64,000 bases of DNA from Utricularia gibba. Taxonomy: Eukaryota; Streptophyta; Magnoliopsida; Lamiales; Lentibulariaceae. The translations under genes were made by a program, and so were the position numbers. The DNA lies in contig NEEC01000004.1 in assembly GCA_002189035.1 (NCBI GenBank), forward strand, positions 4,030,001-4,094,000, written 5' to 3'. Below, piece by piece: positions 1 to 64,000 of the stretch (its first letter is position 1; each line of letters begins with the position of its first letter). The notes under the pieces were generated by a model, which worked only from the letters and a program-made list of their open reading frames with translations, ran no database searches and was not told where the DNA came from.

Positions 1-320
1 AGATGAATATTCCTGGAGAAAATACGGACAAAAGCCCATCAAAGGCTCTCCATATCCAAGGTAATAAACATTCCATCCACCAACACCCCCCGCCATAGCT
101 GGCTTCATTTCCCCTAATTCTGAATCTCGATTTCTGTTTTATCAGGGGGTATTACAAGTGCAGCACAGTGAGAGGATGCCCGGCGAGGAAGCACGTAGAG
201 AGGGCAACAGATGATCCGAAGATGTTGATAATTACTTACGAAGGCGACCACCGACATACACCAGACACTATTCCAGACGGCGGAGCTCCGCCGCAACTGG
301 TGGTGTTCGAATCTTCTTGA
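1..320 (+). CDS. WRKY transcription factor, group IId (3' end only)
   Basis: Two exons are visible, 1..60 and 146..320, and the gene begins outside the window. The first exon reads [20 protein letters not shown] and the second continues [20 protein letters not shown], so the whole WRKY domain is present. The C-C-H-H zinc ligands can be seen in CSTVRGC and in the HRHT segment. The intron splits the Arg codon after SPYP, the R-type position of group IId, IIe and III WRKY genes; the KGSPYPRGYYKCS wording points to IId (Arabidopsis WRKY7/11/15/17 class). Members bind W-boxes in the nucleus, and group IId members usually carry an upstream calmodulin-binding region, which would lie outside the window. 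The tail after the domain is short and ends in FESS. The splice sites are GT-AG and nothing looks broken. Confidence 0.93.
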
Positions 321-1300
321 GACTCCCGGGTTGTTGTGTAATTTCTGAACAGTTAGAAATTTGGTACTACCGAAATTGAAATTGTAGCGAAGCCTGATTT
401 CTGGTGCCAGTCCATTAGCTTGCCTTTAATTTTAATTATAATTAATGAGGCTTAATCATTATTTAATATTATATTAAAGCATAGGATTTCTGATTTGGGG
501 TGTAATTTTGATGCATGAGCATAGGATTCCTTTCTCTTTATTTGGAAAATAAAAAAACTGATATAAAAAAAGTCAAAAAGATTGGGCAACTGGAAAGAAA
601 AGAGCGACTTACACGTCACTATCAGCGTGCTGGCTGTCTTTGACCACAACTGCCCGCTTTTACACCCATCTCATTTATTGTTTGTTGTATATGCGGCATT
701 TTTTAACTACAAAAATGGCCACAATTAATATGGGTGTTAAATATCAAATCATCCAAATTTTATCATATTTTATTTTTTTTTTCACATTTTTCAGATTTTT
801 ATTTATTTTATTAATTAAATAATAAAAAATATTTATATGAAATTAATGAAAAATAATTTCGATTGTTGTTATACCTTTGCTTCACCATGGAAATATGTTG
901 TTATGAACACAAATTCATTTATATAAAAATTGTGGATTATATCATAATATTTTTTATTTGATAAATAAAGGTAATTCTAATATAATTTTCTAAATGTTTT
1001 TATAAAGATTATGGAATAATATTTATAATTAAAAATATAAAAAGTGGGATAGCCTGGAAACAAGTCTAAATTTTAATAATATTTTGATAATTTTTAAAAT
1101 AAAAAATTGTGAGCTTCTTGCTAGAGTGTGTTTTAAATTTTAGGATTGAATATAAATTTAATTCGATTTAATTCAAATCCATAATTATTACAGTAAAATT
1201 CAATAATTTTTATAAAAAATATTTTAGTTATTTAAAATATTAATTTTAATTATTTTTAATTTTAGTGAATGAAATCTGACATAAATTATTGTGAAAAAAA
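321..1300. other. AT-rich spacer after the WRKY gene
   Basis: Very AT-rich sequence with long A and T runs. The first 200 bases probably hold the WRKY 3' UTR. I see no gene, RNA gene or clear repeat here. Confidence 0.6.
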
Positions 1301-2000
1301 ATGATTTAAAACCTTGAGTAAATCAAAAAATACGGTAAACTTGAAGTGATGCAATTGGGCTTCGTTTGGGCCCTAGAAGATTCTAGATGTTGCGTCGAAA
1401 GCTGCCGTCGCGCCATAGGATGCCCTAATCGGAGAATGGAATGGAAAGATGAAAAGGATGCATTGGCGAGCCAAAACTTTCGGTCTTGCGAAGGTTCTTT
1501 CTGCTTTTTCCATAATAATTTCTTACTTCCTGCCCCTTTCTTATGGTTTTTGGTACGCTTTTTTTTTTCTTTTTCCGGAAGGTATTCTGTGAGCATCGCG
1601 CTCGTGTTGCCACAGGGAGTGCCGCAATTTGCGGGAAGAACAATCGAATAGGATGATGGAGTACGGGTACTGTGAGATCAAGCGCTAGGGGATGCCAAAT
1701 TCGATGTAGAATCATAAGCCAAGCATCTCAATTCCCAGTGATGCTGAGCATCATTAACCTATCATTCTAACCAACTGAGCGATGCCCCTTGCCCAATGCA
1801 GAATCCGGATACTTGCAATCATCGCTTGAAGTTCCATCCTCAGATTCCAATCCGGATACCCAGTCCGCTTTCTCAGGTGATAAGGCGGAAGCTGGGAATC
1901 GAGCTTCTGTCTCAGGTCAGGGTACCGCGGGAGATGATTCATTCAATTTAGATTTGGAATGGGTTCGAGTCAAAATCGCTATTTCGATTTCGCTTTAATT
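1301..2000. other. Higher-GC island without a recognisable gene
   Basis: Base composition changes to mixed GC for about 700 bases and then returns to AT-rich. Short open frames exist on both strands (1346..1651 plus, 1425..1715 minus), but neither has a motif I know. A tRNA-like fold on the minus strand at 1687..1788 is discussed under findings. The island may be a degraded gene or repeat. Confidence 0.4.
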
Positions 2001-2780
2001 CCGGAATCTCAGTGTCCGTATGTTTTTTGACCTATTTGATATATTTGAAATAGGGAAATCATGGTTTTAAATGGAATCAATGGTTTAAAATCCATGAATT
2101 GTCAGTTTCATTTTTAAATAATGTCATATAAATTTAATAATTGCTATGAAAATTCGAAAAAAAATTTAAAAGAATTTCGAGTTATAAATTGACTTCTACC
2201 ATCTATATGAATATCTGAAAAATATTTTTTTTTATTTTTAGGATTAGTTTTAAATATTTTTAATAATTGATATGGAAACTTAAAAAATTCTTTAAAAAAT
2301 GTCGCATTTGATAGATATTTATAATAATTCATGTGGATGTCTTAAAATTAATTTATAAAAAAATCATCTGATTTCGATTTTGATTCGATTCAATATTTTT
2401 TTATTTCAATTTCAATTTAATTCAAGTTTTAAAAATCTAATTTTTATTTAAAATTGAAATTGAAGTCAATATTGAGCTACTATTTATATGATTCTAAAAA
2501 ACCATTCAGTTTGGAACTGGCGACAACTCTAATTCAATCTCATGTGGTGATGTCTGCTCCCACGGTCGATGTCGTCAAACATGTAACGCGTGCATCATAC
2601 AAGTCCACGTTGGCTATACATATATAAAATAAATGTTATTATAGTGTACCATGGTCTAAAGTAAATTTGCAAACAGGTCCTTCAAACTTCCGTAATAAGG
2701 GACAAGTCCCTCAATACTTAATAGTCAATGTGTAATTATGTTGACTGAATTACTAAACGACAGAATGGAAGAGTTTAATT
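2001..2780. other. AT-rich spacer
   Basis: AT-rich sequence with many short T and A tracts. No coding or structural feature was recognised. Confidence 0.5.
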
Positions 2781-4001
2781 TGGGGTTTTGTAATTCAGTT
2801 CTCCTTCTCTGCGGATGGTGGATTTATAATACTGCGTCTGAAAGGATTCGTCGTTGATTGCGTTGCATTTATGAAGAGATTTATAGATTCTACATTCATG
2901 CTACGGATTCTGATGTAGACGTCTCTTTGATCTCTTTTCCGAAATTCACATTTTAGAGACGCACGGGTAAACCGGATGCCTATGTTGGCGCGCTCGTTGT
3001 TAATCGCCGTTATTTTTTTTGGGTGATTGTCCTTTGGTGGCGGATGCGCTGACGATCTCTGACCGTGGACTCGGACGGTTGAAATCGGGTGGCGGAATTG
3101 GAATTCAGAAAAAGGTTGGTTCTCAATTGGTATTGCTTTTTGTTTTGTGGTGAGTGGGCTTCGCTTTGCGGATTCTGTTGGTGATTGGCCTTTTTTTGAA
3201 GGTTGAGTTGAATTTTCTTCCCTTTTCCTCCAAAAGAATGGTTCGATTGTTTCACCCGGGGTGTTGTTTTTTTTGTATCGTATTTGCTTCTATCACACCT
3301 GCAACAAGGTTTTCGTTTTTGGTGTTCTCGTTATATGGCTGTAGTTTTCTGATGAAATTGATGTTTCCCTCACACACACGCGAAGTGATGCACCTTGTCG
3401 TATATCATTGAAAGTGAGGGCTGTTCTATGATTGTGGTGTGTGGGTTTTCTGGGAATTGTGTGGATAAGCGGTTCTCTTTCTGGATTTTTGGTTTGTGAT
3501 ACTTGGTCTTAGTTTAAATTCTTCGTGAACTCCTCCTCTTGGTCGTCACTTTTGCATCAGGGTTGTGTTTCAGGTGGAGTTCTCGTTCAGTTCTTTTTGG
3601 ATTGCATCATGTTTTAAGCATCAAATAGCATGCCTTCTTCATACGGCTGCCCTTCTCCCAACTTTTGATGAGCATGAGTTCCGGTTTTCTTTCAGTTTTG
3701 AGATTCATTTTCACATCTCTTTTTCTTTTGGTCTGGCTATCTGTTTTCGTGAGGTCGAGGATTTGATAAGCTCATTTTAGGCTTCTGTTCATGATGAAAT
3801 TGGTTCTTCTGGGTACCACGATTGGGCCGCTGGTTCTAGTACTTGTTTTTTGTAAATGTTTTTCTGATAATACGTTGCATATGAGTACACGTACCTTGGT
3901 TTCTGATTGTGTTTCTTTTTTGTTTCTTCTCTGTGATGTTCTTCTTGTTCACAGAAGTATCTTACTCTTCTTTTGCATTGGGGCTCAAAACAATCTGGCT
4001 T
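2781..4001 (+). promoter_or_regulatory. Promoter and 5' leader of the RING gene, probably with a leader intron
   Basis: T-rich, GT-rich sequence of the kind found in plant leader introns. A good acceptor (TTCTTGTTCACAG) ends at 3954, 48 bases before the start codon, so the last leader exon probably begins at 3955. I could not fix the first leader exon or the transcription start. Confidence 0.45.
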
Positions 4002-5846
4002 ATGGATCCACACACCAATAAAAGAAGGCCAAGGGCCCTTGTGGATGCTAAAAAACGCTCTGGTGCTTCTTTCATTGATGGTGATGACAAGGCTCAGTTT
4101 TGTACCAGAATTGGATGCAGTGGAAGAATCAAGTATGCTCAGAGTTCCAAAATCCAAAGCAATTTTCATACTTCAGACTCATCTAATACTTCCCGGATGA
4201 TGACTGCGGCAAAGTCATCTCCTGATTCAAGAAGAAAGTTAGCTTCACAATTGAAATATGCCCACTCCAATCGTAGTCTGTCAACTGACTCAGAGGATGC
4301 ATCTTCAACAAGCAGTCCATCTGAAAGTCAGGGAGAATCACAGCAGGCTGGCGTAACCAAAAGAAGGATATCTGTTGCATCATTGGCTCGACCTCGAAAA
4401 CCTTTTCCTCCTACAGCAAGTTCTATGAATCGGAGCCCTTCATTGGTTTCTTCCACACCATCCTTCTCACGAAGCTCAGATTCTTCCACTCCAGCCACAA
4501 GAAGCTTAGACTTACCGCTGTCAAACAGTAGTGGTGGAGCAAGGTTAGGTCGCAGAAATCTGAAGTATAGTTCAGCATCTGATTCTCGGGGAAGTTATTC
4601 ATCTCCAGGATCCCAATCCTTTAGCAAAAATTCCAAGAAAAAGAACGCTTTTGATGCTGAACGCAATTCTTCAAGATTTGGGGGAAAGGCTGCTGCTGCA
4701 GCATCCACGGATACACGATGCCTTCCTTCCAGCAGTACACTGACCAGCGTAAGAAACAAGGGGAATTCTGCTGCTTGTCAGGGAGGCAGTAGTTCTTCGT
4801 CTTCCAGAGGCAAGATGCCAGTGAGCACAAACACAAGCACAAGAATGAGACCTCCTACCCAGAATGAAGGAAGCCATTCATATGCTGTAACGCCCACTAC
4901 AAGCACTGGAATTCCTGGTAATGCAAGAGTTGTTGGACAGCGTTCGGTCAGTGCAGGCAACCCAAGATCTTGCAGTCTTCCTAGAGGTTGCAGAGATCGT
5001 CAACCCACAAACATGCCCCCTTCTCGCGCTCTTGGTGCGGTGAGATTCACTCCTTCAACAAACCGAGATTGCTTTCACCACTATGACTTCAATGGAGCTG
5101 CTGAGGTATAAACTTTTGCTTCAGTGGCGAAAAGCTTTAATCCTTGCAGACGACTCTTTTGTGTTCAACTATTCTCTTAATCCTTGCAGATGATGTTAGC
5201 ACTCGAGTCAGAATTTGAACAGGATGAAGATATGAGTCCAGAGGTATGCGTTCTTTTCTTGCATTCTTTTAACTCATAAAATTCGGGAATTCCGCCACTC
5301 ACATTTTATTCTCCCCATCTACAGCAAATGCTCCTTGAAATGAGCCTCTTTCTAGGCAGGCTCACTCTCTTTGATCAACACCAGGACATGAGGCTAGACA
5401 TAGATAACATGTCATACGAGGTTTGCCTTTCATGATTTTCCCCTCAATGCCACAGTTCCTTCTCTAGAAGAAACCGATGACATGGATCCTTTTGACAGGA
5501 ATTGTTAGCTTTAGAAGAAAGAATAGGATCCGTGAGCACACCCCTCTCCGACGAAGAACTTTCAAGGTGCCTGAAGAGAAGCGTTTATCAACAAGCCTCA
5601 GGGTCCAGTGGTGACGACACCAAATGCAGCATTTGCCAGGTCTCTCTCCCTTCTTCAATCTCCCTTGGATTCATATTGCAACATGCAGTTTTGTTTGAAT
5701 CGTTGGTTGTGCAGGAGGAGTATGTGATGGGAGACATGATCGGAGTGCTATCCCGGTGCTGCCACCAGTACCATGAAACCTGCATAAGCCAGTGGCTGCG
5801 GCTCAAGAACTGGTGCCCCATCTGCAAGGCGTCCGCTGCAACATGA
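4002..5846 (+). CDS. RING-H2 E3 ubiquitin ligase, RHG1A/MBR-like
   Basis: Five exons (4002..5105, 5190..5243, 5325..5420, 5499..5639, 5715..5846) give about 508 residues. The first exon encodes about 368 residues of low-complexity Ser/Thr/Arg-rich sequence that is probably disordered. Exons 2 to 4 carry the family block DMRLDIDNMSYEELLALEER, typical of RHG1A/MBR/BIG BROTHER-type ligases. The RING-H2 finger is split by the last intron: CSIC in exon 4, then CCHQYHETC and WCPIC in exon 5, so all eight zinc ligands are available. The protein should pass ubiquitin from an E2 to a substrate I cannot name. The start is the ATG of MDPHTNKRRP; upstream frame-open sequence lacks an ATG and looks like leader. 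All introns are GT-AG and in phase. Confidence 0.88.
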
Positions 5847-5888
5847 GCAAACCTCGGTCATTTATACCAAGGAAGTTCATTGTCCATA

Positions 5889-5901
5889 CCCCCCCCCCCC
5901 C
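5889..5901 (+). repeat. C homopolymer in the 3' UTR of the RING gene
   Basis: A run of 13 C followed by further C-rich sequence, 43 bases after the stop codon. The length may be uncertain because such runs are error-prone. Confidence 0.7.
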
Positions 5902-6124
5902 ACCCACCCCTTCTCCCCTCACTCAAGTGCATTAGAATAATAATTCTGTAAATTCCAAAACCCATTATTTTCACTTTGGATTTTGAGTTTCATAATTTAT
6001 ATCAATGCAACTAAATTCAAATTTTTGGACCAAATCCCTAATTCGAACCCCTGATGAGGAGAAATTGATGCATAAGCTTGACTAATTAATTGGAGCTCTG
6101 AGGCGTTGCGGTGATCATCATCAA

Positions 6125-7196
6125 TCACATACCGCAAAGTCTGCCGGGCGGAAGCTTCCTGTAAAGCCCTGGCTCATCCACTTCTTCCACCACTTTCCCG
6201 TAGCTGTACTTCAATGGCATCTTCCTCAAGATCCTGTGGCACTTCCTTATGCAACTCCCTCTCCTGTGTCTGTGCTCTGCTTTTCGACTACTCAGCCCCG
6301 ATCCCGTCGCTCCTCCGCCGTCGTTTCTCAAATCCCCATGATCCCTCACTTCGCCGCCCTTCGCAGCCACCATCACTGGTCCTTTTTCCTGGGGATATTG
6401 CCCTTTGGGGTATTGGTGTGTGAAAAAACAATCTGTGTAAAAATTTGCATGAGAGAGATTGTGAGGGTGGCCATTTTCCCGTCCCCTCCGCTGCCACGAA
6501 ATTCATCAGAATGTTCTCACAGTTGTTCATCATCTCATCCACAATTCGTCGTAGCGGTCTTCGCAGGAGTATTGCTGCAGGTGCTTGATGTGCAGGAGCA
6601 TCATTTTTGTGAGAACGATTTACTTTTGGCGATCCATCACGTATCCCCAAGATCTGGATTCCACGTCATACACGTGGGATCTGGCGAAGAACCCGACGAT
6701 CCGATCCGGATCCGATTTCCCGACGGAGAAGGCGAAACCCGGCGAGCTTCGGTTCGGCTCGATGTGGTCGTCGCAGATGATTACGCCTTCGGTTTTGATT
6801 TTCTCCCATGGGCAGAAGCGGTGGTTGAGGCTCATCGGCGGAGGCGTTGTTCGCGAGGTCAATCAGAACGCCTGGGTATGTGGAGGGGTTGCACCAGAGG
6901 ATTCGAAGCCCAGCGGCCCAAGTGACGGCGGAGTAGGCTTCGGTTATGGCGGTCAGAAGCGGCATCCGCTCCTCCGAGAAACCGTTGATCACCACCGTAA
7001 CCCTATCGGAGTGGAGTGTTAACGGGTCGGTTTTCCACAAATCGGGTTGGGTGGATCCGTGATTAGTCGCGATGAAATTACCGTTAAGGGCATGTATCTT
7101 ACTATGGAGATCGGGAGGACGGACGGTGCCCCTCCAAATGAAAGGGTATTTTCGGAATTCGATACTCACCGTTTTATTTAATAAAACATCTTTCAT
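6125..7196 (-). pseudogene. Glycosyltransferase family 64 (exostosin-like) pseudogene
   Basis: The minus strand carries pieces of a plant GT64 protein in the right order but in different frames. They are DRVTVVINGFSEERMPLL and ILWCNPSTYPGVL (frame 1), then GVIICDDHIEP with SDPDRIVGFFARSH (frame 2), then NCENILMNFVAAE, and finally GSCIRKCHRILRKMPLKYSY to the natural stop at 6125. Between the second and third pieces the codons for the family's KYSIVLTK stretch read K, stop, IVLTK (stop at 6620..6622), as expected from a 3-base loss. More frame changes lie near 6770-6860, 6560-6600 and 6380-6480. The N-terminal membrane anchor is missing, and the head abuts the bZIP stop codon. Intact members are Golgi-type glycosyltransferases. 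With several independent lesions this copy is almost surely dead. Confidence 0.8.
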
Positions 7197-7259
7197 TGAT
7201 ACAGAAAACGGACAGCACGCAAGTTTTATTGATGCTCCGTACCATTTAGCAGGCAGGGA

Positions 7260-8884
7260 CTACCAGTTCCAAATGTCGGGCAGAGCTGCTCCGGTGACAT
7301 CTCCGTCGTCGTTTCTTCTCTCGGTCTTATCTCCGTTGTTCGCTCTCGCGATCTCTGAGACTGCATTCGGGTTCGCTGCTCCTCCGGGAGCCATCATCTC
7401 CGGCGCAAGACGATTTATAATGGTGTTATTGACGTAGTCCTCAGGCATGTTCAAGTAGTTCTGGAGCAGATGGGTCATGCTGGAAGTGAGGCAGCCTCGA
7501 GCCACCATGTCTTCAGCCAATTTCACCTATTGCAGGAGTTTTACATATGCAGATAAGCCATCGACAGAATGAGCAACAAGCAAACAGAGCATACTTCTGC
7601 TTATTACAAAAGCAATGGCAAATACAACCCATCATTGTACTTTGGCTCGGAGGGCTTCGACATTGGATCTGAGAACTCTGTTGTTAGTAGTAGCATCTTT
7701 GAATTGCTGTGAAGCATCAGCTAGCTGCTTGGCAAGTGAATCGTTCTCACCCCTTAGCTTGTCCACTTGCTGCTCCAGTTCTGCCAGGCGAGCCTGCTTT
7801 CTGATCCGCGATCGTTGAGCGGATTCCCGGTTCGAAACCATCCTGAAATCTTTGCTTATTCATGTCAAATCTTTCTGTAACTTGATCGAAGTCGATCAAT
7901 CAGGGAAAGAATAACTTATCGATGCCTTTTGATTCGCTTGGGGTCGATTGGTTCTATGCTCTGATCGAGGTAACCAGCTTCAGCATCTTGATCCTCTTCA
8001 TCTGATTGATCATGTGATGAGCCACTGTTTGCTCTAATGCCCTGGTTTCCTCCATTGTTAGCTGATGCAGGGCTATCAGCTGCAAAAGCTCAAGTGGTAG
8101 CAAGATTATTGTCTCCGAGAAATCGCGAAATCGCAAAATAGGACTCACCCCAGAGGGAAGAGGTGATGTCAGCTGTAGAGGAAATCTGCGGCTGCTGATG
8201 AAGAAGGTAGAGATTTTGGAGATGATGATGATGATTCTCCGACAAAGAGTTGGTGAATTCGCACACTAATTCCTGAACATGAGTACGTGTAACTGACGTG
8301 GAGACAGGAGTGAAAGTTCGCAACTTTACATGTGCCAAAGACAGATCCAGGCAATTAAGATCCAAAGACTCATAAAGCTAGTCATATGCTTCTTTCTTCT
8401 TTTAACGGTTTCATTCAAATGGGCAAAATGAAAAGTAGAACTTTTTGTTGGAATCTGCCTTTCCTCATCCACAATTCTTATCAGAAGACACCAACAGGCT
8501 TCTTGATTTCCATAGAAAGAAGAACAAGCTTCTCCCAAACCCTTAACCAACAAGCCATTTGATGTAAAAGTGATGAAACCCACCCACATCAGAGAACAGG
8601 GATTCAGAGCAAACCCAGAGAAAAAAGTTATGATCTTGAATGAAGGAACTAAAACAAGGTGCGAGATGTATACATGAACACATGAAGGGCTTCGTAAAAA
8701 CCTGATTTTTGATCGGAAAATGAGGATCTTGGGTGAAGTGAGGGAAGTTGTTGTCTTCTTGTTCTTCTTCGAAAGCAAGATACTCGTCGAGTGCTAACTG
8801 AGAGGGGCTTCGTTTGACACCAGAGGCAGTGAAGTAAAAGGAGTCGTTGCTGCTGCTGAAGTTTGCAGTCTTAGAGCCGTCCAT
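7260..8884 (-). CDS. bZIP transcription factor, group C (bZIP9-like)
   Basis: Five exons on the minus strand (8702..8884, 8149..8272, 7926..8079, 7641..7842, 7260..7526) give about 309 residues. The basic region reads [13 protein letters not shown], keeping the N-x7-R DNA-contact spacing, and is followed by a long leucine zipper ([18 protein letters not shown] onward). The C-terminal [16 protein letters not shown] block is typical of Arabidopsis bZIP9 and relatives. Group C factors bind ACGT elements as heterodimers with group S1 bZIPs in sugar and energy signalling. An acidic, Ser-rich stretch ([12 protein letters not shown]) lies before the basic region, as usual in group C. The intron before MVSNRES needs a GC donor at 7925..7924; reading on to the next GT meets a stop. 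The 3' UTR must run into the GT64 pseudogene. Confidence 0.9.
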
Positions 8885-9911
8885 GGAGCCGTTGCTTAAC
8901 GATCAAGATTTTGGGAAAGGGGAAGAAATGAAGTGGAGATGTGATGATATATAGAACCAGAAACCACCAGTGCAGTGACAGGACAATTTGGTAACGCGCT
9001 GCTTTTTTGCTTTTGTTTTTTTAAAGAAAGAGATACAACTTACAAGAGGTATATAACATGCTCATGGAAAAAGTTGAAACTTTCTTTTGATTGATAAGGT
9101 TGCACCGTATACATTTCTTTTCTCCCTTTGATGTGTTCATTCCTACTCAAGCGTTAGGATAAAACACTTTACAGGTCGATTTCTTCCCCATGCTTATCCC
9201 CACCGTTACAAAAAAGCACAAGTCCAACTAAAACGCAACCAACCAACTGCTCAAGTGTATGCCGTGCGAGAAGCAGGCAAATCATTTTGTAGTATACCCT
9301 AATGTGATCGGCCTGTCCGCCTTCCATCTATCAGCTTGTTTTGGTGCTCTAGTTGCTGGTACTTTGACTTCGAGCGACCCATCTGTGTGTGGGGGATGGA
9401 AATAATCCCCCATAATTTTTCAGTTGACTGGAAAAAATTGAACTTCCGTGGGTAATTAATGCGTATTTTAAACCGTGCATCTTCATGTATGGTGTTGATG
9501 GGTTACCTGCAAGAACTGGATCTGCGGCCAAATCTCGGTGGTAATGTTGGGTTACCCACAAGATGTTTAATATAAACCCTCACAAAACTAAAGTAAAAAC
9601 GTCGTCTTGTTGACCTGGTTTCAGGTTCCTCCACGTATTGATCGCTTGAACTGGGCGAAATCTCATAGATCAGTGTATGGTACTTAACTTCGTTCCCGTG
9701 TATTGGCATTATGCTGATTAATTACTCTGATACCGTAGGCGGGCAGTGCCAGCATCGTTCTAGTTTCTACCTTCCTTTATTAGCCTAATCTGTTCTAATT
9801 TCAGTAGCAGGGAATATCAGCCAGCTACACTTGTTTCTTCAGTCAAAAGAGTGCATCACCAATCACCATTCCCATTATCTCGGACCTTTGGCATTGAATT
9901 CTGAACAGGAG
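8885..9911. promoter_or_regulatory. Divergent intergenic region between bZIP and L-arabinokinase
   Basis: About 1 kb separates the two start codons, which face away from each other, so both promoters must lie here or be shared. A TATA-like GATATATAG lies on the bZIP side near 8946. I could not define individual elements with confidence. Confidence 0.5.
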
Positions 9912-12900
9912 ATGGAAGACTCAAGGAATCCTCTGGTTTTTGCTTACTATGTCACTGGCCATGGCTTTGGCCACGCAACCCGTGTTGTTGAGGTCTTTTA
10001 TTTTTATTTTTCAAATTTTCTCATTGGATTTGATTCCACAAAAAAGAATGTATAATCAGTCATATGGGTATCTACCAAAAGTTTTCTTCTTAGTTTAATG
10101 CGATTGTGATTCCTGCATGTGGAGAATATCTTATTCACTTATCTCCTTTTTGTGGTTGTTTTATATTCTGTTTAGTCTCCTCAGAATAAGATGACTGGTT
10201 TGAGGAATTGAGTTTGTTAATGTCATTGATCGTTGTCTAATTCAGTTGTGTTCCTTGAGTATAACCTCTAAATGTTGAATACTGTGTGTTTGGGTGTTTT
10301 AACATATAAATATCGATCAGGTTGCTCGTCATCTCATACGTTTGGGGCATGTAGTTCACATGGTCACTGGTGCACCTGATTACATGTATACGACGGAGAT
10401 ACAGTCCCCTCGACTCTTCTTGCGCAAGGTTCTGCTTGGATTTCGTGTCTGCTTGATCTTCATTTTGGCTAAAAGTACTTTTCCACAATTTTAGGTTCTT
10501 CTAGATTCTGGAGCTGTTCAAGCAGAAGCCTTGACAGTTGATCGCCTTGCATCCTTACAGAAGGTGAATGGATTACTCCTAAGTTTGCTTTTTTATGTAG
10601 CCAATGATCATATCTTTTGCTTCTCAAGGTTTACTGCATACTTTTTGTGTGTTTAGTACTCCGAGATGGCTGTAGTGCCTCGAGAGTCCATTTTAAAGAC
10701 TGAAGTCGCGTGGCTAAAAGACATCAAAGCTGATTTTGTGGTAGAGTTTCATATTTTACTATTCTTTCAACGAGCTACCTGAGAAGTTGATGTTGCATCT
10801 GTCATTTATCTTCATATATAAACTCAGTTTGCTGGACTTTAGATTCTTCATGATTGATTCTTCCTTGGAGTTGTCTATCTTTCTCATCACTGAAGCAGTT
10901 GACTGCACATGTTGCTGTTTTAGCAGAGCTTGAAGGCCCAAGAATCCATATGCATTTCCTAGTAATGTGGCTTAAAGCACATCTTTTTCATTATAACTTG
11001 TCATCATAACTTGTAAGTGCAGGTGTCTGATGTTGTTCCCATTGCCTGTCGAGCCGCATCTGATGCTGGAATTCGTTCTGTCTGCATCACGAATTTTAGG
11101 TAACTTTTCTGTATTGTATGCATCCCTTTGCCTATAAAGGAAGACATTCCAGCAAAGCTGCTTCAAACCCCGTTAACTCTGTATATCCAGTTTCTTGATA
11201 GAGTTTTGTTCATTTTATTAGCCATACCGAATTCATAGATGATGAGTTTTATCATTCCCTCCCCATTTTTTCCTGCATATTCATTTGACTCTCTTTGATC
11301 AGTTGGGATTTCATATACGCTGAGTATGTAATGGCTGCCGGTCTGCATCACAGAGCAACAGTATGGCAGGTAAGCTTTGTAAACCCTTTGCTCTTTCTTG
11401 AGATAGAATTTCTAAGAATCTGTCTGATAAACTTTGATGTTATGTTTTGTTACACTAGGTAGCGGAGGATTATTCGCACTGTGAATTCGTTGTTCGTCTC
11501 CCCGGACACTGTCCAAGTACTAGCAGATTAACTTGATGTTCTTTAGAAACTTCCACTTCACTTGCTAGCATTTAGAATTGCCAGCATTTTTGGTAATTTT
11601 TGTGTGCATTTTCATGGCAGTGCCTGCTTTTCGTCACGCCATTGATGTGCCCTTAGTAGTTAGGAGATTGCATAAATCAAGACAAGAGGTAATCCAGAAG
11701 CAGTTTTCCCTTGGAGTGAATGAAGCCATTTGAATTATGCTGTTTTTTGCATTGTACTAAGGTGAGGACAGAGCTCGGAATCCCTCAAGATGCCAGGGTG
11801 GTGATCCTCAACTTTGGTGGTCAGGTGAAGACTATTCTCAACTCTCTGCAGAATGACTGTTGCTGATGTGCCCCATTCTAACGCTTGTTTCCTGGATATC
11901 AAGTTGCAGCCTGTCGGTTGCACATTAAAGGATGAGTTCCTGCCTGATGGATGGCTCTGCCTGGTATGCTGTTCAAACCATCTTAATGCATCATGCCTTC
12001 CTGCAATGCAACACAACAAAAGTGCTTGAATGTTGCGTTCAGGTTTGTGGTGCTTATGAAATGGAACTTCCCTCAAATTTTATAAAGTTGGCAAAGGATA
12101 CTTACACCCCTGATGTAATAGCTGCATCCGACTGCATGCTTGGTACTACTTGAGCTGCTCCTGTCGCTACTTCGGTTAAAAAGTAGACTCCTTTCATCTT
12201 CTGCTTTTTCAGGGAAGATTGGGTATGGAACAGTCAGTGAGGCACTTGCATACAAGATACCTCTCGTCTTTGTTCGCAGGGACTACTTCAATGAAGAACC
12301 ATTTTTGAGAAACATGCTTGAGGTATTTGATTTTTTTTGTTGTCATGGACAGCATCTTCGGATGAATCCTAAAAACCGTTGTCTGTTATCAGCATTACCA
12401 CACTGGAGTTGAGATGATACGGAGGGATTTACTTTCTGGGCACTGGGGACCGTACCTCGAGCATGCCATTTGTCTAAAGCCATGTTACCAAGGGAGCATA
12501 AATGGTGGAGAGGTACCAATTCACTTTGAAGTCTAGCCCTTCGTAGGATGAGGGTCACCAGTTCTTCACTGTTTCTGCTGGCCATTTTTCATTGAATACC
12601 CAGATTGCAGCTCATCTGCTGATCGATACAGCCCGTGGCAAAAGCTATGTCCCTGACAAGGTGATGGCCTCTTGCCTCGACTGGCATTGTTCTGAACAAA
12701 CCGGCTGATTTCCTTTCTATCTTGCTTCAACCGTGCTAGGCTGATGGGTCTCGCAGACTCCGTGATGCTATTGTTCTTGGGTATCAACTACAACGAGCTC
12801 CCGGAACAGATCTCAGCATCCCGGAGTGGTACACAAATGCAGAAAACGAACTCCTGAGATCTCCACTGGCTGAAGCAGAGGACAAAAATTTCAACTCTCC

Positions 12901-15628
12901 GTTGAGTGACTTTTCAACATCAATTTTTGTTTCTCTTATTTGGTTACCTGCTGAAAGCTCTTTCCATATTTTTGGTTAGGTACCCTGGAGATTTCGAGAT
13001 ACTGCACGGTGATGTCATGGGCCTTTCGGATACAGCAAATTTCTTGAAATGCTTATCCGAACTTGATAATGCCATTCACTCCCCTGAGAAACGCCAGATG
13101 AGAGAGCATAAAGCTGCAGCAAAGCTCTTCAATTGGGAGGTATTCTTTTAGTTAGCAGAAAATCAAGTTACAGATGCATGGATAACCATATTTCTTATAG
13201 GAGGACGTTTACATCGCAAGAGCACCAGGGAGGCTCGATGTGGTTGGTGGAATCGCAGACTACTCCGGAAGCCTTGTCCTGCAGGTACTTAATCCATCTC
13301 CACCCACTAACAGAAAATACCAATATAACTGCTGCCATTGCTGCATCTTTGCTTGACGATTTTTCTTCGAATTCGCTGCCTTCAAATACTTACAGTTGCC
13401 CATACGAGAAGCTTGCCACGTTGCATTGCAAAAAACTGATCCAACAAAACATAGACTATGGAAGCATGCACAGGCTCGTCAAGATGCCAAGGGACTTGGT
13501 CCATCTCCTGTTCTACAAATAGTATGTAATAATGCTTCAATGAGCATAGCTTGCTCTCTGTTCCAGTAACTTCGCACGGTTTCACATACCAATATAATCC
13601 TCTTTGTTTTAGGTATCCTATGGATCTGAGTTGAGCAACCGTGGACCAACATTTGACATGGATCTTTCAGATTTCATGGATGGTGAACACCCTATGTCAT
13701 ATGAGAAAGCCAGAAACTATTTTTCCCGTGATCCATCTCAAAAGTAAATTAATCTTTCTCGTACTCATTTTCCACTCAATGGTCTGCTTCTGCTCTTAAC
13801 CGTACTTTTCTCCTAGATGGGCAGCGTATGTAGCTGGAACCATTCTTGTTCTAATGAAAGAACTTGGTGTCCGGTTCGACAACAGTATAAGCATGTTGGT
13901 GTGTGTCAGCATGATTACTCATTACTTTACAAAGCTTCACATCCACTTGAGATTGGAGTTTTCTTTTACTTGTAGGTTTCTTCTGCTGTACCCGAAGGCA
14001 AAGGCGTTTCTTCCTCTGCTGCTGTGGAGGTCGCTACCATGTCTGCTGTTGCTGCATCGCATGGTTCCACAGGCTCTCTTTTATGACTTTTCTAAACATG
14101 TGTATGCTGTGCATTCCACAATAAGTTCGTTGCCATCTTTTCCTGTCAGGATTGGAGATCAGCCCCAGAGAACTGGCTTTGCTCTGCCAAAAGGTTAATT
14201 CTGAGCGCCATTTTGGCTTGCCACTTCATGATATCTGACTGTTTTCTGATGTAAAGGTGGAGAATCATGTCGTTGGAGCTCCTTGCGGTGTCATGGATCA
14301 GATGGCTTCCGCTTGTGGTGAAGCTAATAAACTTCTTGCTATGGTTTGCCAGGTAAATAAGGTCTTCATTCTGAATCATCTGTAACATCATTCTAACAAA
14401 GTGAGACCACTGTGCAGCCTGCTGAAGTCTTGGGGCTCGTAGACATTCCGAGCCACATACGGTTTTGGGGAATTGACTCCGGCATCCGCCACAGGTGCCA
14501 AATAAGAGCTTACCACAGTAGCTTAAGAACTTCATAATCTAATATACTCCAATGAACTATCTGCAGTGTAGGTGGAGCTGATTATGGTTCTGTGAGGATA
14601 GGAGCTTTTATGGGTCGGAAAATCATCAAATCCGTTGCATCAGAGCATTTGTCCAATGGCATCACATCTGATGATCATGAGGCGGATGGTGTTCAACTCC
14701 TTGAGTTGGAGGCTTCTATCCAGTACTTGTGCAACTTGCCACCACACAGGTGACAATGGTAACAAAGGGTTCTTTATCCAGTCTGTAATTGTGTTAAACA
14801 ATCAATGCATCCCGCAGATACGAAGGTCTTTACAGTAACAAGGTTCCTGAGAGTGTAGTTGGAGACAGATTCTTGAAGAAATACGGAGACCATGATGATT
14901 CAGTCACTGTGATCGACAGCAAGAAGAGCTATGGAGTCAAAGCAGCAACAATGCATCCAATTTACGAAAATTTTCGAGCTAAGGTTTAGCCATACACCAC
15001 CATTTCTCAAATCTCTCCTCTGCTACTCCCGTTTTCACAGTTATGCTCCTTGCTATACGAGATTTCAGGCATTCAAGGCACTACTAACATCATCTAGTTC
15101 AGACGATCAGCTCACTGCCCTGGGTGAACTGTTGTATCAAGTAAGACAATTTTCATCTATCTATCCAACTCCAGTAAAGTAGCTGAATGCTTGATAGTAA
15201 TCGAATCTTGCCTGCAGTGCCATTACAGCTACAGCGCGTGTGGGCTCGGGTCCGACGGTACCGATCGGCTGGTTCAGCTAGTGCAGGAGGTGCAGCACAG
15301 CAAGAGCAAATCGGCCGAAGCAACATTGTACGGTGCTAAGATCACCGGCGGCGGATCCGGAGGAACTGTCTGTGTCGTTGGTAGGAATTGCCTCCGTAGC
15401 AGCGACCAAATTCTTCAGGTTAGACTCTCTGGTGATGGAAAATGAATCCATTGATAGGATTAGCATTTCAGAGATGGATTTTTGCTCGTGCAGATCCAGA
15501 AGAAGTACAACGACGCAACGGGGCATATGCCGCTGATCTTCGAAGGATCATCCCCCGGTGCCGTGACATTTGGGTATCTGAAGATACGCCGGTGCCGCCA
15601 GCCCGTGCTGCCGGAGCGAAACACATAA
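9912..15628 (+). CDS. ARA1: L-arabinokinase
   Basis: Twenty-nine in-phase exons, from 9912..9992 to 15494..15628, encode about 973 residues. The enzyme phosphorylates free L-arabinose to L-arabinose 1-phosphate in the sugar salvage route to UDP-arabinose for cell-wall polymers. The N-terminal third is a glycosyltransferase-like domain (start [18 protein letters not shown]; later [17 protein letters not shown]). The C-terminal half is a GHMP kinase: [17 protein letters not shown], the ATP-binding loop [15 protein letters not shown] near residue 626, and the glycine-rich motif [12 protein letters not shown] near residue 906. The protein matches Arabidopsis ARA1 end to end as I remember it. Exon 15 ends in phase 2 at 12900, which resolves an apparent frame conflict with exon 16 at 12980. 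The start is the first in-frame ATG ([10 protein letters not shown]). No lesion was seen. Confidence 0.95.
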
Positions 15629-15759
15629 AGATCATAGAAAAAGCAATAAACGTCTTCTTTTGTTAACCGCATCAAATTTATGGCGTCCCAGTTGCCACGT
15701 CTCCTTTGTCAGCTTCACAGCTGTGAAAACCGGTACTCTTGAACACCAAGCCGAAAGCC

Positions 15760-18675
15760 ATGGTTCAACTTCAAATCTCTGCATTTGTTTCTCGTCCCAT
15801 ATTTGCACCACTTATTTTTTCTTCAGCTCTCACAGTTGGAAAATCGAAATTTTTGCACTCGTCTTCTTGCGCTATGCATTCTTCTAACACGATCAGAGCT
15901 GGGCGAACAACTGTTCAAAACGTTCCTGATTATGGGTCGGCGGAAATGGAGCTTATAGCTGAACAAGCATTTGCTCGCTACATGTTTGACGGGTTGTCAC
16001 AGAGGAGAGGAAAGGGGGTTGCTATTGTTTGGTTTAGGAATGATTTGAGGATACTTGATAATGAGGTGTTGTTCAAAGCTTGGGCTTCATCTCAAATAGT
16101 ATTGCCTGTTTATTGTTTGGACCCGAGGCTTTTTGGCTCCACTCACTTTGGTTTTCCGAAAACTGGAGGTAACTAAAGCTTCGGTTTTCCTCGATGGAGC
16201 TGAACTGTGTACATACATACCTCAGAATATGAGAATGGGGTAGTGATACGGGAGTTATGAGTGTGTTTTCTGTTTCTTTTCCGGTTTCTTGTGCTTTCTG
16301 TTGTTTTTTGTTTGGCAAGTTCTTACTATTCTTCCTCTTTAGTATTTTCTTCATCTATAATAATTTGTCCTCTATCCTGTGGCAGCTATGAGGGCACAGT
16401 TTATTATTGACTCTCTGTCAAACTTGAAGCAAAATTTGATGAAGAGGGGTCTGAACCTTTTGATTCAACAAGGGAAACCTGAGAATATTCTTCCTTCTCT
16501 CGCACAAGCATATGGTGTTCACACGGTTAAAAATTGTATACCATTGTTACTTCATTGTCCTTTGAGAGAAGGTTTAAATTTATTGTCATGTGGCAGGTTT
16601 ATGCTCAAAAAGAAACCTGCAGTGAGGAGCTGAATGTTGAAAAACTGGTTTCCAAGAACCTACAGAAGGTTAAATTACAGTCAGGTGGGAGCTTATCAAC
16701 TCAGGATGTTTCGACAACTATCGGAACCAAATTGGAATTGATATGGGGGTCTACAATGTACCACATTGATGACCTTCCATTTAGTTATGCTGATATCCCT
16801 GATGTATACACTGTGTTCCGTAAGGTACTTTTCTGGTTTGTGGGGTTTGAGTTCAGAGACGTTACTCATTCAACAATAACATCATGTCAGCATGTAATCT
16901 GAATGATGATCACATTATGCAGGCAGTTGAGGCAAAATCTCGGATCCGTAATTGCATTAAGCTACCATCTTCGCTGGGCCCTACACCAGTGGTTGAAGAT
17001 TGGGGATGCGTTCCGGAGATTTCTTCCCTTGGGCTTACATCAAACACGGTTTGTTTTTTTCATATCAGAATGCAAGTGAAAGGCTGCACTTCAGCCGCTT
17101 CTGGGACTGTATTTTTCTGAACTTGTGATATATATCTTCAGATTAGCAAGGGTCTTTACTTTGTTGGCGGTGAGAGTGCAGCAATCAGTAGAGTTCATGA
17201 GTATTTCTGGAAAAAGGCAAGATGTCTTCAGCATTCTTTTCTTTTTGTTTGAGGATTGAAAACAAATTCTTGTTTCTGTTTACATAGGATCTCTTAAAGA
17301 CATATAAAGTGACTCGAAATGGAATGTTGGGACCTGATTATTCAACAAAATTTTCAGCTTGGCTTGCCACTGGTAGCCTTTCTCCTCGTTTCATTCATGA
17401 AGAGGTACGTTGTATTGACCATTTCTTCTGTGTGCACTCTTAACTACGAAGCTGATGATGCTAAGAATTCAACTTTTAAAGGTGAAAAGGTATGAGAAGC
17501 AGAGGGTGGCAAACGACTCTACATACTGGTATCTTTTCTCCCAGTAACCGCACATCCGTCCATTGTTTTAATGATGCAGAAATCATCCTCTCAATGAATA
17601 TAGGGTTTTGTTCGAACTTGTGTGGAGGGACTACTTTAGATTTCTGTCCATCAAGCAAGGAAACTCTCTTTTCCACTCTGGTAAAAAGAACATTACAATA
17701 ATACCTTTATTGCATGCTTAAGGTCTTTATTACCTGTCCTGATATGAGCACCCGCTGTTCTTAAGGTGGTCCTCGGAATTTAAAGACTAACTGGAACCAA
17801 GATCGAGGACTGTTCGATGCATGGAGGAATGGGGAGACAGGGTATATACTTATACTGTCCTTTGATCTCTCTCCCACTCTCTCTTTTCTGATAAAATAGG
17901 GAAACACAAATCAGAAGAATCCTACCATCAAATTTGTCTTCATGGAGTAATTGAACGGTGATCACTTCCCAGGTACCCTCTAATAGACGCAAATATGAAG
18001 GAACTATCGACTACAGGTTTCATGTCGAATCGTGGGCGACAGGTGAAGAGCTAAAGACCTCACTGTAACTACATACTTCTTCCTTTCTTCAGTCGAATGG
18101 TACCTAAAAAACCCCACCTTTCCTGTTAAGATTGTCTGCTCATTTCTTGTTCGTGACATGGGGATTGACTGGAGAATGGGAGCCGAATGGTTCGAGAGTT
18201 GCCTCATCGATTACGACCCCTGTTCCAACTACGGCAACTGGACCTATGGAGCAGGTAATCTTTATGAAGTTTCACATGAAATATAGCACTATCACTATCT
18301 AGCTCCCCAAGTGACTCTTCTACTGCTTCCATTTACCTCCAAAGCTTTTGCCAATGCTCTAGGTGTGGGGAATGATCCCAGGGAGGACAGATACTTCAGC
18401 ATTCCCAAACAGGTTCGAGTCAGCTGTTTTAATGTCTGCAACTTGTGGCTCCTCATCCTTTTGTGAACTGGTTTTAGGCTCAGAACTACGATCCCGATGG
18501 CGAGTTCGTAGCTTACTGGTTACCGCAGCTGAGACCTCTGCCAAAAGAGAAGCGCCATAGCCCTGGTCTGGTCTACTTGAAGCCCATCGTTCGCCTCAAG
18601 TTTGCCGGAAATGTGAAGCCAACGGGAAAAACCAACAGGGCCGGCAGCCAAGCCAGGGGGATCGGTCGCGTCTAG
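15760..18675 (+). CDS. CRYD: Cryptochrome DASH (organellar photolyase-like protein)
   Basis: Thirteen in-phase exons (15760..16168 through 18478..18675) encode about 578 residues. The first 80 residues are Ser-rich and basic, like a plastid or mitochondrial transit peptide. The photolyase alpha/beta domain starts at [19 protein letters not shown]; the FAD-binding helical domain carries [46 protein letters not shown] and [20 protein letters not shown]. This is the CRY3 type, which repairs cyclobutane pyrimidine dimers in single-stranded or looped DNA and binds FAD and an antenna folate. The intron after FWKK uses a GC donor (AAG|GCAAGA at 17217). The C-terminal tail is Gly/Arg-rich but shorter than in Arabidopsis. 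The gene starts only 131 bp after the ARA1 stop. Confidence 0.95.
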
Positions 18676-19886
18676 ACGATTTGTTTTTTAAAGAAAATAA
18701 CAATTGATTTTAAATAAATAAATCAAATTTTAAGAGGGAAAAAAGTTGATCCACATCCCTTCAGAACTGCACATCCAGATGCATATTTTTACCATGGAAT
18801 AATGTATTTTAGTTACGTGAAAATATACACCATTTAGGAAAATTAAAAAATATATTTGATATATAATTTTTTATAAAAATGAGTTTAAAAAAATATTTCG
18901 TTATAATCTATAATATGAAAAAAAATAATTAAAATTCATTTGATTAATAAAACATAGATTAGATAAAAAAATTTAAAAATATGATTAGAAGAGGTATATA
19001 AATGTTTTAGAAATAATGTATATATGAAAAAATATTTTATCAACATGTGATGTGTGTTATGTGTAAACAAATATGTTAATAAATACCTAAAAAATTTATC
19101 TCAATCAAGATTTACATTCACTATATATGATATTTTCCATTTTAAAAATACAATCCTCACTATTTTATGTTTTTTTAAATAAAATGTTTCATAAAAGATT
19201 AATAGTATTCTTTTATTTAAATACGTTATTTTATACATTCGTAATCAATATGATATATTGTTTATTAGGTCTATAGACTTACATTATCCCCTCCTCTCAG
19301 ATACTTGTTGTCCCACTATTGATATACACATGTATCTCATTTTGATATCAAATTTCAAAACTTACGTTTTTCTTATACTATATTATTTCTTTTAAGTACT
19401 AAACTTTCATGGTTGTAAGTTATTTATTTTTGAGTAAAAAATTTCGTACAAGATTAGAAATATCGCTCTATTTATATATATCATTTATTTCATTTGTAAA
19501 CAATGTGTTATATCATTTTCTAGGTTCTTAATTTTACATTATTTTCTAAACAATTTTAATCTTGTATGAATTTTTTTTCTAGAGTAGAATAATATAAAAT
19601 TGTAAAAATTAAATATTGCAAGGAACAACATCACATAAATAAAGTTGAGATTTTCAAGTGAAGAAGAGTGAACTTGGCGGAATGCTAGTAATTTATGAAT
19701 GTAATTTGTTATAATTGTTTTGTATTAAATTCAATCTTAATTTTTTTTTTCAATGGAAAAGAGATGCACACTCTCCACCTCACACTCTCAACTAACTACT
19801 AACGAACATGTACTGCATCTATATAAGCACAGCACACACAAATCCCATCATTACCTTCATCATCGTCACCTATTTGCCTCACCGGA
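18676..19886. other. AT-rich spacer and FLA promoter
   Basis: About 1.2 kb of very AT-rich sequence. A TATA-like CTATATAAGC lies near 19818, about 65 bases before the FLA start codon. No gene or named repeat was recognised. Confidence 0.5.
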
Positions 19887-20825
19887 ATGAGTCGACTCAC
19901 CGACGCCGCAGCCGTCGTCTTCGTCCTTCTTGTCTATTTCTTCTCCGTCTCCGCCTTCAACATCACCCGCATTTTAGAACAATACCCCGATTTCAAAGAA
20001 TTCAACCATATTTTGACACGAACACAACTCGCCACAGAGATCAACAGCCGGAGAACGATCACCGTCCTCGCGGTTGCTGACGGCAAGCTGGGAGGAATTC
20101 GAGGGAAAGGGGACGATGTTCTGAAGAGAATCCTGAGTAACCACGTCGTTCTTGATTACCACGATGTCTCGAAGCTTAGCAAACTTAAGAGTCAGAGAAC
20201 TGTCGTCACGATCCTGTATGGAGCTAGTGGCATTGAGTATAGCGGACAGGGATTCTTGAATGTCGTGCGTAGAATCGACGGCGCCGTCGTTTTCGGCTCC
20301 GCTGTGAAAGGGGCTCCGCTTAATTGTGTACTCGAGGGCTTCGTTGCTTCTCAGCCGTACAGAGTGTCAGTTCTCAACGTTTCTAACGTTATCGTTGCGC
20401 CGGGGATTGATGGAAGCAGTGATCCGGCATCCGCACCGCCACCGGTTTCTTGGATTTCAATGGATTCAGGGCCTTCACCTGGCGGCGGCAATGCCTTTCC
20501 CACGGATTCAGGCCCATCTCCAGGCGGTGGCAATGGCATTCCTGAGTCTTCGGTGCCTTCTCCAGGAGGCGGCAATGCCTTTCCTGCGGATTCAGGCCGA
20601 TCTCCAGGCGGCGGCAATGACATTCCTGAGTCTTCGGTGCCTTCTCCAGGAGGCGGCAATGCCTTTCCTGCGGATTCAGGCCCATCTCCAGGCGGCGGCA
20701 ATGACATTCCTGAGTCTTCAGGCCCATCTCCAGGTGGTGACAATGGCATTGCCGACGGGAAGGTGAAGCTCCTCCCAGTACCACGGCGGAACGACTACCT
20801 TCCGGCACCTCAGCGGCGGTGGTAG
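19887..20825 (+). CDS. Fasciclin-like arabinogalactan protein, single FAS1 domain, C-terminus probably frameshifted
   Basis: One exon of 312 codons. Residues 1 to about 24 form a signal peptide (VVFVLLVYFFSVSA). A single FAS1 domain follows, from FNITRILEQYPDFKEFN to NVSNVIVAPG, with the H1 (TVLAVADG) and H2-like (VVTILYG) regions. Then comes a Ser/Pro/Gly-rich repeat with Pro residues suited to hydroxylation and arabinogalactan addition. This matches the FLA3/5/14 class of cell-surface proteins. In this frame the protein ends in a charged tail (VPRRNDYLPAPQRRW), although family members end in a hydrophobic GPI-anchor signal. Just such a tail (SGTSAAVVASLALLARI, stop at 20852) is encoded in another frame from 20762, so a 1-base loss or 2-base gain near 20750-20762 is likely. 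As written, the protein would be secreted without an anchor. Confidence 0.85.
   Translation: MSRLTDAAAVVFVLLVYFFSVSAFNITRILEQYPDFKEFNHILTRTQLATEINSRRTITVLAVADGKLGGIRGKGDDVLKRILSNHVVLDYHDVSKLSKLKSQRTVVTILYGASGIEYSGQGFLNVVRRIDGAVVFGSAVKGAPLNCVLEGFVASQPYRVSVLNVSNVIVAPGIDGSSDPASAPPPVSWISMDSGPSPGGGNAFPTDSGPSPGGGNGIPESSVPSPGGGNAFPADSGRSPGGGNDIPESSVPSPGGGNAFPADSGPSPGGGNDIPESSGPSPGGDNGIADGKVKLLPVPRRNDYLPAPQRRW
20463..20756 (+). repeat. 42-bp coding tandem repeat in the FLA gene
   Basis: Seven units of 14 codons, consensus DSGPSPGGGNAFPA, alternate between an AFP-type and an IPES-type ending, so there is also an 84-bp higher-order unit. Units 3 to 6 are nearly identical, pointing to recent slippage or unequal exchange. 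All units keep frame. Confidence 0.9.
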
Positions 20826-22859
20826 CCTCGTTGGCTCTTCTCGCCCGCATTTGAAAAAGGCGTTTAGGGCCGCCTTAATAACTTATTCGATCCACGAGCC
20901 TTTTTCGTTCATACTTGATTCAAATGCCAACTCCTAAAGTTGTTGAAATTAAGGATGGTATGAATGTAGGCAATTCAGTATATTAAGCCCAATTACAAAA
21001 AATACATGGATTAGTTAAGTATAATCAATTATTAGTAATTAATAATTTTGTATATATTGAATTATATCAATTTTATTTTTTTATTTGTGATTATTTTACT
21101 TTAATTTCAAATCGAACTATTGATCCAATTAAGATTATTTTTAAAATTGTATGTATTATTCAAATCTATTGATTTAATTTTTATTGTCTAACTTAAATAC
21201 ATCTTTTTTATATTTTTTGATCAAAACTCAAATCATTATAAAATCCATATTAACTATCCAAATCGTATTTAAGATAAATAATTCAATAACAAATTGAAAT
21301 TAAAAATCTTATTGTTGTGGTCGGAAATCGGCACTAAAGCAGAAACCGATTTTCAGGTTACGGACAAAGTCGAACAAGTTGGATCCGATTTAGATATTAG
21401 CGTTTTGGATGATGTAATGCAGTTGACATAAATATGAAAATAGACAGATTTTAACGTGGAAACCATCGGAGGACGGAAAAAGCACGAAGTTATTGGAGCT
21501 CGCCCGAAAATGATTTCATTAGATGAAGGTAGAGAAAAGATACAAATTAGAGTGCAAGGAGTTCAAACTTTTCTTCTTCATGTTTTCTCGTATTTATAGG
21601 AAAAGCTAATCTGAGCGAATTCTAAATCATGTAAATGCCGGCTGCTTTCTATACCTGCTAATCGTACAGTTGTCATGCTATCAGGTAACCACTAATTATT
21701 CTGATATCACTGTAATTCGATTACTTTTCAAATTGTTCAAAATGACTGTCCACTATCAAATTCTAACACTTATCGATCTGTCAGTTTATAACAATTTGTT
21801 AGTACACCTTTTAGCTACTTTTCAGTAACCGATTAGTCTTATCGATTTCAGATTCCATCACTTATGTATTAAGATGAGAACACATATAAAATCTAAGTAA
21901 ATGAAAAAAAAATGAATCATTTAAAAAAAATAGATTTCATATATTATTAATGATTTATAATTCTGATCATTCAATAAAAGATTATTTTACTTTAATAAAA
22001 CTGACTAATCCAAGTATCAATATTAGTTTATTTAAAAGGGAGCAAACTTCATTTTTCAATTTAGTAATATTTAAATTAAATTGAATATAATCTCAAATTA
22101 AACCTATATTTATGAAATACTAGTGATACTCTCAAATACATGTACTTCTCTATTTAATATTTTTGATAAATAAAGAAATACATTAATATTATTTCCGTTA
22201 ATGTTTTATATTTCATTTTCAAATTTTAAAATTCAACCGTTTTTTAAATCATTTAAATAATAAATAAATTACTGCAAAAAAACATTTTTTTAAACAAGAA
22301 ATTGTTTTTTTGAAAGACATATTAAAAATAAATTTTAATATCTACCACCGAAATAAACACATGATACACGTGACTTTATATTGCCGATATTTTACAGTTT
22401 ACACACCCTAAACCTAAATCACAAATACCTTACAAAAATATGTACTAAATAGGATGGAAGTTTGCCGACAACATATATTTCTTCAAAGTTTCTCAGAATC
22501 ATCAGATCCTTTTGATGATGAAATAGCAGAAAAAAAAAACGCCTCATAACGAACATCTGTCAGTCTACGGAGATGGGGGAATCATCATCGTCAAGTATGA
22601 AGAGGGAACGGGGAGAAGAAGATATAACCCTCGTCCATCTGAGCCAATGGTGAATGAATTGTTGGGGTGTTGGATTCTGATGATAGGTAAGGATGAACAT
22701 GAGATAAAACAGCAGCAATCGGAAAGAAACTCACGAAAACCAGAGCATGAAAGCAGGAAGAATGAAAATTTAAAACATAATCTTGAGTTTATTATTTTGG
22801 ACAGTAGTACAACTAAATGGGCCGAGAGAGATGACCTAATACTTGATCCATATCAGTGA
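20826..22859. other. AT-rich intergenic region
   Basis: No supported gene. A 26-codon ATG frame at 22573..22653 begins MGESSSSSMKRERGEED and is followed by an overlapping unknown frame up to 22859; both could be leftovers of a gene. The block at 21305-21900 is less AT-rich than its surroundings and may be an old repeat, but I found no ends. Confidence 0.4.
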
Positions 22860-25800
22860 AGAATGTCAAGCCCAAAGTACGAATATCAAAGCTGTTTGAT
22901 ACAAGTTAAAGTAACCGCTGATTCCTAGTCTATAAGTAATAGTTGTTTGGTATTCTATCTATAAATACATGTAACTTCTCACAATATGTATGATCTTTTA
23001 GATACAATACTTGAGAATAAATACTTTCAAAAGCATACTACATATTTCTCTTCATGACCAAAACATTCAATTTTATTGAAAGTATACTAGAGAAATGTTT
23101 ATAATAGTACACTCGATGTGCATGGAAGCCAATCAACATAGTCAACCTTCAACATCCTGGTTTGAAACTCACAACATTATTCTTACAAATTTGTTGTATT
23201 GGTGTATTGTTCTTTGCAACTCTACAAGAAGAATTTCAACATGTCAATAATAAATATATCTCTTTCAATATTCGATGGAAATGAATATGATATTTGGGAC
23301 CTAAAAATGAAAATATACCTCCAACTCCATGATCTCTAGAAAATTAAAGTTTCAAATCTTATTTTTGAAGGAATTCTGAGAAATTAACTATAGAAAAGAC
23401 TTATAAAGAAAAGAAAATTCAAATAGATGTTGTGCTAGCTTCTATAGTAGTAGGAGATGCTAGCCGATGCATTATCAAAAAATTTGCAAGAGAAGCATGG
23501 CTTACTCTACAAATAACCTTTGAAGAAATGAAGGAAGATAAAAAAAAGAAAAATTCAAAAATTGTGGAATGAAGTTTGTAAGTTCAAAATAAAAGATGGA
23601 GAAGTTGTTGTTAATATGGAACAACTTTTAAAGAACTAGGAAAAACTGAAGCAACTTAGAGAAGAAGCGGATGAGCTTGAAGAACGCTAACTTAATGCCG
23701 AATCATCCATAGAGCTCCAAACCAATTTGGTACTGTTATTGAGTCACTAGAAGCTATTGGATTTCCTGAAACCCTCAGCCTACAGCAACTACTTAATCAC
23801 TTCAAAAATGCTAACAGCCAAAGAAAGTTTTGCAATGAAGAAAACTTACTAGAGGCTGCTTTCAAAACTTCCTTCTCCTTAACTATTCCCAAAGATGAAA
23901 ATGTGACTCAACCATATGTTGCACCAAGCTTACGACCTGCAAAAAAGGAAAAAAGGGACCACATCTTCCTTGTCGTTATCATGTTTAGAAAAATCACCTA
24001 TCGATGAGTTGTTTTTGACACCATGAGGTGTACTGCATGAACTGCTCAACTAAAGGGGATGTGGAAAGGTTGTGTCCCTCCAAGAAGTCTCAAGCTACTG
24101 GGTATTTTGTTGCACGAATTGTTGAAAGCTCAAAAAATAAAACAAACAATGCATTTTCTTATGATTTGAATATGAAATTGAACCCTTTTGTTTATCCCAT
24201 GCACAGCAAGACAATACTAAGTGCACGTTTGATTGGATGGTTTAGGTGGATTGCAGCGTAGGTTTCAGGCGGGTAAAAATAAACTCACCTGCTGTCTATA
24301 AACCAAGCGGGAACCCACTCAGCTGGGTTTAGCTAAACCCATGGGAGGAGTTCGGTTTAGCTAAACAAGACTCATTGCTTCCAATTTTACCCTCGTGCCA
24401 TCCAACTTTGAACGCAGATCTACAAACTAGAAGCTTTGTTCATTAATTACCGACGGTGTTGCATGTAGTTTGGGTGCAAAGGGTGGGCCTTCCAGTAAAT
24501 GTGTTTTCTGTTCTTGGTGGGTTTGTCCACAGCAACACCGCATAGTGGGTTTTTATCTGTGATTTTCCAATTTCAAAATCAGTGTTGTTGTGTGTGTGGA
24601 TTTATTTTGCTCAATTTTTGCTACTATTAAGGGGACATGGATTTTTCCACGGCCTGGGCTACGCTACACACACCACAACACCGCATGCTGCCTAATGCAG
24701 TGCTTTGTTTTCCAAAAAGAAATGAGATAAAATACTGCAGTTATGCAGTTATGCAGCTACACCGTAACACCGTGCTTGTTTGTATGCAGTGCCTCCCCAT
24801 AGGACGTTGTAACACTGTCTACCCTACGCAGTGCTCATATCATTTATATGTAGTTATTGTTGGGGAAGATTATATTAGTAATTTCATATGAAAATTCATC
24901 ACAAATCCAATTTTATACCCACGTACCAAATGTGTATTCATCTTAAACCCATCAACCAAATACGAATTACACCCTCTAAATCCATAAAATTGGATTATCT
25001 AAACCCAAATAAACTAAATCTAGATTCAGGTCAAACCCAACAACTAAACGCGTCCTATCTCAGTGGGTTTGTAATAGATTTTACAAACCTTTTGATATAA
25101 GTCTGATTGGTTTATCAATTGCACTTGCAGCAACCATTTGACCTAAGTCAAAACTATGATTACTACATATGTGATAATATCTAGAAGAACATTTACCATG
25201 TCTGATGTAACACCAATCTCAGTGGAAGGGGATGGATCTATATGTCATGTTCGTCAAGTATGTGACAATTTATTAAGTGCTGGCCATCTATATGACAAGT
25301 ATGTTAGAGAGCGGGCATAATTTGAACCTAGGAAATCGTATGTGCATATTGAAAGGTCAAGCGCATAATATTATGCTGAAATTAACCATGGTAAATAATC
25401 TATTTTCAGTAAATTTTAAATCAACTAACCATGACTTCATCTTTGTGACACAAAAGACTCGAGCATCATCACTTTGAGACATTAAAAACAGCTTGAGCCC
25501 AAGAAGTTATTCAATCTATACCTCAAATAAAAGAATAAAATTATCTTTGTAACATTTGTTTCTTGGGGAAAATGAGTAGAAGCTCGTTCAAAAGAAGAGC
25601 AGAAATTTCAAACTTCAAATTAAAGTTAGTAGTCGATGATATATGTAGATCCAAGCATATGGCTATCCTAAGCAGAAACAAATTCTATGATATATTTATC
25701 GATGACTACTTAAGGTATACATGAATCTATTTTCTTAAACAAAAATCCAAAATCACTAGATAATTCAAGAGGTTCAAAACTATGACAGAATTACAAAATT

Positions 25801-26060
25801 GATGCAAAATACTTACAATACACTCAGACAATGATGGAAAATATAAGTCCACCAACCTTTATGATATCTGCAATGAAAATAGTATTGTAAATCAATTCAC
25901 AATGACATACACTCCTCGACAAAATGGTATTTGCGAAAAGAAGAATCAAATAATTATGAATATGGCTAGATGTCTCCTATTAGAGCACAACCTACTAATG
26001 CATTTTTTATAAGAAGTTGTTAAGACACCATTGTTCTTATTAAATAAACCGTCTGCCTCC
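22860..26060 (+). mobile_element. Degenerate Ty1/copia retrotransposon, left part (possible LTR, gag, integrase)
   Basis: A gag-like start near 23240 reads MSIINISLSIFDGNEYDIWD and then meets a stop. From 25560 to 26050 broken frames match copia integrase: a core piece resembling FIDDYLRYTWIYFLKQKS, a piece resembling MTYTPRQNGICEKKNQIIMN, and LLNKPSAS just before the hAT insertion. The integrase resumes after that insertion at 28808. A TATA-like CTATAAATAC at about 22959 may belong to its 5' LTR. Many stops and frame shifts make this an old, dead copy. Confidence 0.75.
24216..25055. mobile_element. Possible non-autonomous DNA transposon inside the copia remnant
   Basis: Sequence between gag-like and pol-like pieces that does not match copia. 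Its left edge (CACGTTTGATTGGATGGTTT) loosely mirrors its right edge (the complement reads CGCGTTTAGTTGTTGGGTTT), like degenerate terminal inverted repeats. No target duplication was found. Confidence 0.3.
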
Positions 26061-28807
26061 TAGGGGCTATTAATGGAAATGGATCGGATTGGATTGAATT
26101 ACGTTAAATCCAAAACCAAACTAATAAAAATAGTTATATTCAAAACCGATCCAAAATCACAATAATTATTGACATTGAAACCAAATCCAATCAAAACAAT
26201 ATTCCTAAAACTAAATCCAAACCAATCCAATTCGATTTTTAATTGAAAATTAAAAAATATCAATTTGCATTCAAAATAAAATACATAAGTTCACAGTTTC
26301 AATAATTCGAATCGTAGCTTCATTTATTCGATATCTTCATCATGATCTTTGTATAATCATCTAATTCTTTATATGAGAACATGTGGAATGTATAATAAAA
26401 TAAATGAAAACACATTAATATATAATTTAAATAGTATTAATAAGCATAGTGAATATCATTGTTCTTTGATAATCAATCTTTATAGCACAACAAAGCTTCG
26501 ATAATATCTACACTCATTGTATTAGGATATTCATTTAATATTCTCTTTCCCATGCTAAAAGCATATTATACACTATAATTGAACGTATGTCTCTTGCCAT
26601 TTGAACCAATTGTGGATATCTCATTTCGTAACCTTTCCAAAAAGTCAATAGATCGATTTTAGTAGATCTCTCTATTCTCGAATCATCCAAATAAAGTTTT
26701 GGTTGATTTTTTTGAAGTGTTTGTCTACTTTCATTTAAATCGAAACAATCAAATGCCTGAATAATATAACAATTGTTATATGATAAAAGAATACATACAA
26801 TAAAATAATTTTAAAATAAAATATAAAAACTAATAACTTAAATATAACTGTCATGTCATTATTGAAACTCATATTAATGGATTGTGAAGAAATATCTCTA
26901 CTAATTCGTATATAACTCCTTTTTTGAGAATTTGAATAAGCATATTCTTGATAAATCAATCAAGTATAATTTCTCTTTTAGCTTTTGACACTCAGTAATA
27001 TGATCCCCATGAAATGCTGGAAAACACCACTCAACAAATTGATATTTGTATCTTGGGTCAAATACCACTAGAATAGCCAAAAGTATATGAACATTCATTT
27101 CAATACTTTTCAAACTTTGAGTATATTTTATTGGCTATTCTACTCATAAACTCAATTGGACTCTTCAATACATTCATCAATTTCATCTTAATCTTGAAAA
27201 CCAAAGCAAAGTATAAGTGACATGTTAGAGTCTTAATAGCAAAAACAATATAGATAGCTTCATTGAAAACTTGAAATAGCTCACATATTTTTTCAATTTT
27301 CTTTCATTCATCTTGTGCATACATCTTGTCTCAAACTATGTTTTTTTTTATCAAAATCACATATTGAAACACATATTATAAATATTTTCTTTCTTATATG
27401 AGAAACTTTCACATATTTTGCATATTCTTTGATATTATGAATATAAGTATTAATGTCTTTCAACCCTTCTTGAACAATCAAGTTTATAATATGTGCACAA
27501 TAACGAACATGTAAGAAAACACCTTCACTGATAAGATGACATCTTTCAAAATAAAACCTAATTCTTAACTCCATAACTAACACATCATTTGCAGAAGCAT
27601 TATCTAAAGTTATAGTAAACACTTTCTTCACAATTCACCAATAAACTAACAAGCTAAATATTTTATCTACCAAACAATATCCACTATGAGGAGGTGCCAC
27701 GTAAGCATAAACTAAGTATTCGTTTCTTCATCATTTAATTAGAATCAATGTAGTGTATTGTCAAAGCTAAGTAACCATCAGAAATGATTGAAGTCTACAA
27801 ATCACTAGTTAAACACATTATTCTTGACAATTTCTTAGTTCAATTGCAAGCTTCTAACTCTCATTGTAAAATAAATCGATAACATCACCTCTAGCTATCT
27901 TTCTACACATATGTCTTACATTTGGTTGCAAATAATAATAAAACAATCACGAATATCTTCATACTCCACAAATAAAAATGGAAGTTAATGTTGAACAATA
28001 GCTTTAGCCAACAAATCTCGGAATCTGGCTTGACTGAATGTTTGATTTCTTATGCCAATGGATGAGTCGTTTTTACCTAAAAGTAATTGTCCAACATCTT
28101 GGTATTTACATCCTAGGCATTTCTCATAATAATTTTTTTGGGTTTGTTGTGCCATTATGTATATTTTTTATATATTTTCTCACAAGATTTGCATTTAGGT
28201 TTGTCCACCTTATTCTTTTATTGTACTACCTCATAATATTTCCAAATTTTTGAATAAAAATGTCTCTTTCTTTTTCCCGCCTTTGAACTATCAGATTTAT
28301 TTTCTAAAATTTCAATAAAATCGACAGAATGAACCTCTTCATTGTCAACTAGATTACTGATCTCTGCACCTAGTATTACAATAGAATAGAACACCACAAT
28401 AGATATTCATCGATAAACTATAAAGATATGCAAAATAAATGTCTAAACTTTATTTTAAAGTTGACTATATTGTATTATTCTTATTTGGTAAATCGCTAGA
28501 GCAATCTCTTGCAACGTGATCCTTGGAGATTTGTTCAAAGAATCATCACATGGTGGAGGAGGAAGAAGCTTTTTTTAAGCAAATATGCTTTCGTCAACCT
28601 TTTCTATGTTACAGGAGTAGTGAAGAATAAGAAAGTAATGGATCAAATGAGCCAAATGGGATTTATAACAAGTAATCCAAAACCAAATTGGATTATATAA
28701 ATTCAAAAATTAAACCAATCTGAATATTTAATATTATAATTCATATTCGATCCAATTAAGGTTGTTGAGCCAGATCATCCAATTGATCCAACCCATTTAT
28801 ACTCTTA
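26061..28807 (-). mobile_element. hAT-superfamily transposon remnant (RICESLEEPER-like), nested in copia
   Basis: The minus strand carries transposase pieces in order: KKVFTITLDNASANDV with HVRYCAHIINLIVQEGLKDI (27308..27631), then a later piece with ILVVFDPRYKYQFVEW (26901..27113). These match the ZBED/RICESLEEPER transposase core. The ends form an imperfect inverted repeat: TAGGGGCTATTAATGG at 26061 against TAAGAGTATAAATGG read from 28807. Next to the left end are GGATCGGATTGGATT-type subterminal repeats common in this group. Stops and frame breaks abound. The element splits one copia integrase, whose frame ends before 26061 and resumes after 28807. No clean 8-bp target duplication is left. 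Confidence 0.75.
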
Positions 28808-29000
28808 GTAGGGTGGGTATAACAATGTATGAAATGTGGTATGGAAAAATCCCGAAACTCTAAAATTTGAAAATTTTTGAATTTCTTTGTTATGTGCATC
28901 TTCCAAAAGAAGAGCATAGAAAACTGAAAAATCACTCACAAATAGGTGTAGGGAGTATTCAGAATCTCCTCAAATATATAGAAGATTCATTACAATTAAA
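28808..29000 (+). mobile_element. Copia remnant, continuation after the hAT insertion
   Basis: The plus strand reads TMYEMWYGKIPKL then NLKIFEFLCYVHLPKEEHRK, the conserved stretch that follows the integrase core in Ty1/copia polyproteins. It continues the element cut at 26060. Confidence 0.7.
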
Positions 29001-29399
29001 ATAAGTTCAAAGATGTTATGATGGGATAGTAGATAAAGTAGTGATTGAACATTATATATCATTAAGGGGTCAAGAAAATATTTGCATCGAGACTACTTAA
29101 AAAATAATTAAAATTATAGATGTATATTATACTCTTAAGATATCTTGCAACCTCCACAATTCAAGTCAACTACTATGAAAAGGATTGAAAGTGCAACTAG
29201 AGTACGTTGAGTGCATTAACCGTGATATTGACTCCAACTATACTACTCACTATTCCCATGATCATCTGAATATTTCTTGTGATTGTTTCAAAATCAACCT
29301 GGAAAAATGAAATATGTCTATCAACCATTGAAGACTAAGTCATCATCACTATGCATCAATCATATCACTAAAAAAGAAAAAAAAACTTACAAAAGGAGT

Positions 29400-29654
29400 T
29401 CTTAGTTTTCTCATGAAGAGAAGAATTGTAAAACTTGTTTGATGTGCAAAATAAATAGGAAGGCATTTCCTAAGTTCATTATTTCATTCTTTTGAAAACT
29501 TGAAGTCTTTTTAGATGTGTGTAGAAATATGTCTATTTTTGCACATGCAAAAAAATAAATTCTATGTCATCTTTATCGATGAACACTCAAAGTACACATG
29601 AACCTCTCTTATAAAAAAAAAGTCAAAAGTATTTCGACATTTCAAGAAATCCAA
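29400..29654 (+). mobile_element. Second degenerate copia integrase, left piece
   Basis: Broken frames resembling CKTCLMCKINRKAFPK and then LEVFLDVCRNMSIF match the start of a copia integrase (zinc finger and core). The piece stops at a solo LTR and resumes at 30126. Confidence 0.55.
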
Positions 29655-30125
29655 TGTTCTAACTTGTGGGTCCCTCCATGTGGGGCCCACACCAAAATAC
29701 AAAAAAAAAAGAAATGTGCAGAGGTTGGCACACCAACCCTTCAAGGGTGACGTGCACTCCCCTTTATAAATAGAGGGGAGCTCTCCCCCACAGATGACAC
29801 ACAAGAGTAGCTCAAAGTATTTTAGATGTTTTAAGTAAGTTTTTCGGTTTTCGAGGGTAGAATAGGGAAAGGAGAAAGATAGTATTCTTTTCTATTCGTG
29901 TTTCTCACTCGGTAGAGTTTTCGGGGAGAAGGTATAAAGAAAAGGTAAAACCCGATAGTTTACCAAGGTAAATCTCTTTGTATTCACTGTAGTAAATAAT
30001 GAATTTTTCTCAGAGTTGGGTATGGACGTAGCCCTTATTTTAAGGTGAACCACGTTAAATCTTGGTGTCTATTTTTCTTGGTTCTTGCATTCAAATTTAT
30101 TGTCTGGTATTAACTGTGCACAACA
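29655..30125 (+). mobile_element. Solo LTR of a copia-type element
   Basis: A 471-bp segment bounded by TGTT and AACA, with a TATA-like TTTATAAATAGAGGG at about 29761 and a 3' part (GAACCACGTTAAATCTTG, then TTATTGTCTGGTATT) typical of plant copia LTRs. Copia integrase sequence flanks it on both sides, so it is nested. I could not match 5-bp target duplications. Confidence 0.65.
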
Positions 30126-30730
30126 TAAATGAGGTGCACAATAGATGAAAAATACTTTTCCTTTGCTCTAATAATGGAGGAGAATATAGTTCAATGGAGT
30201 TTAAAAACATCTTTGACATTGATGGCATTATTCATCAATTCATTATCTCACACATCCTTGAATAAAATGAGATATATGATAATAAAAAATGAACCATTAT
30301 AAAAATGACAATATCCTTAATGTATACAAAAGAGGTACCTCTGTGTTTTTAATAAGAGGTTGCTCTATGGACTACCTTCTAAAGACTCTTAAGGATAGCA
30401 AATCTCCATATGAAATGTGGCATGATAGAGTTCCTAATTTGGAGCACATCAGAATTTTTAAATCCTTATGTTGTATACACATCCATAAGAATCATCTGGA
30501 TTATGGAGACACTTACAAAGTCTATAGAAGTCCTCAATTTATGTACAAATCAAGTTGAGCTAATTAGGGATGTGACAATGGATAAGACAAAAATTTATAA
30601 TTGGAGCAAATTTGCATTCAAGTCAATCGACTCTTATTATTTTTCAGCCATATTAAATATGTTTCCTAATACTGAGGAGGAAGAAGAGTTAGAAAATCCT
30701 ACTCATCATTATAATATTATCACTTGAAAG
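30126..30730 (+). mobile_element. Second degenerate copia element, middle piece
   Basis: Reads NNGGEYSSMEFKNIF (end of the integrase core), then SPYEMWHDRVPNLEHIRIFK, which is the post-integrase block. Stops and frame changes are present. Confidence 0.65.
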
Positions 30731-31025
30731 TTTCGGTGGAACTCTCTCTTTCCGATTGTTGAAGAAGAATGCATTGAGGAGGAAGTGTACAACTCCTCCA
30801 ATGGTCTTGATCTTTGCTCATCTCACACTAAAAATAATTGCATTGGAAGAGCAGACATTGATGACTTCTTTTTGGAAGAAGAAAATAGCAATATGAAGGA
30901 GAATGCAGATGATTTTCAGTACTTATATGTCAGACCTAGAAATTTCAGAATTTGATAAAGAAGTTGAGGAAAATATTCACTTCAACCTGCCCAATGGCTT
31001 TGTTTTCAAGATTTTGAAGGAAATT

Positions 31026-31440
31026 TCAAATTCTAAAAAGATCAATGATAGGCCCTTTCGTCCCTCCCCTTGAAAACTCAACATCTTGGCTGATGTTTGC
31101 ACCACTACTAATTACAAGTACAAGTTGGCTTTGATACCAAATGAAATGACTCATCATCTTCTTAAAGAATATTGTCCGCTTTGAGCATCCATCGTTTATA
31201 ATTTTACACTCTTCTTCTGAAAAAAATGCCTCATATAAGATTAAAGAAGGCCCCTCTATATAAATCATCCCTCTATCCCGTGTGTAGCCGATGTGGGATT
31301 AGAGCCCAGCTTAAGGAAGGGTGCAAAGATCTATGACGAATCCCAAATCAGTTACGAACAGGTTAGAAAGATAGTTTATATTGAGGTACCGTCTCTAATC
31401 TTACATAAGGTTTTTTACTTGAAATGAGAGAACGTAAGCC
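31026..31440 (-). mobile_element. LTR and primer-binding site of another retroelement, minus orientation
   Basis: On the minus strand TTTGGTATCAAAGCC at 31127..31141 is a one-mismatch form of the initiator-Met primer-binding site TGGTATCAGAGCC. The upstream sequence (31142..31440) would be the LTR, with TTTATATAGAGGGG as a TATA-like box. It interrupts plus-strand copia remnants. Confidence 0.5.
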
Positions 31441-31559
31441 CATGAGGATTTGATGTCCTAAGTGTATAATATTGTGCAAGGAAATGATGTATCATTACAA
31501 TCATGAAGAATGTGATCAACCTTTGAATGCAAAATCAAGTTATGATATATATTGGATAG

Positions 31560-32010
31560 GTGTCTATTGACCTATGAACCCATCATCACTTACTAGGCAT
31601 TAAAAGAGCTATGATGAAATGACCTCTATTGAAGAACATGATGTATGGGAAGTGGTGGATAAGCATGAAAAATACTAAAGTTCTTGAACTGAAATGGATA
31701 AGAAAACCAAAACTAACTCCTAACTAAAGACTCAAGGCTGGTGGTTCTAGGATACCCTCAAAAGACTAAAGTAGATTATATGGAGACGTTTGCACCAATG
31801 TCTCAATTAGATACCATAAAGCCCATCATTATAATGGTTGTCAATTATAATTGGAAGTTGTATCACCTTGACATCAAATATTTTTTTCTCAATTAAGAGA
31901 CTCATCAGGACATATATATGTATCCTCCATCTGATTTTGAAATCAAATAAAGAGAAAATAAAGTATTCAAATAAAAAAAATCTGTATGAACTAAAACAAG
32001 CATCCAAAGT
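31560..32010 (+). mobile_element. Copia reverse transcriptase remnant
   Basis: Broken frames read VLGYPQKTKVDYMETFAPMS, then NYNWKLYHLDIKYFFLN, the fingers and palm region of Ty1/copia reverse transcriptase. It is probably the 3' continuation of the second copia element. Confidence 0.7.
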
Positions 32011-33063
32011 TTAAATTACTTAAATGTAATATTCTGAATTAAATTATTTCTCTAATAAATTGTGTTGAATTATTATAAATATTAAAATAAATAAATAAAA
32101 TCACTTAAATTATTAAATTTGAATTGAACTAATATAACTTTGAATTTTAAAATATTTATCCTAATAAGATTGCCACTCGGCACCTATTGTTTCATACTTC
32201 ATTACATTCTGTACACGCACAATTGTTTGAATTAATGGGGACCGGTCTTGACTTTATTTGAAGATTTGACACACCATCCCAAAATTTTGTGTGTTATTCA
32301 TAAAATAATATTATTTTTTTCACTGAATAAAAATATACTGCCTATCTCTTTATGATTTTGAATTTCATTTTCCCTCTTGAGACAAAAAGTGATTTTGTAG
32401 CCTCCTAATACCTTTTTTTACTATTCATAATAATATTTTGACATAACGAATGTCAAATAACCTAAGGATCTCAAAGGATCATGTTATGATCTTTGTCGTG
32501 TTTCGTATACGTAAAAAATTGATAATCGTTGATATTAATTTTTTATTTCCGTTTATGTAATACAAATTTAGTACGAATAGATTTATAAATGATCTTTGAA
32601 TAATAGCGGAGTTTCGGGATCTAAGAAGAGTTGGATCTTCTTCATTGTGGTATGCCAAAGAGGGATTCGTACACATAGGATGTTATAACACAAGGTTTTT
32701 TATATGGTGATGAGATGAATATATAGGGAAGTAAGTAGTGTGTTTCCTTTTTGCGAGTGTGGCATCCCTGGTTTTATCCATTACTGCATGTCCATTCGTG
32801 AGCAGAATCAGGGCCTAGAAATTGCAGCAACGGCTAAAAGGGATTAATGGGTGATAAGCGGAGGAGGGATCGCCTGAATCCACACCGGAGATACCTTATC
32901 CAACCCCTCCGCCGCTCTGAATAATCATAATTACCTCGCTAATCAGATTTTAAGTAACAATAATTTGTTTTTATACATATAGTGAGCAGATACCCTTCAC
33001 TCGCTTACTACAAATACCTCCCCCCACACCACTTCTTCATCTTCCTCATCATTGGCTGCTGCA
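32011..33063. other. AT-rich spacer upstream of the MADS gene
   Basis: No gene recognised. The last 100 bases before the MADS start are richer in C and T and probably contain its leader. Confidence 0.5.
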
Positions 33064-34022
33064 ATGTCGGGACGGCAAACGAGAGGGCGGCAGAGGATTC
33101 CGATACGGAGGATTGAGAGCCAGGACGACTTGTACGCGACCTTCTCGAAGCGCCGTCTGGGTCTGTACAAGAAGGCCAGCGAGTTGTGCACTCTGTGCGG
33201 AGTCGACATGGGGATTATTATTTTTTCCCCTACCGACATACCCTACTCCTTCTTCAGCCCCACCATGGAGTCCGTCATCGAACGCTACCGGAACCCGAGT
33301 CAGCTGACGGAGCCCACCAGGCTGGGGAGGCGCGTTCCCGTGCGGTTATCCACCAATGCAACGCGAGGCTGGATGTGATACTTGATGAAAAGGAGGCGCT
33401 GAGGGAGCGGGAGAGGGCTCTGGATGAAATTGATAGGGCGAGGGAGAGGGGCTGGTGGGAGCAGCCGGTTGAAACCCTGGGGAAGGAGCAGGTCAAGGAA
33501 TGGATCTCGTGGTGGAGTGCTTTCCAGGGCAAGTTGGGGAGGAGGATGCACGAGCTAACGAATGCGGCTGGCTCAAGTTCAAATTTTGCTCAGGGTTTTT
33601 GTTTTTTATGTCGCTTCTTTTGAATCCAGACAGGAAACCTCAACTCTCACTCACTAACTCAGTTTTTGCTCGAATCAGGTTCAGGTCTCATTACTCAGAA
33701 CTGTTTCCCAGGTGATGCACTGCAGGCAGGGCACGGCGGAGGCATGGTGGCTGGAGACCAGTTTCAGTTTCCGACGCAATTTTACGGGGCTCCAGGGGTG
33801 CAGTACGCGCCCGTCCCTGGTAGGAATCTGCAGTTCTATGGCGCTCCGGGGACGCAGGAAGCAGGAGGCGGACCTAGTTTTACAGCGCAATTCAATGAGA
33901 ACCAGTTCGAGTTTCCTGCCGGAGGAAGTAACTTCCAGTACTATTTGCCGGCACCAGGCGAGAATGAGCCCGGAACTGGAAGCAGCCGAACAACAGACGG
34001 TGGCGGATACTTCCCCCATTGA
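33064..34022 (+). pseudogene. Type I (M-alpha, AGL62-like) MADS-box gene with a frameshift
   Basis: The ATG frame at 33064 encodes a full MADS domain (GRQRIPIRRIESQDDLYATF, KKASELCTLCGVDMGIIIF) and would stop at 33378 after about 104 residues. The expected downstream region is in another frame: CNARLDVILDEKEALRERE, then RGWWEQPVETLGKEQVKEW, the charged coiled-coil plus WWE/D block of AGL61/62-type proteins. The change falls between about 33290 and 33345, with no room for an intron. A GT-AG intron (about 33593..33684) then leads to a Gln/Gly/Phe-rich C-terminus ending at 34022. The rest is open and well kept, so the lesion is recent or a sequence error. Intact relatives act in endosperm and gametophyte development. 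Confidence 0.75.
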
Positions 34023-34721
34023 ACCAAACCCCAGTATTTCATGTCGTACGTATTTATTTCCCAATTGCTGCTGCGCCGCAGGCGCCTGCTGTCTTGTTTT
34101 TCTTTCAGCATTAACAGCTTAAAAAACACCCAAAATGCGCCACACGTGTTTCAATTTCAAAATTCAGAATAACATTTTAATAGTAAAGAATTTGAAACAT
34201 TATATCATTATTGGAATTTTATGTATTAGAAAAGTGATTACACTTCTTTGAGTGTGTGATAAAAATGAATACCGCATATGGTCTAATATATAGGAGATAA
34301 AGTAAGGATGAATACTTTTCTAAATGTTTAGGAATTGAAATTACGGCATAAAAATATAATAAAAATACAGATATAATATATGGTTTTTCATTTAATAGAT
34401 TTGAAATAAATGCGGAAATGGAGTAGTTATTAACAAACAAATGGCACCGTTGGATTGAGTTGTACGCAAATTCGGCGGTTTGCTCCTACAAAGGGAGCAC
34501 AGTAGGAAACTCAATTTCTTTATTTATGGTATGCTCCTTACAGATGTAGCCGTTACGGTCTCTCTCCGTGTGGGCTGACGTCATCCTTCCCCAACTGCGA
34601 TGCCATGCGAAACTTCGAAGGACGGCGAATTGGTAGGAGTCTTTTTTATCAGGAGCTTGTTTTGCCGGCCGATGGGTGAACTTGATATTTTTTAGGGGTT
34701 TTTGGTGTTTTTCTATGTGCG
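34023..34721. other. Spacer and promoter/leader of the transporter gene
   Basis: AT-rich until about 34440, then mixed composition. No further gene was recognised. Confidence 0.5.
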
Positions 34722-36664
34722 ATGGGTTGGAGGTATAAGGCTGGGTTGGGAATGATTGGTGCTTTTGTTCTCGTATGGGTCGCTGCTGCTGAGGTTACGC
34801 AGGTGGGTCTTTGAAGCTCTGGATTTTGAATTAACATAATCTTTTGGTTGTATTTGAGGTTTTCGCTCCTTGGATGTGTGAAGCTTTGAGTTTGCTTATT
34901 ATCATGATCTTGGACTTGGTGTTTTGCAGAAAATTTTCGTGGAGTACAGGCAGCCTTTTGCTCTTACGTATATTTGGATCTCGATGATGGTTGTCTATAT
35001 TCCTGTAGCGTTATGTAGAGATTATGTGTACAGTTTAGTAGAAAAGAGGTGTCTGAGAAGGTCTGTTAGTGGAACTAGGTGGCTGGATTACTATTTTGGT
35101 GTTGATGAAGCACAAGAAGATTCAGAAGCAGTTCTGAAGGGTTACCTTATGAGGGATATGGGGTTGCATGAAATGGAAGCTGGGCAGACGTTGTTGCTGA
35201 AGGAGGAGGATGAGTTGAGCTTTGGAGGAAGGGGACATGAACTAGGCTGGAAGGAAGTAGTCAAGTGCAGCCTTTATTTAGCACCTCTATGGTTTGCGAC
35301 AGAGGTAGTTCGTCAGCATTCTGGATGATTTTCTCAAATTTTCGGCTGCATGAGGCTCATAAAATAAAGAAATGTACTCATGCTTATTGCAACGTTCTGC
35401 AGTATTTTTCGAATTCTGCTTTGGCGCACACAAGTGTTGCAAGCACAACTGTGTTAACTTCAACGTCAGGCCTCTTCACACTTCTTATTGGAGCAAGTAT
35501 TGGGCAGGAGACGATAAGCATTGCTAAGGTTTCAGCAGTATTGATTACTGTGGTTGGTGTCGCAATGACTACTGTTGGAAAAACTTGGGCCTCGGACGAG
35601 AATCTTCTTACTGATGAGTAAGCCTATGCAATTCTTCTGCAGTAACATTTATGCTCATTTTTAAAATGATATGACGATATTTCCTTACACGGATTGGGGA
35701 TAAAATTATTCAATATTTGATGCATCATTTTCATACGTATAGCAGAACAAACAAGCATTCCATAACTGGAGACATATTTGGTCTGCTCTCTGCGGTGTTT
35801 TATGGCACATTTACAGGTATAGGAATAAGGATTTCTGTTAGTTGCCTTGTTGTAATGTTAGGTATACCTACATTGGTGAAGCATGACCTTTGAGTGCTTT
35901 TACAGTGCTTCTGAAGCGATTCGCTGGATCAGGAGGAGAGCAGGTTGATGTACAGAAATTCTTTGGATATATTGGACTGTTCACACTAGTTGGTTTCTGG
36001 TGGCTTGGTAGGAAACCTTTCATTGATGTACTTTTGTCATGTTTGATCCCCTTGTACACCTGTTCAAGTTGGAACTTCATCAATTTTACAGTTATGCGTA
36101 TAAAGATTGAAAACCCAAAGAATCCCATCGAATTGGTTCTTTTGTGCAGCTTGGCCACTTAGTTCTCTCGGAATCGGGCCAGAATTCAGTCTTCCAAGTT
36201 CAGCATCGATTTTCGAGGCCATTTTGGTCAGTGGCTTTGTAGGAAGTGTTCTTTCTGATTACTTATGGTATGAACCCTCCTCACTTTCCTGACTTTAAGT
36301 ACTATCGCCATCAAAGTAAGATCTTTTGCCTTATGCGGTAGTCATTCAATCTAGACTTGCTTTCTGATAATCAAAACAGGGGTCTAGCAGTCATCTGGAC
36401 AACTCCGTTGGTGGCAACACTGGGCATGTCCTTAACGATTCCAGTGGCAATGCTGGCCGATATGCTAGTCCATGGGCGGCAGTACTCAGCTGTATTCATC
36501 ATCGGTTGTGTTCAGGTGGGTGCTGTTTTGTTCTGGAATCTTGGCCTTCATCATTCGTTTGGCTTTTGTATTAACATTTGCATCTCGTTCAGGTATTTTT
36601 AGGTTTCATCATTGCCAATGTCTCCGACAGGCGTTCATGTACAAGAAGGCAAATGTTATCTTAG
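34722..36664 (+). CDS. EamA / SLC35F-like membrane transporter
   Basis: Eight in-phase exons (34722..34802, 34930..35304, 35403..35617, 35743..35816, 35906..36007, 36150..36267, 36380..36515, 36593..36664) give about 390 residues. Hydrophobic segments and blocks such as SVASTTVLTSTSGLFTLLIG, GLLSAVFYGTFTVLLKRF and WTTPLVATLGMSLTIPVAML match the plant EamA-like/SLC35F family of the drug/metabolite transporter superfamily. About ten membrane spans are expected, with an acidic loop after the second. Substrate unknown. The gene ends tail to tail with the left CPS gene, stops 164 bp apart. From intron 5 onward it lies inside the left arm of the inverted duplication, and its last three exons are repeated at 44.8-45.6 kb. 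Confidence 0.88.
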
Positions 36665-39600
36665 AAATGAAGCTGACAAACTGTTTGAAGTTGCAACTCC
36701 TGAATGAAAGAGTCAGCAACCGCGCTTATAATACGTGTAGAAGAGTTGGATGTATAGAAACAAGAATTTTACACAGGAGAATAGAAATATGAAATTTCTG
36801 ACCTTATGTTCTCAGCAAGCCGAAGTTATTACACAACTTTATCAAACAGAATTTTAGATATATGGCTATCGATCTCCTCAGTAGAGAAAAATGCCCTGTA
36901 GTAAGATGTCCGGGCAAACATAAAAAAGCTTTGCTTGATGTGCTTGGAGATGGCATCTGAGTCCTGGAAGGCCAGCTGCACCAGCAACTGCATGTCCTTT
37001 TCTATTGCTTTGATTGCTTCCTTGTTCCCCTTCTCTGTCAGGTAGAAGCAAATTTTGTGGGTGATCCCAGAAATAGCTTTGTATTCCTGCTCCAGAATTG
37101 AGTCTTTGGAGACTGTGTGCCCTCCTACAAGTTTCACCGTCAGAACAATGAGCTCCTCCACTTCGATATCCTTTTTGCTATTGTTTCGGATTGCATTTAG
37201 CCATTCTTCCCACTGCAGCATGATTTCTTGAATGTCATCATGAATGTGAATTTCTAAAATTACAGCACACTGATAGTAGGCTAACCGAATGACGTAAAAG
37301 TTCATGGATTTCGGTGTTGATCCATTTCCTTGCCTCTGTCTCTAGATCTTGTATGCATTCCATGAGGACTTCACCAAGTTTTGTGATGGTGTTTTCCCGA
37401 GAGCTACAAGATAGGACTTGATAGGATAGATTTTAACTAAACAAAGCTACTAAAGTGAACATGTACCATATCTTCGATGATTTTTCATTGAATTCACATG
37501 CTGCTAAGAGTGCTTGGGAGACAGTTTGTAACTTAGCCCATGCCATTCTCTCTGCTGTTCTCTCTTTCTCAAAGATGGTTGCTGCCGCTAAGAAGAAAGC
37601 TAGGAGGAGGTCATTTTTACACACTCCTGTTTCTTCCAGAGCGCAAGAACTGTACCAGCTGTGGGTCGAAAAGATAAAGCGTTTCACAAGTCATTCTTCG
37701 AGACATACTGCTTCCAAAATAAGGTAGCCATTACTCTTGTATGCAGTCCCATTCGATCTGATGTTGAGACTGGCATATGTTGAAGTCCAACTTCCCGAGC
37801 TCTAGGTACGCTTCTTGGTTGATTTCAGGCATCCTTGAAAGATGAAAGCATCATGAGATGACATTTTTATACATGAGTGCTGAAACGTTTGAATGGAAAC
37901 AGTTGAACCTGTACAAGGATTTGGCGATCCATATGTCATCTGGATCATATATCTCAAGATAAAACCGAGCTTCGATTCGAGGTAATGCAGCATACCATGG
38001 CATTTCCAGGCCACGCTTTATCTATGCAAAGAGGCGTATGATTTGAATATGCAGAAACATGTTTGACTAGTACTGTCAAAATGGTAATACCTCATTTGGC
38101 AGATGTTTGGAAATCAACCATTTATCAAGAAGTTGGTTTTTCTGTAGCCTTTGTTTTAGAAACCTCTGAGAAAACTCCCTGGCTTGTTCCAAAACCGATT
38201 CCCCAGGAAATAAAACTTGGGAAGCTCTATAGAGATTGAAAATTGGTGATGGGGATTCGAATCCTTGACCAACGTAGCAAGTAAATTCATCACCCTTCTT
38301 GAAGTTTATCAGTGCCCCTGCATGCAGAGAACATCTCATTTTCAAAGCATTGCCTTTATTCATAATCTGTTTGGTGAATCCTTTTACATGAAGCTTGATC
38401 CATCTTACTGGGAGTAACATCGTATCCGTGCAACCTAAGAAGTCTGAAAGCCATGGAGGTATCATCAATATCTGGAAAATCAGACTCTCTTGCGCTAAAA
38501 ACTCCTTTGTCAGTCCAAAACCTTGAATATTAAAATAGACTGGTTAAAACTCATGCTGACAGTGCGGCTTGTGTATATGGTAAATTGACTTTGCACCTGT
38601 AGACATAATCTAAGCAATTCCTGATCTCTGCTTCGAAGAACCGGGAGATCCCGAGGCGCTGAAGGCGATCAACTAACCAAACCCTTGAAAATATGTCCAC
38701 AGGATACGCAGTTGGTGCTGAATTAAAGCAACATAGTCAGACTTCAAAAGCTCAAGACGTTCAAGTGATGCTGAATGTAATTGTTTCAACCTCCTCCATT
38801 GAATTTGTCCACAACATACTTGATATATTCGATACAGCTTTCATTTTTTGTCTGTGTAATGGCATAGGAAGTTGAAGCGGGGGAGGTCAGGAAGCAGCCT
38901 TTCGGAGTCTGCAACCTGACCAGTTTCGACCACTGTAGTTTTCCAAATGATTCAACGTGCCCCAGCCCTTCCAGGTTGTAAAGTAAGCATGTTGGAACTT
39001 CATAGAGGAGATCCTTAGGCACACTGCAAGCAGTCCAAGCTTATCGAACTAAACAGGAGAATAATATTGTGTATATGCAACATGGCCTGCAGCCTCACCG
39101 TCTCATTTTCTCTTCTCTGACAGAAAAAATCTCTTGAATGGCAGGATCATTATAGGGAATCCCTTCAATGCCAAGTTCCGTAGCTTTGTCAAGAAGGGCA
39201 GGAAATACAACCTCGAATCCGCACGTCATATGCTCAGTCTTCGCCTCAGAAAGCTTGCCCATGTTCTCTTTGATAAACGCCACTCCTGTCAACAAAAAAC
39301 TCAAGGAAATGGATGAGATTGCACCATGCACAAGTATGCTGAATTCCCTAGATTTATCATTGCACCTTTTTCGATTTTATCATGGTGAACATCCCAATGT
39401 TTCAGTGCAACAACACAAGCTAGAGTATTGAGCAATCGATCATACACCAAGAAAAACTGCTGGTCACCCCATGAGCCATCAGAAAGCTGATTGTTGGATA
39501 TCCATGCTAGACTCGATGGGAAGTGTGGAGTATGTGCATCACTTCCCTGAAGATTTTCAATGAGAGCAACCCATGCAGTGTCATAAGGCGATACAGATAT

Positions 39601-40236
39601 TCTCCCATCATCCATCGAGCTCAGTAAATTCTTGATAAAGGTGATATACTCCCTCTCCTCCTGTTAACAGGAAACATGCGAGAAGGGATTGTTTCTTCAG
39701 GTAAATAAATTTATACTCTGTTCGCGTGTTTTCTTAGGCAGTAGAAGGTGCTCTTACCTCATTCTTTCCAAGCATTCTATCATCACACACATCTTTCTCT
39801 ATGTATACTCTTGGCACCTTTACTCTACCTGCAACCAAGTTATATTTAGGACAATATTACGATTCTGAGAACATCCGGAAGCATGCCATACCTTTGAACT
39901 GCCTGAAACAGAGGGAGCTGGTGTTGAGGATTGAACATGGCTTCACGTTCACTGGAGATGGGATAGATTTAGACAGCGAATATGCAAAGCTGAACCCGAG
40001 ATGAGGATTCACAAATGCATGCATGCTTGATGGTCACTGATGTCCTGATGCGTCACAGCACAACACAGTTTTCTTCTGTTTATGTTGGGACTGATGGCCC
40101 TTCAACTTTAGATCACTAGCAGAAATGTGCCCTTGTTGAAGAATGTTTTCCTTCGTCTTGAAACTGCAGTAAGAAAAGTTAGAATGCGAAACCTCATATT
40201 TGGCTCTTTGTTGCCATTCAACATCACCTTCTCTAG
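36010..40236. repeat. Large inverted duplication, left arm
   Basis: Mirrors 41339..45565 in opposite orientation. It holds transporter exons 6-8 and the whole left CPS gene with about 210 bp of its upstream sequence. Outer limit: near CATTGATGTACTTTTGTCA (transporter intron 5). Inner limit: near the GAAGGTGATGTTGAATGG complement at about 40236. Limits were judged by eye to within about 20 bp. Confidence 0.9.
36829..40024 (-). CDS. Class II diterpene cyclase (copalyl diphosphate synthase type), left copy
   Basis: Thirteen exons on the minus strand mirror the right copy exon by exon and give about 772 residues. A basic, Ser-rich plastid transit peptide starts [19 protein letters not shown]. 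The diterpene synthase N-terminal signature is [19 protein letters not shown]. The proton-donating DXDD motif is DIDD at 38461..38472. No class I DDxxD motif was seen, so it should cyclise GGPP to a bicyclic diphosphate only. Compared with Arabidopsis CPS, the dyad His (TLLHSLEG) is Tyr here ([10 protein letters not shown], codon 38978..38980), the dyad Asn is Thr (APTAYPVD), and the Mg-inhibition His is Arg (VDIFSRVW). These point to specialised metabolism and perhaps another stereochemistry or a hydroxylated product. All splice sites are present, but the last intron would be only 40 bases. Confidence 0.88.
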
Positions 40237-41545
40237 ACAACAATCTTTATCATAAATGCCTACATGCCTTGTAAAAGCAGTTGCGGTGGTGCCAAACACA
40301 TTACTAAACTGGAATATATACAATACAGCACCCGCAACAGCTGATGGCAGAGAAGCTTCCTGCTACAAATCTGTATATACCTTATCTTCAGCAAATCACA
40401 TAACGAGGACAGATATTAGACAGAATTTGGAAGTTGGATAGAAGTATAAACCTGATAAGCTTCCTGAAGCAGTCACCAGAATCCCCTTTGCGTTGGTGTG
40501 TCACTGGCTTCTTCTCTTTGGAACTATACTGAATCCAAGAGAAACATAAAACTTGAGAGGTTCTGAAAAACTAAATTCTAATACAAAAAGAAGTCTTTTA
40601 TATATTTACTAAATTCTAGTTAGGATGTGACTGTCCCCCATTTACTGGTTGCCCATTCCCTTCACTGTTTTTTACACGTGACCGGTGACCCTACCCAAGT
40701 CCGGCGGCTGTTGGTTTCCGCATAGTCCAGTCCTTGTTACACAAAGTCGGTGTTTGATAGGTATATTAATATATATTATCTCGATATAAATTTATCTTGA
40801 TTTAAGATATAAAAATAAAGAATAATGACAAATGGATATATTTGAAAAATACTCATCTCTCTGCTTTTTATTTTGAAAATAATTATTCTTTCAAAACATT
40901 TTTGGACCAACAAATTCCTAGATATTCATTCCATCATATAATTTATTTAAATTAAAATATATTTAATCTTGAAATTTTTATTAAATAATTATTATTGTAT
41001 TCGAAAAAAAATTTCATATAAAGTATACATTTAGCAGTTATAGCTTTGTTTTAATAATATTCTTTTTTTGTGTTGGTCCATTTGGCACGTGTATTGTAAT
41101 TATTTATATAAGGTTGTGACACTTAATAGATCATGGTATTCAATGTGCGTGTCCCTTTGAATAATAATTTTAGTCAATATGCTGGTTATGTTAGGTGCTA
41201 TTTTATATTAAGATTTCAATTTTAGTTTTGAGTTGCTTGTAACAATCCATTGAATCAATACTTTCGGAATTTTGTAGTAAATCATCGTTGAAATCCGTTG
41301 AACTAGAGTTGAAACTAATCAAATTATACATGACTTCAGAAGGAGATGCTGAATGGGAACAAAGAGCCAAATATGAGGTTTGGCATCCTAACTTTTCATA
41401 CTGCAGTTTCAACACGAAGGAAAACATTTTTCAACAAGGGCATATTTCTGCTAGTGATCTAAAGTTGAAGAGTAATCAGTCCCAATATAAACAGAAGCAA
41501 ACTGTGTTTTGCTGTTATGCATTAAGACATCAGTGACCATCAAGC
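40025..41545. promoter_or_regulatory. Head-to-head region between the two CPS genes
   Basis: About 1.5 kb separates the two CPS start codons. The outer 210 bp on each side belong to the duplicated arms; the middle 1.1 kb is unique and AT-rich. Next to each ATG is a frame of about 66 codons that stops 10 bases before it (40034..40240 minus, 41333..41536 plus); it is conserved in both arms but has an ATG only on the right. CACGTG-like cores occur at about 40675 (ACACGTGA) and 41086 (GCACGTGT). Both promoters must lie here. Confidence 0.5.
40842..40930 (+). repeat. Short direct repeat, copy in the palindrome spacer
   Basis: Shares a 21-base identical start (TTGAAAAATACTCATCTCTC plus T) and looser similarity over about 90 bp with 45691..45780, in the same orientation. 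The two copies bracket the right arm. Confidence 0.7.
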
Positions 41546-44500
41546 ATGCATGCATTTGTGAATCCTCATCTCGGGTTCAGCTTTGCATATTCGCTGTCTA
41601 AATCTATCCCATCTCCAGTGAACGTGAAGCCATGTTCAATCCTCAACACCAGCTCCCTCTGTTTCAGGCAGTTCAAAGGTATGGATGCTTCCGGATGTTC
41701 TCAGAATCGTAATATTGTCCTAAATATAACTTGGTTGCAGGTAGAGTAAAGGTGCCAAGAGTATACATAGAGAAAGATGTGTGTGATGATAGAATGCTTG
41801 GAAAGAATGAGGTAAGAGCACCTTCTACTGCCTAAGAAAACACGCGAACAGAGTATAAATTTATTTACCTGAAGAAACAATCCCTTCTCGCATGTTTCCT
41901 GTTAACAGGAGGAGAGGGAGTATATCACCTTTATCAAGAATTTACTGAGCTCGATGGATGATGGGAGAATATCTGTATCGCCTTATGACACTGCATGGGT
42001 TGCTCTCATTGAAAATCTTCAGGGAAGTGATGCACATACTCCACACTTCCCATCGAGTCTAGCATGGATATCCAACAATCAGCTTTCTGATGGCTCATGG
42101 GGTGACCAGCAGTTTTTCTTGGTGTATGATCGATTGCTCAATACTCTAGCTTGTGTTGTTGCACTGAAACATTGGGATGTTCACCATGATAAAATCGAAA
42201 AAGGTGCAATGATAAATCTAGGGAATTCAGCATACTTGTGCATGGTGCAATCTCATCCATTTCCTTGAGTTTTTTGTTGACAGGAGTGGCGTTTATCAAA
42301 GAGAACATGGGCAAGCTTTCTGAGGCGAAGACTGAGCATATGACGTGCGGATTCGAGGTTGTATTTCCTGCCCTTCTTGACAAAGCTACGGAACTTGGCA
42401 TTGAAGGGATTCCCTATAATGATCCTGCCATTCAAGAGATTTTTTCTGTCAGAGAAGAGAAAATGAGACGGTGAGGCTGCAGGCCATGTTGCATATACAG
42501 AATATTATTCTCCTGTTTGGTTCGATAAGCTTGGACTGCTTGCAGTGTGCCTAAGGATCTCCTCTATGAAGTTCCAACATGCTTACTTCACAACCTGGAA
42601 GGGCTGGGGCACGTTGAATCATTTGGAAAACTAGAGTGGTCAAAACTGGTCAGGTTGCAGACTCCGAAAGGCTGCTTTCTGACCTCCCCCGCTTCGACGT
42701 CCTATGCCATTACACAGACAAAAGATGAAAGCTGCATCGAATATATCAAGTATATTGTTGACAAATTCAATGGAGGAGGTAGAATCAATCACGTTCAGCA
42801 TACATTTAGCATCACGTGAACGTCTTGAGCTTTTCAAGTCTGACTGTGTTGCTTTAATTCAGCACCAACAGTGTATCCTGTGGACATCTATTCAAGGCTC
42901 TGGGCAGTTGATCGCCTTCAGCGCCTCGGGATCTCCCGGTTCTTCGAAGCAGAGATCAGGAATTGCTTAGATTATGTCTACAGGTGCAAAGTCAATTTAC
43001 CATATACACAAGCCGCACTGTCAGCATGAGTTTTAACCAGTCTATTGTAATATTCAAGGTTTTGGACTGACAAAGGAGTTTTTAGCGCAAGAGAGTCTGA
43101 TTTTCCAGATATTGATGATACCTCCATGGCTTTCAGACTTCTTAGGTTGCACGGATACGATGTTACTCCCAGTAAGATGGATCAAGCTTCATGTAAAAGG
43201 ATTCACCAAACAGATTATGAATAAAGGCAATGCTTTGAAAATGAGATGTTCTCTGCATGCAGGGGCACTGATAAACTTCAAGAAGGGTGATGAATTTACT
43301 TGCTACGTTGGTCAAGGATTCGAATCCCCATCACCAATTTTCAATCTCTATAGAGCTTCCCAAGTTTTATTTCCTGGGGAATCGGTTTTGGAACAAGCCA
43401 GGGAGTTTTCTCAGAGGTTTCTAAAACAAAGGCTACAGAAAAACCAACTTCTTGATAAATGGTTGATTTCCAAACATCTGCCAAATGAGGTATTACCATT
43501 TTGACAGTACTAGTCAAACATGTTTCTGCAGATGCAAATCATACGCCTCTTTGCATAGATAAAGCATGGCCTGGAAATGCCATGGTATGCTGCATTACCT
43601 CGAATCGAAGCTCGGTTTTATCTTGAGATATATGATGCAGATGACATATGGATCGGCAAATCCTTGTACAGGTTCAGCTGTCTCCATTCAAAACATTTCA
43701 GCACTCGTGTATAAAAATGTCATCTCATGATGCTTTCATCTTTCAAGGATGCCTGAAATCAATGAAGAAGCTTACCTAGAGCTCGGGAAGTTGGACTTCA
43801 ACATATGCCAGTCTCAACATCAGATCGAATGGGACTGCATAAAAGAGTAATGGCTACCTTATTTTGGAAGTAGTATGTCTCGAAGAATGACTTGTGAATC
43901 GCTTTTTCTTTTCAACCCACAGCTGGTACAGTTCTTGCGCTCTGGAAGAAACAGGAGTGTGTAAAAATGACCTCCTCCTAGCTTTCTTCTTAGCGGCAGC
44001 AACCATCTTTGAGAAAGAGAGAACAGCAGAGAGAATGGCATGGGCTAAGTTACAAACTGTCTCCCAAGCACTCTTAGCAGCATGTGAATTCAATGAAAAA
44101 TCATCGAAGATATGGTACATGTTCACTTTACTAGCTTTGTTTAGTTAAAATCTATCCTATCAAGTCCTATCTTGTAGCTCTCGGGAAAACACCATCACAA
44201 AACTTGGTGAAGTCCTCATGGAATGCATACAAGATCTAGAGACAGAGGCAAGGAAATGGATCAACACCGAAATCCATGAACTTTTACGTCATTCGGTTAG
44301 CCTACTATCAGTGTGCTGTAATTTTAGAAATTCACATTCATGATGACATTCAAGAAATCATGGTGCAGTGGGAAGAATGGCTAAATGCAATCCGAAACAA
44401 CAGCAAAAGGGATACCGAAGTGGAGGAGCTCATTGTTCGGACGGTGAACCTTGTAGGAGGGCACACAGTCTCCAAAGACACGATCCTGGAGCAGGAATAC

Positions 44501-44752
44501 AAAGCTATTTCTGGGATCACTCACAAAATTTGCTCCTACCTGACAGAGAAGGGGAACAAGGAAGCAATCAAAGCAATAGAAAAGGACATGCAGTTGCTGG
44601 TGCAGCTGGCCTTCCAGGACTCAGATGCCATCTCCAAGCACATCAAGCAAAGCTTTTTTATGTTTGCCCGGACATATTACTACAGGGCATTTTTCTCTAC
44701 TGAGGAGATCAATAGCCATATATCTAAAATCCTGTTTGAGAAAGTTGTGTAA
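41546..44752 (+). CDS. Class II diterpene cyclase (copalyl diphosphate synthase type), right copy
   Basis: Thirteen exons: 41546..41678, 41741..41811, 41909..42203, 42284..42470, 42546..42778, 42863..42983, 43059..43171, 43263..43489, 43559..43671, 43748..43846, 43923..44114, 44178..44287, 44328..44752. They keep phase and give about 772 residues, close to the usual 800 for CPS. Transit peptide first, then [17 protein letters not shown], the DXDD motif DIDD at 43108..43119, [33 protein letters not shown] and a helical C-terminus ending in FEKVV. The dyad His is kept here ([10 protein letters not shown]), but the dyad Asn is Thr (42868..42870) and the Mg-inhibition His is Arg (42895..42897). 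Expected role: plastid cyclisation of GGPP to a copalyl-type diphosphate. Its C-terminal exon differs from the left copy at about 10 of 158 frame positions. Confidence 0.9.
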
Positions 44753-44796
44753 TAACTTCGGCTTGCTGAGAACATAAGGTCAGAAATTTCATATGT

Positions 44797-45565
44797 CTAT
44801 TCTCCTGTGTTTGTTTCTATACATTCAACTCTTCTACAGGTATTATAAGAGCGGTTGCTGACTCTTTCATTCAGGTCTTGCAACTTGAAACAGTTTGTCA
44901 GCTTCATTTCGAAGATAACATTTGCCTTCTTGTACATGAACGCCTGTCGGAGACATTGGCGATGATGAAACCTAAAAATACCTGAACGAGATGCAATTGT
45001 TAATACAGAAGCAAAACGAATGATGAAGGCCAAGATTCCAGAACAACACAGCACCCATCTGAACACAACCGATGATGAGTACAGCTGAGTAGTGCCTCCC
45101 ATGGACTAGCATATCAGCCAGCATTGCCACTGGAATCGTTAAGGACATGCCCAATGTTGCCACCAACGGAGTTGTCCAGATGACTGCTGGACCCCTGTTT
45201 TGATTATCACAAAGCAAGTCTAGATTGAATGACTACCACATAAGGCAAAAGATCTTACTTTGATGGCGATAGTATTTAAAGTCCAGAAATTGAGGAGGGT
45301 TCATACCATAGGTAATCAGAAAGAACACTTCCTACAATGCCACTAAGCAAAATGGCCTCAAAAATCGATCCTGAACTTGGAAGACTGAAAAATTCGCGCC
45401 CGCTTCCAAGAGAACTAAGTGGCAAGCTGCACAAAAGAACCAAGCCGATAGGATTCTTTGGGTTTTCAATCTTTATACGTATAACTGTAAAATTGATGAA
45501 GTTCCAGCTTGAACAGGTGTACGAGAGGATCAAACATGACAAAAGTACATCAATGGAAGGTGTCC
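44797..45565 (-). pseudogene. Truncated second copy of the transporter gene (exons 6-8)
   Basis: The minus strand repeats transporter exons 6 (SVLSDYLW), 7 (VIWTTPLVATLGMSLTIPVA) and 8 (the VFLGFII stretch) with a few changes, and stops in what was intron 5. Exons 1-5 are absent, so there is no start. The donor after exon 7 has changed from GT to AT (45058..45057), and the natural stop of exon 8 is lost (TCTTAG to TCTTCG). It is a by-product of the inverted duplication. Confidence 0.85.
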
Positions 45566-48094
45566 TCTCCCCTCCAGTGGGGAGATGGGAATGCTAATAA
45601 ATTGTGTTAAGACGGGTAAAATGCTAATAAATTGTGCTAGTAGGGTAAATTGCATATTAAATACATTTGAAAACAGTAAAAGACCGACTGTTGAAAAATA
45701 CTCATCTCTCTTTTTTCTAGTTTGAAAATACACATACTCTCAAAACACTTTTTGATAAATACCTATACTTAATATTTGTTTAAAATTGAATACAAAAAAA
45801 TTAAATACATTGACAATCTATATTCATATTCATTATTTTATTAAAATTTTTAAAAATAAAAATAAATGTTATATTCTTTGTATTTAAATGTTATATCTAT
45901 ATAATATTGTGCCGCTAATGAATCACCATGCTTAACATTTCAACCAACTTTGCCATGGTCTTTACTTCCTTAGTTCCATTGTTGCCATTGGTTTGGCGTT
46001 GTCCACGTCCCTATGTTCCGGCTTCCCTCCTTGAACTAAGCTAGCACTAGTTCTAACCATTTTGCCAGCACAATACTCTGGTTAGTTCTCGTTAATTCAC
46101 GTGTTACCTTGACCTTACAGATGGCGGGGATGGTCTGAGCAATGATATATCCTCCTATGTGGTCCGCCACGAACCTAACTCTAATACCATTTGTGACGGT
46201 CCGTCAAGACACCTAGTCGAGCAACCATCATCAAAGACACAAAAATGTATGAGACGCTATCAATAATAAAGTTTGCTAGTATTGAATGTCTATTAAAGAT
46301 AGTTGTATCAACTTATGGTTGAATAATGAAAAAATGTAATTGTTCAATAAACTAAGAATAAGATTTAAGATTTTCATCATTCACAATAATATAAACAGTT
46401 GATATAATAAACAATAATAAATAATTTACGATCATAAAAAATTAAATTTAGATAACAAAAAATAACAATTCATTATTTCAGAGTATAAATATTATCATGC
46501 ATAAAAATGAGTTACATCAATTGAAAGGATGAGATTACACAATTTGGATTCGATTGTATATCATAAACTGATTATTCTACAATTGTATTTGAATTTATCT
46601 ATTGGAGCACAAACATATGGCAAGACAAGTTATTCATTAATGATTCCTAAGATACCTGAATAAATTCAAATCCATGTTGAACACTGAATCAAACCTTTTC
46701 ATAATCAATGATATAATTGTATTCGATTTGTATCTCAACAATTACCTTACGAATCCTTAACTCTAAAATAAATAAATAAATATTTGAAAATAATGCTAAT
46801 AGAGAAAAAAAATAAATAATAAACAATTATATTATCTTGTATATTTTAAACATAGTCTATCAAATCTCATTCAATGAAAATCACATAGATATTTCTATAT
46901 TTGAATCCCTCAATTCTACTTCAACAAGTATGAAGATAAAAAAACTTTAAATTATTAGAACTCATCTCTCTATGATTTATAAAGACTAATATGAAACTCA
47001 TATTGCATTATTGAAGTAGAATAGCATTTTAATACCAAATGCTTTGATTTACTTTCAATAACACAAAATTAAAAATGTTTTTTTATGTGCCAATGACAAA
47101 AAAAAATCTTCTTCTTTGGATTTAAATTCAATCCTATTTCTCAAACAAAATTATCAAGATCCTAGCTAATATACACTCATTTGTCTACAAATTCATTGGC
47201 CAACATTAGTTCCCCCACTTTGAAATAAATAGTCAATCATTTAGAAGCATTGTTTGAAATTGATATCTAAACTTGATGTATGTAAAATAGAAACTTATGA
47301 TAATTGATTTTTTATATTAAAATATTCTTAAAACCTATCTTTATCTATGTTTCCAATTGTTGTTGACTTATGTTTTGATTCAAAAGACGAAGAATCAGAA
47401 TCGTATATTAGTAGTGAATTAGATGTTATTGTACTATCAAACTTTTCAATTGAAAAAGTAAGGAAATTATAAAACTAAATGAATTATATTTGATTGAAAT
47501 ATGTATTTATCTAAAATTAATCTAATTTTTAATTTATTCCATGAACACCATATCAATTTAAAAAAAAAAAAATCCGCCCCTCAATTATTGGATCTCAAGC
47601 ATCTAATTTGATTGTGGATTGAGTACTAATCTAACCCAATAAATAATCGGACTAGAACCATATTATTAATGACTATATGTAATTGAGGTTTAGCTCGACC
47701 TTAATCCAAAACTTGGCGATAATACTTTGAAATAGGGTTGGGCTAGCTTGGTGCAACCCAATTTTCATTTCTAGTGACGAGAGTATTAATTATTAGGTGA
47801 GTCTTTCGGTTCTCAAGCAATATTCTTTATTAGTAGATATAAAGAAACTCAATTTCTCCAATACACCACATCACAACTTATTTTGTCATTACACCATGGG
47901 AGAGGAGGGCTTTACAAGCCAAATGAATTTGAATTGGACTCCTCAGGTTCCATTCGTGATTTTATAATGTTTCCTCTGCAAATTGGTGTTCACAGAGTGC
48001 TGTTCTTGCCAGCGAAGCATGCCTTCAACCTCATCGGATAATGGGTAAGCCTTAGATATAACGAGTGGCGAAGGGGGCAGCCAAGAAATTCAGG
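45566..48094. other. AT-rich intergenic region with a retroelement trace
   Basis: No gene recognised. On the minus strand TGGTATTAGAGT at 46178..46189 is a one-mismatch form of the initiator-Met primer-binding site, and the sequence beyond it (TTTGTGACGGTC onward) may be the end of an LTR, so an LTR element in minus orientation probably once lay here. The last 150 bases before the APX6-like sequence are less AT-rich. Confidence 0.45.
45691..45780 (+). repeat. Short direct repeat, copy outside the right arm
   Basis: Partner of 40842..40930. It lies about 125 bp beyond the outer end of the right arm. Confidence 0.7.
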
Positions 48095-48999
48095 ATGGAG
48101 AGCGCCTTGCTATCATCCTGTCCCTCGGTCGCCGCCCAGCTATTCCTTTCCACTCCATTGCCATTCCGGCGGAAGAGCCTGCGTCTGCTCTGCTCGGCTT
48201 CTCCGTCTACATTAGGAAGGCGGGCGCTTCTCCTTACGGTGTCTACGCCGTTTCTGCTACCTTCTTCGGCCCTGCCGTTCCGGAATGTCGACTGCCGATA
48301 CTACAGGAAGAGATAAGGAAGCTACTGTCCAAGAACCGGGCTCCTGGTTTACTCCGCCTGGTCTTTCACGATGCTGGGACTTTCGATCTCGCCGACCAAA
48401 GTGGCGGAATGAACGGCTCTATTGTTTACGAACTCGACCGGCCTGAAAATTCCGGCCTCGCGAAGCCAGTGAAGTTTCTGGGGCTAGTGAAAAGTCAATT
48501 GGACGCAATTTGCCCCGTCTCCTGGGCCGATTTGATCGCAGTCGCCGGAGCAGAGGCGGTTTCAATCTGCGGAGGCCCTCAAATTCCTGTTCAATTAGGA
48601 AGAATAGACGCAAGTTCGCCCGATCCCGAAGCCAAACTTCCAGAAGAATCACTCGATGCTTCAACAATGAAGCGGCTATTTCAAACCAAGGGGTTCTCGG
48701 TGCAGGAAATGGTTGTCTTGTCCGGAGCGCACACCTTGGGCTCCAAAGGCTTCGGAAACCCGGTGGTGTTCGACAATTCGTACTACAAGATTCTTATGCA
48801 GAAGCCATGGGTGTCTTCTCCAAAGGGAGCGATGTCGAGCATGATCGGGCTTCCTTCAGATCGTGCACTTGCCGATGACCGAGAATGCGTCCGGTGGATA
48901 TCAAAGTACGCCGATGATCAGAACACGTTCTTCGATGATTTCAGGGATGCGTACATCAAACTTGTGAATACGGGAGCAAAGTGGAAGACCATGGCATGA
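48095..48999 (+). pseudogene. Ascorbate peroxidase 6-like sequence, intronless and frameshifted
   Basis: The ATG frame at 48095 encodes a transit-peptide-like start (MESALLSSCPSVAAQLFLST, then GRRALLLTV) and stops soon after 48283. From there the peroxidase continues in another frame, without introns, to 48999: LLRLVFHDAGTFDLADQSGG with distal Arg and His, PVSWADLIAVAGAEAVSICG, MVVLSGAHTLGSKGFG with the proximal heme His, and a C-terminus with AYIKLVNTGAKWK. This is closest to plant APX6 (class I heme peroxidase, plastid-targeted). One base appears lost near 48283. Plant APX genes normally have many introns, so this may be a retrocopy. A start in the second frame at the ATG in QSGGMNGS would lack the distal histidine. 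Confidence 0.75.
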
Positions 49000-50285
49000 A
49001 CAGCATGCTGTTGATAGAGATTTTGCAGTAGTTGGGTGCTAGGAAGTTGCAGGTTTCTGGTGCATTGTACGATCACATTCTAAACCATAAAAAATACAAT
49101 TACCTGGATTCTGATCACCGCCGGTGACCTTGCTCCTCCGCCGTAGGCGTCACCGCCTCACCAGGGGCAACTGCGGTGAGCCTTAACTAAACGTTGAGGG
49201 CGTAATTGTCATTTCCACGATAAACAGTAATTTAGCCACGATTAAAAAAAAATCAATTTCCACAGTCCTGGAGTCGTTGTTTACAATTGTGAATTGCATC
49301 TGTGAGAAATCAGAGAAGCAAATGTACGGCCCATGAGATCTCATTTCTCACATCCCATGCACTCATTAGCTTTGAGCACATTTTCGAAAACTAGCCTTTT
49401 GGACTGAATCTGGCATTCGTTTATCCATCGATCTTCTTATCATGTGATAATTGTTGGTATTCTGAAACAATTTGCAGTTAAATATGCTGATTGGGTGAAA
49501 TTTGTAGCTGCTGTTGACTTGTTGCTGTTAGAAGTAAAGCAAATTTGTGGGATCAATACGCCTTTATGGGTGCTATTTCGGACATACCTTCAGGCTAAAA
49601 AGCTCAAAATCTCGTTGTCGTCTAAGAATCCCAGCTCAATATCTGGTTTTCTTCACTTCCCTGATCCACTTATTTTCTCTATCGTCGATACTGTGGAGAG
49701 ATTTCTGTTTATTTTTCATCTATTGCTTCAGTTACTACCGAAGGTTTGAGCTATTTGTTTTGTTGAGAATTGGGATTTGCTGGGTTCAGGTGGGCAGATC
49801 TAATGCTTTTTTTGTTGGTTTGTATCAGGAAGGGAAAAAAAATCCGCGTTTTCTTACAATTTGTGGTCTGATTGTGATCCTGATCGCTGCTTGCTGTCCC
49901 TAGTTATTTTGCAATTGATTTTATTTTTGTCTTGTATTGTGGTGGGGCTTCAGCTTGTAAAGAGAGATAGATAGGCTTGGTGTAATAGTCTGACCGAATT
50001 ATATGCAGAAAATGACTGCAGTGACCTTGATAGATTTGGTGTTTCTGGTGCATTTTAGGGAGTGTTTTTGTTTTCTCCTAATATTTTCTGTCGCTGAAGT
50101 GTGATGGCATGTACAAATCCAGATTTCATTGTTTCCATCTATGACTTTTGCGAATCCTAATCTTTAAGCCTAAGGAAGCTCGATAGAATTCTGTTCAGAA
50201 TCAGACTGAGAAATCACTTATGAGGTCTTGCGTTTGTAGATTTTCTGATTTATTTGATCCTGCATCCTTCTCGTTGTAGTTTGAG
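49000..50285 (+). promoter_or_regulatory. PP2C promoter and leader region
   Basis: From about 49400 the sequence is T-rich with TTG/GTT richness typical of leader introns, and the start codon follows a likely leader acceptor near 50277 (TCGTTGTAG). Short open frames here have no recognised motif. Confidence 0.45.
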
Positions 50286-52472
50286 ATGGGTGTATACCTC
50301 AGTACTCCAAAAACGGACAAGTTTTCAGAAGATGGCGAGAATGATAGACTTAGGTTTGGTGTGTCATCCATGCAAGGATGGCGAGCTACAATGGAAGATG
50401 CTGTATGCTACACCTTACTTTCTTGAATGAATTTCTCTGGCTCGTGTTTTGTTTTGTTCTTAGTCCTAAATTTATGCTTTTAAGTGATTTTTTTCTTGTC
50501 GCTTCTTCTCCAGCATGCAGCTATTCCGCACTTGGATTCATTTACATCCTTCTTTGGTGTGTATGATGGCCATGGGGGTACGTACATCATGTAATTCACT
50601 TTTAAACAGCGCACATTAGGCAAATCTTCTAGAGTGCATCTGTGTCACCATTTTAGTTCTGAATGATTATGCATTCCATTAGCCATTCTCTGGTTTGATA
50701 ACTGTAATGGAAGCCATTCTCTTTGCAATTTATCATTTTTATCCCTATTGGATGGTTTTGTTTTCGGTTCGCAGGGAAGGTGGTTGCAAAATTCTGTGCC
50801 AAGTACCTTCACCAGCAAGTGCTCAAGAATGAAGAATATTCATCGGGAGATGTAGGGACTTCCATTCATAAAGCATTTTTCAGGTATACAATACCCTGTT
50901 AATAGTATGCTGTTTTCAGGAGCTGTCCCCTTCTTCTGAGCCTTTAAAGAGTAATTTGTCAACTTTCTAAACGCCTCTGCGTCTTTGTTTTTTTACCTTG
51001 CATATTTGTACCCTTACTTTCTTAGAACAAGCTGTTTGAAGCGCAATTCTCTCTCTTTGTTTGTTCCTTCTAGTCAATATCTTTTAGTCTTTAGGCTATA
51101 TTGATAAGTAAACGAAACGCCCTCTAAATGTTTATTCTTCTGGAATTGAATACCTTACAATGATTGAACATTCACGATTCAGGATGGATGAGATGATGCG
51201 TGGTCAAAGAGGTTGGAGGGAGTTGGCAGTTCTTGGAGATAAAATTAACAAGTTCACCGGTTTGATAGAAGGTTTTATTTGGTCCCCAAAAGCTGCGGAA
51301 AAGAATGACCAAGTTGATGATTGGGCATTTGAAGAGGTATCTGAATGAACAGCCAGATACATATGCTCTTCTCTTCTTAAAACTCGTTTATTTATAACTT
51401 CACAAAGTCTTCTGGAGCCAGATACATATGCCTCTATCCTTAACTCGTTTCTATTACTCAGTTTTTGCTTGATATTGTGTGCAGGGACCACATTCCAATT
51501 TTGCTGGGCCGACATCTGGTTGTACTGCTTGTGTTGCTCTTGTTAGGGAGAACCAACTTATTGTAGCTAATGCCGGAGATTCTCGTTGTGTGATCTCCCG
51601 TAATGGCCGGGTACTTGACCATACACTACATTTCAAAGATCCACTGAGCTGAGTTGATGGGACCAAATACCATGCTTCTGTTTCTTTTTTAGGCCTACAA
51701 TCTGTCGAGAGACCATAAACCCGATCTCGAAGCTGAAAAGGATAGAATCCTAAAAGCAGGTGGATTCATCCATGCAGGCCGTGTGAACGGAAGCTTGAAT
51801 CTCGCTAGAGCTATTGGTGCATGGCATTTTCCATCCCTGGTTCTTCCTTATGATCGTAGCTAACAACTGATTTGCTTGACTTCATTGCAGGTGATATGGA
51901 ATTCAAGCAAAATAAGTTTTTGCCTGCTGAAAAGCAAATAGTCACTGCAAATCCAGATATAAACACTGTATGCATGCTGTCCCCTTAAGCTGTATTCTGC
52001 AGGCCGCATTATCATGTACCGCTGTCTTTTTGTATCAGGTGGAACTCTGCGAAGATGATGAATTTCTGGTTTTGGCCTGCGATGGTGTTTGGTAAGCAGC
52101 AATCCTGGTCATTGTTTGAGTAGTTCAAGTGTCCTATGGTAAAGCATATCTGGTCCCTTTCTCAGGGATTGCATGTCAAGCCAGCAACTAGTCGATTTCG
52201 TAACAGAGCAGCTAAAATCTGTAAGTTGTGCATCAATTCTCACCCTCTCCACAGCAGGGGAGTCACTCACTGGGTGGCAAATGCAGGAGAGTAAGCTTTC
52301 TGTAGTCTGCGAACGGGTGCTCGATAGATGCCTCGCACCATCGACTGTAGGAGGGGAGGGCTGCGATAACATGACCATGATTTTGGTTGAGTTCAAGAAA
52401 AGCAGCTGCGCATCCGTTGATTCTACTACAGCCACTAGTTGTTTGGTTGAGAAAGAAACCACCTCAAGTTGA
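50286..52472 (+). CDS. Protein phosphatase 2C (PPM family, clade I type)
   Basis: Ten in-phase exons (50286..50402, 50514..50577, 50775..50883, 51183..51336, 51485..51610, 51693..51816, 51891..51967, 52039..52091, 52166..52220, 52287..52472) give about 354 residues. The PP2C motifs follow in order: [20 protein letters not shown] with metal-binding Asp, [46 protein letters not shown] and [22 protein letters not shown] at the start is the typical N-myristoylation-like beginning of this clade. It removes phosphate from Ser/Thr in a Mg/Mn-dependent way; substrate unknown. It converges on PBF1, with 366 bases between the stops. No lesion was found. Confidence 0.94.
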
Positions 52473-52838
52473 AGCAGCTGATAAAGCAAGTGCGAAACCT
52501 GGTTTTCTGGGGTGCACTGTACATAAATATGCAGGATTTGGTGCACCCCATTTTGACTCTTGGCCTGTGAGTTCTCTTCCTGATGGCTGCCTGGTTTAAC
52601 CTGCTTTTGCATAAACTCCGATTCACTTCGAAGTAGTTTGAGCGTTTTGGATGTTATAAGTTCCAGTCGGATGTAAGATCTGAACAATGCTATCTAGAAA
52701 CCATTTAGTCAATCAAATTCTCAAGATTCCGCAATGACTAAGAAGCAAACATGAGTGCCCCTCGAGGCAGAAAGCAGGAAAAAGAACAGACACCATTTGA
52801 GAATCTGAAGGGGTTCCCATGGGGATGAAATCCATTGC
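52473..52838. terminator. Shared 3' region of convergent PP2C and PBF1
   Basis: Both 3' UTRs must fit into 366 bases, so the transcripts may overlap. No separate feature was recognised. Confidence 0.4.
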
Positions 52839-54638
52839 CTAGTCTTTACGGAGCTCCATATACTCACGTCGTACTCCACTTCCGTTCAAGACGAGGATTT
52901 CCAGCCTATCTCCCTGTGAGGAAAAGGAAGTTGATAAGACATTTCTTTCGAAAAGAGTGGTGAGGCAAGGCTCTATCTCATCTAAGGAGAAAGGAGCTCG
53001 AGCTACAAAATTTGAAGGATGACAGTGCTTCGTGGATATTAAGCGGTCAAGAATGACAGTCAAATACCGTATAAATATCCCTTTCAGTGGCAGATGCAAA
53101 GCACGTTTTCACCAAGTCAATGGCCTCCGTTTCAGAGAGAGGAGTAATTGCATCCTGAGATAATTTATAGTTTTCAGACCATGAAACTAAGGAACTTATG
53201 CAGATGGAAAGAGTCTCCATTTAATGATAGTGGACGCACCCTTGCAGGTAATAAGAGAGGACTTGGAGATTTGAGTTGGTTGTCCAAAAATGGAGTGATG
53301 AGAGTAGCTCCGGAACCTTGAGCACTGTATCCCACCCTCTCATAAGACCCCACAGCATCATAGGTAAAAACACAACCCTTACCTTCATTAGTCGAAACAA
53401 GAAGCATGTAAATAAAAGAAAGATTTGTTCTCTACGACCGAATGCATGTTGCCATCCTTACCTTCACTGTCAAGGCCACCCAATACATTGAAAGCATAGT
53501 AAGGGAAGAAACGCTTGTGGTACAGGGTGTTTGAGAGAAGCTGCGCCATTGCAGGGCAGCTCATTTGCTTGTTATGCTGGTGTTGGTAGAGCTGTGATTT
53601 GCAACATTATTATATCATGAGAAAAAGGGAATTACAAGTAATTTCGGATATCAGATAATGATTTAAGAAAACAGCTCATTATCTATTTCTATGAAGCTAA
53701 CAAGTTCCAATGTATAACATTGTTGAATAACTCACCAAGTGCCTAGCAGACAACACCTTTTGTAGAGCTCTAACATCAGCCTGGAACCCTGAGGATGCCA
53801 TCACCGATTTGTCTGCTCTGTATTGTTAACACAAAGAAAATCACTACAACGAACAAAGGTTGACATGAGAGATTGCTAGAAAAAAATACATCAAATTAAA
53901 CAAGAAGCGCCAAATTCATACTTCCTCAAAAATAACATGGATCCTACAAAAATTATACTCTGAACAGAAGCACCAAATCAGCAGGATTGAAGGAACGTGA
54001 GTTCAAATAAATTCACTTTTTTCTTAAACCGCATAAAGCCCATAGTAGTCGAACAGCACTTTAAGGAGTTTATACACTGCGTCTTGTAGAGAATCATAGA
54101 GGCAAAACTTAATAGATCCCTATGATGAAGATCTTTTTTTTTTCGCATTTTTTTGGTCTTGTGGTGGACTATAATTCTGCACCAAATTAAGGAAGGCTTC
54201 TCACATTTAATCAAAAACTCTTGATAACATAACACACAAAGAAGTTTAACGGAAACCTGACTCTCCTGTGATACCACCCCACTAAAGGCAATCAGAAAGA
54301 GCACACAGAAAACGCCAATCAGATGCCCTTGACCACAAATAATGAACCCAAAAATTAAATTCGTGAGTAATCAGCACCAAATTCGAAACTTTACAGCTGA
54401 ATAATTTTAGAGTAGTCCCGAGTAAGAATGTTATAGCCAGTGGACATTCGAGTATCGGACGCGATCACGCAGTAGTCAGCTCCAGCAATCGCAACGCAGG
54501 TCCTAAATACAACAACAGCCTTATCAACACCGTAAGCACGCCTTCGAATCTTTTCCATCAAGAAAAAAAAAAAAACTGGGATTCAGCTTACCCGCCATTG
54601 TTATCGTAAGGAGACCAATTTGCTCGTTGCTTTGTCAT
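52839..54638 (-). CDS. PBF1: 20S proteasome subunit beta type-1 (beta6)
   Basis: Minus-strand exons read, in order, MTKQRANWSPYDNNGG, TCVAIAGADYCVIASDTRMS, ADKSVMASSGFQADVRALQK, HNKQMSCPAMAQLLSNTLYH, FFPYYAFNVLGGLDSEGKGC, YDAVGSYERVGYSAQGSG, SPSPLLLPARDAITPLSETE, FASATERDIYT and LEILVLNGSG to a tail ending in LRKD. This matches plant PBF1 throughout, at about the usual 223 residues. Beta6 is a structural subunit of the inner rings without catalytic threonine activity. Splice sites are GT-AG and the phases fit, for example GG|G across the first intron. The start is the ATG at 54638..54636. It is a housekeeping gene in the cytosol and nucleus. Confidence 0.93.
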
Positions 54639-55542
54639 TGGAAAACTTCGAACAGAAACCAGATCCTCAAGAGACAAAGAAAACACGCGATTTAGGGTTC
54701 CAAAATCTGTATACAAATCCTCACCAAGTATGAATATTTATTTTTTATTTTTTATTTTAACAAAAAGGCTCTTCTCGTGATGTCTTTTCTTTTCTCTCAA
54801 GAAATTGGACGACAGGCGACTTGGGAAATATTGTCGTGTAATAATAGAAATAAAAATTAGAAAAATAAAATAAAATAGCGGTTTATAAAATTAATTTGTA
54901 TTGAATTATATGTATTAATATTTAATTTGATAATAAATTATATTAATATTATAGATTAATTATTAATATACGTTTCTCTTATTATTTGATTCATGATGAA
55001 ATACAATTATACAAACTCATAATTTATATATATTTCATTAATCCTATAATGTAAAAATTATCCTCAATCATCTATTTCACTTTCCATTTTTTATTCACAA
55101 ATTTGTTGTTAATATCAATTTAATTTTTTATTTTTATTAACAAAAAATTATTTATATTTAATATCAAACAAATTGAAATATAGTACAAAATGATTGTTAA
55201 ACAGTTTGTTGAATCAATCTGATAATGATATAAGCTCAGGGCCAGCCCAATAAGAACGGCCTTATTGAGTATTCAATTCGGCCCAGTTCTGTAAAAGGCC
55301 AGCCCAACATTTAATAATTACACAAATATTAATCATATATTTATATATAAAAAGGTTGTCCTCTATGAAGATGTTCGGTTTTTTTTTCTCCGCCTTGGTT
55401 CGTCATGCAATCAACAGGTGGCGGCTTCGTATCTCCATGAACGGAATCTCCAAGGTTTTCGGGTGTTTCCTGAGCCGCTGAACATTGGAACCAGCGTCAC
55501 CCATCGGTCCTCCATGGAAACTACTGTGTGTGGAGACCACAA
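54639..55542. other. AT-rich spacer upstream of PBF1
   Basis: Contains the PBF1 promoter at its left end. A mixed-composition block begins at about 55370 and leads into the repeat-rich patch. No gene was recognised. Confidence 0.45.
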
Positions 55543-55645
55543 TGATTTTCAACTTATATTCAAGTTTTACCGGTGGCTGCTGCTTCACCCCTTTCTGCAA
55601 TGGCTTTCAACAAAGGGTTTATACTTACCAAAGTGAGCATTAGAG
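55543..55645 (+). repeat. Host segment repeated at 56887-57165, copy 1 (empty site)
   Basis: Reads TTCAACTTATATTCAAG, then CCGGTGGCTGCTGCTTCACC, then CAAAGTGAGCATTA. Copy 2 has the same order but a MITE sits in GTGGCTGC. This copy shows the uninterrupted state. Confidence 0.75.
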
Positions 55646-55654
55646 AAAAAGAGT

Positions 55655-56870
55655 AGGAGAAGTGTTTTATTGAATTTTGAACCACACGATAAGATACAAG
55701 AGATGATATTCAAATAGAATCTTCAAGATGATTAAAAATTCATTTTTTTTCTTCCTTGATTGATAGACTACTTTGATTTTATCCTTTAAATTAAGGGATA
55801 AGCACGTGGCTCTCTTTCAATAGCATGTGACTTAATTACTTCATTGACACAAAAGATGATCTTTGGACTATTCTTCTCCTCATCACATCTTGGTAGAGGT
55901 AGTGTCTTGCCTTGTGAAAGTGAGATACTGCAAAGCTCTAATCAAGACTCTAAAAGGTGTAGGACTTGCAAGAGTTTCAGCCTTTGTTGGAGGTGTGACC
56001 TTAGTTGCTTGGAGAGTTAGTGCTGATTTACAATCTTGTAAAACAAACTTATCAAAAATAGATAAGGCATAGGACTTTTGTGTTTTGTACCACTTGTACA
56101 CCAAGAAAATAATGCAAGAACCCAAGATTCTTCATAGCAAACTCTGAGGATAGTCACTCAATTAGTTTAGTTACATTGCGCATGGCATACCGTTTCGAAG
56201 TTCGTTTCGAGATGATCATCTTTCCTGTTGAAAGCTTCTTCATCATCCTTGGACGAAGACGCTTTCAACAGGAAAGATGACCAGCTCGGAATGAGCTTTG
56301 AAACGGTATGCCGTGCGCATAGTAATAAAACCAAAGTATCATTACCAATATATGAAATGAAGAGTGAAAGATCCACAAGACTGTACAAGAAATCAATATG
56401 TAAGAGAAATGAACTAAATCAATCATACCATGGCTTTGGTGCTTGTTTTAACCCATATAATGTTTGAGTAAGATTGCAAACATGTGTTGGAAATACCTTG
56501 TTTTTCATACTTGGAGGATGTTTCATGAAAATATCCTTATAGATATGATCATGCATAAAAACATTCTTAACATCAAGTTGATATATCTTCCATCCATTAC
56601 TCAATCCAATAGACATGATACGACCTATGATGTTTGGTTGAATAACATGAGAAAAAGTTTCAGTATAATTATTTTATTGAATTTTGAACCACACAATAAA
56701 ATACAAGAGATAGATGTTTAAATAGATTGTTAGAATTGATTATAGATCCATTTTTTTTATTCTTTAAATTATAGATCCATTTTTTAAAAAATACAAAATA
56801 TACTTTGACTTTATTCCTTAAATTAAGGGATAATAATGTGCCTCTATTTCAACACCACAACACCATATTA
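55655..56870 (-). mobile_element. Truncated copia element with possible LTR pair
   Basis: Similar blocks near 55655-55830 and 56665-56865 (TTGAATTTTGAACCACAC, then TTAAATTAAGGGATAA) may be two LTRs. Between them the minus strand at 56419..56616 reads IYQLDVKNVFMHDHIYKDIF and LTQTLYGLKQAPKPWYD, a copia reverse transcriptase piece. Most of the internal region is gone. Confidence 0.6.
56178..56329. repeat. Hairpin-forming inverted repeat, arms about 64 bp
   Basis: The left arm from GCGCATGGCATACCGTTTC pairs with the right arm ending GAAACGGTATGCCGTGCGC. About 56 of 64 positions match, including a perfect 20-base block (TCATCTTTCCTGTTGAAAGC), around a short loop. Both arms can encode similar peptides (AFNRKDD, FETVC), so it looks like an inverted duplication of a coding fragment. 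Confidence 0.8.
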
Positions 56871-56913
56871 AACCTGCATTAATTCCTTATATTCATGTTT
56901 GATCGGTGGCTGC

Positions 56914-57088
56914 CAGAGGCGGATCTAAGCAGGGCTAAACTGGGGTTCAGCCCAGTCCAAAAAAAGTTTAAAAAATCAATATTAAAATATAAAAGATTTA
57001 ATATATTTAAAATTTGTTTTACTATTGAATTTTATTTTATTAATTTTAAATTAGCACCCCCCATAAATTTGATTAACATCCGCTACTG
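56914..57088. mobile_element. 175-bp hAT-type MITE with 8-bp target duplication
   Basis: Terminal inverted repeats are CAGAGGCGGATCTA at the left and, read from the right end, CAGTAGCGGATGTTA. A perfect 8-bp duplication GTGGCTGC flanks it at 56906..56913 and 57089..57096. The interior is AT-rich and non-coding. Confidence 0.88.
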
Positions 57089-57115
57089 GTGGCTGCTGCT
57101 TCACACCTCTCTGCA

Positions 57116-57436
57116 ATGGCTTTCGAGCATAGCGTTTATGGGTACCAAAGTGAGCATTATTCAGGTCATCCCAGGATTTGGCGCCTGAATATCGCGACGG
57201 ATATCGCCTCTCGCCACGAGATACACCCTTGGTCATATGAATGGATCCGGGTTCTGTGGTTGGCGACTTCTGCCTTCAATTTCATCCCACTCACTCCAGG
57301 AGAAGTTCATCTCTCGCAACCTCCGTCGGTCGACGCCGTTTGCTCTCGGGAATCCCGACAGAGACTCAATATTCAGACCGTCTTGAGACTTGTGTCGAGG
57401 GACCTTTCACTCATTTTTGTGGGTCGTGGCTTTTAG
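57116..57436 (+). other. Unrecognised ATG open frame of 106 codons
   Basis: Begins MAFEHSVYGYQSEHYSGHPR. I do not recognise it. Its first codons lie in the segment repeated at 55600, where the same start is MAFNKGF, so it may be a gene fragment or transposon-captured sequence. There is no known domain, and expression is uncertain. Confidence 0.3.
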
Positions 57437-58257
57437 ACTCGGTCGTCCATGTCGTCTGCATTAAACAGCAGAGGGACAACTTCTTCCGGAATTCAGAGAG
57501 CTTCACTTTCTATCTTCAGTGACCCCCACACGAGCACCAATAAAAAATAAAGCGGTGAAAAACAGACACCCCCGAGTCCCCCACCCGACGACCACATTCA
57601 TTCATGAATTGGGAGCATGAGTAATCGCAGGTTCAAAGAAGATATCTTTGTAAATCGGGAGGAGTAATGTCAAAGGCGGCTGGGAACATTTAACTCCTTT
57701 AATTCCTCCTCCGAGGTCGGTGGGCCATCAGCATGAACTCCTCTTTCGTATTAATGTCGTTGGTGTACCCATATAAATACGTAAACAACTGCACGCTACA
57801 CAGGCTTTGGTTTGGTTTGGCATCGGGAGAAAGCTCTGAGAGCACCGGCTATGCGCATTGCCGAGTAAAGATTGAAGAGTAAGGGTAGTTTGACTCTTGT
57901 GATTATTCATGTCTTGTTGCTTGGTTGATGTTTCCTGGGCTCATCAAGGGCACGTTTTCAAGGGTGTAGTGCTGGAAAAAGCTGTTACAGTGTTTCCTGC
58001 TGTTTGTTCGTGGGTTTTTTTCTCCTTGTGCTCGTGACCTGTTGACAAGTTGACAAGCTGAAGCCAAATGTCATTTCATGCAGCGTAGCATGAACCTCCA
58101 TTGTTCTCTGGTTTTGCAGATTCCTCCTTTAGTTGACGTTTTGCACCATTTCCGGAGTTAGCTTCTCAAGTGTGATTTGGAGAAGCTTGACGAGGTGCAA
58201 GCCTTTATTCTTTCGGCATCTTGGAGAGGCTAATTTTGCACTCTCCTACCTTCAAAG
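57437..58257 (+). promoter_or_regulatory. NPH3 gene promoter and leader
   Basis: TATA-like CCATATAAATACG lies at about 57769. A leader intron may end at GGTTTTGCAG near 58120. The rest is unannotated spacer. Confidence 0.45.
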
Positions 58258-60780
58258 ATGAAGTTCATGAAACTGGGATCAAAGCCCGATTCATTTGAGA
58301 AAGTTGACGGCTGCGTGAGGTAACTCATCTGCCCACCCTTCTGCAATTCATCTGGTGGATCTTCTTGCAATTATATACCGGAAACCTGAGCAAATGTTCC
58401 AGTGTTTGCATTTTTTTTCGATTTCACTAAACACTGAAGTGGCTTGAATCCTGATAACATCCTGTCAAGCACGAACATATCAATTCTTGATTGCAGACCC
58501 TTGATCTTAGGTTCTTTTCTATACTCCCTGTAAAAGAAACCAAAAGTCTGGCGATCACGAAGGTGGTCCAACATGGTTTTATTGCCCGTAGACCAGAATT
58601 TGTGGTCAATTCTTGTGATCAAGACCGGATTTTCATGTTCTGTAGTGCTATAGGTAGCATTTATGATTAAGGGTCCATTGCAGCTGTAAAGCTAAATACC
58701 AAATTGGGCTTGGTGAAGATGATAACTTCAGTAAATGACTATAACCCGTTGGATTAATTTTATGGTCCTTTGTAGCTTGTCGACTACTTACAGCTTTTTG
58801 AGAACAATTTTGCAGGTGTGTGTCATCCGAATTGGAAGCTGATGTTATCATAAAAGTTGATGACCATAAGTTCTACCTGCACAAGGTGATCATTTTTGTT
58901 GTTGGATTCTGATTGGTTTAGTCTTCAAGGTCTTCTTCTAAAAAAACCTGTTGTTTGATGGTTTAACAGTTCCCTCTTTTGTCAAAGAGCAACATATTAA
59001 GAAGGCTTTTTCGTGAAGCTAGTGAAGAAAAAAATGATGAAATCCACTTGGTTGATTTTCCGGGAGGGCCTAAAGCATTTGAACTGTGTGCTAAATTCTG
59101 CTATGGCATAACTGTGACCTTGAATGCCTACAATGTTGTTGCCATTCTCTGTGCGGCAGAGTATCTTGAGATGACAGAGGAGATGGACAGGGGGAACCTC
59201 ATCTTAAAGATTGAGGTGTTCCTTAATTCGAGTGTTTTACGATCATGGAAGGATACCATCATTGTTCTTCAGACAACCGGTTTTCTTCTTCCCTGGTCAG
59301 AACATCTGAAAATAGCAGGCAGATGCATTGATGCCATTGCATCTAAAACTTCAGTTGATCCTTCCTTGATCACATGGTCTTATACTTACAGCCGGAAAAC
59401 AGCAAGATTGAGTGAGATTATGCAGACCGGAATAAAGTCGCCAAAGAAAATGGAGTCTGTGCCTAAAGATTGGTGGATTGAAGACATTTGTGAACTGGAC
59501 ATTGATCTTTACAAAAGAGTGATGGTTGCAATAAAAGCAAAAGGTCGTATGGATGGAGTCCTCATAGGGGAGGCACTCAAGGCCTATGCAATCAGATGGT
59601 TGCCAGACACAGTTGATGCATTGGTTTCTGAAAGCCATGTTCTCAGGAACAAATCTATAGTACAGACCATGATTTGCTTGCTTCCTTCTGATAAGGGTAT
59701 GGCATGTTCCTGCAGCTTTTTGTTGAAATTGCTTAAAGTTTCAATCTTGATTGGTGTTGATGGTTCGTCCATTGAAGATCTGGTTGATGCTATCGCTTTG
59801 AACTTAGAGGAGGCTTCTGTCAATGATCTACTGATTCCTGCAAGGCCACCGCAGGCTACAACATACGATATCGAACTTGTCCTGCAACTATTGGAGAAGT
59901 TCGTGGCATCACGGGAACAGAACTGCGAAACAAAGGCGATTAAGAACAACACAAATGAGAGTGATTTGGTTCTGGGTCATGGATCCTGGTTGAAGGTTGG
60001 GAAACTAATTGACTGCTATCTAGAAAAAGTGGCTCGTGATCAGAATCTCTCAGTGGCTAGTTTCACCAAGTTATCCCAGATGGTTCCAAAGTCCGCTAGG
60101 CCTGTTCACGATGGACTGTACAGAGCCATTGACATCTACTTGAAGGTATATATATGCACGAGTGTTGCTTGCTATACAGAGTGGTTGCACTCGAAAGCTT
60201 TTCATTCTTTTCCTGTATTATGCCGGTTTCTTCACTCCTGCATGTATTGCTTGTGTAGGAACACAGGAATCTAACGAAGGTGGAGAGAAAAAGCCTATGT
60301 GAGCTTATGGATGTGAAGGCTTTAACAACAGAAGCAGCTATGGATGCTGCACAAAACGAGCAGCTCCCTCTCCGTGTAGTGGTTCAAGTTCTCTTCTTTG
60401 ACCATGCAAGGGCAGTAGCAGCTGCTCTTTGTGCTGCTAAAAACGCCAGTAAAAGCATGAGTGAACCTGTGCAGATCGACGAGAAAACAGAGCCTGATTT
60501 GTTCAGAGATGAAATGAGCAATCTAAAAATCGGAGAGGAATCACTTCCAGATGCAAAGCTTTCTAAGAAGGGTAGCATGAACAGAGGAGCAGGGCCACGG
60601 TTGCTGCCGTTGCGATCTGGTAGAATTCTTGATAACTTGTGGCTTGTCCGTAAAGGGGTCACTGCAAGTGTAGAGAACAAGAGCTCTGAGACTTCTATCA
60701 GCTCACAGAGCCCAACTTCTGTGGTCCGTGGTGCAGTAAAATCCTCTGTTGAGAGAAACCGAAGGCATTCTATATCATAG
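58258..60780 (+). CDS. BTB/POZ and NPH3 domain protein
   Basis: Four in-phase exons (58258..58319, 58816..58885, 58970..60145, 60259..60780) give about 609 residues. The BTB domain starts near residue 28 (SELEADVIIKVDDHKFYLHK) and includes DFPGGPKAFELCAKFCYGI. The NPH3 domain follows from WWIEDICELDIDLYKRVM to ARPVHDGLYRAIDIYLKEH, which holds the conserved Tyr. A Ser-rich, basic C-terminus ends in RHSIS. Family members are substrate adaptors of CUL3 E3 ligases at the plasma membrane in phototropism and auxin-related growth; I cannot assign which paralogue this is. The short first exon (MKFMKLGSKPDSFEK) is typical. It converges on SNM1 with 276 bases between the stops. Confidence 0.93.
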
Positions 60781-61056
60781 AGGCTCCTCTTTCAAGGGAA
60801 TTCTCCTACTTGTAAATATAGAGCTTAGGATTGTTTCCCTAACACATTAATTCTTCTTACAATGTCTGGTAGGACTAAGTTCATTTCAACATATTGAAAG
60901 AACAGGATCAAGTTCTTTGTATTCTGTTCCATTTCGAATCACACAGCTTGTTATGTATTGAATTGAATTTGAATTTGATACTCTATAAATAAAATGCGAA
61001 TCAGTTACAATCTAGAAGCTACACCATAATGATATGATTTCGACATGAGGTATTAG
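60781..61056. terminator. Shared 3' region of convergent NPH3 and SNM1 genes
   Basis: Both 3' UTRs lie in 276 bases. AATAAA-like signals near 60988 (CTATAAATAAAATG) could serve the NPH3 gene. Confidence 0.4.
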
Positions 61057-64000
61057 TTATGCCAAAAGCTGAGAAACCATGGATTTCTGAGACTGGGGGC
61101 TGTGATTGTTGACGCTTGGGATGATCTCTGCCGGGGAGATGAACTTGACGAAATCCTTCAGCTCTGTGAAACTGCTGTGCTCGCTGTATGGGACCTCGTA
61201 CCTTTTATTAACAAGGAAAAAATTCTCTATCACGATCAACTGAACGGAGAAAACGAGATGCTCTAGGAGTAGAGCACAAGGCTGCTTGAGTTTTGGCTGG
61301 GGCAGAAGAGCTCACCTGATTATGGTTCCCTGGCGCCATTTCTTGCCAGTCGATTGCTTTCCTTTTCCAAAGGACCAGCCGGTTGGTGAAAAAGAAACTA
61401 CCAAATTGAATCTTCCCTGTTAACGAAAACAACGCAGGAAGGAAGCAGAATGAAGCTTACTGTTTTGTGACATCCAACAAGGGAAATATTTCTATTACCA
61501 TATAATGGTTTGCCATTTGCTTCAGCCGTTTGAAGGTAGCGATGGTCCACATTGGGACAACATGAATGTGGCTCTCCTCCTCGTTTAGAGTGAACCACTG
61601 CAAATCTTCTTCGGGCAGTTCTAGACATTCAAGAAGGCGTAGTTTGGCAGCAGAGACGTAGACCTTCTTGCCAAGAACTCTCGCAACTTCGAGAAAAAGA
61701 CGCTCTTTTCCTGTTCTCGAATGTACAGCAAGGACATGGGTGATTCGCAATTATGAAAATAGTGCGGGGCAAACAACCTACGAAAAAAAAATGTTACCAA
61801 TTGTATAGCTGCCGATCAGGAACAATGTACGTGAGTTGAAGGCTTCAGCTTGTATTGCATCAATGACAAACTGTATAATCATGTCTTGTTTCGGAAAGGT
61901 GTACTGTGATACCAAACGAAGCAACAGAGATCAGAAACACCGGAGCAAATTTGTAGAATCCATCACAGTATTTAATACCTGGGAATCACAGTAAGTTGTA
62001 TCAAGAATGAGTGTGTGGATACGGGAAGCTTGCAAAGCTGGAATTTCTGTCATTTGCTCACAGAAACGGAAATCTCCAGTATGTAGCACAGGCTGGTAAA
62101 CGTGAAAAGCTGTATCAATGCCAGAAACAAAATGCAAAGGCAAGAATTTGGAAAGCAGCTTTCACTGATTTTTTGACAGACCTTACCGTTAGGAGGCTCA
62201 AACAGGATTATGATTGCACCAGGGCAGTGATTTGCATCGAAGCATGTTACATCGACTCCTGCAATGTTAATCTTTTGGTTGAGAGGTAGAACATGTATTC
62301 TCTGCATTGGTATCCCGATTTTCAGATTAACTAGCTTCGCTGTGATTGAGGAACAGTACACCATCCCATGGCAGAAGGACTTGGTGAGGCCTTGATAATC
62401 TATGGAGCAACAAAACAGTGAATGTTTAGTTACTGTCATTTCTTTGCATGAGTGAGAGTGACGAAGAGGTAATATCCTTAACATCAGAATACGAAACCAT
62501 ACACAACCAAATAATGCAATTTCTGAGGTGTAATGGTAACAGACGTACGATCTAGATGAAAGTGAGACAGAAACCAGTGTGAGCAATCTCTTCTCAGATG
62601 CTTAAAGGCGTCCTGCAAAAAGAACACATTATACCAGAAAAAAAAAAGGACAAATGGATCAGGTAGATGGAGACTATTGGCAGTCAAAGAGAGTAATTAG
62701 ATCATGTTAATCGAAAGTTCACCACTCGAAATGGGGTCCCTGGAATACAACACCACGATGGGACATCCTTCTGCTTGCTGTTCCTTAAACAATCTCCTCT
62801 TTGAGATCTCTTATTAGCGGGTTGTGGCTGACTTCTTACAGGATTATTTTTTCACTTGTCACAATGCACCGTTTTTTTGTCTCAAAGTTACAACCTGAAA
62901 AGAAATCAGTTATCAGCTTGTTTCCTCCAGATTTTGCTTCACATGACGGTATTTTCGAAACTTCTGTCCTTGTTTCAACTTCTCGGGCGGTATCATTCCT
63001 CAAATCATACATAGCATGGAGAATTTTTTTTCTTGGACCAAGCGCTGTAATACCAAGAGTGCATAAATCCTTCAAAAACAAGTATAACAATAAATTTTTG
63101 TGCTATAGTTCTGATAAAACATAGGAAAAGATGCAGCACAGATACTATTTTTACAGTTCACAACACAGCATTGGAGCCTATATAATTAGCCTGAAGGAGG
63201 CAAACTTTAAACACATAGGAAACATCTGCAAAATGAAGAATCAGGATCTTAAAGTGGTACCCAAAAAAATGACACACATTCAAACCTCTTCAGTGAGCCA
63301 CTGCAATGCAACCATATCAATCTCATGAGTCGTGAAAACTTCTTCATATTTCGAAAGACCCAAATTGCGTAGCCACTCAGCGATCGGGGATGATTCCTTG
63401 ACATCTTCAGCCAAAGGGAAATCCACTACTTGCCCTTGGCAATGCTCCATTTTTTCATCATCATGATGTCTAACCTACAGGATTTAGCCAGTAAAATTTA
63501 GAGCCTAATCCCCTTCCAATTCTCCAATCAATTCCCAAGATTATGCATCAGAAACTCTAATCTCCATTTTCTATATTACGGAAATCGATATTACAACAGT
63601 ACAGATATTTCCACTAGCTGAAACCAAAGCGGAAGATGAAGATAAAACAATGAACCTCAAAACATGCCAAAGAAGAAATTGTAATTTTACAGTGCTTACA
63701 CCATCCAGACCCTCAAGTTTGTCAAGGCACTCATTACTGTGAGCCAGCCTTTCCTCCTCCATTAGACGAGAAATATCAGCCCCGCAAAGCGGACAACAAA
63801 TCAAGATACCGTTTTCACATTCCTGATCGCCCCTTGAATCCCCGTCTCCCATTTGATCCACATTGTCGCACAGCCTGAGCAACTCATCAAGACCTTCATC
63901 GCCTAAATTTTCACCATCCTCCTCTTCTACCCCCTTCACATTGAACACATCCATGGCCGGCTCAATCGAATCCAACCCACAATCCCAATCCGCTTCCCCA
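61057..64000 (-). CDS. SNM1: DNA cross-link repair nuclease, SNM1/PSO2 type (5' end outside the window)
   Basis: The minus-strand gene is open at the right edge; an in-frame ATG lies at 63954..63952, but the frame is open further upstream. Order of parts: acidic N-terminus, a zinc-finger-like CPLCGADISRLMEEERLAHS, a SAM domain (PIAEWLRNLGLSKYEEVF to GPRKKILHAMYDLR), a linker, then the metallo-beta-lactamase domain with HFHLDH (motif 2, joined across an intron at 62551) and CFDANHCPGAIIILFEP, VLHTGDFRF and LILDTTYC. The beta-CASP/DRMBL part has TLFLIGSYTIGKERLFLEVA and YEVPYSEHSSFTELKDFV. The enzyme is a 5' exonuclease in repair of interstrand cross-links and recombination. All catalytic metal ligands I can place are kept. 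Arabidopsis At3g26680 is the nearest relative I recall. Confidence 0.92.

Follow-up and report, generated by a model that had tools for sequence, protein, structure and literature searches.

Patchy homogenisation of an inverted pair of class II diterpene cyclase genes in Utricularia gibba and their divergence at putative product-switch residues

Results

An inverted duplication carries two cyclase genes and a transporter end

We analysed a window of 64,000 nucleotides of the Utricularia gibba genome (assembly GCA_002189035.1, contig NEEC01000004.1, positions 4,030,001 to 4,094,000), which lies on the contig designated C413; positions below are those of the window. The locus consists of an EamA-type transporter gene, two cyclase genes facing outward and a spacer between them, with the following features.

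34722-36664, plus strand: EamA-type (SLC35F5-like) transporter, intact, 8 exons, 389 aa (manual splice model, Pfam EamA, exon matches)
36010-40232: left arm, the positional original (blastn self-match, 96.5%)
36829-40024, minus strand: left class II diterpene cyclase, 13 exons, 772 aa, DIDD, Tyr244 and Ala310 (gene model, cyclase alignment)
40233-41337: spacer, largely dispersed repeat fragments (sequence matches elsewhere)
41338-45566: right arm, the inverted copy (blastn self-match)
41546-44752, plus strand: right class II diterpene cyclase, 13 exons, 772 aa, DIDD, His244 and Val310 (gene model, cyclase alignment)
44913-45428, minus strand: truncated transporter copy, exons 6-8 only (exon matches)

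Self-comparison by blastn returned one large match in the window, an inverted repeat pairing 36010-40232 with 45566-41338. The alignment of the two arms spans 4,238 columns, in which 124 substitutions and 6 indel events leave 96.5% identity and an overall divergence of 3.5%. A sequence-only reading of this DNA had described mirror-image arms at 36010-40236 and 41339-45565, which agree with the self-match to a few bases; its complete, outward-facing 13-exon gene of the CPS type in each arm and its transporter 3' end in each arm are likewise borne out by our gene models. Specifically, the 3' part of the intact transporter (Pfam EamA, E=6e-8; PF06027, tried as its family, gave no match to the gene) falls inside the left arm, while the right arm terminates within transporter intron 5. 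With the whole transporter at the left end and only a truncated copy of it at the right, the simplest reading is that the left position is the original one. No additional arm copy was found in the assembly searched (100.09 Mb, 516 contigs), and a search of the breakpoints for long microhomology revealed none. Elsewhere in the window, we observed a fasciclin-like gene (19827-20822) with an internal direct repeat of ~84-bp units (20465-20745) encoding PSPGGGN-type repeats, and, at 55643-56852, a short palindrome (56162-56334, 80%) lying between the two copies (55643-55820 and 56649-56852) of a 71% direct repeat, which together may represent a small transposon.

Could two haplotypes, or a chimeric read, have been misjoined head to head in the assembly? 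Allelic divergence in this genome may be about 3%, similar to that of the arms, as judged from the apparent haplotig C333, which is ~97% identical to its counterpart on C328. A spacer is present, however, the outer flanks differ, the right end is asymmetric within a transporter intron and the divergence is mosaic (see below), whereas a read with a missed adapter would yield identical arms without a spacer. Moreover, the locus lies deep inside a 5.67-Mb contig, and the published assembly was built from 88x PacBio data with mean subreads of 10.4 kb (PMC5793159). We consider such an artefact very unlikely: the inverted, head-to-head segmental duplication of the cyclase gene and the neighbouring transporter 3' end is real.

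The two genes encode predicted class II diterpene cyclases

All introns of both cyclase genes are GT-AG and both 772-aa frames are intact, with 23 of the 772 residues differing between the proteins (97% identical). Both carry the DxDD motif in the form DIDD, and the class I DDxxD motif is absent from the class I domain of both, as in monofunctional enzymes. The right copy is homologous to the Grindelia 7,13-CPP synthase (9b99) over residues 41-772 (E=7e-198), can be aligned with AtCPS (3pya) along most of its sequence and matches Pfam Terpene_synth. By these features the pair are TPS-c class II diterpene cyclases, with cyclisation of GGPP as the predicted reaction. Copy-versus-copy dN is 0.013 and dS 0.033, a ratio of ~0.4 that is consistent with constraint on both genes.

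The motifs LHS and PNV are reported to be conserved among gibberellin CPSs (PMC11795633). A separate CPS on contig C3 (3621.8-3624.8 kb) carries both and is therefore the likely gibberellin (hormone) gene, which would leave the C413 pair free for another role; the C3 CPS is 56% and the pair ~46% identical to AtCPS. Because the right copy reads LHN and PTV and the left copy LYN and PTA at these motifs, the pair probably belongs to specialised metabolism. The change of AtCPS His331 to Arg was discarded as a further mark of specialised metabolism, since the gibberellin-type C3 CPS also has Arg.

The spacer consists largely of repeat debris

The spacer has the 1.1 kb that the sequence-only reading gave it, but it is largely repeat debris and not unique. 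Four fragments were recognised: 40420-40605, whose copies adjoin retrotransposon pol-like frames and which was for this reason rejected as a linked gene's exon; 40741-40827, with many copies; 40842-40906, with a copy at 45691-45755; and 40899-41323, with an 82% copy on C304. No cyclase lies near the C304 copy, and it was dropped as a candidate ancestral promoter for a paralog. The two start codons are 1,521 bp apart across this repeat-rich stretch, and each gene has its own homologous 0.2-kb proximal region, 10% diverged from the other, which gives no support to the earlier idea of one short divergent promoter; shared regulation of the pair is possible. Additionally, an open frame of ~67 aa lies directly upstream of each cyclase (40037-40237 and 41336-41533), with 77% amino-acid identity between the arms; considered as a missed gene, it was set aside because it has no other match in the genome.

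Inverted chalcone synthase repeats in soybean and PAI repeats in Arabidopsis give rise to silencing small RNAs. The geometry here would permit a 4.2-kb stem and a 1.1-kb loop, so that a transcript spanning the spacer could fold into a hairpin and yield small RNAs against the gene family. Such a silencing locus is highly improbable, given that both frames are intact and constrained and that the genes face outward, so their ordinary transcripts are not self-complementary.

Divergence between the arms is mosaic

Comparison of the arms at silent sites (noncoding plus fourfold sites) revealed strongly uneven divergence. The outer 0.8 kb differ by 5.5%, two stretches further in by 5.7-5.9% and the 188 bp preceding the genes by 10%; two tracts of identity interrupt this divergence (left-arm coordinates).

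38050-38532: tract 2, arms identical, 0/186 silent differences
38533-39069: putative unconverted patch with silent divergence of 5.9%, coding for residues 244-325, among them 244 and 310
39070-40044: tract 1, arms identical except for one 1-bp indel, 0/383 silent differences
40045-40232: region immediately upstream of the left gene, where the arms diverge most (10%)

None of 20,000 random placements gave identical stretches as long as the 975 and 483 bp observed. Protein conservation cannot explain the identity of tract 1, because its introns are identical as well, save for the single 1-bp indel. Palindromes under conversion are recognised by such silent-identical tracts within inverted arms that have otherwise diverged, and arm-to-arm gene conversion would be the simplest cause here, although assembly or polishing could account for some of the identity. 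The divergence of tract 1 is below ~0.8% (rule of three on 0/383), which places the conversion recently relative to the duplication. Taking 7e-9 per site per year as the plant rate (an assumption), a divergence of 5.5% would correspond to roughly 4 million years for the duplication, a figure good to an order of magnitude only. The description of the duplication as young is thus too simple, since silent divergence reaches 5.5-10% outside the identical tracts; the arms most likely represent an older duplication that was re-homogenised patchwise through gene conversion.

These data suggest the following course of events. The copy would have been inserted in inverted orientation ~1.1 kb from the original left locus, with both genes remaining intact. 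At least two tracts would then have been reset to identity by gene conversion, while the 0.54-kb patch, which encodes part of the active site, would have escaped conversion or been kept from it, possibly by selection.

Residues at known product-switch positions differ within the diverged patch

The patch, lying between tracts 1 and 2, contains both switch positions. Residue 244, which aligns with the catalytic base His263 of AtCPS, is Tyr in the left copy and His in the right copy; residue 310, which aligns with the residue following Asn322 of AtCPS (the Asn of the catalytic dyad), is Ala and Val, respectively. The Asn322 site itself is Thr309 in both copies. At the corresponding positions, the kolavenyl-PP synthase of Salvia divinorum (SdKPS) has an aromatic residue and Ala where ent-CPP synthases have His and Val; its F255H mutation switched the product to ent-CPP, addition of A314V partly restored kolavenyl-PP, and A314 alone left the product unchanged (PMC5441855). 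The H263Y mutant of AtCPS produces ent-kolavenyl-PP (PMC11795633). The SdKPS-type combination of an aromatic residue at the His263 site and Ala after the Asn322 site occurs in the left copy only, which we do not file as a kolavenyl-PP synthase given its Thr309. The chance that the 23 differences among 772 residues would include both switch sites is 8.5e-4, in a test framed post hoc.

Among the amino-acid differences that outgroup cyclases allowed to be polarised, the right copy agreed with more outgroups at 11 sites, including the catalytic-base residue, and the left copy at 5. The left copy, although in the original position, therefore looks the more derived, and the earlier claim that the left locus is ancestral holds by position (intact transporter) but not by sequence.

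From the residues at 244 and 310 we predict that the left and right enzymes make different products. For the right copy a retained CPP-type activity is most likely, and for the left copy a class II product of another kind, for example a rearranged kolavenyl/clerodane-type or an isomeric labdadienyl diphosphate. The left product cannot be named more closely, since Thr309 is present, enzymes of other product classes (Grindelia, Abies) likewise have Tyr at the His263 site and A314 by itself was ineffective; with Thr at the Asn322 site in both copies, the His/Tyr effect may not transfer from AtCPS or SdKPS.

The pair could instead be ordinary duplicates that underwent duplication and conversion and retained the same product (dosage), with neutral drift at residues 244 and 310. 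In favour of this, few residues differ, product effects are context-dependent, Thr309 is common to both copies, and patchy conversion could by chance leave an unconverted patch. What it leaves to coincidence is that two of the 23 differences fall at both of the reported product-control positions, and in the matching combination. We regard a shared product as unlikely and favour, as the probable reading of the whole locus, an inverted duplication with patchy conversion and divergence at switch residues that gives different products.

A related transporter adjoins a class I-like pair on another contig

Among the paralogs compared, the C413 transporter and one on contig C4 (3.233 Mb) are mutually closest (67% versus 47-53%, full bootstrap). 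The C4 transporter is likewise followed by a pair of diterpene synthase genes (C4:3237650-3246050), here class I KS-like (DDFFD), in direct tandem and 95.9% identical. This pair is equally mosaic, with one identical run of 1,603 bp. As read from the frames, another class I KS-like gene on C413 at 2.81 Mb has GPIV, like the PIx motif reported in kaurene synthases, where the C4 tandem pair has GCKL. Further protein-level synteny between C413 and C4 was not found within ~30 kb, and wider synteny of the window with C4:3.20-3.27 Mb was rejected, the two having in common only a 141-bp noncoding match, the transporter and TPS-family similarity. Together, the shared transporter and the adjoining synthase pairs suggest that C413 and C4 may be ohnologous halves of one diterpenoid cluster after reciprocal loss. 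C333 and C328 hold further terpene synthase genes, with matches to angiosperm TPS-b monoterpene synthases (E ~1e-79; close to cineole synthase); C333 (39 kb) carries the same tandem TPS-b pair as the part of C328 (1.66 Mb) that it matches, and looks like a haplotig.

Discussion

Loci of this kind are already known; the interest of the present one lies in the mosaic conversion around product-switch divergence and in the probable ohnologous class I locus. Two natural enzymes that are 97% identical differ at a known product switch, which provides a small and testable case of duplicated enzymes diverging in product while conversion still homogenises them. If their products do differ, the pair would represent neofunctionalisation surviving active conversion, and would hint at a diterpenoid chemistry as yet unexplored in this carnivorous bladderwort. 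The transporter plus class II and transporter plus class I loci further suggest a Lamiales diterpenoid cluster split by whole-genome duplication. A tentative and rather unlikely extension of these ideas is that one palindrome in a balance of conversion and selection, in which conversion would keep the scaffold common and selection would hold the product-determining residues apart, supplies both clerodane-type and copalyl-type precursors, with the C4 pair derived from the same ancestral cluster.

The pair resembles angiosperm TPS-c enzymes such as AtCPS (3pya), the Grindelia synthase (9b99) and SdKPS in its DIDD motif, its lack of DDxxD and its near full-length homology, and the same catalytic-base positions vary among those enzymes and within the pair; from the gibberellin CPSs it differs at both motifs, LHS being replaced by LHN or LYN and PNV by PTV or PTA. 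As in the palindromes of mammalian X and willow sex chromosomes (PMC8981503, PMC7023750), inverted arms flank a spacer and contain homogenised tracts. Unlike those palindromes, the C413 locus is small, has one gene per arm, is not known to be sex-linked and is incompletely homogenised. In Erythranthe, also of the Lamiales, a single region without P450s holds two genes of class II and one three-domain gene of class I (PMC9860074); in our window, the longer open frames included no P450. The diterpenoid clusters of Lamiales and Lamiaceae (PMC9860074) share with the bladderwort loci duplicated class II genes and class I partners; here, in contrast, the class II pair on C413 and the class I-like pair on C4 lie on separate contigs, each beside a related transporter.
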